DNA from: Cavenderia fasciculata
Taxonomy: Eukaryota; Evosea; Eumycetozoa; Acytosteliales; Cavenderiaceae
Length of the DNA stretch: 64,000 nucleotides
Direction of reading: 5' to 3'
Assembly (NCBI RefSeq): GCF_000203815.1
Contig: NW_004457737.1
Coordinates: 1,488,001 to 1,552,000, forward strand
Position numbers and translations under genes: made by a program. Position 1 is the stretch's first letter, and the number at the start of each line of letters is the position of its first letter. Under the pieces are notes generated by a model that worked only from the letters and a program-made list of their open reading frames with translations, made no database searches and had not been told where the DNA came from. Positions 1-64,000 of the stretch are shown here, in pieces.

Positions 1-66
1 GGAGATGATGAGGTTTGGTTAATATTAAATGATATCATTTATGACATAATCATCTATATCTCTACT

Positions 67-366
67 TCACATATTGTACATACATTGAAGGATATCTTGT
101 TGATCATTATATAGGATATATTCTTGTTCAAGCATTGACTCTACCATATTGAGAATAGATACAGATAGATAGGGAGGAATGTCAAACTCTGACATGAACT
201 GATCGACAGCAGTACTCGTATCCTCACCCTTTCTCAGGTTGAATATGCCAGCCACATACTTTCTACCAACTGGAAACTCTAGTTTAAATTGTATGTCTGA
301 ATGTGATATAGTCATCTCGATCAAAGAAAGTATTAAGTAGCAAGATAAGATAACTTGTTTAAACAA
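67..366 (-). CDS. Unidentified protein, first exon (likely 5'-partial gene leaving the window)
   Basis: The reading frame starts at 366 with a hydrophobic, signal-peptide-like stretch (MFKQVILSCYLILSLIEM). A conserved-looking block with a G-E-D...AVD.F...IPP pattern follows at about residues 34-80. Read through, it stops at 67-69. However, a canonical donor GTATGT lies at 83-78 on this strand, so the real exon probably ends at 84 and the gene continues left beyond position 1. I do not recognise the family. The GED block is reminiscent of small ubiquitin-like or PFU-like N-terminal modules found on some eukaryotic secreted or Golgi proteins, but that is only an impression. Confidence 0.5.
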   Translation of the reverse strand: MFKQVILSCYLILSLIEMTISHSDIQFKLEFPVGRKYVAGIFNLRKGEDTSTAVDQFMSEFDIPPYLSVSILNMVESMLEQEYILYNDQQDILQCMYNM

Positions 367-958
367 GAGTTCGATTCGATACTACTACCACTACTACTAG
401 ATAAAGATCTTTATCCAATTGTCAAAGTTAACTTCAAAGTACGTGAGTGAATGAGTTGGGTTGATTGGTTGATTGGTTGATTGATTAATTGATTGATTGT
501 AAGTTATAACCTATACCTATCTATCTATGATCGATTGATTGATTGATGAGTTTTGTGTTTTGCTCAAAGTTGTGTGTATGTGTGAGGTGTGGTGAGGTGT
601 GAAGTATGACGATCGAATGTTGTTGTTTGCACACTATAATAATAATAATATTTGGGTCAGGCACACACATACAAGTTTTTAAATTAAAAAATTAATATCA
701 ATTTACACTATATCATGATCGATCAATATATCAGTAGTATAGTAGTAGTATTATTATTTAATTATTGTACATTATTAATGTTCCATAGAAAGAGATAATA
801 ATAATAATAAAATTAAAATAATCAAAAGTTTAATTATAATTATTAATTTATTTTATTATTTGTATTGTTAAAGTACTATTATAGTATGGAATTTAATATT
901 CGAATATTATCTATCTATCTTTAATCTTCATCATCATCAAAAATAAAATTAAAAGAAA
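367..958. other. Divergent intergenic region
   Basis: Spacer between the starts of two divergent genes. It holds AT-rich DNA with GATT-type microrepeats around 460-545 and homopolymer-rich DNA from 640 to 950. No gene or RNA was recognised; both promoters presumably lie here. Confidence 0.6.
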
Positions 959-2391
959 ATGGACAATACAGATAATAATAATAATAATAATAGTAATAAT
1001 AATAATAATCACGATTTAGAAAATAATAATATTGATAATCAAGATGATCAACAACCGCAACCAGCTGAGAGAACAGCAGCAACAACAGAAGATTTAATAT
1101 TTGGTGATCAAACATTTAGACATAGTTTCCTGACAATATTTGTTAATAATAATGGACCATCACTACCATTCATGATTATGTTGGTGGTAGTCATTCCATT
1201 TGTCGTATTCTTATTATCACTCATACCAATGGTGACAGGCAGTTATTATCTAAAGTATCATAGTTTACTTTGTTTTAAAAATAATACTGATTCAACTTAT
1301 CCTCCTGACACAAATAATACTAATAATAATTTTAATAATACTAGTACAAGTAATATTAATAATAATAATACAAATACAAATTCAATAATTAATTCACATA
1401 ATAATGATATTCAAACAGATTCACTTTATAATGTATACCATAATAGAGATAAAAAACACAAGAATAATAATAATTATAATAATGGTAGTGGTTTAGTAGA
1501 CAGAGATAAAGAAGCATTGTATTTATACTATCGAGCCAATCATAGAGTTTGCAATGACTTTTTTTATATTCGAAATTTCTATGATGGTAAAGATAATGGA
1601 ACTTGGTCTAATGAGACTTCACCCATTGGTGATGTTCCAAAAGCTCGGTATCTCTATCTGTCATTTCGGGTATTAGGATTGACAGCTTTATTTCCAGCCA
1701 TATTTTGTATCGTAGGATATATACACAGACCATTTATTTATGGTTCCATATCAATACTGTATCTTGTGGTTTTAGTGGCACCTGTAATGACTATATTAAA
1801 ACTACCAATATTCTATCAACAAGAAGAAGGTTCCTATTCGCGTCCGACTTGTTATTACAATGAAACATTTTTCAATTATTGCCAAGAAAATAGAGGTTAT
1901 AGATCATTTGATCATGGTGAATATGTTTTATATCAATTAAATAATAATACTAAAGAGGTAAACTAAAATTAATATTATTTCTAATTATTGTTATTATTAA
2001 TACTAATTATTTATTTATTTGATTAAATTATTAATTCTAGTACTTAATGGAAATAGAATGGGGATTTAAACCAATATTTTATGCAGAATTGGGAGCAATT
2101 GTATTATTTGCTTTTAATATAATATTATTTATTTGGGGAACTTGTATTTATAGAGATTGGAATAGTAATTTATTTAGAAATCAACAATTACAAGGTAGGA
2201 AATCTCAAATTGTTAAACCTCCCCTTCTATCAATCAATGTAACTTCTTCAACATCATCCAACAAAAATCACGAAAAATCCAATGATATGTTTTCAGACAC
2301 AAGCTCGAATATATCTCAAGATGATAATGATGACAACTATTATAATACTAATAATAGATCATTTAATAAACGTAATATTATTACTTTATAA
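959..2391 (+). CDS. Four-pass membrane protein of unknown function, two exons
   Basis: Exon 1 is 959-1957 and exon 2 is 2041-2391, with an 83-bp phase-0 intron (GTAAAC...TTCTAG). The product is about 449 aa. It has an Asn-rich N-terminus (residues 1-60), a first membrane segment near 70-95, a long Asn-rich loop with several N-glycosylation sequons and cysteines, two membrane segments near 225-280, a second loop with two cysteines, and a last membrane segment at the start of exon 2 followed by an acidic polar tail. The 4-TM layout with two outer loops recalls tetraspan families (claudin/PMP22 or Sur7 type), but I see no diagnostic motif. Function unknown. Confidence 0.8.
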
Positions 2392-2510
2392 TAATATTTA
2401 AAGTATAATAATAATTTAATATTTAATAAATTAAATAATACCTGTATAAAAATTTATTTGATTATGTGTATATATATTGGTTAGTTTTGGAGTTTAGTTT
2501 TGGTGTTTTT

Positions 2511-5500
2511 TTAGTAGAGTTGTAATTCTTTTTTCTTTGATTGTTTAATCCATAATGGTAATTTCTTAAAAGTGTCTGGTGACATTTGGAAGATTCTAAT
2601 AAATTCATCTTCTTCCATGTAGTCTTCGAGACGGGATGTATCTATACCCTTTGGGAACTGACGGTTAATGAGTTCGTCATAGGTGTATTTCTTGGTGTAC
2701 AGTTGCAAGATGGCATCGGTACGGACAATGTCTTGGTCGTAGGAGAGCTTTTCTTTGCGTTTGGCGAAATCCCATCCGTGGAAAATAGAGGTGAAAATAT
2801 ATGGCTCCTTTCCAGAATAGGTGATATAGGATGGTAAGGGTGCAGAGAGACCCAATTGTTTTGATCGGGCCTCGGCATACTCTACCGACACCTCCATCGA
2901 CATTTTTCTCTCCATCTCTGTGGTTTCGTGGCCAATCCATACCCACACGTGATCAACACCGTCGACAATATAGACATCCTCGGTGAGGAGATCGTCTTGG
3001 GCAAACGAGTTGACTTCCTCAACTACAAACACACCACTGCCAATTGAACAAGAGTAGAGACGTGCTTCGGTTCGTGTCTGCATTGTAGCTGGCCAGATAT
3101 GTACGTTTTGTGACGAGTCGGTGGCCGACCCTCCAATGGCCGTCCAGAACTCCTTGGGCTCCTTGCCCTCGGCAATCTCGACAAGCTTCATTTGAGGGTT
3201 GATCTGCAATGTCTTTACAATGTTTTTGGCAAAGGTCTTTTCGTTGGCACTCGATAGTCGTCCGTTCCACACATAGACGGTCGAACGGTCGGCAGATGTC
3301 AAGATAAACGTGTTGTACGAGTTGAGGGAGTGGGGAGATGTCTTGGTCTGAATGGCACGAGTGTTCCAGTCGGTGGTACCGCGAATATGGTAGAGTTGGT
3401 AGTCGGCGGCATTGTTGTTGAGCGCACCGACACTGCCACGCTTGTAGTTTTTAGAAAGTGGGTCTTTACCAACATGGACAACCAAACGCCCGTTGAAAAT
3501 AGAAAGGAAATGGCGTGGCTCTTTATTCTGCACGACTCTGATTTCCTTGGCCATACCTTTGAGCGTGTCGTCGAGTTCCATGGTCAACAACGCACTCGTT
3601 CCCTTTTCATTGATCGAGCTGTTCTTGCCTTGCCAAAAGTAGATGAGGAAGTTGTCCTTGTTCTTGTACGTGTAGGTGTAGAGAATGAGGTAACTGTCGC
3701 CGCTGTAAAATTGGCCGTGTTGACTAGGGTCAATGGCAACTTTGGTAAAGTCTTCGACACGCCAAATTTGGAGACGGGGTGAGCGACCGTCGTCGATCAT
3801 GACCTCCTCCTTTTCAGCCTTGCCTGCCAACATCTTGCTCACATCGATTTTGTCCTGTTGCTTGCGCGATGCCGTGTTGACGCCGACCGGCGCCTGTTGC
3901 ACCGAAATAGGGAGACTGCCTCCCCAATCGGGGAAACGCTCTTTAAACAACACCTGCTCCGAGCCGGGGAACTCACGGTGACAATGTGCCACCCAGATGC
4001 TGCTGCGACGCGACTCTAACATATTGCTACCGAGCTTGAGCGAAGCATTACGCACTTTGAGTTTGCTGGCACTGCCAGTCCACACAAACATCTCAGACAC
4101 GCAGTCCAAGATATAGCACTCGTTGCCCTCCAACATGTTCTTGGTCAACCGTCCGTCCATCGGCACGAGATCAATACCAAGATTTTCAGCTGTTGCAGGG
4201 GCATTCTCGTCCATTACAACTCTGTACAAGTTTATGTGTTTGCGAATACCCAACTCGGCTTCACGATCATCGCCAGCCGAGTCGGCAGAGGCAATCTCTC
4301 CGCGACCACCAAGTACCTTCCAAAAGTCGTCAGTCTCTTTTCCATCGTCAACAATGACCACACGACACCCAACACGTTCCTTGTCCTTGATACTCTTTGC
4401 AATATCCATACCCTTACCCTTTTCAATACGGTTTGCATCCTTTCCATTCCATTGATAGATAAGATTCAACTCTTTACCACAATCCAAAATAAATACATCA
4501 CCTGAGTTTAACGAGAGATAGGTCAATTCAACCTGTCTAACAAAAGGAGATCTTCTACCTTTGATATGTAAAAGTTTTGGTTGATCCTTTGGTTGCAGAT
4601 TGACAGACAATGGAGCAGGTTGTTGTTGTTCACTTTTTTCTTTTCTTTGTCTAAAGATAGCTTCGTCGGCACCCAAACTGTAAAGCAGACCGAATCCACC
4701 TACTTGAGCTGTAGCCTTGTTGGTCTTTGATTGAGCTTGAATAGTAGAACCAGATGCAGCATTTGCCTTTTCTTGTTCTTGTTGTCTTGCTTTGGCTGCT
4801 TCCTCTTCCAAAGCAGCACGTTCTTGACGAGCTCTAATTGGATTCTTGGTTGGAGCCTTTCTAGCTCTACTAGTATCTGCCTTTTCTGGAAGTGGTGCAA
4901 TCAATCCAGAACTAGTTGATTGTTCTGGTATAATTGATGGTGTTGATGGCACCGAAACAATAGTTGGAGTTGTTGAAATTGGTGTAATATTTTGTGATGT
5001 TGGAGTTTGATTTGAAATTGAAACACTAACTGGTTGAACAATTTTTGGTAATTCTTTTGTTACTGTTGTAGTTGCTGCTGGTTTAACAGTAGTTGGTTGA
5101 ACTGGTGTAACAACTGGAGTTGTAGTAGTAGTAGTAACTGCAGCTGGTTTAACAGTAGTAGTAGTAGTTGTTGGTTGAGTAGGTGGAACAACTGGAACTG
5201 TCTTTGGTATTGATGGCAACGTAGTAGTAACAGTTGGAGTAACAGGTGTTGGTTTTGGAATAGATGGTAAAGTTACAATAGATGGTGGTTGTGTAGTTGT
5301 GGTAGTAGTAGTCTTTGGAATAGTAGGTAATGATGGTAAAGTATATTGTTGTACAGATGGTTGTTGAGTTGGTTGGACTACTACTGTTGCTGGAGTAGTC
5401 GTAGTAGCAGCTGGTTTACCAATAGGAGGTAATAAAATAGTTGAAAAGGATGAAGGTGGTAACTGTTGATTATCATTTTGTTTTGGTATAGTTGGTAAGG

Positions 5501-7755
5501 TGACAGTTGAAGAGGTGGAAGTGGAAGGGATTGGTAATTTACCAGAACTAGATTCTCTTTGTTTAAGCTTTTCTCTAATCTTTTCCTTTTCTCTTTCCTT
5601 TGCCTTATCTCTTTCTGATCGTGTATCAATCACTGGTGACGATGGTGTAGTTCCTGAAGGAGTAGAAATGGCACTATTTGGAGCCGAAGAAATCACTGAA
5701 GTAGAAACTGGTGTAACATTAGCTACTTGTTGAGTTTGTTGAGGTTGTTGAACCGATACTACAGATTGTTGTTTTTGTAATTTATATTGTCTTTCTTCTT
5801 CTTCTAATTCTTCCATTTCCATTCTACGCTTTTCACGTTCAGCTTCAGCACGTTGTTGTTCGTCGATTTCCTGTTGTTTTTGGAGTGCTAGCTTGTACTC
5901 TGGATCCCAAGAGGCGTCGGCCCAATCGACAAACATCTCCTTGAACATGATCGATTCCATGCCGTCGAGCACCCAGTGCAGCTCGTACTGGTCGTGACGA
6001 TTGTTTCGGCCCATGAGCTCCTCAGCCTTGAGCATCGACCACGACTTTTCATTCGACGACGAGTAGATACCCGACCACACAAAAATATCGGTACCACTAT
6101 CGAGAATGGCACAACTGCTGCTATCCAACATACTCTTGTACAGTATCTCACCGGCAAACACTTGAATGTCGATACGTCCGCCATCACCCTCTGAGAAACG
6201 AAACATCTTGGTGTTGAGAATCGCCATCTCCTCGGCACTCTCATCGTCCTCGATCGAGCGTGGGATGTTGGTCGGCTGCTTGCCACTAGCACACCCAATC
6301 TCCTTCCAAAACTCGGTAATGTCTTCACGACGCGATTTGCCGAGTTCAATCGACACCACCTCGTTGTTCTTGTACTGTTCGTCCAGTTGAGCGAGTTGGT
6401 GTGCCAAATGCAGCCCTTTGAGACGTTCACGCAGACTTGACTGCGCACCAATATAAACAAAGATACGACGTTCGCAAACCAACAAAAAGACGTCGTCTTG
6501 TGCCACATTCTTGACATCCAACGTCATCTTGCGGCAGATGATCATGTTCTTGCCCTTGACACGGTACAACGTGTTTTTAAAAGCGACCATGTGAAAGACT
6601 GGCTCAAACAACGAGCTTACCGACGCACGCTTCTTCTCCTCGATCTTTTGACGTGTGATGGTACGACGGTACTCTTTACTAGTCGACTTGCGTGCCTTGT
6701 TGACCACATCGCGCTTGCTACTAAGGAACTGCAGCAGTTTTGCAATGTCATCAGACTGGTAGTTTTCATTCTCCCATTGATTGTCCTCTAAATCGAGGAT
6801 ACTGAGTCTCTTTAATCGCTGCATCGACGATGGCAGGTCAACCAGCTGGTTACTACGTAAATTGAGTTCACGCAGCTGTTCCAACTGACCCACCTCATTG
6901 ATCAGTTCCAAAAAGTCATTATTGTCCAAATACAACTTGGTCAACGCTTTGCATTGTCCCAATTGGTTGGGTAACGACTGCAACTCATTCTCTGCCAGAT
7001 CCAACAATGTCAATCGATCCAACTTTCCAATATCACCAGGCAATGTCTTTATATTATTATTATTTAAAATTAATTTGGTTAAATTAATTAAGTTCCCAAT
7101 TTCTCTTGGAATCGTTGTTAACTATAGTTAGCACAAAACAAATAATATCATTAATAAACAAATAATAATATTACAATTATTATTATTGTTATATGTTTGT
7201 GTGACACATACTTTGTTAAAAGATAAATTCAAGATATTTAAAGATTTGGCGAGACCTATGAAAGTATGCATAGATGGTATTTGGTTATTAGATAGATTGA
7301 GTGTTGTCAAGAATGCCAATTGGTGTACTGTCGATGGGAACTGATTGATTTGGTTAAATGATACATTCAACTTTACAAGTTTCTTTACTTGAAATAGTTC
7401 ATCTAAACAAACACATCAAACAAAGATATAAATATTAATAACATTCATTGTTACAATTTATATTATATTTATATTTAGATTGATAGTTACCAGATAATAC
7501 AATTAAACTATTATAAGAGATATCTAAATCCTCTAGTAATTCCATAGCAGAGATACCATCCAACTTTGCAATCTTGTTTCTTGATAGACACAATATCTTT
7601 AACAACTTTAGTTGTTTGAGACCTTCTGGAAAGGCTACAAGAAACCTATCACTAATCTCTATAGTGTCTGCTGTTGGTGAGAATGTCAATGATGCTGCTG
7701 CATCTTGTGTTCCTCCAACTCCTCCTCCTGTTGTTACTGAGTTTGTATTACCCAT
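2511..7755 (-). CDS. LRR - gelsolin repeat - villin headpiece protein (flightless-I/villin superfamily)
   Basis: Three exons (7755-7491, 7402-7212, 7121-2511; introns GTAACT...TTTAG and GTATGT...TATAG) give about 1688 aa. Order: N-terminal leucine-rich repeats (about residues 30-300, consensus L..L.LS.N.I), two gelsolin-like modules (about 320-580), a Pro/Thr/Val-rich linker of nearly 400 residues, five more gelsolin-like modules (about 960-1600), and a C-terminal villin headpiece (YTYDELIN, then P.GID, LP.W and a basic KKKE.QLY end). Gelsolin modules sever, cap or nucleate actin and the headpiece binds F-actin, so an actin-remodelling role is inferred. Flightless-I has LRR plus gelsolin repeats but normally no headpiece; this protein combines both. 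The linker is low-complexity and its in-between length is uncertain only in function, not in frame. Confidence 0.92.
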
Positions 7756-8285
7756 TCTTCTCCTTCTCCTCTTTTATTACTTTATGGTTTGTAGTATTAC
7801 TTTTATATATATATATATATGGTTAGTTGGTTGATATTATTATTATTATTATTATTTAATATTACTAATATTTAATTTAACTTTTGTTATTGTTGATGTT
7901 GTTCATCCTCCTACCTATTCTATTATAACCTATCAATCAATCCAATCTATTAATAGAAGTATATTTACAAAAAGGAAGAGATAGATAGATAGACAAACAG
8001 AATATATTATTTAAATAATTAAACAAACAATGGTCATCTGAGCTAGCCACTCTTCCTCTCCCGTTTAATTTTTTTTTTTTAATTTCTGGTGCGCCATGTG
8101 GGTTAAAGGGCGATATCGATTTTTTTGGACAATGAACAACCGATTGTCCCGATCATTATACTTTTCTGCATATATTTAATTTTGGGTTTAGTTTATTTGT
8201 TTAATGAATATTCGCACTTCTCTTATGTAAGAGTAGCTTTGTTGGTTGTAAAATTACAAATAGTTATTGCTATCGACTGTTACTA
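7756..8285. other. Intergenic region
   Basis: Upstream region of the LRR-gelsolin gene and 3' flank of the ComC-like gene. It contains an (AT)n tract near 7805-7820, an (ATT)n tract near 7837-7854 and a T-run near 8069-8078. No gene is supported; the short hydrophobic ORF at 8125-8331 is discussed under rejected items. Confidence 0.6.
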
Positions 8286-11200
8286 TTATCTTCTCAACAT
8301 TTTAATACCCTTTGAAGATACATCAATGTAAAGCTTCTTTTTAATCAAAAAGTATGCACCTCCAATAATAGCTGCACCACCTACCACAGGAGCAGTGACT
8401 ACGACTGGGAGGAACCAAGCAGGTCTATCGTCTTCCTTTGGATTGCATTCATCATCGGGTGGTGATGTAAGTAATACCTAAAAAGAAAAAATATAAAAGA
8501 TGTAAGTTATGGTTGGTTGGTTGGTTGGTTGATTGTATATTATAGTTAAACTATATTATAATTTTCATCTTACAGAGAAATCAGGATCAATAATAGCAGA
8601 ATAACGGAAGAATGGTAGGTCAATAGCAATATCGGTGGTTGAATTTTGGGATGAGCCATCGGTTGTTTGATTAATGATGTATGGTTTGGAAAAGGTGGCG
8701 CGACCATCAGATATGACACGATCTACAAACTTTGCATAGAAAGATCTACCTTGACGTTCAATGGCCATAAAGTTGAGGACACCGTTATCGTCGGTCGATA
8801 TTTGGTCCGATGACTTGGTACCGCAGTTGGTTTTAGATGGACCACCTTCGACGTTGACATGTGATCGCATGACAACTTGTAGTGTGTTGAGAGTACCATA
8901 GTAACTCCAGTTGGTGATGTTTAGTGTCATCTTCATGGTACCTGCATCCATCTGAATGGTCTTGTCGGCAAAGGTGAGCGTAGTCGACTGGTTAAAACTC
9001 TCGAGTGTGTAGGTGATGTTGGCCACCTCAAACATTGCGCTGTACACACTCTTGGAGTCTGACGACGAGATAGTTCTCCATTCTCTTGGGTTGGGGATGA
9101 ATTGACGGACCATTTCACCGTAGATATTCATCTCTTTGATGGTGACGAGACCCAATCGCACGACTAGGTTGTCGTTGCTGATGGTCGAGACCATTGGCGA
9201 GAATGATATCTCGCCCGAGGGTGTTGACGAGCTAATGTTGCAAGCTGGTCCCTTGTAGTCTTGGTGACAGAGACATATGCCGCTCTCTGCATCACACTCT
9301 CCGTGGCCAGAACATTCATCATTGTCACCTGGACAGATTGCCGTCAAGTTTGAGTACTTGAATCCCGATGCAATCCTCCATTCCACGCCATTGATGCTGA
9401 TGTATACGTCCTTGACACCAACACCACCTGCTAGAGTACAGACTATAGTACTTTGGGTGAGTGGTGCTGAAATGTCGCATGTATCACCACCAATCTTGAC
9501 GATTGGGTTGGTTAGTACAGGACCGTATTCTCCATACAATGTAATCGATCCACCTCGTTGAGCCAATGAAGGTGGGAAGATTGACGTGACAAATGGATAC
9601 TCGATTCTAAATGTAACCAAAATAGAAGCAGTCACCAAATCATCGATTCTAATCGTTGCATTGTGTACTACTTCTGGGATACTGGTAGTACCAACAACAC
9701 ACTCAATCTTGGTGTCTACAATACTACTAATATTACATTTATATCCGCCCATTAAAACAACGACCATCGATTGATTAGTACCAAATCGAATACCATTAAA
9801 TGTGAATTTAAAACCTGTATTTCCATGTCTATCATAATCGTATGAACTAATGGAATGTGGTTCAACAAATTCTACAGTATTCACAAAATCAAATGGTTGT
9901 GAAGAAACTTGTAATGAAACTTCAATCGTTTTGTTTCCAACAAATTGATTATACAATGCTACACTTCCAGTTGCACTAAAAAAACATTTTAATTAATTAA
10001 TCAATCTTTCAAAAATAATATTATTTTTTAGTTGACATACCTAAATTCTCTATTTAAAATATTTGGTTTAAATGAAAGAGATGGAATAGAAGTTGATAAA
10101 CCAGAAATGGTGAACCCTACGTTGGCACCTCGAATGACCAATGGTCCAGTCTCAACAACATATTTTACATTTGTAACATTGATACTTGAATCTTAAAAAA
10201 AAATGTAAAAAATAATATTTAATTAATGTTTGGTATGTTAAACTTTATAAATATCTTCTTGATTTATATATATATACATATAATACTTACGATCACAATC
10301 AGCAAAAGAGAAGGTAGTAAATTGATTGCCACCAACAATGTTTTGGATATTTGAACCTGAATAACAAATATAACACATTGGTGGTAACCCTGTCAATTGG
10401 TTATTGGCAAAAGAAGTGATTCTTTTAAAGCAATAATCATCTGGAACAGTACCTGTAAAACTATTGTTTCTTACATCTAATCTCATATTGATTGGAATAT
10501 TTGGTAATGATCCTACGATATTATTAAATGATAAATCACTAAGCAAAGTAAGTAAAGTATTATCAAAGTTAGTATATGGTCTAGACTATTAAAGGTTTGT
10601 GAATTTTAAAAAATAATATCTTCTTACAGACTAATATCATTAAAGTTTGCATAATCATCCAAATTAAATGAAGTTAGATTATTTCTTGGTAAAGATCTAT
10701 ATTAGAGAGAGAGAGAGAAGATAATAATGTTATTAGGATAACTACTTATTTAAATGAAATATAATTTATCTCTTTTGACTTACAAGAAAAGTGAATTGGG
10801 ACTAACAATAATTGGGAGTTTATTCTCTACAAAAAGAGATGGACTGCCATCAATAGTACTAAATTATGATCATATCAAATTGGAAAATATAAATTAGAAT
10901 TTAAATTTGGTCCATAGCATAGCAGTGGTTTTACATGTTGAACATACATTGTTTGAAGTTTAGTTAAATTGAAATTATATATTTCATTTAATGGTTGGTA
11001 ATTGACATTGAACGAAGTATATGATGCAATGTTTGGCGAGTATAGAATACAGTCATGTGGGAATGGAACCGGATCGAATATTGCATTACCAGTATTATCC
11101 AACACTCTAAAAATATAAATATTTAGTATATACCAATATAAATAAAAAGAATATAATATTATAACACTACATACATTGACTCTAAACCTCTAATTCTTTC

Positions 11201-12478
11201 AATCAAACCAAATGTAGTTGAATCAAAATTTGGTCCAAAAGAAATTTTTCTAGTTGAATAAAAGGTAAGTATGATAGAAATGATCAATCAACATTTTTTT
11301 TTTTTTCTCTAATTAGATAGATAGAATTCACATACAATTGTTTGATATCAGTAGTGTAATTAAACTCTATGAAATTATTTGTTTTCAAAGTCAAAATATT
11401 TGGAAACGATGGCAATGGAATGGTTGGGTCCTCAACAAGATTAAAAGCACCTGGTGTTACAACTCTATATATTAAAATCATGGTATTTTGTTATAGTTGA
11501 TGGCAATAATAATATTGTTTGAAATGCAACTTACAGTTTAGTTTTAATTAAATTTAATTGATTGGTTGATAGATCTCCCGTAATTTGATTATTGGTTAAA
11601 TCCCTAAATAAGTTATAAAGTTGAATTGATTGTTAGAAATGCGCATGATGATGGGTGATGGTTGGTTGGTTGTTTGCTAGTATCAAGATCTTACAATGAA
11701 TCAATTTTTCTTGAAATAGTAGGGAGAGCAGTAAGTTGACAACCTATACATGTACTATAGTAAAAATAAATAATATTAATATATGAATTATATAAACATA
11801 CAATTACAATAATTAATACTTACATTACGTTTAGATTTGGAAGTTGAGAGATCATATCACCGATCAAATCATTTGGAATAGCTGATCCCCATGTTTGAAT
11901 TTTTCTACAATACATTAATAATAAACGTGTTAAGAAATGCGATAGATTGATTGATTGATCGATCGATTGAATTGAACATACAATGTTGTCAAGGTTAAGA
12001 AGGCATCGAAATCTGTTGCCGATAGAATGGCGGGTCTACCTTGGAATGATCTGTATGTATGTTTGATGCAAATGGATGATGAAGATGAAGACGGGTGTGG
12101 GTGAGTAAATATTTTCAAAATCATTGTCATTCAATGTCGACAACTATAATATTTGTTGAACATACAAAGATATAATGGTTTGGTTTAAAGAATCACATAA
12201 TACACCTCCACCAGTAACACAATATTCATTTGCAACAGGAAACAATGATCCTATACCAAGTTTACTCACCAAATTTGATATCTCTGCATCTTTAAAGATC
12301 GATTACATTGACGAATGATGATTAGTACACATGATGATAGATCAATAGATAAATAGATGAATCGTCACGGACGGATGGTATAGTACTTACATTGGGCCGA
12401 ATTAGTGGGTGAAGCGGCATAGACAGAAGTTGTAACTGTTAGCAACCCAATGATGATCGTTAAAAATAGCCTAAACAT
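8286..12478 (-). CDS. ComC-like LRR / IPT-TIG / EGF transmembrane surface protein
   Basis: About 15 exons encode roughly 1020 aa. Exon 1 (12478-12391) carries a signal peptide (MFRLFLTIIIGLLTV). Exons 2-12 (12289 to about 10290) encode leucine-rich repeat-like segments, most exons one repeat. Exons 13-14 (the latter 9975-8574) carry IPT/TIG-type domains, an EGF-like module with spaced cysteines (NDECSGHGECD...CLCHQDYKGPAC) and a long beta-rich ectodomain ending in DPDFSVLL. Exon 15 (8477-8286) supplies an acidic spacer, one membrane helix and a short basic cytoplasmic tail. This is the layout of the dictyostelid ComC family, including the DPDFSVLL signature of its 'supersandwich' domain. A role in cell-surface recognition or signalling in development is inferred from the family. 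Confidence 0.88.
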
Positions 12479-13238
12479 TTTCCACTTAACTGTTTGTTTC
12501 TCTCTCTCTCCTATTGGTACGTGAATAAGAATAAAAAGAAATGTACGAGTACGCAAACTAAACTAAACTAACAACAACTCTTTCTTATTGGCTATTCGAT
12601 TTACAACACACTTTGCAATGCCACCAATCACCACCACCATAATCGGTCACCTGACACAGGTTATCCCTCTCTCTCTCTTTTGACTTGATCTAAAGAACGA
12701 TGATAGGCTATTGCTATTATTGCGTGCGGTTGCCCTACCCCCATTACAAGATCAAACAATAAGGGGCGTCTCATCCCTTTGGCCCCTTCTCTGCTCTGTT
12801 GTGGACAATGAATCTAATAATTAGGGCTTGTTCCTCCTTGCGAGGGCCGCTTCCTACACCTAAAAAAGGTCACCTGTCAGAAAGATTCAAAAAAAGTCAA
12901 TCTTTGTTTTCAAACACCTGCGCACACAGACGGTTTCTTCGATCAGCAAAGGTTATTTTAAGAGACGATTCGTCTACCCTCTGCGCAATGATGTAGCTCT
13001 GCCATGCTGCTTACCCGGCTAGACCAAGGCTCAAAGGGGGTTTGATCCAACTCATTGGAGGCCACGCTACAACAATAATATTTAAAAATATTTAATCACA
13101 GCAGCTGCCTTTTCAATTGACAAGGCTACCTACCATCATCCTCCTCCTCCTCGTCCCTCATTCCCAAAAGGTATTTAATAGGACTCTTCGATTAGCCTTT
13201 TGGACAACAACATCAAATTTATTATTTATTCACACAAC
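12479..13238. other. Divergent promoter region between two surface-protein genes
   Basis: A 760-bp spacer between head-to-head genes. The middle (about 12720-13060) is clearly richer in G+C than other spacers in the window. It contains a 13-nt odd palindrome AGACGA-T-TCGTCT (12962-12974) and one TTGCGAGGG motif (12839-12847). No tRNA or coding exon could be supported. It probably holds control elements for both genes. Confidence 0.5.
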
Positions 13239-16200
13239 ATGTTTATAACAACAACAAAAAAATCAATATTATTTATATCAACTGTCATTGTATTGTTGGG
13301 ATGTCTAAATGGTGCCCTTGCTGGGTACGTTTGGAGTACCAATGGACATATGTACGATGTTGGTTCTACCGGTGCCACATCTTCTGAATTAGCTAGAAGA
13401 GTATGTAGTACTAAATGATCATCATTATAATTAATTAAATACTAATTATTTTATTTTTTTGATATTTATTTTATTTACTATAGGCTTGCCAAAACAATTA
13501 TTGGGATGATAGTAATGGAAATAGACTATGGGGTTACTTGGCTACTATCACAACAAAGGCTGAAATGGACTTTTTGGTCGCTAGAAGTTTAGTTTCAAAT
13601 GTTTGGGTTAGTGGTTCAGATGATAAAGGTAATAATTGAATCTATTATTATTATTATTTGTTTATTAATTATTATTCATTTTATTTTTTTTTAGAACAAG
13701 GAATATGGAGATACTCCTCAGGACCGGAATCAGGAGAGGTCATGTATGATGTCTTTAATGAAAAGTGTTATACTTATTGCCCATTAAGTAGTGCCTTTTC
13801 ATTTGCTGATGGAAATGGTTTATTGGCTTCATCTGCAGGTACCTATACCAATGAACCAGCTGCCTCTACCGTCTATGGTGTATTATGCGAGTATGGAGGA
13901 CTTGAAACTAAATTAGGTTCACCACGTATGGTACCATTGACAGTTCCAACTGAAGGAGGATTTGTTAAATTGCTTGGTCTTGCCACTGGGTACCTTATCG
14001 ACAGTGTAGTTGTATCGGTTGCAACACCTGGATTCGCCACCTACAATGCAAAATGTAACAGAGTTACTTCAGTTTCCACTGAATGTTATATCAACCCTGG
14101 CAATGGAGGTGCCATCACCATCGCCACTATTGGAGATACAGGAAGTGGGTCCATCGCAACTGCCTATGAACCACCACAAGTCAGTGCCGTCTACCCAGCC
14201 TATACAAGTGGGTCATTGATCACACTAGTTGGTTCCAACTTTGGTACTAGTGCTTCTCTCATCTCTGTCACCATCGGATCGACCAACATTGCCTGTAACA
14301 CTGTTACCATGTTAGAGGCACACAATGTCATCAGATGTACTCTTGCCTCTAACCTAGGTTCAAACAAATTCCTTCCCATCACTGTCACTTTGAATGGACA
14401 AACTAGAAAGTTCTTCCATCCTGCTACTTGTAAGTCAAATCAATCAACAAACACAAAACACACACATATATTAATTATATTTTTTAATTTAGACTTTGCA
14501 AGTGCAAACATTTTCCTTAAAGGATTTACCATTCCAATGATCTCTGATTATGCATTCAAACGTTTAGAGAACAAGTTCCAATTGTTTGGACAAACTGGTG
14601 GCATTGCAACTGTATTTTCAGCTGATATGCAAACCCATCTCATCAACACTCTTCCCACCCCCTCGTCTGCCTACAAACTCTGGCAAAATTACTACTCGGT
14701 GAATAATGGTCTTGTCCACCTTGTTGGTAATGTGCTCGGTGCCGTTCCACAACTCTACTCTTCCAGTAGTATTCCACAAGGATCCTCCTATCTTCGTTAT
14801 CTATTCACTCTTTCCAATGGACAAGTAGATAATGTCTCTCCAGATTCTCTTGGTTATGCAGTTTTAGGTTTCAGTGAAAGTATGTTGAACATTAATCAAA
14901 AACAAAAAGAACAATAGTATTAATTTGTCTTTCCTTTTTATTTAATTTTTTTTGTTTAGACTTTGAATTTATTAAAAATGATAAATTACATCCATATGAT
15001 GACCAATCGTATGTATGTCCAACCACTGGATGCTCGATTAATTTCTTGGCCAAAAACTATGGGTTGTGGAATAGTGCCTTGGTGTTTAATGCAATGGGTG
15101 TAGATACCACAAACTTTGATAGAAATCAAAACAGTATCATGCTTACTTTGCCAGCTGGCTATGGTACCAATCTACCAATCAAAGCATATGTTGATGGAAA
15201 ATCGTCTTACAACACCCTCTTGTACAGCTATGCTGCTCCAATCATCAACAGTGTTGTTGTCAGTAATGGTTATGTTACTATTACCGGTACCAACTTTTAC
15301 ACTCTCAACTCTATCATTTCAGTCACTGTCGGTTCAGTTTCCTGTGCCTCTCCAACTCTGATTTCTCTACACACTGTCGTCCGTTGTATTGCCCCAGCTG
15401 ATGCCACCCAAGCCACTAGACTTACCATTGCTGGTAATGAAGGTGCTATTCAATCCAACCTTGTTATTCCAACACTCGGTAACCCAAGAGTCACCTCGGT
15501 CTCGGCTGCCTCTGTATTTGGTGGTGTTATTTCCATCAATGGTTACAACTATTTCTCTACAGTAGCTGATATTTCAGTCACTGTTGGTGGTGTAGCTTGT
15601 CCATCGGTTGCTATTGTCACAGCCAACACTCAAATCACCTGTGTTGCTCCAGCTTCAGCTGGATCCAAGGTTGTTGTGGTCACTGTCTCTACCCGTGTCT
15701 CCAACTCTGATATCTCGGTTGTTTTCCAATCTCCAACCATCACATCGGTCACTCAAACCGCGTCCAATGCCATTTCCATTGTCGGTAATGGATTTGGTAC
15801 CAACGCAGCTGTTCTCACCATCACTCTTGGAGCCTCGTCCATTTCATCGGCCCTTTGCACTGCTGCTGGCTCCTCCCTCACCTGCACTGGTCTCCCGACC
15901 AATCTCGTCAATGGATTAGTATCAGTATCAGGATCAAACACCATCCCATTCAAGTTTAACCCAACTATTACCAGTACCACCCTCTCTGCATCTCCTCAAT
16001 CCCAGGTCACCATTATTGGCAACCACTTTGACTCTGGTGTCGTCCCAACCTTTGGTGGAGCAGCCATTCCATGTACCGGTACCTACACCCAATTAGTCTG
16101 CATCTTTGTAGCTGACTCTGTTTCAGGTTCATTGTTTGTCACTCCATCAGTCTCTACTCCAATCGTGTTTGACCCATTCTTTACTGCCATGAATCCAACC

Positions 16201-17430
16201 ACCGATGTTCCAACTGCAGGATCGACTGTCATTGTCCAAGGTGGTCACTTTGAAAACCACTCTGGTTACACTCTCTCTGTCTTGTTGCAAGGAACCGTTC
16301 CAATGACCTTTACCAAACTCGGACTTGGATTCTTGTCAGTGGTCATCCCAGCAGGATCTGGCAACAACAAGTACTTTGTCGTCAAAGTCAACAGCAAGAC
16401 AACCGCCAACATTGCATTCAACTATGCCGGACCATCCATCACGTCGACCAAGACATCAGGCGAACAACTCGCAATCATTGGTGATAACTTTGGACTATCC
16501 CCAACCGTCACTATTGGCGGTACCTCGGCATCTGTCTTGTCCGCCACCTCCAACACTATTCTTGTTACCATTCCAGCCAATGCTGGTCAAACCGACCTGA
16601 TCGTGGTATCCTCCAACGGTCAATCGGCATCCTACACTGGATTGACCCTCCATCCATTGATTACCAGTGTCTCACCGCTAAGAGCTGGAGGTAGTAGCGT
16701 TGTAACTGTCACTTCAGCCTATGCACCTCCATCTGCAAGTCCATCCATTTACATTTCCTCTGCACCACCCGTCCCACTCACCATTGTTTCGGCAACCTCA
16801 CCCTACAAATACTCTTTCAATGCTCCATCAAGTTGTTTCACAGGTCGACTTGTTTCATTGTCACTTGGATCAAGCTCGATCTCTTCGGTTGGAATCATCA
16901 ACTCCTTGCAGCCATCCATCACATCAGTATCCAATCCACCCTTCCAGATCATTTCCCCCATCACAATCACTGGTGTCAATCTACCAGCAAGTGGTATATC
17001 ATTAATCTATGTATCCGACACAAGATACAAGTGTAACGACATTCAATACATTAGTGATACAACCATTACCTGCTCCTTTGATGGATTAAACTTACATCAT
17101 CCCTACCAAACTATTAGTCCAGTTTACGGTGACCCACCCTTGACCATATATATGGAAGGACCATGTACGACCATCTCTGCCAATGTTTTCAAGTATCAAC
17201 CTATTTCCATTACCAATGTCATTCCAATGTACAACTCTATCGAAATCAAAGGTACTGGATTCATTTTCAAGGTTACTGGACCAGTTGTCACAATTGACGA
17301 TCCAACCTCTACACCATTGCCTGATTGCTCCTACACCACCACCACTGTTACATGTCCAATGACCTATCAATTAATGACCCCTTATGTAATCTACCTTGAA
17401 GGTGGTCCATACAGAGCTATTTATGAATAA
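13239..17430 (+). CDS. Secreted C-type lectin-like / multi-IPT-TIG protein
   Basis: Five exons: 13239-13400, 13484-13628, 13695-14429, 14493-14879 and 14960-17430, about 1299 aa. A signal peptide (residues 1-27) is followed by a C-type lectin-like domain spread over the first exons (W.YLATIT.KAEMDFL, then WVSGSDD and WRYSSGPE.G). The rest is a long array of IPT/TIG beta-sandwich repeats recognisable by repeated I.S....G....I.G.NF and VG...C...V..T.I.C.... patterns. There is no C-terminal membrane helix, so the protein is probably secreted or matrix-bound. An alternative start at 13200 would only lengthen the signal region. It stands head to head with the ComC-like gene; both share IPT/TIG modules, suggesting related extracellular recognition roles. 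Confidence 0.9.
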
Positions 17431-17588
17431 TCCAACTTTATCCAGACTTAAAACTTTTAGTCCAGATCATTCACCATCCCATCATCACTTTTTAAAAAGA
17501 GTAATAAATAAATAAATTAAATAAAAATTTAAAAGAATCTATATAGTGATTATCTATCACATAGGAAACTACTTTTATTTGTTTTTGA

Positions 17589-19007
17589 CTAATCATCAAA
17601 TGTGACAATATCATTGGCATTATTGATAGGTGCAGACAATGAAGCAAGTCTCTCTTTACTTTGTAATTTTGCTTTCCAAGAAGGATGTAATTTTTCTTCG
17701 TTTTGTTCTCCTTCCTTATTAGTATTATTATTGTTACTCTTATTATTATTATTATTATCATTATTATTATTATTTTCTTGTTGTTTCCATTTTGCATTAT
17801 CACCAAATAATTTTTCAGCCAACTGTCTTCTTGCAGCTTGTCCCATTCTCTTTTTCTTGACCACCTTTTTCTCTGGTTCCTCTACTTGGGCATTCAACGA
17901 TCCAATAAATACAGATTCCATTTTATTTTTCTTCTTGTCAATTTCATCTTCAATCTGTTTCATATTCTTTACTTCTTTGATATTTGATCTTCTTTTCATA
18001 TATTCTAATCTTTGATCATTTGTCATATCTTCAATTTTTGATGGTAATTTAATTTGTTGTTTCTTATTATTATTATTGGTATTCTTTGTATTCTTTGAAT
18101 TATCATCAGAATCATCATTATCAGAGTCGTTATCATCATCTGATCCTTCTGATTTTTCCATCTTTCTTTTCTTGATTCTATTTTTTAATCTCTTTAAATT
18201 CTTTGATTTCTTTTTACTGTCTGTTACTTTCTTTTGGACTGTAGGTTTAATTTCTTCCTTTTCTTCTTCTTCTTCTTCTTCTTCTTGATCACTTTCTTCA
18301 TTGATCTCCTCTTCTACTTCCTCTTCCTCTTGTTTTCTTTTTAATATTTTAGTTTCTTGTTTTTGTTGTTGTTGTTGTTTTTGTTGTTGTTGTACTATTG
18401 GTTTTGTTATCTTTTCTTTTGTTTGTTGTTGTTTCTTCTTTTCAACAACGGGAACAACATTGGCTACCGCAGTAGGAGTAGTAGTAGTCTTTCCAGTTGT
18501 AAATTTTGCATTCTTTCCTCCACTCTTTCCATTGACCATATTTTCATATTCTTGTACATATTTGTTTAATTCATCAGTATAGTCTTTTGATCTATCAAAT
18601 AGTATATCTTCTTCATCTTCATCGTCATCTGAAAATTGGTAATCTTCATCCAAATCAACTCCAACCAATTTATAAGGTGATGAGTATTTAGCAGTAGTAC
18701 TGATCTTCTTGTTGGTGTTGTTACTCTTGCTGTTATTCTTTACTTTAGAAGATAATGTTTCTTCTTGTTGATCATAATCTTCACTGTTGAATGAATCTTC
18801 ATCACCATCGTTATCAAAATCTTCGCTATCAAAGTCTTCACTATTGAAGCTGTCGTCGTTGTCACTTTGATCTAATGATTCATCTTTTACAACCTCTTTT
18901 GTTTTCTTATTATTCTTTGTTGGTGGTACTACTATTGTTGTTGTTGTTGTTGGTTTCGTCTTATTCAAAACAACTCCAGTAGTAGTCTTGTTATTCTTTC
19001 GATTCAT
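17589..19007 (-). CDS. Bud22/SRFBP1-like nucleolar protein
   Basis: A single-exon 472-aa protein. The N-terminal half is highly acidic and low-complexity with D/E/S runs, and Gln and Lys runs follow. The C-terminal part has the family pattern KKKRMGQAARRQLAEKLFG, then an Asn-rich insert, then LHPSWKAK and a final hydrophobic-acidic end (DIVTFDD). This order (R.GQ.AR..LAEK.FG, HPSW.A, terminal I.F) matches the BUD22 domain of yeast Bud22 and human SRFBP1, which act in small-subunit ribosome biogenesis. The assignment rests on this C-terminal block; the acidic N-terminus adds nothing specific. It converges with the lectin gene, with 158 bp between the stops. Confidence 0.72.
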   Translation of the reverse strand: MNRKNNKTTTGVVLNKTKPTTTTTIVVPPTKNNKKTKEVVKDESLDQSDNDDSFNSEDFDSEDFDNDGDEDSFNSEDYDQQEETLSSKVKNNSKSNNTNKKISTTAKYSSPYKLVGVDLDEDYQFSDDDEDEEDILFDRSKDYTDELNKYVQEYENMVNGKSGGKNAKFTTGKTTTTPTAVANVVPVVEKKKQQQTKEKITKPIVQQQQKQQQQQKQETKILKRKQEEEEVEEEINEESDQEEEEEEEEKEEIKPTVQKKVTDSKKKSKNLKRLKNRIKKRKMEKSEGSDDDNDSDNDDSDDNSKNTKNTNNNNKKQQIKLPSKIEDMTNDQRLEYMKRRSNIKEVKNMKQIEDEIDKKKNKMESVFIGSLNAQVEEPEKKVVKKKRMGQAARRQLAEKLFGDNAKWKQQENNNNNDNNNNNKSNNNNTNKEGEQNEEKLHPSWKAKLQSKERLASLSAPINNANDIVTFDD

Positions 19008-19326
19008 TCTCTTTGATAACTAAATCTAAAATAGAAATAATGAAATTAAGCTCTTTTTGTCGATTCGTTCGTTTTTTTTCAAAAGATAATAATCAATAAA
19101 TAAATTAATTTATTTATTATCAAGTCAAGTCAATAATATACACACTTTAATATTTAGGGGGGAAGTAATAATATATATAAATATATTATTATTATTAAAG
19201 GGGATTTATTGATTAGAAAGAAATAAAGCAAGATGTTCAAGAGATGCTTGAATGTAGAAAATAAATGGTACTTTATTTCTCCTTAACTATACCATTTGAC
19301 GCTATAATTATTATACTCGAGCTTTA
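19008..19326. other. Intergenic region
   Basis: AT-rich spacer between two minus-strand genes: upstream flank of the Bud22-like gene and 3' flank of the PH-domain gene. No feature recognised. Confidence 0.6.
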
Positions 19327-21084
19327 TCATATATTGCTACATATTTCATGGTGCATGGCGACGATAAGGGTGGCTGGGATTGGCACCAAACCAATTGCTT
19401 CTAGTGATTTGATCCTTGGTTGAGCTTTGTTTCCAACAATGACAGAAGATATGATATTATTACTTAGTTTCCAGTCTGCATAGACGGTGGTAGGATGTGG
19501 TTTCTTTGATATGGAAAGTTTGTTGGAAAAGGATTGCATTGATATCGAGGTGGTGACAATTGGTTGAAAGTATACAAAGGTGTGAATGTTGTGATCCCAG
19601 TCGTATCGGATCTTATAGTCGCTCGATGGATGTGACCACACCCAGCTCTTGTTGTTCCATAGCACAGTACCATACGTTTGATTGGAAAAGACACCCTCTG
19701 AAAATACCCAGTGTACAGGTGTCGCATGGTCATCGAGTAGTGACAATACATTGCCTTCGAATCCCCATTTTACAATATCGAGTGATTTGTTGTAGTTGTT
19801 ATCGTTGTCATCGTCAGCTGAAGCGGCACCATTTTGTTGTTGGTCGTCGGTCTTTTGTTGTTGTTGTTGGAAAGGGGTTGCTAGTACGGTTCCTTCAGTA
19901 CCATCAGCAAAAACAATCGAGTGACGTGATGGCACCCGTGAAAAGAGGTCAATGTGTTGTTGGAACGTTTGTTTCTGCTCGAGGTACTTGTCGACGTGTT
20001 TGACCTGTTTGTGGCACTCGCGCATGTACAGGTTGTAGCTGTCGATCAGAATGATCATGTTTCGTATGTGACTGATAATATCTTCAAAGTCTTCTTTAAA
20101 GAATCGAGTCTCGTCGTATGTGTGTATTTCGTCGATAGTCTTTTTAATAAACTCTGCCCAATTGTCTAGCACCAACTCTTCGCATCGAATCATCGCCAGA
20201 CGGGGACCCTCTGAACTGACAAACCAGTCCAAATAGCTTTTTGTGTTGCCAAAACACAATTCTGAAAATTGTTCCACCTTCATCAAATAAGGTTCCCATT
20301 CTCTATATGCCTCATAATAATCTTTCATCTCTACTATCCATTTTGTTGCTAAATCTGGTTTTACTCTATCTGGTAATTTCACTTAGAGAGAAAGAAAAAA
20401 AAATAGATTATTAATTTCTACAGTTTGTTTGTTTGTTGTCTTTTGATGATTTCATTTCATACTTGTTCTTGGTAGTAGAGTTGATATTGTTTTTAATTTT
20501 TCGTCTATATTTCCTAAACTTTGTATAGTGATGGAGCAGAGTGATTTGATCCTTGGACGGACCAACTGTAAAAATTGTTCGATTGTTCGTTCATCCTTTC
20601 CTTTGATGAGATAGGACCGTCCGATTTTCGTTGATATTTGAAATGTCAATGGCGTGATTTTATAAAGAGTTTTTGTTTCGTCTAATATACATTCTCCAAG
20701 ATTAATATATCCTTGAGGTTCTTGTGTTTCTTCTGGTTTTCCATCAGTTTTCTAAAAAAAAAAAAAAAAAAAAGAAAAGTGAGCAAGTATGAACTCAAAT
20801 TCAAATTATTATTGTCTGTTGTATGTATGTATCCGTCCTTACACCTGGTTTATAATAGAGAACATAATTTCGATGAATAACAAAATATCTATCTAAAAAT
20901 CCTTTTCCATTGCCACCAGTCTTTTTCATTAATATTGAATATGAAATATCATTTTTAATTCTACCATATTGAAACCATTTCTAGAAATAAATAATTAATT
21001 AATTAATAATTATTTTTTTTAAAAAAGTATGATTTAATATTTATATCTTACCAATAATTCTTTTTTTCTTTCAACTTTGACCAT
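19327..21084 (-). CDS. PH-domain protein, otherwise unknown
   Basis: Four exons (21084-21052, 20980-20843, 20751-20463, 20381-19327) give about 504 aa. Exons 2-3 encode a pleckstrin-homology domain at about residues 12-140: an opening basic strand, the typical KGFLDRYFVIHRNYVLYYKPG core, a G.I.L..C element and a closing helix. A helical region with charged residues follows (about 155-290), then a polar low-complexity insert, then a beta-rich C-terminal region with tryptophans (about 340-504) that I cannot assign. PH domains bind phosphoinositides or proteins, so membrane recruitment is likely; the rest is unknown. Exon 1 encodes only eleven residues but keeps frame and has a canonical GTAAGA donor. 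Confidence 0.82.
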
Positions 21085-21268
21085 TTTTCAAATAATATTA
21101 TTTGATGTGATGTTATGTTGTTATGTGATTGTACAATTTAAATAAATAGTTTGGATGGGGATGTTCTATAGAATGTTTTATCGCATGGGAAATCTACAAT
21201 GGGAAAAAAAAAAAGAATGGTTTCAAATATTCTCTTTAAATAACCAATAAAATAAAATAAGTGGTATC

Positions 21269-21300
<32 letters not shown>

Positions 21301-23589
21301 TAAATAATAAGAGGTTAATTAATTAATCTTGTAAATTCCAAACAAATGTAGTAGCAGAAGTGTAGAAAAGAAGGAGTAAAAAGTCAAAGATGGAGTTGAT
21401 TTTAAAAAGGGTCTGTCCGTGAGGTGGTGTTCACATATTTCACAAAAATCAAGTTTGATTGAATCTATCAATCAATCTGCTTGTTTACTCGTTATTGTGG
21501 ATGGCTGGCTTTCTCCTGTGCCAAACTTTTGATAATTTCTTTTCTGATTTAATCGATCCATATTATATTATGATAATCTCCCCACGTTAACCTGTTGCTG
21601 CTGCTGCTATTGTGTTGTTGGTATCGCACTCGTAGCAACCACACCACACCATAGATCAATAAGATTGATTGATTGATAGATGGTTGAATGTATTCAACCC
21701 TTCATTTATCCTTACCACTACACCCTTTCCCTATCCCCTACCTACTTGTTGTTGTTGTTTTTGGTTGGGTTGAAATGACATTGACTTGCTTGGTTGGGTT
21801 TATATATTATTATTGAATTGTGTCACAATTCCGATGGGAAATTCTACTGAACATAATCGATGTGGGTGAGTGAATCGATGTGCGATTGTGAGGGGTGGGG
21901 TTGGGCTCTAAATCAAAGAAAGTGATCATTCGGTCGAGTCGGTGTGTTGTTGTTGTTGTCGTGAGTGATTGAGTGTGTATGTGCTCCAAAAGAAAAGAGA
22001 AATGCAACAAATAACATCATCATCAATCCGATTCGATTTGTTGATAGTTGCTAGATGGATCGCGAGAAGCATACAATTAAAGAAAACAACAATCTGCTTT
22101 TAGCTGATCGAGACCCTAAAAGAGAGTTCTTTTCTTCTTCTTTCCAAATTACCTTTAAAATTATTGGTGATGCGATAGTTGTTTATAGACTAGCTTAGCC
22201 AAGTCGACTCTCTCTCTCTACTATGTGTTATTGTAATGATGGATCAAGTCAACCTGTTGTGACATTAGTTAATATAAACGCTAAAGTTGTTAAAACCCCA
22301 ACTACTTTTGATTCATGATGATGATGATGATGATGATGGAAGATGGAAGATGAAAGATGAAGAAGATGTTACGGTACAAGGTATTAATTACACACAAGTC
22401 GAATTTAGTTTTCCTCATCCAGTCAACAATAACAACAACAAGTGAGAACCAACTAACAACCTTCTTGGTTGCAATTAATTACTGGCAAGAAGTGATAAAA
22501 GTGACACAACTATTGGCAATGCAGATGCAGTAAAGAGAGAGAAAGAGAGAGAAGACAAGACCAACCAACCTCTCTCACTTTTCTACCTTTAAAATCGATT
22601 TGCTGTGTCGACCCACCCACTAGCTGGTTGATTGATATTATTTTTGTGATGTGGTGGGTGGGGGTGGGATGGTGCGTGTGTGAAGGGAGCTAACCTCCTT
22701 CCTCTCCGCTGATTGATTGATATTAATAAAATACTCACTTTCTTGTCTGTGTGTATGTGTATGTATAAGGTATGTATGCGTTGGTGGGAGAAGTTCAACT
22801 TTTAATCTAACTAACTAGTTTCTGAGACAAGATGCACTTGTTTGTAGTAGGACTGGACTGCTCTGCTCTGTTCTGTTCTATTCTGTTCTATCTATCCTTT
22901 CTACTGTGTTGTTGTTGTTGTTAGGTAGGTTGGATCGATTTTGTCTTGAACAATAAGAAAGAGAGAGAGAGAGAGGGGAGAAGCTGACCTGTAAATTTAA
23001 TTATATATATATATATTTATAGATATATCTTGGCTATACAAGTAATAAGTGAGTTGAAGCAAAGAAAGATTGTTTGATTCAAGACTCGAAACGTTAAAAT
23101 TTTAGTTTGGCACAAAAAATCTTGGTCAAAGCATAAAACAAAATTGAAGCAGCCGAAGTGTTTTTAAAATCGAAACAGAGCACCAAAAGAGGAAACCCTA
23201 CCCACCCGAGTTTCAAGGCCAACCCTCCACGAAAATAATATCGCCGGCGAATAGCCCGACCATATTAATTAAGCGATCACACCCCTAATAATAGAATAGA
23301 CAAACGGATAGATAGATAGAGAGAGTACATACATTAATGATAAATAAATATTTATTTTATTTGTTTGTTACATAATATATTATTAGGAGGAGGATGGGAA
23401 GAGGAAGGATACAAGAGATCGATCAAAAAGTATCGTTGGGGCACGATGGATGGTGGATGCCCCTTCAACTAATGATCAAGATCGATTAGATAGATTAGAT
23501 TGGGATTGTTGTTGTGTTATTGTTTACAATTTATAATAAATTAATTAATGGATGGACGGGATATTTATAAAAGAAAAGATATTTCTCTT
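21085..23589. other. Long gene-poor region
   Basis: About 2.5 kb without a supportable gene. It contains microrepeats ((AAT)n near 21270-21305, GAT repeats near 22313-22338, GAGA tracts), a G-rich stretch with GGTGGGTGGGGGTGGG near 22652-22669 resembling the G-box class bound by GBF in Dictyostelium, and a more GC-rich patch near 23150-23280. Any small ncRNA here would not be visible to me. Confidence 0.5.
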
Positions 23590-24294
23590 TTAATTATTCC
23601 AATTGATTGTGTTCCAATTGCCACCAGCAGCACCACCACCACTGGCAGAAGGTACAGGGGCAGACGACGCTTTACTTTGACTGGCTCCACAGAAATCCAT
23701 ATCGGTAAAGATACGGTCAGAATGTGTAATAATCTCAAACGACTGTGCGACGATTCTGTAGAGTTCCAATATCTTGCCATCCAACTCTTTAGTATCATCG
23801 TCTTCAGATGATGAAGCACGTACTGAAATATTGATCTTTAACTGAAGTGATGATGACTTGCATTTACTAACTGCCTCTAAAAAGTTAAACTTTGCTTTTC
23901 CTTCAGGGATACTTGATGCTATATTATTACTTTCTTGCAACTAAAATGTAATGATTGTTGATTAGTATACCAGTATATTTAACTCATTCTTTGATGTCAT
24001 TCATACCAATTGAGTAATAAGATCAGCTACAGTTCTGATGGTAAGGATCATACCAGATTTGGCTAGATTGTCAAGCGCGGTGGTCAGATCATTGATACTC
24101 TTTACTATTTTCTGCAAGAGGACAACATATTTTTCTTTGATAGAGTTTGATGTAAGAGGTATGAGTATCGGTGACATGGTGGTGTTGTCATGATCCTCTT
24201 CCGACACATTGACGTCGATGCAATACAATAGAGCGTCCATCATCTGCTTTGTCAATTCTTTGATTTCACCGATACAATGTAATTTCGTTGCCAT
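23590..24294 (-). CDS. Small helical protein, possibly a Mediator-type subunit
   Basis: Two exons, 24294-24007 and 23940-23590, joined by a 66-bp intron, give 212 aa. The first exon is two helices with heptad-like hydrophobics (IGEIKELTKQMMDALLYCID; IKEKYVVLLQKIVKSIN). The second has a helix that could close a bundle (KILELYRIVAQSFEII) and ends in a Gly/Ala/Ser/Asn-rich tail. The pattern of an early CIG.E...., a YVVLLQK helix and a late helix is loosely like MED30, but I see no firm signature, so the function is open. It is divergent from the G-patch gene, with a 474-bp shared spacer. Confidence 0.65.
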
Positions 24295-24768
24295 CCTTAA
24301 ATATATATTTTCTTCTTCTTTTAACTATATCTGTATATAATACTAGTACTAGTATAACCTCTCTATCACAACACTTTACTTTTAAACTTTTAATAAGCAT
24401 AAACTTTTCAAAAATGCAAACAAACCACCAAAGGCAACTCCAACACAGTCGGACAAATAATTGGATGGGATCTGGTCAGATGACTTTATCTGTTTGTGTG
24501 TCGGCCCGATCGATTGATTGCCATGTTTCAAATCACATTGAGAGTTGAACCCAACCAAACCTGTTCATATTGTCGAATTTCAAACAAACAATAATTACAG
24601 CAAATTAAATTATTTTTATTTTAAAAAGCAAAGAGGAACAGTCAATGCACAAATTTAATATTGCTATTAATATATAGTTAGTTCATAAGATAAGAAAGAG
24701 ATACATACAACATACATGCATAAATATATATATATAGATAAAAGATTATGTAGAGTGAGATAGTAGTA
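24295..24768. other. Divergent intergenic region
   Basis: Spacer between the small helical-protein gene and the G-patch gene. AT-rich; no structured element was recognised. Confidence 0.6.
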
Positions 24769-25581
24769 ATGAAGAGATTCGTGTTCAAGGGATACAATGA
24801 CGATGATGACAATGGAGTTACTCAAACGGAGATTGATTTAACAACACCACCGGTTGTGGCAGTGTCAATGTATCAAGATCATCACCATTTACTTTTAAAG
24901 GACAACAATGCTACCAACAACAACAACAACAACAACAACGATTGTACAGTCAATCCAACAATACAGAGAATACAAAGATTAAAAGAATCTCTGTTAAAGT
25001 CTCAACAACAAGCTTCCAAGGAGGAGGATGTGAAAAAGAAGAAGAGTAAACAAATCAGTAACAGTAACTTGGAGCAAGAGAACGAATTGAAACAAAAAGA
25101 TGATGATGATAAAGGTGACAATCACAACCATATTAATAATACCAATACCTCATCTTCCTCTTCATCATTTTATTGTGAATATTGTGAAAGAGAGATAATG
25201 GATTGTAAAGTCAAATACCATAATACTACAACAGCTCATTTATTGGCAATGAAAACAATACAAAGCAAGAAACATTACCATCTTCCTCCAACCAACCGTG
25301 GCTACATGATGATGAAAGAACATATGGGATGGGAAGAGGAAATTGGTCTTGGGGCCAATGGACAAGGGCAATTGGACCCTGTCAAGACTAGACAATTGGC
25401 AGGTAGAGGTGGAATTGGTAATCCTAAATTTAAAGATGACCATCGAAACCAACCCAAACAACCTATTGATAGAATAGTACCAAGGAACAAGAAAAATAAT
25501 AGAAACAAATTGAAAATTGAACAACATAAAAGAGAAAGATTAAAGGAATTGGTATTTAATATTAATAGTCAAAATGGTTAA
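24769..25581 (+). CDS. Zinc-finger plus G-patch protein (GPANK1-like)
   Basis: A single-exon, 270-aa protein. Residues 1-130 are low-complexity and charged. A C2H2-like finger (FYCEYCEREI...H....H) sits near 136-162. A G-patch follows directly (GYMMMKEHMGWEEEIGLGA, then G.G...P), and the C-terminus is strongly basic. G-patch motifs bind and stimulate DEAH-box RNA helicases or RNA, so a role in nuclear RNA processing is inferred. The finger-then-G-patch order resembles the C-terminal half of GPANK1, but no ankyrin repeats are visible here. Confidence 0.75.
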   Translation: MKRFVFKGYNDDDDNGVTQTEIDLTTPPVVAVSMYQDHHHLLLKDNNATNNNNNNNNDCTVNPTIQRIQRLKESLLKSQQQASKEEDVKKKKSKQISNSNLEQENELKQKDDDDKGDNHNHINNTNTSSSSSSFYCEYCEREIMDCKVKYHNTTTAHLLAMKTIQSKKHYHLPPTNRGYMMMKEHMGWEEEIGLGANGQGQLDPVKTRQLAGRGGIGNPKFKDDHRNQPKQPIDRIVPRNKKNNRNKLKIEQHKRERLKELVFNINSQNG

Positions 25582-25767
25582 TTAAATAAATAAACATTAT
25601 TATTATTATTAGTGATAAATCAATACGTTTTATAAAAACCCAACAAATCATTATGATGGTCAAAAAAGGAAGGAAGGAGAAGTGATAGTTTTTTTTGAAG
25701 ACCACTGCTGACTTTACACTTTTTATTTTATTAATTAATTTAGTTTGTTCAACAGATAGAGAAAGAG

Positions 25768-28749
25768 ATGGCTACTACAAAGTATCTCTTATCTTCTTCT
25801 TTGACAAGATTGAATAGTATACTACCTGTTGGAGCAAGTAGTGGTATAGGAAAGATAGCAGCACTTGCATTCAAACCAACTACATTAACACCACCATCAT
25901 CATCATCGTTGTTTAGATCATCATCATCAGTGTCATCATCATACTATAAAAACAATTCATTGTGGTCAAGTGTACAACAACAACAACAACAATCGACATC
26001 ATCATTGCTAAAGAGGGATATCTCTACATCGACTAGAAGTAGTTCCTATGCACCTCCACTATGGGAGAAGCCTGCTGAACAACAGAAATTAAATACTGTC
26101 ACCACTCCAAGTGAAGAGGAACCAAAAGTATGTTATTTTAAAGATTCATTCATCATTACTCAATCAAGTCAGTCAAACTAACATTACTTTTTCTTCTTCA
26201 AAGGAATATAAAGAAGGAATATTATGGATTAATAATTTATACCCAATCAAGATTAGTAGACTTGATTTTAGATCATTACTATTTCACATTCCAATCACTG
26301 AACGATTGAAAGCAATCTTTCCAAAGGACGTGGAGATTTTATCGATTGAAAAGAGATTCAAAGAGGGTGGTGCATACGTCTACTTTAGATCATCGAGTAA
26401 GGAAGAGTCTGTGGAGGATATTGCCAATAGAATCGAAGAATTATTTAATGCACACAAGAAACATTTCCATTTCTCTGGTGCACATGCCCGCAGTACATTG
26501 GTCAAGGGTAAACCATTTGTAGACGATATTGATGTTCGTCTTCCATCATACACACTTAAATTAACATTTAAAGGTGCTGAATTACAAATTGACGATGTTT
26601 TTAGATTATTACGTCCATATGGTCATATTAGACATATGTATATCCCTGATAATATTCCAAAAGGTAAGAAAGAAAGAAGAAGAAGAAGAAGAACAAGAGG
26701 ATTTAAAATACTAAATCATATTTCTTTTTATTTTTAGATCAACCAAAATATGCAATTATAACATTTAGAAGAATGGAAGGAGCTATTGCAGCAAGAAATT
26801 GTTTACATAATGAATATTTACCAGAGTTTGGAACTACTTTGTATTTTGACTACGAGTTGATGATGAGAATCAACAAATTAAAAGATCAATTCTCAAAACA
26901 TCCAAAGATTATGGTAAGTCAAATGGAAGAATTCATTTTTGAATATATAAATATTAATATTAATATTAATTTTAATATTTATTATTTTATCTGCTTAATA
27001 TTTAGATCCCATTAGCAGGTATTTTAGCAACATTATTAACTATATTATTATTTAATCCATTGAGAGAATATTTTATGGATCGGGAATTGGACAAGATATT
27101 GACATTTGAAGATATAGATGATGATTGGCAAACGAGAATCGAAGAAAAGATGTTGAATTCACATTTTAATTATCGTCCCAATTCCATTATTATGATCTCT
27201 GCTCCAAAGGGATCTGGAAAGTCTAGTCTTATTGACAAGATTATCGAAGGACGTCCTAATACATTATTGGTCGATTGCACACAAGAGGTCAATGCCAACG
27301 ACGAAGAGTTTATCGAGAATCTTAGTAAAGCTATTGGATTCTTCCCATCGTTTGGTGTGTATGGTAGTCTACTTGGATGGGTTGATATGATCATCCCCAC
27401 TGGAAAGGGTATCTTTCACTCATCTACCAACAATCAACTTCAAACTATTTTCAAGTTGCTCGACAATGTCTTGGAACGTCGTGCCGACAAGGAATTCCCA
27501 GTCGATCAACACCAACCCTACCCATACCCATTGATTGTCATTGACGGTTTCTTTGGTATGATTGCTGCCATGGAAAACAAGGAAAAGGCAAATCTTATTC
27601 AAGACTCTATCATTCAATGGGCAATTACCTCTACCATTAAAGGAAATGCTCATGTAGTATTTATTAGTTCTGATCCATTTGCTGGTGATACAATTAAGAA
27701 ACGTATGTAAAATCAAAACAAAAAACAAAACAAATAATATTTATTTAATTTTTTTTTTTTTAGATTTAACAAATAGAGGTGGAGGTATTGTAAATACAAT
27801 TCATTTGGGTGATGTTCCACCCGTTTCAGCACAGGAATATATAAGAAATAAATTGGGCAAGTCATTATCAAACGATGACTTTGAAAACATTGCAAGTTTG
27901 TTGGGTGGTCGTTACTCGGATCTCAACATGTTGGCACAAAAGGTCATGTCTGGTGATTCCGTTCCAATGGCACTCAATGGAATGGTCAACAAGGCTGTTG
28001 GAGAAATCAGAGCAGATGGTTTTGGTCTTTCCAAACGTAGTGATTCAAAAAAAGATAAAGAAAGCATGAAATGGACTAGACCTCAGTATGTCAAATCAAA
28101 TCAAATCAAATCTAAAAAAGAAATATATATTTATTTATATTAATATTTTATTTATTATTATTTTAGAATTTGGGAGACTATAAAAAGAATTGCAGAATCA
28201 AATTATGTATCATATGATGATTTATTATTTAGTGTATTTATAGGTGACGAGACATCGTTGAATAATTTAATTTTAAGTGGGTTGCTTAGATTCCAGTCCA
28301 TCAACAATGAGCGTATGGTCACTGCCTATTCACCACTCTACCGTTCGGCGTTCAAGGCAATGGTAGATGATCTCGAATTCTGTGTTGGTATGGACATTTT
28401 TGCACAAAAGTCGAGAATTGAAGAAGAGTTGAACAAGTTGAGCAAGGTCGAAGACGAACTCCTCAAACTCAAGAATCTCTCTGCCAACGAATGGTTTGAA
28501 AGTGCTGCTTTTAAAAAGAGAAGAGTCTTGCTTGAAGACAAGATGAAAGAACATGTATCAAAGATTGACACTCGTGAAAAGATCCTAAAGACCCATTTGG
28601 ATTTCCAAAAGTTTATTCAACAATCAAGAAAAGACAATGAATACAAACTCAAAATGAGAAAACAAGAAGAAGAAGCTGTCAGAAGATCTATTCACCAAGA
28701 ACAACAACATCAACAACAATATGAACAACAACAATCAGAAACTTTGTAA
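25768..28749 (+). CDS. Yme2/RNA12-like mitochondrial inner-membrane protein
   Basis: Six exons (25768-26127, 26204-26663, 26738-26913, 27006-27702, 27764-28085, 28167-28749) give about 865 aa. A Ser-rich basic presequence looks mitochondrial. Residues 120-330 include an RRM-like fold (GAELQIDDVFRLLRPYGHI, YAIITFRR). One membrane helix follows at the start of exon 4 (IPLAGILATLLTILLF), then a P-loop domain with Walker A APKGSGKSS near residues 385-393 and a Walker-B-like LIVIDGFFG. The C-terminus is coiled-coil and Gln-rich. This is the architecture of yeast mitochondrial escape protein 2 (Yme2/Rna12), which affects mtDNA stability and inner-membrane organisation. Confidence 0.9.
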
Positions 28750-29615
28750 ATCATCTCAAAAACGAATAAACATAAATAATTAAATTTATTTATATATTAA
28801 AGAACAAAATAAAATGTTCAGTCATTCAATCATGATTACACAGTGTGATTCATACATGACCCCAAAGAAAGTATGAATGAAATTGATTGTCGTTGTCGCT
28901 ATGTGTTGTCATGCATGCTCTCCAGAGTTGTGACACAGTGAGAGCCCATGTTGGGGTTCAACACAAAAAATAGTCAGCCTGCAGTCTGTATGCGTATACT
29001 TACCCCACCACTCTACTTTCTTGTCTTCACAATGTTGTGTGATCAATTTGGTTATTGGTTGCTTTTTTTTAAACACTTACTCCTTGAATAAACCATCCAT
29101 GGTGACTGACTTGCAAAAAATGTGTGGTGGAAACAAAAAAGAATGACAGTGTAAACATACAACCAATCCAGAATTCAATATGATTGGTTGACATCTGGAA
29201 TCATATGTGAAGTTGAAGGGTGTTGTTGTATAGTTAACAAGGTGATGGCGAAACATCTGTTACACTCGACTGTGCTGCTCTGAGAAAAGCGAGCTTTCAC
29301 ATGAACATTCTGGAGCATATATATTTTAGAAAGTGTGTGTTAAAATATAATATTATATAATATACTATATAATTTCCATTTTAAATTAATTTTAATTCGA
29401 AACATCCCAAATTTATAAATTAATCCCCAAGAAGAGATAATTATTTAAACTGTCCAATTATAAAATTTATTTATATTCACAAATTCAATTCAATACACTA
29501 TTTATTTATTTCATTCATTCAATTTCATTATATTATTTATTTCTTTGAATCCTATTTATTCACCACCAAACATAAAATATAGTAGTAAACATTAAATATA
29601 TATATAAATTTAAAT
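28750..29615. other. Intergenic region
   Basis: An 866-bp spacer, 3' of the Yme2-like gene and upstream of the EGF-protein gene. The first 550 bp are of mixed composition and the last 300 bp are very AT-rich, as expected for a promoter. No gene seen. Confidence 0.55.
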
Positions 29616-30977
29616 ATGAAAATGATAATATCATTATTGTTAATTGGAATGATTTCCATTAGCTCTGTTTTAGGTGGATGTAATCAAGACTATGAATGTG
29701 GTAATCAACCATTTTCAATTTGTCGAAATCGCTTTCACCTATTCCCAGGTATTGGTTTGACTTCGTCTGGTAGTATACTGGTCATGGGAAAATACAATAA
29801 TAGTGCCGGTCAACAAGTTGGAAAGACCTACATTGCTTCTGTAGGTAGTGGCTCGGTGTCACCACAATATCCAATTAACTCCGATGTCCCTTCCTATCCA
29901 GGCTACACACAATCATTTGAATTGTATGATGTAGTTGGTTCTACTCCATACATTAATGCTTATCAAGTTGGTTTCCCATCAGTCGGTCCATATAATGATC
30001 AATCTGGTACTTTTAGTATGTTCAAACTAACCCAAACCAATCCAAACCAAACCAAAACTAATCCAACCTTATTTCTTTTTCTTTCTTTTCTTTTTTCTTT
30101 TCTTTTTTTTTTAGCACCAATTTGGACAGTAGCAAGATATATTCTTGGATTATATTTTGATCAACCAACATCAAAGACTTATTATTGTGATGTAGGTGTT
30201 TATCGTATTGACAAGATTGCCAGTACCAGAGCAGACAAGGAGACAGCCACCAAGTTGTATGCCGACCAAAGATGTAATTATCTAGCTACCGTAGGCTCTG
30301 ATCTCTACATCTTGGTCAACGAATACTCGTTGGTCACCAACCATTCCATCTACCGTGGCAGTGTAAACTGTCAAAACTGCCAACCCACCAACCTCATCAA
30401 GCTTGCTTCGTTCCCAGGAGCAGCCAGTGGCTTCTTTATTCGAAATGGTAATTTCTTTGTCTCGGCCACCAATGAATACACCAACGTACCAGGTATCTTC
30501 CGTATGCAAATCTCCAACCCAACATCTAGAACTGCCTTGACTTCTGATTCAGTCGGTGATGTAGTTGCAGACGGTAATTTCGCATACTACCAAACCTGGG
30601 CAGGATATCAATTCAGACCAACCATCAAGAAGGTCACTTTGTGGTCAACTACCGTAACAACACTCTATGACGAGGATACTGCTGGCACTGGATCATCTGG
30701 TACATGTTCATGTTTGGATGGATTCTCTGGAGCCAATTGTCAAACGTGTAGTGGTGGTACCACCAGATGGACCAATAACGGAACACCAACATGTGTCAAA
30801 CTACTTGCCAGTGGTCAACCAGAGACATGTAGCAATGGATGGGAATGTCAAAACTATCCATACACCCAATGTGTCAGTGGAGCTTGTAGATGTAGTGAAG
30901 GTTTCACTGGAGACAGATGTGATAAGTGTTCAGGTGCCGTACAATGGGACAACGGTTTTCCAACTTGCAAACTTTAA
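29616..30977 (+). CDS. Secreted protein with C-terminal EGF-like modules
   Basis: Two exons, 29616-30015 and 30115-30977 (donor GTATGT, pyrimidine-rich acceptor), give 420 aa. A signal peptide (residues 1-20) precedes a cysteine-containing N-terminus. A long beta-rich body with recurring short strands (about 40-335) resembles a propeller. Two EGF/laminin-EGF-like modules follow (CSCLDGFSGANCQTC and CRCSEGFTGDRCDKC). No membrane anchor is visible, so it is presumably exported, with adhesion or matrix functions possible. Without the intron the frame also stays open, but the intervening sequence is pyrimidine-rich and non-protein-like. Confidence 0.85.
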   Translation: MKMIISLLLIGMISISSVLGGCNQDYECGNQPFSICRNRFHLFPGIGLTSSGSILVMGKYNNSAGQQVGKTYIASVGSGSVSPQYPINSDVPSYPGYTQSFELYDVVGSTPYINAYQVGFPSVGPYNDQSGTFSMFKLTQTNPNQTKTNPTLFLFLSFLFSFLFFLAPIWTVARYILGLYFDQPTSKTYYCDVGVYRIDKIASTRADKETATKLYADQRCNYLATVGSDLYILVNEYSLVTNHSIYRGSVNCQNCQPTNLIKLASFPGAASGFFIRNGNFFVSATNEYTNVPGIFRMQISNPTSRTALTSDSVGDVVADGNFAYYQTWAGYQFRPTIKKVTLWSTTVTTLYDEDTAGTGSSGTCSCLDGFSGANCQTCSGGTTRWTNNGTPTCVKLLASGQPETCSNGWECQNYPYTQCVSGACRCSEGFTGDRCDKCSGAVQWDNGFPTCKL

Positions 30978-31295
30978 AAAAGTAGAGAGCATTCAACCTT
31001 TTACTCTCTCTTTCTCCTAACCTATTAATTCATTATATAAATAATAAATGAATTAATCATTATAATATGTATTTAATTTATCTATCCAACATATATATAT
31101 ATATATATACCTAATTCTTTGTTTGTTTGGAAAAAATAAAAATAATGATGATCATTTGAGGAGCAGATGATTGTCGAGTTTTCATGAATAATATTTATTA
31201 TTTATTATTTATTAATAAGTCGATTATAGGTTAGACGAGAATAAAGAGATATAGTATTAGTAGTCGTAAAGAATAATAGATATATATAATCATCA
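30978..31295. other. Intergenic region
   Basis: AT-rich spacer with an (AT)n tract near 31090-31110. Nothing else recognised. Confidence 0.6.
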
Positions 31296-31853
31296 ATGCC
31301 CAAATACTATTGCGAATATTGTGATAAGTATCTTACACATGACTCTCCATCAGTCAGAAGATCACATATCATCGGTAAGGTGCATCAACAAGCTGTTAGA
31401 TTATACTATCAACAATTTGAAGCAGACTATCACAAGAGTATAACAGAACAAAGAATAAAAGAAATGATCAAACGTATGTAGTAGTATACAGGTAGTAGTA
31501 GTGTGTTATTGTTGCATATACTAACTTACACTTCTTTTGTCATTGAATGAATGTATGATGATCACATATATATTTATATAGCCGGAACAGTACCTCTTCC
31601 ACAAGGACCTCCAATGTTCCCACAAGCACCTCCACATGGAATGATGATGGGACCTTCACCTTATGGTATGGGAGGTATGGGTATGGTAGGACCACCAGGT
31701 ATGGGAAGAGGCGGTATGCCAATGCCTCCACATAATATGATGATGGCTCAAGGTCCTCCTCCACCATACGGTGGTCAACCAGACTTTAATCAACCACCTC
31801 CACCCTTCCCATTCATCCCTAAACAATCATTTAATCCATTCCCACCTCAATAA
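31296..31853 (+). CDS. snrpC: U1 small nuclear ribonucleoprotein C
   Basis: Two exons, 31296-31473 and 31582-31853, give 149 aa. The N-terminus is the diagnostic U1-C zinc finger ([21 protein letters not shown], with cysteines at 6 and 9 and histidines downstream in [11 protein letters not shown]), followed by the helix that contacts U1-70K. The second exon encodes the usual Pro/Gly/Met-rich tail. U1-C stabilises pairing of U1 snRNA with the 5' splice site. The length is close to the human protein (159 aa). The intron separates the structured domain from the tail. Confidence 0.95.
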
Positions 31854-32335
31854 CAACAAATTATCAAGTACTACAACGATCAATGCAATATATTAAAAAA
31901 CAGGATGGTATACACAAGATATATGTATAATCACCTATCAATCAATCAATCAACCAATCTCCCCATCGAAACACGAATGAACGAACCAATCAATACTTTA
32001 TAATCAATTCAAATAGAATCTGCATTATATTGCATGATACCAACCAACCAACCAACCAATCAAATCAATACCATCATCCATTGTAAAGAAATAATAACAA
32101 TAAACTTAATTAAAAAGTAACATACAAAGAATAATAAGATATCTATCTAATCTTTCATTAACAGATATTATTGTAATTTATTATTATTTTTAGTATTACT
32201 TGATTTGCTTGATTTTGTTTGTGGTCTTGGAAAAATTTACAAGTTCATTACAAAGATAGTTGTACTCCCGAATCTATCTCTATCTATTATATCTGTCTAT
32301 CTCTTTGTATATATAAGTGTCTGAGAGAGAGAGAA
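31854..32335. other. Intergenic region
   Basis: AT-rich spacer with CAAT/AACC microrepeats (31940-32070). No gene seen. Confidence 0.6.
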
Positions 32336-34846
32336 ATGGATATAGATACACCTACAACAGTGGTAGTAGTACCAAATACAACTACAATGACAATGACAAC
32401 TATAGTACCACAAGTAAAGACAAGTACAATAGTAGAAGAGAAAGTAATGGATGAAGAAAGAGAAACAATGAGGGGGAATAGATGGAGTATACCTACTTTG
32501 AAATCAAATGCACTATATGTTTTAAAGAATACATGCTACCATAGAGGTCTCAAACCAAAGGGAAACAAGGATGCTATTGTCGATATACTCATCAAAGATA
32601 TTATACGAGAGAATGGAGAAGACCATTTCAAAAAGATTGAAGCATTGGATACGTATGGTCATCCCGAGCTTGGCAAGTTCCACACGGCCAAAGATATGCG
32701 TGCCGCTGCTGAAAGGTCGGGTGTAGCGGTGACCTATCTAGACACACGATCACAGTTGTACGACAAGATGCTTGGCAAGTTGATCACACCGTTTGCCAAT
32801 ATACAAGACCCATTTAAATTGATCCCAAAGTATATGCTTGGCGTGTCATTTGGGTTGCCTCAACAGGCACTCGTACGTATCTTTGACTATCTAGTGTTGG
32901 ACCGCGTACTCAATACCGATCCTGCGCTAGAGACGTATTGGATGCGTTGGAAGTTGTCTCTGGCGACCGTCTCGAAATGGGTGTACACGTTGGTACGTGA
33001 ACATCTCAACGAATGGTCGTTCTCTCGTCACAAGCTACTCAGCAACGGGCCGGAACAATGGAGTCTGCCACTCTACCACCACTTCCTTAACCCGTACTCG
33101 TTGTTTAAGAATATCCGCAAGATGGATGTCTACACGATCGATCTCATCACTCTGATGATGCCGTGTCCGAGTGGGTTCACCCGCACAACCGAGCCGCAGC
33201 GTTTGATGTTTGCCAACCTCGAGTCACTGACCGTCAACCCGTTCCCAACTACCATTCCAACCATCCCGCGAAACTACAATACCTCTGTAGACACTTTACC
33301 CAAACTCCGCACCATTCGATTGAATGCGGGGTCTGGCAAGACCAACGAAATACACCAAGCGTGTCCACCGCTCATCTATGCCAAGGCTACCAAACTCGAC
33401 CTCCGCATCAGTCCAGCCGTCACACACAAGCTAGACAATCCCAACATCGAGTCGGTCTATCTCGGCCCCATCTCTGAAAACCAACACAATCTGTACGTGT
33501 CCCTCTCTGCATGGGCCGCTTCCCCCAAGTTTAGACGATTCGGGTTGTCTCGAACCCCATACAACGCATCTGGCTACCGTTTTACAATGACCGTTGTCTC
33601 TTATCGAGGTAAAACATCTCCCCTAAACAGCGATGTCACCCTCATGACCGCAATCAAAGAAGACCTCAAAAACAAACCTGAAGATCTTAAAAGAGTTCTT
33701 GATTTAATTAATCAATTAGAGAAATATGTGTATGTAAAATATATAGAATATATATTAAATATTATATCATATATTATAAAAGTAACTAATCTGTATTTGT
33801 ATTGTATTTTATTTATATTTTATAGTATTCAAGTATGTAAAAAAATGACACATTTAAAAAAAGATGAAGATGAACCTGCCAAGGTAATACTTCGAGAGAT
33901 CTTTACAAAGGTGACAACATGGAGAAAGTATTTTATTATTAGACATTTGGAACAATTCTTTTCAACACCAAGAAACCATAATTCCAATTTCGACTACATT
34001 TATAGTTTTTTGATCGAAACCAACAAGGTACAACACTTGACACTTTCAAATCACAGTGATCATACTTTTGAGATGATGTCCAAGATCTTATCGCTCAATA
34101 CATTTGAACTTTACAGTTTGTTGTCATCTTGGGATCAGAATGTTGAGGATTTGATTGACCGTGTCTCTAAAATCAAAAACATCAAATATCTAATCATCTA
34201 TATCGACAACAAACACAACCTCCAACAATTAGAATCAAATCTTCCATTCCATTCATTCTATATTGAAAAGAAAAAACTTAAACTTCGAAGTTTTGATTTT
34301 AAACAAAGTGTCTACAAGATTACACTTGTTAGAGACCAAGATAGAATCAATTTGAAACCACCAACAATCATTCAACTTGCACCAATCAAAATTACTTGTA
34401 AATATGTTAATCCACCTATTCAAATTAATGAAAATCAAAATAATCAAAATAATCAAAATAATAATCAAAATAATCAAAATAATGATGATAATAATAATAA
34501 TAATGATAATGGTAAACTTTTAAATGTTGATATTGGTAAATTATTCCCAACAACATCAACAACAAGTAAAGTGGATAGTTTAATAACTAGTTTTACCAAT
34601 TTATCAGTGATTGGAAGTGAATGTTATGATAAGAATGCTAGAGCACATTGGTATTGGTCAGACCAAGAATCACATTGGAATGAATTCACCAAAGAAGAAT
34701 CCAAGAGAATTGAAAAAGGATTCCTACTCGACAAAATGAGAAAACAATTAGATGATTGTCGTTGGATTGATTACAATCGTAGAGTTCAAAGAGTTTATGA
34801 TGATGAATCACTTGTATTCCCAATTAAAAGAACTATTTCAAAATAA
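32336..34846 (+). CDS. SAP-domain / F-box-like repeat protein, paralogue 1
   Basis: The start at 32336 is preferred because upstream codons are untypical. A 96-bp AT-rich segment (33730-33825, GTATGT...TATAG) is best read as an intron, giving 804 aa. A SAP-like helix pair lies near residues 55-100 (LYVLKNTCYHRGLKPKGNKD). Near 170-230 comes a helical F-box-like block (LPQQALVRIFDYLV...WMRWKLSLATVSKWV), followed by a long LRR-like C-terminal half and an Asn-rich insert near 700-740. The gene is a tandem paralogue of the next one, sharing the WMRWKLSL, LYHHFLNP.SL.KNI and ANLES.TV blocks. SAP domains bind nucleic acid and F-boxes recruit SCF ligases; neither activity is proven here. Confidence 0.78.
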   Translation: MDIDTPTTVVVVPNTTTMTMTTIVPQVKTSTIVEEKVMDEERETMRGNRWSIPTLKSNALYVLKNTCYHRGLKPKGNKDAIVDILIKDIIRENGEDHFKKIEALDTYGHPELGKFHTAKDMRAAAERSGVAVTYLDTRSQLYDKMLGKLITPFANIQDPFKLIPKYMLGVSFGLPQQALVRIFDYLVLDRVLNTDPALETYWMRWKLSLATVSKWVYTLVREHLNEWSFSRHKLLSNGPEQWSLPLYHHFLNPYSLFKNIRKMDVYTIDLITLMMPCPSGFTRTTEPQRLMFANLESLTVNPFPTTIPTIPRNYNTSVDTLPKLRTIRLNAGSGKTNEIHQACPPLIYAKATKLDLRISPAVTHKLDNPNIESVYLGPISENQHNLYVSLSAWAASPKFRRFGLSRTPYNASGYRFTMTVVSYRGKTSPLNSDVTLMTAIKEDLKNKPEDLKRVLDLINQLEKYVYVKYIEYILNIISYIIKVTNLYLYCILFIFYSIQVCKKMTHLKKDEDEPAKVILREIFTKVTTWRKYFIIRHLEQFFSTPRNHNSNFDYIYSFLIETNKVQHLTLSNHSDHTFEMMSKILSLNTFELYSLLSSWDQNVEDLIDRVSKIKNIKYLIIYIDNKHNLQQLESNLPFHSFYIEKKKLKLRSFDFKQSVYKITLVRDQDRINLKPPTIIQLAPIKITCKYVNPPIQINENQNNQNNQNNNQNNQNNDDNNNNNDNGKLLNVDIGKLFPTTSTTSKVDSLITSFTNLSVIGSECYDKNARAHWYWSDQESHWNEFTKEESKRIEKGFLLDKMRKQLDDCRWIDYNRRVQRVYDDESLVFPIKRTISK

Positions 34847-35089
34847 TTATAAATAATAATTAAATTAAATAAATAAATAATTTTAATAAATATTTACACG
34901 AATCTGCAGAGTGTTTTTTTTGGATTATCACCCTTTTGAAGTCAACAACAATCTCTATCTGTATAACTTATCTCTCCCTACTCTTATTAAAGAGTAATCT
35001 ATTATACTATCTATATATACATAAATATTAACATCAATATATATATTGTATACTCTAGCAAGAGTATATAAAATCAGATATATTAAGAG

Positions 35090-37661
35090 ATGGATAGGAT
35101 GGATGCAAGAACAAGACAGTTTATATTGATGGCTCAACAATTGGGTCTGTTTCAAAGAGCAAGAGATGAAGATGACGATAGTGATGATGATGATGATAGT
35201 GACGAAGACGATTATTCCTATGATGATAGTTCCGAAGACGGTGGATACTATTATGATAGTGATGATAGTGACGACCCCTATGGTAACGGTGGTATCTGTG
35301 CGTGTTGTCACCACCACCACTATGATGACGATGACTCTAGCTCTGATTCAGAGTCGTATGGTAATTATAGATCCACATCGACGTTGTCGGATCCTCGAAG
35401 AGAGTTGTACGGCACCTATTCATTCCACTATAGTTTGGGTCACGAAGGCTTCTTTTATCATCCCAAAGAAGACTATCTCGCCGAAGATGAGGGTGACTTG
35501 AAGATCGTTGCCGACGACCATATGGCCATGTTCAAGGCGCAACTCGGTACAGAGGTATGTTCGGCGTACCAAGGGGCTATGGGTGTGGTGGATACGTTTG
35601 AAAGGTCAAAGACCCAAAACATGCCACAGGTCAATCTGTCGGCAAGCCGTGCACGTCTCTTGAAAGAGGCAAATGCTCCCGATGCAACACTCGACTCGGT
35701 TGCCATGACGACCGATGCATTGTCTAAATTGAAACTACCCGATCTCAAGAAACTGTGTCGTCGTCTGGGTTGCACGATTGGTGGCAAGAAAGAGGCAGTG
35801 GTCGATCGAATCATCAAGCAGGCCGAGGTAAATGCAAAGGCACCGAAAAAGGCCGATCTTGTCGTCGAGCAACACACAGCGTCCAAGTTGCACCAAATGA
35901 CCGTGACGCAGCTGCGTCGTGTCATGGAAAAGTACGGTATCGACTTTACGGCCAAGACGGTCAAACGCGAGATGATCCAAATGATCGAGCGCTGCGACTT
36001 GACCGCGCTCGACCACCGCGTGTCGGCCGCCCAGATGGACGACTATTTCAGAGGACAGGTGCAGTACACTCTGCCACCCAGTGTCGTCTTGCAAATCTTC
36101 CACAATGCGTTTGTCGGCTCGTTGCAGTCTGACGCGACGTCTCCCAAGACTTGGATGCGTTGGAAATTGTCGTTGGGGCTCATCAACAAATGGGCATTCA
36201 AGAATGTGTCGCAGTGGTTCACAAGTGTATCACTCACCAAGCTCAGAACTTGGAATGCATATCAAAAGAATCCCGAGGAGGTGGTATTGTACCGTCACTT
36301 TATCAATCCATTCTGTCTGCTCAAAAACATCACCAAGTTGTCAATCTATGATTATGACCTCGAAGTGATGTCGTTGATTCGCGGCACCAAACCCACTCTG
36401 ACACCTGCCATGACATCAATGTTTGGCAACCTCGAGTCGTTTACAGTGTCACACTCTGTCTTTCACAAATGCTCTAATCATCTCACCGTACCACCTTTCC
36501 CTAAACTGAGATCGGTCACTATACACGAAAGCACTTATGTCTCTATCGAGACAACGTCCGTCGACACTGTCACCAAGATTGACGCACGTTACCTTCACAC
36601 TGGACTCGTTGCCACCAACATGCAGTCAATGTACTCGCAATCTATTCACGGCAACCCCGACACGCTCGAGAGTCTCTCCAAACTCACCACATTGCGTCGT
36701 GTCGGTATCTTCTGTACCTGGTCGGCCTCCCTCACGACCGTCACCTCGTACCGTGAGGACAAACTCCATCTCTCTGCTAAATTGTTGAACTTTATTCGCA
36801 GTGATGTCACCTATCATGTCACCAAAACCAAAAAGAACAATCATCTCGTCAACTCTCCAATAGTACCAGTGGCGGTATCAAAAAAGATCAAGAACAAATT
36901 GAAAAAGATATTGCAAAGGAAATTAATGATAAAGTTGCTATAATAGTTCAATTATTAAAGGATATTGATACTCAAACTGCGTAAGTGATAAATAAGAAGA
37001 TAGTCTGACTATATTATAATAATATTTATCTAACCCTTCTAACTCTCTCTCAATCTACATAGTTCACAAAAACAAACAAGAGCACATAATACAGTTATAA
37101 TGAGAGAATCATTGGATCAAATTCCTTTCCTTTTACATACATGGAGAAGGTAAATCTAAAAAAAACCAAAATGTAAATGCAAGAGACAATTCCTAATATT
37201 TAATTTAATTTAATTTTAGAGCATATATTTTATTCTCAATTAATGACAAGATACCAAATTCATATCATTATGATTTGAGAAATTCTGGATCAACTAGTAT
37301 ATTCACAGAATGGATGGCAGAGAATTATACTCTTGAACATTTAGCTTTGGACAACTATGATCCAGCCATTGTAAAGGCAATTGAGAATTGCTCGACTCTT
37401 CACACTCTTGAATTATGTGAAGGTAATGCTGACCCCGAAAATATATTCCGCCAATTGGCCAGCGAAGCACCTCCCATCAAAACTCTTATCTTTTATGTAT
37501 CTGATACCACAAATATCGAAAAAGTCTCTCAGTTGGCCACCAAAATGATTTCATTCAAGGTCGATTCTCATCGTTATTATGCCAATAATGGTCATTTCGA
37601 TGGTCCAACCTATAAACTTGTATTGAAAAGGGTATCACCTACTACAAGTACAGTAGTTTAA
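35090..37661 (+). CDS. SAP-domain / F-box-like repeat protein, paralogue 2 (frame break in this assembly)
   Basis: Exons are about 35090-36980, 37063-37149 and 37220-37661. The N-terminus is very acidic with a CACCHHHH cluster. Two SAP-like motifs follow (LSKLKLPDLKKLCRRLG and LHQMTVTQLRRVMEKYG), then the same F-box-like block as paralogue 1 (YTLPPSVVLQIFHNAF...WMRWKLSLGLINKWA) and LRR-like sequence. The first frame stays open to 36943, but from about 36820 a different frame (-1) reads a natural helical sequence (QSSRQLSN, KDQEQIEKDIAKEIN) that runs into a proper GTAAGT donor at 36981 and on into exons homologous to paralogue 1. The switch lies near the A-rich string at 36822-36838. A one-base assembly error or a real frameshift are both possible. 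Confidence 0.72.
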
Positions 37662-38119
37662 TCAAATGTAAATAATAATAAAAATAAAAAAGAGTATCTG
37701 AATAAATATATATATAGATAATATTAAACAAATTATTTGAACATCATCATAAGAAAAGATATTTTTACGTCGGAACTTTTAATGAATCCCTGCAACAGTA
37801 AATCGAAGTTTCCGAAAAAAAAAAACTTTGTACAACCGTTGCAAACAAACGAAAGGATTGAGCAGCCACCTCTGTTGAAAAGCCCAAAAAGCCTTTTATC
37901 TATTTTTTATATTCGTAGAAACAAGACACATACACAGAGACCGAGATATATAAATATCATATCACATCAGATATTTCATTATACATCTGAGATATATATA
38001 TTTGATTTATCAACTCATTATATTGATTGATAAATCAAATCACTCTCTCTCTCTCTTTTTTATATTTATTTATAATCTATTTATATCTCTCTACTTTTTA
38101 TATATATTTATAAATAACA
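37662..38119. other. Intergenic region
   Basis: AT-rich spacer. It includes an A-run near 37817-37826 and a CT microrepeat near 38043-38056 just upstream of the next start. Nothing else recognised. Confidence 0.6.
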
Positions 38120-41100
38120 ATGAAAAAGATAGTAGCATCATTTATTTTATTCTTTTTCATTGTAAACACAGTCGTGGTCAATGCAACATTTAATTTAGAG
38201 GGTGTGGCATATGTTGACTCACTTTTCAACGGTCAGTTTGATGGTCAAGCACCGATACTAGAGAATACTCTTATAGACTATGGAGAAAAGGTGTCTATCT
38301 ATATCGAGTTGGTAACTGACGCATCGGTAAACTTTGAACAGAGAACCAATAGCTCTAGCGCATTCAACTTTGAACAAATCGACGATGGATGCTACACGTT
38401 GACTGTCATCCCACCAGCCGACGATTTACGTTGGGAGTTTCTACCTGTCTTTAGTCATTACACTGTTTGTGGTAGTGGTAGTGGTGGTAGCAGCAATATT
38501 GAACCTGCATCTAGATCAACTACATCTTCATCTCCTTCATCTTCATCATCCTCCTCATCGGACAATACTTTATCATCATCACAATCTTCACAAGACGGGT
38601 CAGTAGAATCTACTGTATCTGATACTATCGTATCTGAAACTACCGATACTACTACTACTCTGACTCCTACTACACAGTCAGTAGCAGAAACAACGGCAGT
38701 TGGAACATCAACCATTACAACTATACGACAAGATGTTGGATTCTCAATCAACAGTTTTATGGGATGTGTTGGTAACATTACAAATGACAAGACTGGACAA
38801 TCAATGAACTTGCAATTTGGAACTTATAATCTAAGATATTATGGTTGGTGTGTCAATACAAATAATAATACAAATAATAATAATAATAATGCAAATTGTA
38901 TCAACTCTACAAAGATTGTATTCCCAGAAGACTGTCAATTGGTAGCTCAATCAATGTATCAAGTGACTGTTCAGTATAGGGGACAGATTAAAGTATCATT
39001 TAATCGTAACATGGCATTTAGTGTAACTGGGTCTGACCCAAATACCACACCCATTGCAAATATCAATGTTACACTATCGTATATTTACAATGGTGTTATT
39101 ACACATTCAACCATGACAACAACCACACTTGACAACCCAACATTCAGCGTTCCACTAGTCGAAGTATCAGTAGCTGTCACAACAGACAACATCACTCAAA
39201 TAGTACTGTTAAATAATATTACCAACACACCAACAATCGGTCAACCCAACTTTGACATTGTATTCTCACTCTATGAATTACCACCAATCAAAGACAGACA
39301 TTATATCCCAGTCACACTCTTTTCACAAAGTAATCGTATGGGACTCTCCATCACACTGCCACCAGGTATCTACAACAAAGCATTCCTAGCTTCACTTGGG
39401 TTCTCTAATCTATCTGTATTGTCGTTTAGTTCAACCTACAAATACCGTGTATTCCTATCAGTCTCTACTTCACCTTCATCAACCATTAGTGATATTCCAT
39501 TGAATGGTTATTTTGTTGAATCTTATAATACTGGTACAATCGTTCAAATTCAAATTACTGGCAATTGTAAGTCATCCCAACACCCAACCCTAATAATGAT
39601 CAATATCACTAAACTTGTATTCTTTCTTTTCTAGATGAATTTTCCAATAATCCATTACCAATATTTGGAGGATATGTTAAAGTATTAAATGTTTATCATC
39701 CAATTTTCAAACCAAGTTATTTCTTGGCAGAGACACCATTTGTTAAAACTGAAACCTATCTTGCATTGAATTGTACCGATGCTCCCTATATGGGTTACCA
39801 TAATTGTACTGTCCCATCTCGTGTAGGTCCAAGATACATTAAAACTCAATTAAATAATGAGAAATTCCTATCATATGCTGAATTGGTTTATTATCCAGGT
39901 AAATGTCAAATATATATATATATTATATAAATCCCGGAAATAACTATTTACTTTGTTTTATTTTTACATTTCTTTAGATTATTATTCAGCAAGATCAATG
40001 GATTCAAGAATATTTAAACCACAAACAAGTGGAAGATTGAATTTATCAGCAATAGTTGATTTAAGTTATAGTTGGAAAAGTTCATTTACTCCGGGATTGG
40101 AAGGAACTACTAGAATCAATACTTATAATGGTGGATTTAACATTACAGTTGCTGGAAAGACTATTGCTGTCTATAATTATACCAATTTGGATGCTATCAA
40201 CTTTTTGGCATTTGAAACTGATGGTAGACTCAGTTATTACAATGGATCTGTAAGGTTGGCTGTCATCTCTGGAAAGATTGAAGTCGGTGTTGTAGACTCT
40301 CTTCTTATGAATCGCGAAGGTATCACTATCATGGCATTCAATGAAGCCACTTGGGGTATATATGCATTCCCCGATCAGTACTGGAGATACAAGCGTATCC
40401 ATCCAGCTGCATTTATTATGTCTAGTCGGTACTTGGATGCATTGGACGACAAGAGAAATAGTTTGATTGCCAAATCATCGATTTCAAACGGTCTCTATTA
40501 TGCAGTTGTGAATCAGTCGCAGTTGGTACTCACTATGCAACCGGCACTGTACGCGACATCCAGCTCGAGCTACTTTATTGTGATTCGTGAAGATGGATCG
40601 TTGTGTTGGTCGCCGACCACCACCACCTCGACCGTCACCAACCCACCTTCATCGTTGTGTCTGGCGAGTGGTGGACTTGGCGGTCGATACCTCGTCGTTG
40701 CACCACAGGTCATGACATGGTCGCAATGGGCACTCCATATACTAGACGAGCGCGGTCGTTTGGTATGGGCAATCAACAGTACTGAAAAGACCGACTATAA
40801 CAACGTGCCGATGGATTACGGGTCATACCTCTTCCGCACCGACTCTATCCTATCGACAGATACCCGCAACTTTATAACCAATGGTAAACAGTATGTTGAG
40901 GTGCGTGCAGACGGCAACCTCATTATTTACGAGAACAATATCTATGTCGACCATGAAGTGTTGGCGTTGACGGAAATTGAGGTGTCGGAAGACGCACCCT
41001 ACGCATTGAACGTGCATGATAATGGTGTGTCGCTCACATCTGCGTCGTATCCTGACGAACCTTACTTTAACATTCCCGCAGTCCCCGGCTCTGCACCCAT

Positions 41101-41713
41101 CCAGGCGTTCTACATGTACCCGCAAGCAGGCGATGCCAACAACCCATACTATGCCAACCGATTATCATGGGGTGTTTTAATGGTCGACGCCAACGGCAAG
41201 GTGTCGGGAGGACTCCTCGGTGCACAAGATAACCGTCCCAACTACACCAACACAGTCACTACCTCATCTACAATCGACCGACTCTCCCTATCACCCACAA
41301 CCAACCTCACCAACCAATTCCTCAATCTCCGATGGAATAACCAAACGGGAGTCATTGACGTTGTCCAAGTTGACATTAACCAAGTTGTATGGTCGTCCCC
41401 CGAGCCACCCGTAGACACTCCCACCTCTCTATCCGGTGAATTCCACGCAGGCTTTATCTGTATCGATCCTACCGACCCCCTCCAAATCCTCCAATTTTGT
41501 GTTGCCACCTGCACCCAACTTTCTGCAAGCGATGCATGTCAAGCGTACAGTCCTGTCTGGCAGCCACTGCAAAGCGGCAGCACAACCACCCCGCCCGAAC
41601 AACAACAATGGTTTGGTCTAGTCATTGGTTTCCCCGAGCTTGTTCTAGTCAACACGCAAGGTCGTATGACTTGGTCTGCAAGAATTGCAAATATCATTCT
41701 ACGTGACTATTAA
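38120..41713 (+). CDS. Large secreted protein with bulb-lectin-like repeats
   Basis: Three exons (38120-39566, 39635-39898, 39978-41713) give about 1148 aa. A signal peptide (residues 1-24) is followed by an SdrD-B/Cna-B-like beta domain (FNLEGVAYVDSLFNGQFDG ... DDGCYTLTV), then a Ser/Thr-rich stretch (about 115-205) likely to be glycosylated. A beta-rich middle follows. The C-terminal 550 residues contain repeats resembling bulb-type mannose-binding lectin strands (YFIVIREDGSLCW; YVEVRADGNLIIYEN). No membrane anchor is visible. SdrD-B-like domains also occur in dictyostelid colossins and B-lectin folds in comitin, but this combination is not one I recognise. Extracellular adhesion or carbohydrate binding is inferred only. 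Confidence 0.8.
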
Positions 41714-42173
41714 AAATTTAAATTAAAATTTAATAAAAACAACTCAACTATAATACAATAAAACGACCGTCAAACAAAAAATCCACTTTTGAGTGACGGA
41801 TTTTCATTCCTCCTTTCCTTGAAACCCCTCCCAAGCCATAAAATTCATTTTCACAAAAAAAATACCAACCCACAAAAATTTTCATGGTGATGATCAGCTT
41901 GGCTCCAAAACAAAAATCAATAATCAGTTTTTACTTTTTTGCAAAGAAGTAGTAGTAGTTAAGTATTAGTAGTAGTATTTAGTTAGGTAATAGTTAGGTT
42001 CATAGTCAAAGTAGTACCCAAGTTATATCTAATCAAGATCCACCCCCCATAACAACACAACACTATACATACTACTTGTGTATTTTTATATAATCTTTAT
42101 TTATTTATTTATTTATTTCAATCAATCAATTCACCTGTATTACTATTCATATATATAACAAACAAACAAAAAA
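41714..42173. other. Promoter-containing spacer upstream of myosin I
   Basis: AT-rich with TAGT and ATTT microrepeats. It contains CCCCCCATAA near 42044-42053, similar to the DUSE element (ACCCATAA) of dictyostelid small-RNA genes, but no structured RNA is recognisable downstream. Confidence 0.45.
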
Positions 42174-45100
42174 ATGACATCAAAGAAACCAGAATGGAAT
42201 AACGCGATGAAAAATGAAGGGTTGGATGATATGACCCTTCTCTCTAAAGTTACAAATGATCAAATTTTAGAGAACCTCAAAAAGAGATTTGAAAAGGATA
42301 TCATTTACACCAACATTGGTGATGTACTCATCTCTGTCAATCCCTTCAAACCAATCCCAATCTACACTGACGAGATTCTTCATGAATATGTTGGAAAGTC
42401 ACGTATCGAGCTTCCACCACACGTCTTTTCCATTGCTGAACAAACCTATCGTTCCATGATCAATGATAAAGAAAATCAATGTGTCATTATTTCTGGTGAA
42501 TCTGGTGCTGGAAAGGTATATATATAAAAAAAAAAAAAGATAATATAATATAATATAAAGTGTTTATTTATAATCTAATTCATCTTTTATTTTCTCTCAT
42601 ATATATTAGACTGAAGCAGCCAAAAAGATTATGCAATATATTGCAGCAGTCAGTGGTGAAAGTGGAAGTACAAGTAATAAAAAGGTAGAACATGTCAAAT
42701 CGATCATTTTGGAAACCAATCCATTATTGGAAGCTTTTGGTAATGCAAAGACTCTACGTAATAATAATTCCAGTCGTTTTGGAAAATATTTTGAAATTCA
42801 ATTTAATAAGAATAATGAACCAGGTAAAGAAATGAAAAAGAAAAGAAAAAAGACAATATTTATATTATTTATTAATCACATTTGATTTAATTTTAATTTT
42901 AATTTTTTTTTAGAGGGAGGAAAGATTACCAATTATTTGTTGGAAAAATCAAGAGTTGTATATCAATTAAATGGTGAACGTAATTTCCATATTTTCTATC
43001 AATTCTGTAGAGGAGCAACCAAAAAGGAACAAGAGGAGTTTGGTATTTATGGTCCAGAGAGCTTTGCCTATCTTACCAAGGGCAATACATTGGACATTGA
43101 TGGTGTCGATGACTTTGAAGAGTTTGGATTGACACGTAACGCCATGAATGTCATTGGTATCACTGCACAAGAGCAACACAATATATTCAAGTTGATTGCA
43201 GCCATTCTCTGGCTCGGTAACATTGAATTCAAGGAACAAGCCGGTGACAAGGCTGTCGTCGTCGACCAAAGTGTCCTTGATTTTGCAGCTCAATTGTTGG
43301 ACGTGCCATCCAACTTTTTAAAGACAACACTCGAATTCCGTCAATTAGAGACAAAGAGAGGCAACCAACGTGGTACCCAATACAACGTGCCACTCAACAA
43401 GACACAGGCCATCTCTGGTCGTGATGCCTTGGCCAAGGCCATCTATGACCGTTTGTTCAACTGGTTGGTCGAGCGTGTCAACAAGGCCATGGAAAACAAT
43501 GCTCAAGGTTTGATGATTGGTGTATTGGATATCTATGGTTTCGAAGTGTTTGATCGTAACGGTTTCGAACAATTCTGTATCAACTATGTCAATGAGAAGC
43601 TACAACAAATCTTTATCGAATTCACTCTCAAAAACGAACAAAATGAATACGTCAGCGAAGGTATCAAATGGGAACCAATTCCATTCTTTGATAACAAAAT
43701 TGTTTGTGAACTCATTGAAGGAAAGAATCCTCCCGGTCTCTTTTCTATTCTTGATGATGTTTGTCGTGCTGTTCATGCTGAATCTGGTAAACTATTAGAA
43801 ATAATAATAATAATAATAATATTAATATTAAAAAGTATACTAATTAAAAAATTTTAATTCTTTTTCTATTTTAATTTTTTTAGAGGGAGCTGATAAATCA
43901 CTTTTACAACGTATTGCAGTTTGTAAATCAAATCCACATTTTGATCCAAGAGGTAATGCTTTTTGTATTAAACATTATGCAGGTGATGTAATTTATGAAG
44001 GTGCTGGTATGATTGAAAAGAACAAGGATACATTGTTAAAGGATCATTTGGAACTGTTACAAATCTCTGCCAACAAGTTTGTCAGTGTACTCTTCCCAGA
44101 CGTCATTGACACTGACTCTAAAAAGCTTCCAACCACTGCCGGTTTCAAGATCAAGTCACAAGCCAACGACCTCGTCCAAACTTTGATAAAGTCGACCCCA
44201 CATTACATCCGTTGTCTAAAGTCCAACGATATCAAGAAACCCAATGTGTTTGATGGTCCACGTGTACTCCATCAGATCAAGTATCTCGGTCTCTTGGATA
44301 ACATCAAGGTGCGTCGTGCCGGTTTTGCCTATCGTACACTTTTTAGTAAGTTCCTCGAGCGTTACTACTTGCTCTCGGACAAGACATGTTATGCTGCCAA
44401 CAACATCTGGAAGAGTGACCCATTGTCGGGTTGCAAGGCCATCTTGCAATCGCAAAACGTCGAGTCGTCGCAGTTCCAGGTCGGTAAGACCAAGATCTTT
44501 ATTCGTTATCCAGAGATGCTCTTTGCACTCGAAGAGACAAGAGAACGTTACTGGCACGACATGGCCTCGCGTATCAAGAACGCCTACCGTAACTACAAGT
44601 CCTTCCAGTACGAGTGTTCCAACCGTATCAAGAACGCCTTCCGTAACTACAAAAACTACCGTACTCGTTGTGCTCAGACTATCCAAGGCTACTACCGTGC
44701 CTGGAAGCAAGCATCACCATTCTTTGACTTGCGTCAACAAACTGAACAACTCGTAAATGGTCGCAAGGAGCGTCAAAGATTCTCCATGTTGTCGGTACGT
44801 AAGTTCTACGGTGACTACTTGGACGTGCGTTCACAAAACTATTTGCTCGACGCTATGGCCGAAGGTCGTGGTGAAGAGGTTATCTTCTCGGCCAAGTGCC
44901 AGATTGTAGTGCATCCACTGTTGTCGGCCAACAAGATGTCGCCACGTTTCTTGATTGTCACCAAACAGGCCATCTACCTCATCAAATTAAAGCAAAACAA
45001 GAATCTTGCTCAATACTTGTTGGACCGTCGTCTCCCAATCAGCGAGGTGGCGTCATTCTCCATGTCATCGCTTGGAGACAACTACCTCTTTGTTCATGCA

Positions 45101-46018
45101 CCCATGGACTTTGACATTGCACTCTGTTGCGATCTCAAGACCGAAATGATGGCACACATCAACAAACAAAAGGGAACACAGTTGCCTGTCAACTTTGGCG
45201 TTGAAATTGAATACCAAAAGAAGAAAAAGAGTAACAACAAGGTTCACTTTGTCAAAGAAGAGATGCACAAGGAACCACTCTTTAAGAAAAATACCATTCA
45301 CATTGCATCTGGTCTTGCAGCTGGCTCGACCATCAACAAGGTCCGCAAGAATCCATCGCGTAATCTCTCAAGTGGTGGTGGCTCGGGCGGTGGTGTGCCT
45401 ATGCGTATGCCCGCTTCGACCGGCGGTGGTCCCAAGCCAATGGCCAGCAAGCCAATGGCCAAGCCCGCACCTGCCAAGCCTATGGCCAAACCCGCACCAC
45501 CCACTCCAGGTGGTCACCCAGGCAGCAAGCCAATGCCAAATCCAGCCGGCGCCAAACCACTCCCACAACCAGGTGCTGGCCCCTCCAAACCAATGCCAAA
45601 TCCAGCCGGTGCCAAACCACTCCCACAACCAGGTGCTGGCCCATCCAAGCCAATGGGTATGGGTCCCAAACCACCAGCTGCTGCTGGAGGTGCTCCAGGC
45701 CGTGGTGGTCCACTCCCACAACCAGGTGCCATGAAGCAACCTGCCGGTGCTGCTGGAGGTGCTCCAGGTCGTGGTGGTCCACTCCCACAACCAGGTGCCA
45801 TGAAGCAACCAGCCAAACCAGCTGCCAAACCAGCCTCTGCCGCTCCATTATACAAAGCACTCTACGACTATGATGCCATGCAACCAGATGAATTAACATT
45901 CAAAGAAAACGATACCATCACCTTAATTAAAAAGGTTGACGCAGATTGGTGGATGGGATCCCATGGATCTCAAAAAGGAATGTTCCCTTCAAATTATGTT
46001 GAGATTCTAAAAAAGTAG
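42174..46018 (+). CDS. Long-tailed amoeboid class I myosin heavy chain
   Basis: Four exons (42174-42515, 42610-42823, 42914-43786, 43884-46018) give 1187 aa. Motor domain: P-loop GESGAGK|T at residues 108-115, split exactly by intron 1; switch-I-like NNNSSRFGK; relay DIYGFEVF; actin-binding loops. The TEDS-rule position is Thr near residue 340 ([10 protein letters not shown]), consistent with activation by PAK/STE20-type myosin I kinases. IQ-like segments follow (two similar RIKNA.RNYK units and [10 protein letters not shown]), then a basic TH1 lipid-binding domain, a Gly/Pro/Ala-rich TH2 tail with tandem repeats (45530-45649 and 45679-45813), and a C-terminal SH3 domain (ALYDYDAM...WWMGS...[10 protein letters not shown]). 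Dictyostelium MyoB, MyoC and MyoD share this plan; terminal SH3 placement favours the MyoB/MyoD type. Roles: pseudopod, phagocytosis and membrane tension. Confidence 0.96.
45530..45649 (+). repeat. Two 60-bp tandem repeats in the myosin I TH2 tail
   Basis: Two in-frame 20-codon units (starting [15 protein letters not shown]) are nearly identical at the DNA level. A second pair of about 23 codons follows at 45679-45813. The near-identity suggests recent expansion or homogenisation of the actin-binding GPA tail. Confidence 0.9.
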
Positions 46019-46665
46019 TAATCAAATAATCAAATAAAAAAAATGCCATTCATAATTTTAAAATATATACGTTTAGTAAATTTGGTAGTTGAAAGATGTG
46101 AAATTGTGTATTAGGTAATGAACAAAAAATAATAATGGCAATATTGATGATAAAGCGTTAAATAAAATAATGACAAATGTCGTACTTTACACAATTAAAT
46201 CATAGATTTTGTTGAAGGTGGTTTGGGGATTGGGTTGGTTGAAGAGGTCGATGTTGTAGAGGTCGATAAAGTTTTTTGGATCCTAACATATCTGTTTGCC
46301 ATCCTCTTTGGCAGATTGGGGATGGGATCCCATGGATCTCAAAAAGGAATGTTCCCTTCAAATTATGTTGAGATTCTAAAAAAGTAGTAAAATAACAAAA
46401 TAATCATATAAAAAAAATAATGCATAAATAAATTTATGATTTTGTTCCATACATTTAGTGGTTTACGTCCCAATTCTTTGTTGGATATCAATCAATGTTC
46501 AAATCATGTATTTGAAGTCTATACAAATGGTGATTGACAACCAACGCACATATATGTCTTGATTGAAAAAAAAGATGAAGATTGGCGTGGCGTTGTGAAC
46601 AATAACTAAAATAAGGATGAAAGCAAAGAATTAAAAAAAAATGTATTTAATTTATTTAATTTATA
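46019..46665. other. Spacer between convergent myosin I and AdcA genes
   Basis: A 647-bp spacer that carries the myosin SH3-end fragment at 46311-46392. The remainder is AT-rich 3' flank, with GGTCGAT-containing short repeats near 46240-46270. Confidence 0.7.
46311..46392 (+). pseudogene. Duplicated, frame-broken fragment of the myosin I 3' end
   Basis: From GCAGATTGG onward this stretch repeats 45941-46021, the last coding part of the SH3 domain plus the stop, over about 80 bases. The only difference I see is one missing T (GATTGGTGGATGG versus GATTGGGGATGG), which shifts the frame. Weaker similarity continues into the 3' flank of both copies (CAAATAATCAAATAAAAAAAATG versus a variant). No motor, TH1 or TH2 sequence accompanies it. 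It is therefore a 3'-end fragment left from a local duplication, not a gene. Confidence 0.85.
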
Positions 46666-48216
46666 TTAAGCAGCATATTGTGGTGGAGGTGGAGCAGATG
46701 GTTCACCAGAAGAATATTGAGGTGGTGGTGGAGCTTGTGGAAGTAAAGCTTGTTGTTCGGCCATCCATGGATAGACAGCAATGTATTGGGCATAGTAAGC
46801 TCTGAGAGCCTCTTGGTAAGAGGCAAGCATTTGCTTGGCACTTTGGTATTTAACACCACCTTGACTGGCGATTGGGTAACATTCGTCGCAAACCTTGACG
46901 GGCTTGGGGTAGGCCAATTTGGTGATGGGAGTGGCCTTTTCAGTGCACTTGGAGCAGAAGATCTTCATGCAGTGACGACAGTGATGCTTGCGGTTGAATA
47001 GAGAGAAATTGCACTTGCACTTGTTGCAGTGGTTGACATTGTCGTCGTTTTCCCATGGGTGACGGTAGGCAACATCGGGTGGGAGTGGAGCTCCAGGTGG
47101 TTGACTTGGGATGGCCGAGTAGAGGAATTGTGGGGCATAGAGGGTCAATGGGAGGTCGACCGAGAGATCAATGGCACCCGGGAGATCAAACTCGACGGAA
47201 ATAATATAACTGGATTTGACGTGGTCACCGAGCGACGAAGATGGTTTGAGGTCGACTGGGATAAAGAAGGGGAGGTAACGCTTGCCATAGAAACATGGTT
47301 GGAACCCTGGATACTCTTGCTTGTGGACAGTGTGCGTGATGGTACGGTGGTAGAGGTGGGCACGGAGCTCCATACGGTGGTGCACCTTGATCGAGACCTT
47401 GCGAGTTTGCTTGGTCGAGGTGTTGTTGGCCTTGATCTTGGAGACGAGTGTCTCACCTGGGAAGTAGGCGTTCTTGTTCAACCAGCACTTGACGACCAAC
47501 TTGCCCTTGGTCAAGAGGAACGACTTGCGGTTCTCGCCGTAGCTTGGCTTGACGAGGTCACCACAACGCTCGTTGACGACGAGCTTGGTGGTGAACTTGA
47601 GGTCGTGCTTGTGAGCTACATCGACGGTAGCCTTGACCTTGTACAAGATCTTGGCGGCGTAGGCGCCCATGGCGTCCTTACCCTCCTCGCAAAAAGTGCC
47701 TGGGAGAGTTGGTGGCAATTGGTATGAGAAGGGGAAGCTGTAATGGCCTGGGTTGACGCTACCTTGGTGTGGGTAGACACAGATGGTCGACTTGAAGAAC
47801 TCCTTGTTTTCCTTGTGGTCGATGGTCTTGTGTACGGTACGCTTGTCATTGCCAGTTCCCTCAGTTTCGGTACGATGCTCCTGGAGGAAGACACGCTCGA
47901 AACCCTTAAACTTGATCAAAACACCCTTGGCAAAGAATGGAACGATGCAGTCCATCTCGACGGTACCAGCAACAATGTCGCCACCAACGTACGATGGTTG
48001 GTTGAGTGTCACCCAGATCTTGTTACGTGTGTCAATTGGGATAAAGGTAATGTCAGACACGGCATGGGCTACCTTGACAGCCATCTTGGTAGCATCGTGC
48101 ATCATGTGACCCATATCGTGAACCATCGAGCCCATAGCTCCCATACCTCCCATCATATCATTTGAAAGTCCAGCTGCTAATGCTGGGTCTCCCTTTACTG
48201 TTACATGAAATGACAT
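46666..48216 (-). CDS. adcA: Arrestin-domain plus FYVE-finger protein AdcA
   Basis: A single exon of 516 aa. A Gly/Met/His-rich N-terminal segment (residues 15-45) precedes an arrestin N-domain (about 60-215; WVTLNQPSYVGGDIVAGTVE) and an arrestin C-domain (about 220-375). A FYVE zinc finger lies near 385-450: W-x-x-D (WENDDNVNHC), paired CxxC motifs, the basic core RKHHCRHC and a closing CDEC. The Pro-rich tail contains two PP-x-Y-like PPPQY sites that could recruit HECT ubiquitin ligases. The Dictyostelium protein AdcA has this arrestin-FYVE arrangement and works on endosomes with ArfA. Phosphatidylinositol-3-phosphate binding is inferred from the FYVE core. Confidence 0.9.
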   Translation of the reverse strand: MSFHVTVKGDPALAAGLSNDMMGGMGAMGSMVHDMGHMMHDATKMAVKVAHAVSDITFIPIDTRNKIWVTLNQPSYVGGDIVAGTVEMDCIVPFFAKGVLIKFKGFERVFLQEHRTETEGTGNDKRTVHKTIDHKENKEFFKSTICVYPHQGSVNPGHYSFPFSYQLPPTLPGTFCEEGKDAMGAYAAKILYKVKATVDVAHKHDLKFTTKLVVNERCGDLVKPSYGENRKSFLLTKGKLVVKCWLNKNAYFPGETLVSKIKANNTSTKQTRKVSIKVHHRMELRAHLYHRTITHTVHKQEYPGFQPCFYGKRYLPFFIPVDLKPSSSLGDHVKSSYIISVEFDLPGAIDLSVDLPLTLYAPQFLYSAIPSQPPGAPLPPDVAYRHPWENDDNVNHCNKCKCNFSLFNRKHHCRHCMKIFCSKCTEKATPITKLAYPKPVKVCDECYPIASQGGVKYQSAKQMLASYQEALRAYYAQYIAVYPWMAEQQALLPQAPPPPQYSSGEPSAPPPPQYAA

Positions 48217-48617
48217 TCTTCTATTATTATTAAAATACTATTATTCGTTAAATATTATTTGTTAAATATTATATTGATGAGATCGAAAAAATGTATCTGA
48301 TGATTGATTGATTGATTATTAGTAATAGAGAGAGATAAAGAAGAATAATAATAATAAACAACAAACAACAATCACAACAATGATATTATCGTCATTAAAA
48401 ACAAATGCCGCAACGGCCCAAGGCAGAGGCAATGAATAAAAAAAAAAACGAACTTTGCCCACTATAAAAAATCTTGCGAGGTTTCACCAAGCTCTCTATT
48501 TGTAAAACACGTCACGTGTTTTTGGTTTAAAGTCGTATTCGTTTTTCGACCCAGGTGATTTATTTAAATTATTTATTTATTTATTTATATATATATATTC
48601 CTTTACAGTACTTTATT
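48217..48617. other. Spacer upstream of adcA with palindromic element
   Basis: Promoter side of adcA. It contains TTGCGAGGTTTCACC near 48473-48487 and the palindrome at 48504-48522, listed separately. The rest is AT-rich with an A-run near 48440-48448. Confidence 0.55.
48504..48522. promoter_or_regulatory. 19-nt perfect palindrome AAAACACGT-C-ACGTGTTTT
   Basis: Two 9-nt arms are exact reverse complements around a single C, about 290 bp upstream of the adcA start. The core contains CACGT/ACGTG half-sites of the kind bound by bZIP or bHLH factors. This is an inferred regulatory site, supported by symmetry and position only. Confidence 0.45.
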
Positions 48618-50013
48618 TTATTTAAAAAAGAGTTTTTTAAATATTGATGATTGTTGTGGTGGTGATGTGGTTGAAGAATCTTTTTGTTGATGTGAAACAT
48701 GTAGACCAGAGGCTGGGTAGAGTTTTAATACTCCTGCATCCTTGTCTTTGCACAATTGGTCGATAATGACTTGGTTTTGTGTTGGCATGTATTTGAGGCT
48801 TCGAATATGAGATGTTGGGAAATGATGTACAAGGAATCTTAATATAAGCTCATCGTGATGCGAAAAGGAATAGACTGTTGGAAGTAAATTTGGAAACATT
48901 TCAACAATATATTCAAGTATTTCAACTGATCTAGATGCAGATGCACAATCAACTAAATCTTCTGCTTCTGTATGTATATTATTATTTACTAAAAATTGTA
49001 AAACTAGAAAAAAAAAATCAAATTAATAATTAATAATAATTTAATTAATTGTCTTATATATTATATATATATTTACCTTCATAACGTTGACTTGATATAA
49101 CAGATTTAATAATACTTTTTGTTGAACCTTCTGTTCTATTTGCATAGATCCATTGACATACTTCTAAATATCCACTTTTTCCCGAACTATCCATAGCCAA
49201 GGTTGTGCAACCTTCAGTTCGATTGAGATGTAGGAATTTAACTACTTTTAGTGCACCAACTTCACCTGCATAGTTGAACATTTGTTGAGTAAAACTATTG
49301 GGGATGGCGTGATCGTGAAAGAATTGCAATACTTTGATGTTTTGGTCATAGACTGTTCTCTGTAGATAAAAGGACCAATTTCGTTGGAATGCTCGTGGAC
49401 AGTGGTCCATGACATATTGTAATACTCTTTCACCACCTTTGATGTTTGAATAGGTGATGAAATGTGTGAATCGGTCAATATCCAATGACTTGGGGTCGAA
49501 TTGTTCGATGATCCACATTTTGAATGTTACACTAGCTGCCGACTCGAAATGTTTCCAAAAAGGATGAGACGCCACATTTGGCTCAATACCAACACCAAGA
49601 TGGAAGAAATCGACCAAAAAGATGTACAAGTCGAGATTGTCCCTGAGACAAGTCCACATCATAATTTGAGTAAAGTCACTTGACTCTAGGTTATTGAGTG
49701 GACTCTTTTTAGTGAATGGTGTAATCCTATTCTCTAAAATATATTTGATCGACTCTGCATAATCACCAGTTCCATTTTGACAAGCTGTGGCCACTGTATT
49801 TGCACCATTACAAAGTTCCGTTCTATTTTTATGAAGAAACTTTACAACCTCTAAACTTCCCGATGCTACAGCATTATGCATTGCATCTTTTGTTGCTCCC
49901 TCTGTTCTATTAACATGAAGAAATTGTACTATATCTAAAAACCCTCCTGCTGCTGCCTAAGAAATTATAAAAGTATATTAATATAACAATTTCTAAAAAA
50001 GATGGTACTATAC

Positions 50014-50065
<52 letters not shown>

Positions 50066-51103
50066 TACCTTATTGATTGCACTTTCAGTACAACCTTCAA
50101 CACGATTTTCATGTAAGAATCTTATAATGGAATAATGGCCATTTTTTGCGGCAAAGTTCATGGCGTCGGTAGTGGCGGGTGCACCGGCTGTTTGGTCTAG
50201 CCACAATACAATGTCTAGGAACCCAAGTTCAGCTGAATTGTCTAGTGCTCGAGTAGTTAGTCCACGTCTTCCAAAATGCTTGAAATAAAGTTGAACCATT
50301 TCAAGTGACCCTGAAGTGACTGATAGGTCGACCAAATTACGCTCGATGAGTTGTTCTTCTGTGTGTCCGACAAGACGTTCTCCACGCATCTCGAGTAACA
50401 GTCTTGCAACGTCAACACACTTTGTTCGTGATGCATTGACTAGTGCCCGAGCAGTATACTTTTCCGTCCGATTGTACAATAGAAACTCTATAATATCCAA
50501 ATGAGAGTTATTTGCAGCCAACTCGAATGCACGGTCTGTACATTGTAGTTGAGGATAATTCTCGTGTAGAAAGTGTAGTATACCAAGTTTACCGTGTTCA
50601 CATGCCATGTCGATAGTGTTTTCTGTTGGTTGGATACCAATCGTTTCGATACCGTACACTAGACATGGTATACTACCCGATGCAGCGATATTGTCAACTA
50701 CCCAACTAGGTGAATTGGCACATTTACCTAGTGTCTTGCCGATGTAGACGTCTTTGCCGTGTCTACTGACAATCTCCCTAAACGCATGTCCAAAGTAATG
50801 CGAGTAGAGTGTATGTAGTCGTTGGAGTACCAACACATTGGTACAGTTGTTTAGTATGATTGGCATGGCTCGATAGTAGGCGATAAAGTTTGGATCACAC
50901 TCTAACTTTGCTTGAAACAACAGTCCGTTGTTAGAGTACCGATGAAACGATACATTCTTACTAGTCATATCTTTAAACTTGCATGGTTTCTTTTCTTCCA
51001 AACGTTCATGTATCTCTTCAACCAATGATAGTATATATCTTAACAATACACTTGATTTAAATACACTTGATATAATTGTAGAAGATTGTGACAGCGAAGA
51101 CAT
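48618..51103 (-). CDS. Ankyrin-type repeat protein of the dictyostelid 'FLH.NRTEG' family
   Basis: Three exons (51103-50069, 49956-49077, 49003-48618) give about 766 aa. A Ser-rich N-terminal region and a helical domain are followed, from about residue 140, by divergent ankyrin-like repeats with the recurring signature G.L.I..FL..NRTEG.T..A...A. Repeats are clear in exons 1 and 2. The C-terminus is a helical tail ending in a basic SSIFKKLFFK. Such repeat proteins form large families in dictyostelids; their partners are unknown. Intron 1 contains a pure ATT/AAT microsatellite (about 50014-50066) and would encode poly-Asn if retained. The 5' leader contains an (ACTCT)n tract. Confidence 0.88.
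50014..50066. repeat. (ATT)n microsatellite in intron 1 of the ankyrin-type gene
   Basis: About 17 uninterrupted ATT units at the 5' end of the intron (read as AAT on the gene strand), directly after the GTAAAT donor. Confidence 0.95.
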
Positions 51104-51127
51104 TCTCTCTCAATCTCTCCTCTTTTT

Positions 51128-51180
51128 ACTCTACTCTCTACTCTACTCTACTCTACTCTACTCTACTCTAATCTACTCTA
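51128..51180. repeat. (ACTCT)n tract in the leader of the ankyrin-type gene
   Basis: Roughly ten CTCTA/ACTCT units lie 25-80 bases upstream of the start codon. On the coding strand this is a purine-rich TAGAG leader. Confidence 0.9.
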
Positions 51181-52561
51181 TTATAATTGATTGACAATCA
51201 ATAATGAATGGTTCGTAGAGATGACTCACTCATAGTATCAATGAGAATAAACGGAATAGTCAGTTTGACTCTCAGTGTTGATTAAAAAAAAAAAAACTAA
51301 ATTAAATGAATATTTATTTTCTTTGGGGGTTTTGAAAATTTTTGGTTGGGAGTACCGCCTCAGAATCTATTTATTTGTAAAACTTATTTCTCTCTATGGT
51401 CTTCTTTATTTTTAATTATTCTTTTACCAATCGATAGATCTTTTCATTATCTATCAAATGGTTGACAAAAAAATTTGCGAGAGGTTCACCCTTCTAAAAA
51501 GTACTTTCCGTAAAGTCGCCATTAGCCATGGGCTAAGATGAGGTCTAGAAAGCATTGTTTGGAAAAACAAATGATATAAACAGAAAGAGCACAAAAAGTT
51601 GTATCTATTGGTGATATTGGATCGTCGTTTCAAAGATTATTCAAATAAAAAAAATGCTATTCTTCAAAGCCTATCTCATATAGTAAACATGCAACCATAT
51701 AAAACTACGTGCTACATGGATCGGATCACGATTAATCAAATAAAAAGACAAGCGCCAACGCAAGAGGTGTAGGCGCCTTGAATCTTCAACATTATATGCA
51801 CTGGTGTCGGCAGTGTTCAATGCATGCCACATCCAGCAACGCTAGACAAGATGGTTAGTATATTTGGAATGGTCAATCTCAAAACAATTGTGAATGCTCA
51901 AGAGTAATGGTAGCTTAATCTATATCGATATCATGGTTATTTATTTGGTACATACTAGTATTATTGTAATTAGCTCTTTTAAAACCCATCAAGGCTAGTG
52001 GTCATGGACAATTTCGCATTCGGTCTATCAAAACCATCCATTCTAAAAGATAATAAATAATAATTAGTAAACAGTATTTATGACAGTAATTTTACAAGAT
52101 ACATATCTTTACAGTTTTTTTAAAAATGGACCAACTCGTCTCTAATCAATTGATTCTATATTTAAAGTATAATATGGCATGAATATGATTAGTTGAGGGT
52201 TTGATAGTTGTATTGTGATGAATTTACTTAACTTTGTATTCTAATTCAGGTGGGTAGAGTTGATGACCAAACAACCACCTTTGTTGCTATAATACAAGAC
52301 TATCAGCTATAGTATGAACCGATTTGTTGACTAGTCTCATTAAACAGATATCTGATAGATTGGAATTGTTAGTTTAGTTTTGAAATTAATTTATGTTATG
52401 AATACATAACTTTAATAGATCGGCGGTTGATTAAGAAGAAGATCAATCGGTTCTAAAAATAGTAAGGATGACCTATGTTAAAAATATGTATTAGTAATTG
52501 AGTGGTGGTTGTAGTATATATACTACTACTATGTTGAAGTCTACATGATACTTAAACTTTA

Positions 52562-52892
52562 TCATTTATGGATAGGTACCATATATGGATGGATGTATTG
52601 TTTGATTAAATATTGAACTATAAAGCTGTAAGGGATAAATAAAAAGAGGAAAAGAAATATGAGTAGAATCAATAGAGCTACCATTACTCTTGTCTCAATC
52701 TCACAATGTTTCTCATTCTAAAAAAAAACACCAACAATATATAGATAATAAATAAAATATTAGTATCCAGACCCAAGCCTGGAGCTGCAAGCAAATGCCC
52801 ATTGTGAACCAAATGACAAGTTGAACTCCGTTGGCTATGCCGTAGAGTAGTCCTTTTGAGTCAAATGAACAATGTACTTGCAGCTCCCAATT
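52562..52892 (-). pseudogene. Possible remnant of a multi-TM protein gene (exon-like blocks)
   Basis: Block 52892-52773 follows a TTTCAG acceptor and reads 40 residues without a stop (starts NWELQVHCSFDSKG, includes LVIWFTMGICLQL). A 55-bp intron-like gap ending in a T-rich TTTAG leads in phase 0 to 52717-52562 (starts NEKHCEIETRVMVALL, then a strongly hydrophobic helix, then stop). The Cys-Ser-Asp-Ser-Lys before a membrane helix is loosely like the TM5 region of class-C GPCRs (Grl family). The donor would be a non-canonical GTCTGG, and no flanking receptor domains were found, so this may be a decayed or partial gene. The opposite strand is also partly open because of the inverted repeat. Confidence 0.3.
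52781..52887. repeat. Inverted repeat able to form a long hairpin
   Basis: GGAGCTGCAAG at 52781-52791 is an exact reverse complement of 52877-52887. A second inner pair, CATTGT (52800-52805) with ACAATG (52869-52874), lies in the same register. The loop is about 63 nt and includes GGC-TAT-GCC. Structure is inferred by eye. Confidence 0.7.
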
Positions 52893-53877
52893 CTGAAATG
52901 ATTTAAAATAGGGGAAAATTGTATATATATAGAGGGGGGGGGAAAGAGGGATAGAGGGTAGAATTCATAAGTTTCCCACGCCGAAGCATGACCATTTGGA
53001 AGACACTAGAACATCCTCCCACCAACCAAAAGGAGTTGTAGTGTCTTTTTAAATAATAATAATAATATAACCACAAGTGTAATCTATAATTATAAAAAAG
53101 AGGTTTATTTCTATTGTCTTTAAACAATAGAATAATGGTTAGTGATGTATAATATTTCATAGTAGTGTATAGTCTTACTTTAATTTATATTATATATTTA
53201 TAAAAGATTTTGTTCTTTGTCAAAGGATCCTTGAATAAAGACAGAGTGATTGTTGGTCTACGTCATGTCCTCTAAAGGCGTCATTCCCATTGTTGATTGA
53301 CTGATTGATGATTGTTTAAAATATCTTGATGAATCTAATCGATCGATGGTTATTGTTGTTGGTGTCATGATGAAAATTCTCCCTCCAAAATTAATTACTT
53401 CTCTTCATGACATGATAGTGCTGTGCTGTACTGTGTTCTCGCGCAGTACAAGACAAGTAGTAAATATAAATACATCTAGATTTATGAATTCATAACCCAT
53501 CCTAAAGTTGAATTCATTCATTCATTCATTCGAGACAGACATCCATCAAATGACGATGATGATTGAGATTTAATTTAACTTGTTACCCTATACTACTTGT
53601 GTTGATGATCAATATTCACATCATCATCATCAACATGATCATCATCATGACTTTTATATCTCTAAGTATTGTATTGTAATTGTATTGTTCTTATTCTTAT
53701 GACTCTGTGATGATCATGATGTTTGTTGGCGTTTGTGAATGCTCCATTTGCAAATTTGAACCCAAAATCTCTTAGTTGCTTACTAGTATGAAAAGGTGAC
53801 ACTGATGATAATATTCTTTTGAAGAAAGGAATTAGTATACATCAACAACTACTACTAGTTAATTTCTTATATGCAAC

Positions 53878-54327
53878 TTATTGTGTAGAATTATTATAAT
53901 AATTCTTTTTTCCATCTTTTGCTTCCTTGTGCATCTTTCTAATGATGTTGATACAACTAAAATCTCTTGGTGACATAAAAACTGTACCATCTTCGTTGAT
54001 CTTTTCTCCTTTGGGGTCGAGAGTTGTCTTGATACCTCTTCCATGTTTAGACATGCTCAAACTTCTTAGAACCTCTGCTTGTAGTACTTCGTCGCCATTT
54101 GTATGTCTTCTCAACAGGAATGACGTTTTATTTCTAATGCGTTGCACTTGTCTTAATGAGAATGTTGGTTTAAAACGGTCGCCAATTAATCGTTGGTAGA
54201 CTGTTGGAGGTGTCGTTGTTGTTGTTGTTGCTGCTGCTGGTGATGCAGAGATTGTTGTTATTGGTACTAATGCTACTGATACTGATGATGCTGCTGATGC
54301 AGTGATAGTTTGGGCTGCTGTACTCAT
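53878..54327 (-). CDS. Small basic protein of unknown function
   Basis: A 149-aa frame starting at 54327. The first 45 residues are Ala/Thr/Ser-rich low complexity; the rest is basic with a folded look (YQRLIGDRFKPTFSLRQVQR; SMSKHGRGIKTTLDPKGEK; FSCINIIRKMHKEAKDGKK). I recognise no family. The reading frame could in principle extend upstream into the assembly gap, but the in-frame ATG at 54327 follows AT-rich leader-like DNA and is the natural start. Confidence 0.6.
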   Translation of the reverse strand: MSTAAQTITASAASSVSVALVPITTISASPAAATTTTTTPPTVYQRLIGDRFKPTFSLRQVQRIRNKTSFLLRRHTNGDEVLQAEVLRSLSMSKHGRGIKTTLDPKGEKINEDGTVFMSPRDFSCINIIRKMHKEAKDGKKNYYNNSTQ

Positions 54328-54377
54328 GATTAATATGCTTAAAATAAAGATAAAAATATATCTATAATATTGATAAT

Positions 54378-54477
54378 NNNNNNNNNNNNNNNNNNNNNNN
54401 NNNNNNNNNNNNNNNNNNNNNNNNNNNNNNNNNNNNNNNNNNNNNNNNNNNNNNNNNNNNNNNNNNNNNNNNNNNNN
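54378..54477. other. Assembly gap of 100 N
   Basis: Exactly 100 unknown bases, the usual placeholder for a gap of unknown size. Frames drawn across it are artefacts. Confidence 0.99.
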
Positions 54478-54747
54478 CACAAAGTTTGAATTCTAATTTA
54501 ATATCTGCTTTATTGCAATCACAACAACAACCACAACAACCACAACAACAACAACAACAACAACAAAATAATACCATGCCAAACAATTTTTCAAACGGAA
54601 ATCTTTTTGGTTTGGATTCTTTGGCATCTTCACCATTTACTTTTAATAACACTAATACTAATAGTAATAATAACACCAATTCCACTAATCAACAAATTCA
54701 ACAACAACAACCACAACAACCACAACAACAACAACAATTTTATGTTC

Positions 54748-54782
<35 letters not shown>

Positions 54783-55046
54783 CCAATTCAAACTACATCA
54801 GTTCCATATGTTAAAGAAGAAACTTCTATCCAAGGTTTGGTAGAGGATAACAAGGATTTACAAACATTCCTTGATCAAGATATTTTGCTTGGACTTCGTC
54901 AATCTGATTTCAAGGCATCCAAATTGGATGGACAATCCCTTGGCATCTCACAATCACTTTTGACCAATGACACACCAAACTTCTTTTCCAATCCCAACTC
55001 CAACTCTGGAGATCAATCCAAAAATGATTTTGGATTATATTATTAA
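54478..55046 (+). CDS. C-terminal part of a Gln/Asn-rich protein (5' end lost in the gap)
   Basis: The frame is open from the first base after the gap to a stop at 55046, 188 residues. It consists of Gln and Asn runs, with short conserved-looking parts (LISALLQSQ; GNLFGLDSLASSPF; VPYVKEETSIQGLVEDN; TFLDQDILLGLRQSDF) and an aromatic end. Such Q/N-rich acidic tails are common in dictyostelid transcription regulators and in many other proteins, so identity is open. Its start and most of its domains lie in or beyond the gap. Confidence 0.7.
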
Positions 55047-55492
55047 CTGTATCCTCCTCAACAATCATCCATAACAACAAAAACACATTTGGATGAATTT
55101 CATACTCCAACACATACACACAAATTTAAAGTAGCAACAAAAGATATCATCACTATGGAATGGGACTAAATGAAAAAGAGGAATGTTTAAACAATCATTT
55201 CAAAAGTGTTTCTCTCTTTTTCACAACAAGTACGCCATTTTTACTCAATCTATTTCACACACAACTACTTTAAAACAATAATGTCAATACATAATAATAA
55301 TACGACTTGTATATAAATTCTAATTTGTTTATTCAATCAATAAATTAAAATGAAAACAATTAATTGGTAATCTCATCATCTCTTCTCTAATTATACATAT
55401 ATATCTGAAAAAAAATATAATAAATTACATGTTTATTTATTTTAAATTTGGAGGGGTTTGTATTAATAAATATATAATATTAAATTATATTC
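55047..55492. other. Spacer between convergent genes
   Basis: 3' flanks of the Gln/Asn-rich gene and the Nramp gene. AT-rich towards the Nramp end; nothing else seen. Confidence 0.6.
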
Positions 55493-57302
55493 TTATTGAG
55501 TATTGATGATCAATCTTTCATTTTCATATTGTTGGTTAGAAGAAGAGGAAGAGGAGAAAATTGATTTGATACGTTTGGCTATTCGGTTAGAGTTTTCAAC
55601 TCCAAGAGCCAAATAAATAATAAATGAAAAATAGAAAAGGAATCCAATGATCATGACGGCAATCATCCAGCCAGATGTTGAAATTTGTGTTGCAAAAATG
55701 ACAATTAAATAGATATTGATGGCGATAATAATTAATGATAAAAGTCTAACTACAATATTATTTAACCAATGATTTTTAAACTTTTCTCCCATTACTTCAG
55801 ATCCTAAAATAATAATAGAGAATTGATTGATTTTTGGTTAGTTATTATTTTAAAGACTTTTGATTTTTATATATTGATACATACTAGAGGTAAAATAAAG
55901 TACTGGTAATACAGCAAATGGAAGTTGAACAGATTGGAGTACATTTAACCATTCATCTAGAGAGTCGAGATGAGTGTTTGAGAGAATGGCAACGACAATG
56001 GCAGGAACGATGGCACTGCATCGAGTGATCAATAGTCTCTTCCAAGGCTTGATCTTTAGATCTAAAAACCCTTCCATGACAAACTGACCAGAGTAGGTTC
56101 CAGTCATGGTCGAGCATTGGCCTGCAGCCAAGAGACCGATGGCCCAAATGTATCTTGCAACCTCTCCATACTTGGTGCCGAGGAAATCGGCGGCGGTAGA
56201 GAGACCAATAGTCTCGCCGAGAAAGCCAGTGCCAAAGACAGCAACCACAAAAAGATTGATGACAAATGAGATGAACAGAGCAATACTCGACTCGATGTTA
56301 AAGTATTTGTTGGCTGTGCGAACTTGGATGTCGCTCGATCGGTCGATCTTTCTCGACTGTACCAATGCAGAGTGAAGGTAGATGTTGTGTGGCATGACGA
56401 CGGCACCGAGGATACCCACCGCTTCCGCGAGGTTCGAGTGGTTGACGTACGGCTCGACTACGCCACGCAACACTTGTAGTTGATCGGGTTTAGCAATGAT
56501 ATATTCTACACCAAAGCTGACGGCCATGACCGTGATGAGTGCACAAAAGAATGCCTCTAGTTTTCGGATGCCATAGTTTTCGAGTAGTAAAAAGGTGAAT
56601 GTGTCGGCGGCGGTAATCAAGACACCAGCCCACAATGGAATAGCGCCTCGTGACAGAATGCTAATTGCAATGGCAGTGCCGATAACCTCTTGAATGTCAG
56701 AGCCAATGATGGCCAACTCGGTCATGATCCACAGTAATATTCTGGGTACCACTGGATAGTACTCTCTACAATGCACGGCCAAATGCTTGCCCGTTACAAC
56801 ACCCAGCCTGCTGGCAAGAAATTGTAGCCACAAACCAATGACGGTCGACCACAACAACACCCACAACAACGAATACCCACCCGTTGCGCCAGCCTGAATA
56901 TCACTCTCCAAATTACCAGGATCCAAATACGCTATACTCATCAAGAAACCAGGTCCTGTAAATGACCATAACTTTCGAAAACTAAATATTTCCTAAGGAA
57001 AAGAAAGAAAGGTTCACATTATAATTGAATAATAATAATAATAAATGGATAGTTAAACACGATCATGATTCAATAATAAAGAGTGTGATTATATATCTTT
57101 TGTCTTTTTTTTGGATACATACATCTTCTGGTATATCATCCATACCGGGGACTTCGACCAATGGGTCTCTTTGTTTGTCGCTTGTATAAACATTTTCTAT
57201 GAGTATGCCATTATCGTCGGCGGCTAGACTATTTCTCCTACTATCGTTATTATTATTAGTTGGCATTGTATCATATGCTGTTTGTTCAGTTCTAGGTGCC
57301 AT
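55493..57302 (-). CDS. nramp1: Nramp (Slc11) divalent metal-ion/proton transporter
   Basis: Three exons (57302-57123, 56992-55885, 55803-55493) give 532 aa. A polar N-terminus precedes a multi-pass membrane protein with all Slc11 hallmarks: [15 protein letters not shown] with the metal-coordinating D-P-G-N in TM1, the MPHN motif in TM6 ([19 protein letters not shown]), and the loop signature [19 protein letters not shown]. The family exports Fe2+/Mn2+ from acidic compartments with protons. In Dictyostelium, Nramp1 sits in phagosomes and macropinosomes and limits intracellular bacteria; this prototypical sequence fits it better than the contractile-vacuole NrampB. The length is normal for the family. 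Confidence 0.95.
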
Positions 57303-58897
57303 TCTATTCTACATTATGTATAAATAAATAGAAATAGAAAGAATAAAGATAGATATAGGGTATAAATATAAACTTTTCTAGAACTCTCTGTTGTCCATAT
57401 GCGGTTCGTTTTTTTTTTTTTTTTTTTTTATATTAAAAAACAAATGTCGCCAAAGGGGAGGGAAGAATTATCCATTATTTTTATGGGGTATCCTCCTCCC
57501 TCCTCAATCCAGGCCAGGATCATTGTCAAATAAATAAATAAATAAATAAACTTACCAAAAACTATATTTATATTATTTGTGTATGTTATATATTTAGTAT
57601 ATTATTTGTATGTATATATAAAAGTCAATCAAATGATGGTTATAAATATAATGGTATTGTGATGAAATTACTATGTGTAAAAAGAAAGTTCGTATTAGGG
57701 GGGAGGAGTGTATGTCGATTATGCTAAAGGGTGTGTGTGTGAAAGTTTGGAAGTTGGCTGGATGAATGGAATACAAGCAAGCTTGAAATTTAGATGGCTA
57801 ACAATGAAAAGACGATCGGTCGGCACAAAACGAATTCGACAATGATCTTGATTTTTTTGATGGGGTTTGTTCGGTAAGATTGATGAATATGACTAAGATA
57901 TTTAAAGAACATACGGAACAAAAAGTAAAAGAAGAAAAAGAAGATGATGATATAAGGATATATAAATAGGAAAAGAAGAAATTCGGATGACTGGGATGTA
58001 GATCTTTTATAATAGTGATTAATTTTATTATATGTGTGTGATCACAAAAGAAAGAAAGAGATAGAGATAATAAATAAATAATGCAACTGTGACCTAGGTT
58101 AATTATTCAATTTGAATCGATTGATTGATTGCTTAAATACCTGCAATGGCAGTAAGAATGCACTTCGTTTCTGGTATTAAAAAAAAAAAAGAAGTTAATA
58201 ATTTAATCGACATCAAAAATATCGGGACGCTCGTTATATTGTCACTGCAGAGGTAGCTCTGGTAATAGGGAGGTTTAAACAATCGACAATTTGAGTATTT
58301 TGGGAAATGTGGAGGGCAAACTTTGGGAAGCCCCACCAGTTTTTTAGATTTCTTTTCTTGAATAGGTTGACAATGATCACTCTTTTTGTCTTTGTCTTGA
58401 TTACTTTTAATGTGATCGATGCCTGTGGGCAGAATCCTTGTCAAACGACAATTTCACCCCCTCCTCTCGAACCCATCGATTCGCAAATTGAAGTTGTTGC
58501 CAATGCAAATATGAGGTCAAACATACACATAACTATTTGTTGTATCTATTTTAAACCTGTTCTTAAACAGGTAGGGTAGGGTAGGTATCAATTAGGTGGA
58601 TGGAGTAAAAGATTAGATTAGATTAGATTATTACAATGATTTTTCTGGTCCAAAGTTGAGAATAATAACCATGATCGATGGGAATGTGTGGTGGGGGTTA
58701 TGATTATGATCGTTTTTATCATCACCATCTTCATCTAAATTAAAAACTTGGTTAGTAAAAATTATTGTATTGGATAATAAAAATATGATACACCCCAACT
58801 TATCGACAAGCTGGCTGAATGATGTAATGTATTTGTATTCATTGTTGTTTGATTTGAAGACATAGATAGTCGTAGTAGTAATAATCTATTAGTCATT
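57303..58897. other. Gene-poor region upstream of Nramp and of the PCNA-like gene
   Basis: About 1.6 kb. It includes a T-run of about 20 (57410-57429), (AAAT)n near 57530-57550, TAGGG triplicates near 58571-58583 and GATTA repeats near 58613-58632. A short frame with a hydrophobic start lies at 58373-58579 but lacks support as a gene. Confidence 0.5.
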
Positions 58898-60173
58898 ATG
58901 GAAGATATATTCAAAGGAATAGTGTATGTAACCAGTTTCAGTTTATTTAGAATTATCAATTGTGTTATTGACTGACCAATCTCCTATCGATCTATCTATC
59001 TATCTTCACTAGTGATGATGAAAGAGCTGGTTTGGTTATATCAAACTTGTTATTACTCAATGACTTTTTAGATTCGGTCAACATTGAAATTAATGAAAAG
59101 GGTTGGTCTTTAACTGGATTTGATCGTATGTGTTTTAGTGATGACTTTGTTGGTCATATCATATATATAGTTATCTAACATGTTCATTTGTGTTTATAAA
59201 AGCATCACAAGTACTTTATATTGATGTTAGATTAGAGAGATCAATGTTTACCGATTATCATATGTTTGTATATTAGAAAATTAGAAAAAAAGAAAACCAA
59301 AGATTCAGACTGACAAGTTGATGGAAAATTATCATTTTTAATCTAGTTTGAAACCAGTATTGTTTGTTTTAAAAGTAGATATGATTCACAAGGTTTTAAA
59401 AAAGGTTGGAAAAGTTGAAAAAATTGCTTTCAAGTATCCAGGTGATAAATTAGAATTGGTATTTATAAACAACAATCCACACCACGTTCATTTTACGTAA
59501 TACTAACAATTGTTGTTATTATTATTAGATTATATTTAATCCATCTGGTTTTATTACACATCATTCTTTTCCAGAAATGATTTTACAATCTCCTGGTAAT
59601 TATTATTATTATTATTATTATATGATCCAACTTAAATTAATATTATTATTTCCTTTTTAAAAAGATCAATACAAGGATCCAGATTTTAAATATGAATGTG
59701 GTAAATATTAATTGTTGATTCAACAGACTAACCCTTACCCAATACATCCTTTTTACTTCTATCTATCTATCTATCAATTTTTTTTTAAATAATAGAAATA
59801 CTTTTACCATGTATATTATTTAAAAATATTATAGGTGAATTAAAATCATTTGGTGATAATAGATTATGGTTAAAAGTTGATGAAAATAGTTTATGTTTTG
59901 AAGCCAATGATAGTATTGTAAAATCAAGTATGACTTTGCATAAAAATGTATGTCGATTTATGATATCCAAATATATAGATTATTCATTAATTACCTATAT
60001 ATATATAACCAATCCCTAAAGAGAACCAAGGAGCTTCAAATCATTAGTAAATCCAAGTTTGAAATTGAATTAAGGAATAATTATTTCCTCAAGATTGGAA
60101 ATGTATTGAAAAAGTTTAGTTCCAAAGAATGCCTTTTACAAATAGGCCCAAAAAGCCCTTTCACTTTTATGTA

Positions 60174-60215
<42 letters not shown>

Positions 60216-60319
60216 CTTTATGTCTATCTATCTTGTTTTGTGACAATCTAATGTGTTTTTGTTAAAGCATCAGTCTCCAATCTAGTTGCTTTCAATTCTT
60301 TCTTGCTCCATTATTATAG
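58898..60319 (+). CDS. Divergent PCNA-like sliding clamp, nine exons
   Basis: Exons: 58898-58923, 59013-59125, 59203-59263, 59347-59458, 59529-59595, 59665-59700, 59796-59947, 60022-60170 and 60268-60319. All join in frame to 255 aa, versus 258-261 for PCNA. Compared by eye with human PCNA the match runs end to end: FDPSQVLYIDVRLERSMF (45-62) against the M-D-S-S-H-V strand; IHKVLKKVG (80-88) with lysines matching channel Lys77/Lys80; a linker-like ILQSPDQYKDPDF; YECEILLPCILF (136-147) opening the second domain; and FFLAP (249-253) at the same numbering as PCNA Y-Y-L-A-P. Identity is very low, so it is not the replicative clamp. The Lys164 modification site is not conserved. Rad1, Hus1 and Rad9 are alternatives, but length and end signature favour PCNA. 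Donor 3 is GTTTGT; the others are canonical. Confidence 0.8.
60176..60215. repeat. (ATT)n microsatellite in intron 8 of the PCNA-like gene
   Basis: About 13 uninterrupted ATT units, starting directly after the GTATGT donor, parallel to the ATT tract that opens the ankyrin-type gene's first intron. Confidence 0.95.
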
Positions 60320-60463
60320 ATATCCATTAGGGTGATCATGCTACTATAAATGATCAAAAGGCTACACAACATTCACACTATACTTAGCTACTATACTATC
60401 TTTTTCATTTTGCAAATTTCATAATAAAGTTGTGATAATAGACTCTCTCTGAGAAGTAGCCTA

Positions 60464-60711
60464 TTACTTTTTGACAGCATGTTTAGCAATACATTGTTTA
60501 AACTTTTGAAATTCTATATTACAAGCATTCTTTTCAATATCATCAATATGTTTAATAACACATGATGCATACAATGCTGACTAAGAGATGATGTGTCAAA
60601 GGTTAGAAAAAGTTGACATTCTATTTTAACTAATAATATATATACCTCTGCAGTACATTGACTTAATGATTGTGCTACTCTTTGAGACCACTTTGTAGTA
60701 TTACTTGACAT
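60464..60711 (-). CDS. Twin-CX9C mitochondrial protein, NDUFAF8-like
   Basis: Two exons, 60711-60646 and 60580-60464, encode 60 aa. Splicing at GTATAT...CTTAG creates the first CX9C motif across the junction (CTAE|SALYASC), and the second lies in exon 2 (CNIEFQKFKQC). The N-terminal helix TTKWSQRVAQSLSQ and the basic end (AKHAVKK) match the plan of human NDUFAF8 (74 aa: W..RV, CX9C, CX9C, AAAAKK), a complex I assembly factor that stabilises NDUFAF5. Import by the Mia40 relay into the intermembrane space is expected for twin CX9C proteins. The start at 60711 is chosen because it begins at the same point as the family. An upstream in-frame extension exists without an ATG. The gene converges with the PCNA-like gene, 144 bp between stops. 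Confidence 0.75.
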
Positions 60712-60905
60712 GCTCTTATCTCTTCTTTTAATATCTGAATTTAACAATGACACTTTGGTTTTCGTCTTTTTGACATCGGATGACTTGAAAAAAAAAAAAA
60801 ATAATAATAAACTAATGATTTGACTTGTTGTGATTTAGAAATAAATATATAATATATATGTTTTGATCTTCATTATTACAATGAAGTATTTATTTGTATA
60901 TATGA

Positions 60906-60928
60906 GGGGAGGAGGGGGAGGGGTTGGG
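60906..60928 (+). other. G-quadruplex-type G-run cluster
   Basis: GGGG, GGGGG, GGGG and GGG separated by loops of 4, 1 and 2 bases, which satisfies the usual four-run quadruplex rule. It lies about 80 bases past the stop of the receptor gene, on the strand opposite its mRNA, and is unusual in DNA this AT-rich. Confidence 0.7.
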
Positions 60929-61006
60929 ATGGATGGGGAAAAAAGAGAATTGCCTATAGTCTTTTTGTTTTTTCTTTTTCTTTTTCTTTTTTTTTGTTTT
61001 AGTTTT

Positions 61007-62219
61007 TTAATATGTATCTGGTTGAGAAATGATTGATTGATAAGGTAAATTTTCATATTCATCTTCATAACTCCAGAATATTTTCCTAAATATTCTGTAT
61101 TTCTTGTAGTTGTTTCGTAGTTTTGAACTTCTAAAATAAAAGATGGCATTGAAGAAACCTTGCAATACAAATAGTCCACGGGCAATGATGGTCAAAACCT
61201 CAACACCATAGTCTGGAGGAGGTGGTGTACGATAGTGCTCCTCGCTAATCTTGTAACGAGTAAAGATAAAGATGTGTAGCACCAAAAGCATCATGTAGCA
61301 AATCGACAAGACACCCGGATAAAACATTAATCTCCAAACAATCTTTTTGGTGGTATTTCTCTTTTCATCGTTATTCATTAAGGATTTGGTTTCATAGTAT
61401 GGTCTTAAAGTACCATTGTATGCTTGTTTCAATGTAACCATTTGTACAACCAAATTAAATAACATAATTGATCCAAAAAATAATGCATCAATTATAAATT
61501 TTACTTCATCATTTTGATTAACATATCTACATCTAAACAACAAAAATAATTAATTAATTAACCAAATAATAATAATAAAAATATAATGTATTATTATTAA
61601 TATTATTTATACATACTCATTCCCATCATCACCAAGATGAGTTCTAGTTAATATTATGATTAAAATGGAAATACCCCAAATAAATACATGGAATAATTTA
61701 TCATTCTTTTTAATATCTTTGGCAGGATAGAAACATAAAAATAATAAACTATAATTAATTAATTAATTAATATATTAAGTTAGTTATCCATCCATTCAAT
61801 TAAATAGTTGATCATTTCAAAACATACTTTATAGAGATGGCAACTGACCAAAGAAAATTGGAAACTATACTAAGTTGAGTTAAAGCAGCTTGTGCAAAAC
61901 ATAAATAAGTATTTCCTAAGAGCAAATAGAATAGTTAGTATAAAACAAATAATATATAATGTTACAATGTTGTTTTTGTTAAATTGTGTGACATACTGAT
62001 TATATACAATCCTACGACTTCTGGTGATAGGAATAATGGAAAAGTTACAAAATTAAACAAAAGAATAGAAAATGTTGGATAGATAATGATTCTTGAATAA
62101 CTATTTCTTAAGAGCGTTATCCAAAAGAAATGGAATATGATAAATATACATCCTATGATCGATAGTATATAGCACACTAATTCGAATATCTTTGCTGTAA
62201 GTACATTATCTGATGTCAT
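61007..62219 (-). CDS. cAMP-receptor-like (CAR/CRL family) seven-TM receptor
   Basis: Four exons (62219-61997, 61915-61828, 61748-61617, 61532-61007) give 322 aa with seven hydrophobic segments: two in exon 1, the third in exon 2, the fourth in exon 3 and three in exon 4. The layout and the final segment (ARGLFVLQGFFNAIFYF followed by a basic helix) fit the Dictyostelium cAMP receptor / CRL family rather than the Grl or Frizzled-like families. The cytoplasmic tail is short (about 35 residues) and lacks the long Ser-rich tail of CAR1, so a CRL-type orphan receptor is more likely. The ligand cannot be inferred. Confidence 0.85.
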
Positions 62220-62301
62220 CTATTATTGATAATGATGTATATATTAGTTGAGGGTTTGAAGTTAAGTTGATAGATTGATTGGTTGAGGTACTAGATAGAT
62301 A

Positions 62302-62339
<38 letters not shown>

Positions 62340-62786
62340 AGTACTTCTATTCTATAGATAGGTATGTAGCCGTAGTAGTAAGTAGTAAATAAATAAATAT
62401 GTATGTTTTAAGATTTATTAATAAGAAATGTGTTGTAGGAGATGATGGGGGGTGGTCATAGCAATTACTCTCCTCCTCGTTGATGATTGAAACAAGCAAA
62501 GTTCGTCCAACATGTTTTTTCAATTTTTTTAATATTTTTTGGATAATGACACACGATCATTGTGATCAACATGCTAAAGAGTTTGCAACATTCAAAGTAT
62601 ACTTACTGCACAGTCGTTTTCTATCATCTTCATCCATCCTCTTATTCAAACAAAGATACACTCCATTTGTATATATATACACGACAATAACAATAGATTG
62701 GTTTAGATCATATCATATTTGAACGTACAACAACAACGAAAACGACAACAAATATATAGATAGATAGATAGATTTAGTAGTAAAGA
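62220..62786. other. Divergent intergenic region with (GATT)n
   Basis: Shared upstream region of the receptor gene and the coiled-coil gene. It contains an ATTG/GATT microsatellite at about 62301-62338 and (GATA)n near 62757-62773. No gene recognised. Confidence 0.6.
62301..62338. repeat. (GATT)n microsatellite
   Basis: About nine tandem GATT units in the receptor promoter region. Confidence 0.95.
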
Positions 62787-63413
62787 ATGAACTACAATTC
62801 ATATTCAGTTATTTTATCAACACTTAAATTACAAGGAGCTCTTACTAGAAAGCAACTATGGGAGTTTTCAAGAGCTAGTAATCTCTTCCCAAGTTCGATG
62901 GACTTTAAAAAGAAGATGGATACATTGTTGACGACCGAACGTATCGGTAGAAAGAGCGAATATCAATTCAACCCAAAGAAAAATATGAACATGAAGAACT
63001 TGTTCAAGTTTGAAATGATCGCCGATCACGACAGAAACTCGATACCACAGGAAGTGTTGAGTCGTGTACAAATATCTATAGACAAAACTTTGGAGGAACA
63101 ACGTTTGCAAAAGATTCGTGAAGAACAAGAAAAGGCAGACAGAGTATCCAAGGAAGAGAAGCTCAAGGCTAAGTTATTGGAGAACAAGGAACAAGAAAAG
63201 GTTAAAAAAGAGGAACAACAAAAACAACGTATTCAACAAGCTATGGAAAAGAGTTCAAAAATTATATGCAAAGAAATAATAATAAACAACATGGATATAT
63301 ATTTAATAATAGTAAATAACAGAGATGCGTTGAATTGGAATATATATATATATGGATGGGCACAAAAAAAAACAAAGGGATTGGTTCCAAATCATTCCAG
63401 GTTGCCCAATTAA
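62787..63413 (+). CDS. Charged coiled-coil protein with small N-terminal helical domain
   Basis: A 208-aa frame. Residues 10-65 look like a compact helix-turn-helix or winged-helix fold (LQGALTRKQLWEFSRASNLF; MDFKKKMDTLLTTERIG). Residues 95-165 are a long, highly charged coiled coil (E/K/Q-rich). The last about 45 residues are composed of AT-rich codons and look less protein-like, so the true end could lie earlier or be spliced. A small N-terminal fold plus charged helix recalls mitochondrial ribosomal accessory proteins, but I cannot name one. Confidence 0.6.
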   Translation: MNYNSYSVILSTLKLQGALTRKQLWEFSRASNLFPSSMDFKKKMDTLLTTERIGRKSEYQFNPKKNMNMKNLFKFEMIADHDRNSIPQEVLSRVQISIDKTLEEQRLQKIREEQEKADRVSKEEKLKAKLLENKEQEKVKKEEQQKQRIQQAMEKSSKIICKEIIINNMDIYLIIVNNRDALNWNIYIYGWAQKKTKGLVPNHSRLPN

Positions 63414-63592
63414 ATTTTTTTTTTGTCATTATGCCTCAATCATTTATTCGAATCTAATTTAAATTAAATATATATATACATATACGAGACCCGATGATGT
63501 ATGGGAAGAGGAGGAGGTAGAAGAGGAGTAGAGGAGGGAGGTGAATATAAAAAAAGGTTGATCATTGACCAACCTATTTTGTATGTAAAGTT

Positions 63593-64000
63593 TTAATAGA
63601 AAAACTTTCTGTATAAAAGAATAAGGAATATAACAAATACAATGATAATAAGTCTATCGAGACTAGTTGTGCTTGGTGGGGAATTTACAGCTTGATTGGC
63701 GGCTTGAACTGGTGCCGCTGCTGCTGCTACCACTGGATCTGCTGCAATATTTCTTCTAGTCACCTGACCAGCAGCCACAGCTGTTGTTGCTGCTGGTGGT
63801 TGTAGAGTATTTGATACCAATCTAGGTGAACCATTGTTATTTGGTGTAGAGGTTGCCGCTGGTGGTGTTGTAGATTTTGGTGTCATTGGTTTTGGTGTTG
63901 TAGAAGACTTGGTAGGTGTTGTAGATATGGATTGTTGTTGTGGTGGTGGTGTTGTAGATTTTGGTGCCATTGGCTTTGGTGTTGTAATTTGAGTTTGAAT
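63593..64000 (-). CDS. C-terminus of a tail-anchored Pro/Thr-rich protein (runs off the window)
   Basis: Open in frame from the window edge at 64000 to a stop at 63593. The visible 135 residues are Pro/Thr/Ser repeats (TTPKPMAPKSTTPPP occurs in two variant copies), an Ala/Val-rich stretch and a final hydrophobic helix (LIIIVFVIFLILLYRKFFY) ending the protein. This is a classical C-terminal tail anchor for ER or mitochondrial outer membrane. VAP-like proteins end this way, but the diagnostic MSP domain would lie outside the window. Confidence 0.7.
   Translation of the reverse strand: MQTQITTPKPMAPKSTTPPPQQQSISTTPTKSSTTPKPMTPKSTTPPAATSTPNNNGSPRLVSNTLQPPAATTAVAAGQVTRRNIAADPVVAAAAAPVQAANQAVNSPPSTTSLDRLIIIVFVIFLILLYRKFFY

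Follow-up and report, generated by a model that had tools for sequence, protein, structure and literature searches.

A candidate gene for a divergent second PCNA-family clamp in the genome of Cavenderia fasciculata

To our knowledge, nuclear DNA in most well-studied eukaryotes has been described as being served by a single kind of replicative clamp together with the 9-1-1 clamp. Vertebrates have paralogues of 9-1-1 subunits, namely RAD9B and HUS1B. The 9-1-1 clamp itself, composed of Rad9, Rad1 and Hus1, is described as acting in damage signalling (PMC9690074). An extra PCNA besides the replicative one is found in the apicomplexan P. falciparum, whose PCNA2 has been linked to the DNA-damage response (PMC10927090) and, according to a paper citing another study on this point (PMC4759932), accumulates on DNA damage. 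In a study of Dictyostelium discoideum, pcna, rad9 and hus1 are listed among the RblA-repressed genes, a finding that has no bearing on a further clamp (PMC3386910). By searching the literature on Dictyostelium and PCNA, we found no second dictyostelid PCNA in titles and abstract openings, most subscription papers being outside the scope of this search. De novo transcriptomes have been published for this species under the name D. fasciculatum (PMC5282741).

The window analyzed here is a stretch of 64,000 nucleotides (bases 1488001-1552000 of contig C1) from the 31.0-Mb genome of Cavenderia fasciculata, which is distributed over 21 contigs. On its plus strand, a whole gene, from start to stop codon, was rebuilt from the DNA at positions 58898-60319. 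Profile matches and a spliced-profile search support it, and it very likely encodes a second, divergent sliding clamp of the PCNA family. Eukaryotic PCNA (TIGR00590; PF00705 and PF02747) and the predicted protein have in common the two-domain homology (residues 24-253), the length of 255 residues, L-A-P at residues 251-253 and the residues corresponding to human D41, V45, P234, K77 and K80. The candidate differs in being only 18-20% identical, in lacking Lys164 and the helix-1 lysines, in its predicted pI of 6.5 and in scoring below the TIGR00590 cut-off. With archaeal clamps, including the crenarchaeal PCNA2 and PCNA3, it shares a DPSxV motif and its best single-sequence scores, but it has nine exons, is located in a eukaryotic genome, scores below the archaeal cut-offs and shares only 21-26% identity with the two Sulfolobus clamps, over 160-161 residues. 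P. falciparum PCNA2 resembles it, by description, in being an extra PCNA alongside the replicative one, but is apicomplexan. The 9-1-1 clamp belongs to the same superfamily, but the candidate has no significant match to the Rad1, Hus1 and Rad9 sequences compared.

Gene structure and coding signal

A sequence-only reading of the window had proposed that nine short exons splice in frame into 255 residues, and the model could be rebuilt as such: the splice product is 768 nt long with no stop before its end, and all eight introns are of the GT..AG type, with lengths of 69-97 bp. GC content is 28% in the exons vs 23% in the introns. Exon 1 (58898-58923, donor GTATGT), which forms the start of domain 1, stands among 16 possible 5' choices that keep the frame within the stretch tried, and one of two alignments placed it against the MFEARL start of PCNA. 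Exon 2 (59013-59125), whose donor end was recovered by the spliced search, covers the helix alpha-1 region and the first strands. Both the spliced search and the alignment point to exon 3 (59203-59263) with the DPSQV..ID strand and F--Y, exon 4 (59347-59458) with a lysine-rich segment that includes K82 and K85, exon 5 (59529-59595) with the segment aligned to the subunit-interface strand beta-I1, exon 6 (59665-59700) and exon 7 (59796-59947), which carries E168. The sequence-only reading had also listed an interdomain-linker-like stretch and the start of the second domain, and these are located in exon 6, which is aligned to the interdomain connecting loop, and in exon 7, respectively. Exon 8 (60022-60170), with its acceptor end recovered by the spliced search and its content by alignment, belongs to domain 2. 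Exon 9 (60268-60319), encoding the C-terminal FQFFLAPLL followed by the stop codon, was compared with 3' alternatives. It came out on top among 169 rows (the model itself being present twice), 2.3 bits ahead of its own variant with the acceptor 6 bases further on and 2.7 bits ahead of the best 3' end without exon 9, and its gain was 7.9 bits vs no exon 9 and 5.8 bits vs read-through. Exons 1 and 9 are less certain than the others.

A codon model trained on 16 long open reading frames in the window gave the proposed frame -0.06 bits per codon, vs -0.92 and -1.42 for the other two frames, while the joined introns scored -0.84 to -0.99. The proposed frame was favored in eight of the nine exons, narrowly so in exon 1, the exception being exon 9. 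Synonymous codon choice, with -38 bits for 248 codons, is unlike that of the long training frames, which counts against the proposed gene. The probability of 254 stop-free codons is about 3e-10 at the local base composition, without correction for the exons having been selected because they are open.

The locus was furthermore searched with a splice-aware profile aligner, in which GT/AG is the only splice rule and no splice consensus is used, and with a profile built from nine PCNAs, the candidate being left out. When the whole window was searched on both strands, the candidate locus came out on top with a score of 51.4, followed by 33.9 for the next. With a lower intron cost, the candidate locus scored 74.2 bits, which was reached by none of 200 Markov shuffles (maximum 21.3), none of 200 profiles with permuted columns run against the same DNA (maximum 29.6) and none of 116 other 2-kb stretches of the window (58 half-overlapping positions on both strands; maximum 59.2). 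With a higher intron cost the score was 59.9, and all three control counts were zero again. The best path (59020-59125, 59203-59263, 59347-59458, 59529-59595, 59665-59700, 59796-59947 and 60022-60180) recovered exons 2-8 unaided with 12 out of 14 ends exact; the path deviates only at its open local ends, starting inside exon 2 and running on for 10 bases beyond exon 8. A raw score from one region should not be set against that from another, because stretches richer in GC reach 70.6 and 68.7 even with permuted profiles. Expressed as z against 60 permuted profiles each, the candidate locus reached 22.5 and the six best other stretches -0.1 to 1.4.

These results bear on whether the locus could be a pseudogene in decay or a set of exons joined by chance. 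The terminal exons are weakly supported, as would be expected under such a reading, but the frame is open across all nine exons and, together with the three control counts of zero and the unaided recovery of exons 2-8, this makes it highly improbable. Chance joining of exons is rejected on the basis of the controls and the recovered ends.

An extra calibration was made because the Hus1 locus (L006) of the same genome showed two unrelated peaks, with scores of 43.6 and 49.8. The peak on its plus strand (z of -0.2 and -0.1 at the two intron costs) was reached by 30 and 28 of the 60 permuted profiles, which marks it as compositional. Another peak near position 665 on the minus strand, beside the Hus1 gene, scored 49.8 with the PCNA profile (z of 3.0 and 1.6), was reached by 0 and 2 out of 60 permuted profiles, and is probably also a matter of composition. 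The true Hus1 gene gave z of 6.6 and 4.2 with the PCNA profile at the two intron costs, and the profile therefore also senses the wider clamp superfamily.

Upstream of the candidate gene, on the minus strand, is an NRAMP metal transporter gene (55850-57302; Pfam E-value 5.8e-113 for the frame 55850-56944), the only one among five neighboring proteins scanned with a Pfam match over cut-off. Downstream, also on the minus strand, a two-exon gene (60464-60711) encodes a 60-residue protein of twin-cysteine, CHCH/Cx9C-like appearance (Pfam UPF0203 0.0015 and CX9C 0.0083, both below cut-off), presumably resembling the complex I assembly factor NDUFAF8. It is followed by an apparently multi-exon membrane protein gene on the minus strand (61007-62219), with a weak match, below cut-off, to the slime-mould cAMP-receptor family Dicty_CAR (0.0025) in the frame 61962-62219 and no Pfam match in the frame 61007-61543.

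Family placement and the other clamp genes

The sequence-only reading had the protein tracking PCNA over its length, and the PCNA models indeed match residues 24-253. Over this span, the NCBIfam archaeal clamp model gave 64.1 bits (1.4e-17), below the model cut-off, and the eukaryotic model TIGR00590 (pcna) 59.7 bits (2.9e-16), below the equivalog cut-off of 99.1 bits, while the PCNA proper of the same genome scored 362.2 bits with the latter. The candidate is below the cut-offs of all five archaeal clamp models. Among Pfam domains, PCNA_N was matched above cut-off (8.9e-7), and PCNA_C (0.0066; 17.1 of 23 bits), Rad9 (0.003; 17.5 of 25 bits) and DNA_pol3_beta (0.0075) below it. The scan, whose HMMER filters discard the majority of matches with E-values over about 0.1, returned no row for Rad1 or Hus1 and no over-cut-off match to PF02144, PF04005 or PF04139. 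In a PDB sequence search, the best 60 of 92 rows were all PCNAs or archaeal clamps by name. A PHROGs search yielded a single weak row (0.071), and PADLOC had no match.

The same picture was obtained from pairwise and profile comparisons. In a direct comparison with a small reference set, in which several chains are incomplete, all nine PCNAs scored 23.1-43.0 bits and all five Rad1, Hus1 and Rad9 sequences 3.6 bits or less. Aligned with hhalign to four eukaryotic PCNAs, the candidate obtained a probability of 95.2 (E 2.5e-8, columns 23-254), vs 0.3 for each of the two 9-1-1 families compared, Hus1 and Rad1. Homology to both PCNA domains is accordingly found in the NCBIfam, PCNA_N and hhalign results, and a closer likeness to PCNA than to Rad1, Hus1 and Rad9 in the direct comparison and with hhalign. 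A placement in the Rad1, Hus1 or Rad9 family had been named beforehand as the outcome that would overturn the proposal; the profile searches went the opposite way. Judged by its sequence, the candidate is thus a member of the PCNA family rather than of the 9-1-1 group.

An alternative identity, as a divergent subunit of the 9-1-1 clamp or as a paralogue of such a subunit, is hinted at by the below-cut-off Rad9 match and by a 15-row tree that sets it beside Hus1 with support of 26/27. This join was flagged as long branches meeting, however, and the tree was not used as evidence. With Pfam, the direct and the profile comparisons all favoring PCNA, and with Rad1, Hus1 and Rad9 each found elsewhere in the genome, a 9-1-1 identity is largely refuted and we consider it very improbable.

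An ordinary PCNA gene is found on contig C17 (2.9e-47 in a six-frame search), its spliced protein being 56% identical to human PCNA. Rad1, Hus1 and Rad9 genes are located on contigs C2, C21 and C14, and their proteins, spliced or partly spliced, matched the respective Pfam models with E-values of 5.3e-38, 1.1e-44 and 3.6e-18; the Rad9 fragment gave no PDB match up to E 1. Since all four genes are separate and located elsewhere, the candidate is, on sequence grounds, taken to be the fifth clamp-type gene of the genome. When its protein was searched against the 31.0 Mb at E-values up to 10, a search that could miss divergent or finely split copies, all seven matches fell in its own locus and no further copy was found. 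A stretch on contig C3 (L005) matching the Rad1 model at E 0.007, below cut-off, was read in three frames, appeared to be of low complexity by eye and was set aside. As to clamp loaders, the RFC1 model had one match and the Rad17 model four (three on contig C5 and one on C14), with loader stretches at C5:3607764-3609409, C5:2273239-2273829 and C14:3274043-3274225.

Conserved residues, divergence and origin

Residues were mapped to human PCNA by means of two alignments, and we take the human residues used for this to have the roles usually given to them. Several of the features proposed from sequence alone were recovered, i.e. the D-x-S-x-V strand (D46-V50) and L-A-P at residues 251-253, which align to human L251-A252-P253. 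The paired channel lysines were recovered in part: K82 and K85 correspond to human K77 and K80, and the same segment holds the further lysines K86, K89 and K92, as read from the sequence, but human K13, K14, K20 and R149 are replaced by I, S, N and G, respectively. The Lys164 site, already described as not kept, is occupied by E168 in both alignments, which sets the candidate apart from replicative PCNAs in this respect. Identical to human are, among 30 positions listed, D41, V45, Q125, P129, Y133, P234, L251, A252 and P253, while human M40, L47, L126 and Y250 are replaced by the aromatic residues F, Y, Y and F, and I128 of the PIP loop by D131. With 32 K+R and 33 D+E the protein is near neutral, its pI comparing with 4.1-4.9 for nine PCNAs, some of them incomplete. 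The segments aligned to strands beta-I1 and beta-D2 differ from the PCNA of the same genome at most positions. Conserved core residues at an overall identity of 20% suggest purifying selection. This pattern fits a clamp that is outside the control of ubiquitin and SUMO at Lys164, yet may have retained the docking of partners at its C-terminal pocket. Conversely, it may be unable to slide on DNA or to bind PIP boxes of the ordinary kind, given the change of I128 to D131, the loss of the helix-1 lysines and R149, and the pI of 6.5.

The protein was rightly called highly divergent: identity is 18-20% to four eukaryotic PCNAs, 19-26% to five archaeal clamps and 20% to the PCNA of its own genome, while the latter is much closer to human PCNA (see above). 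The highest scores among the nine PCNAs were those of Sulfolobus tokodaii (43.0 bits), Thermococcus (40.8) and S. solfataricus PCNA2 (40.5). A tree of ten sequences grouped the candidate with the two Sulfolobus clamps (support 81/99, not starred), on a branch of 3.28 and with its amino-acid make-up flagged as unlike that of the other clamps. In the same set, with the long branch and odd composition just mentioned, a sister position to the PCNA of its own genome was rejected (AU p 0.0165), and the gene is, as far as its sequence tells, probably not a recent duplicate of that PCNA. A sister relationship to the four eukaryotic PCNAs together (p 0.369), or to yeast PCNA alone (p 0.094), was not rejected. 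A published PCNA tree was judged too weak for conclusions by its own authors (PMC12198294).

The gene might have been acquired horizontally, the donor being an archaeon or giant virus, and split by introns later; this would be compatible with any of the functional readings below. In its favor, the five archaeal clamps outscore the four eukaryotic PCNAs in the direct comparison (34.7-43.0 vs 23.1-30.4 bits), FDPSQVLYID in exon 3 resembles archaeal MDPSRVVLID, the eukaryotic PCNAs compared having MDxxHV or VDDSRV, and the sister position to the genome's own PCNA is rejected. The family models hardly separate archaeal from eukaryotic (64.1 vs 59.7 bits), however, and neither grouping with eukaryotic PCNAs was rejected. 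Viral contigs were scanned for near-exact short peptides, an approach that does not exclude giant-virus clamps: the candidate had no pattern match, while the eukaryotic PCNA alignment had 44 and the PCNA of the genome 3, no relative being among them, and the phage search likewise gave none. A scan of genome contigs yielded 87 pattern matches with a single relative, a woesearchaeal clamp (L016). All in all, we hold such a transfer to be quite unlikely.

Possible roles of the predicted clamp

Taken as a whole, the data are best explained, with somewhat better than even confidence, by a divergent second PCNA-family clamp with a narrower task. Its product would most likely fold as two PCNA domains and form a three-subunit ring around DNA, which would be loaded by RFC or an RFC-like loader and would tether PIP-box partners via the kept C-terminal pocket of L-A-P, P234 and V45-D41. 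Since the clamp has lost the Lys164 site and the channel lysines of helix 1, and an ordinary PCNA is retained in the genome, it probably operates outside bulk replication and Rad18-type ubiquitin signalling. That it encircles DNA in a more specialised role, for instance in repair or recombination synthesis, is a tentative proposal that we place a little short of an even chance. Our best guess is a specialised repair clamp, in analogy to P. falciparum PCNA2.

Other arrangements could be imagined from the same features. The candidate may join one or two PCNA subunits, or 9-1-1 subunits, in a mixed heterotrimeric ring, as in the crenarchaeal PCNA1/2/3 and as described for the PCNA of S. solfataricus (PMC9690074). 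The top score being that of a crenarchaeal clamp and the beta-I1 and beta-D2 segments being so unlike those of the genome's own PCNA are consistent with this, but the archaeal likeness may be a retained ancestral state or a long-branch effect, and the tree support of 81/99 was not starred; we regard a mixed ring as unlikely. It is rather improbable that the fold has been kept while the encircling of DNA has been lost, so that the protein would bind PIP proteins away from DNA, in the manner of a decoy or scaffold. Such a role would fit the loss of the helix-1 channel lysines and R149, the near-neutral charge and the partly kept PIP pocket, but not the retention of K77/K80 and the further lysines in the same segment. 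Similarly doubtful is an old separate lineage, neither replicative PCNA nor 9-1-1, which would still be active in this amoebozoan as a nuclear DNA clamp of a third kind, free of Lys164 control and with a set of partners to itself. Such a lineage could predate the divergence of the known eukaryotic PCNAs, or could have been acquired from an archaeon or giant virus.

Returning to the preferred reading of a second PCNA-family clamp with a narrower task, CRISPR editing has been reported for diverse dictyostelids (PMC13046832), and the task of the candidate should therefore be directly testable. What the genome appears to hold is a further PCNA-type gene, about equally far from eukaryotic and archaeal clamps, alongside the full usual set. 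If the reading is true, this would be a ring clamp freed from replication and from Lys164 control, and turned to another use.
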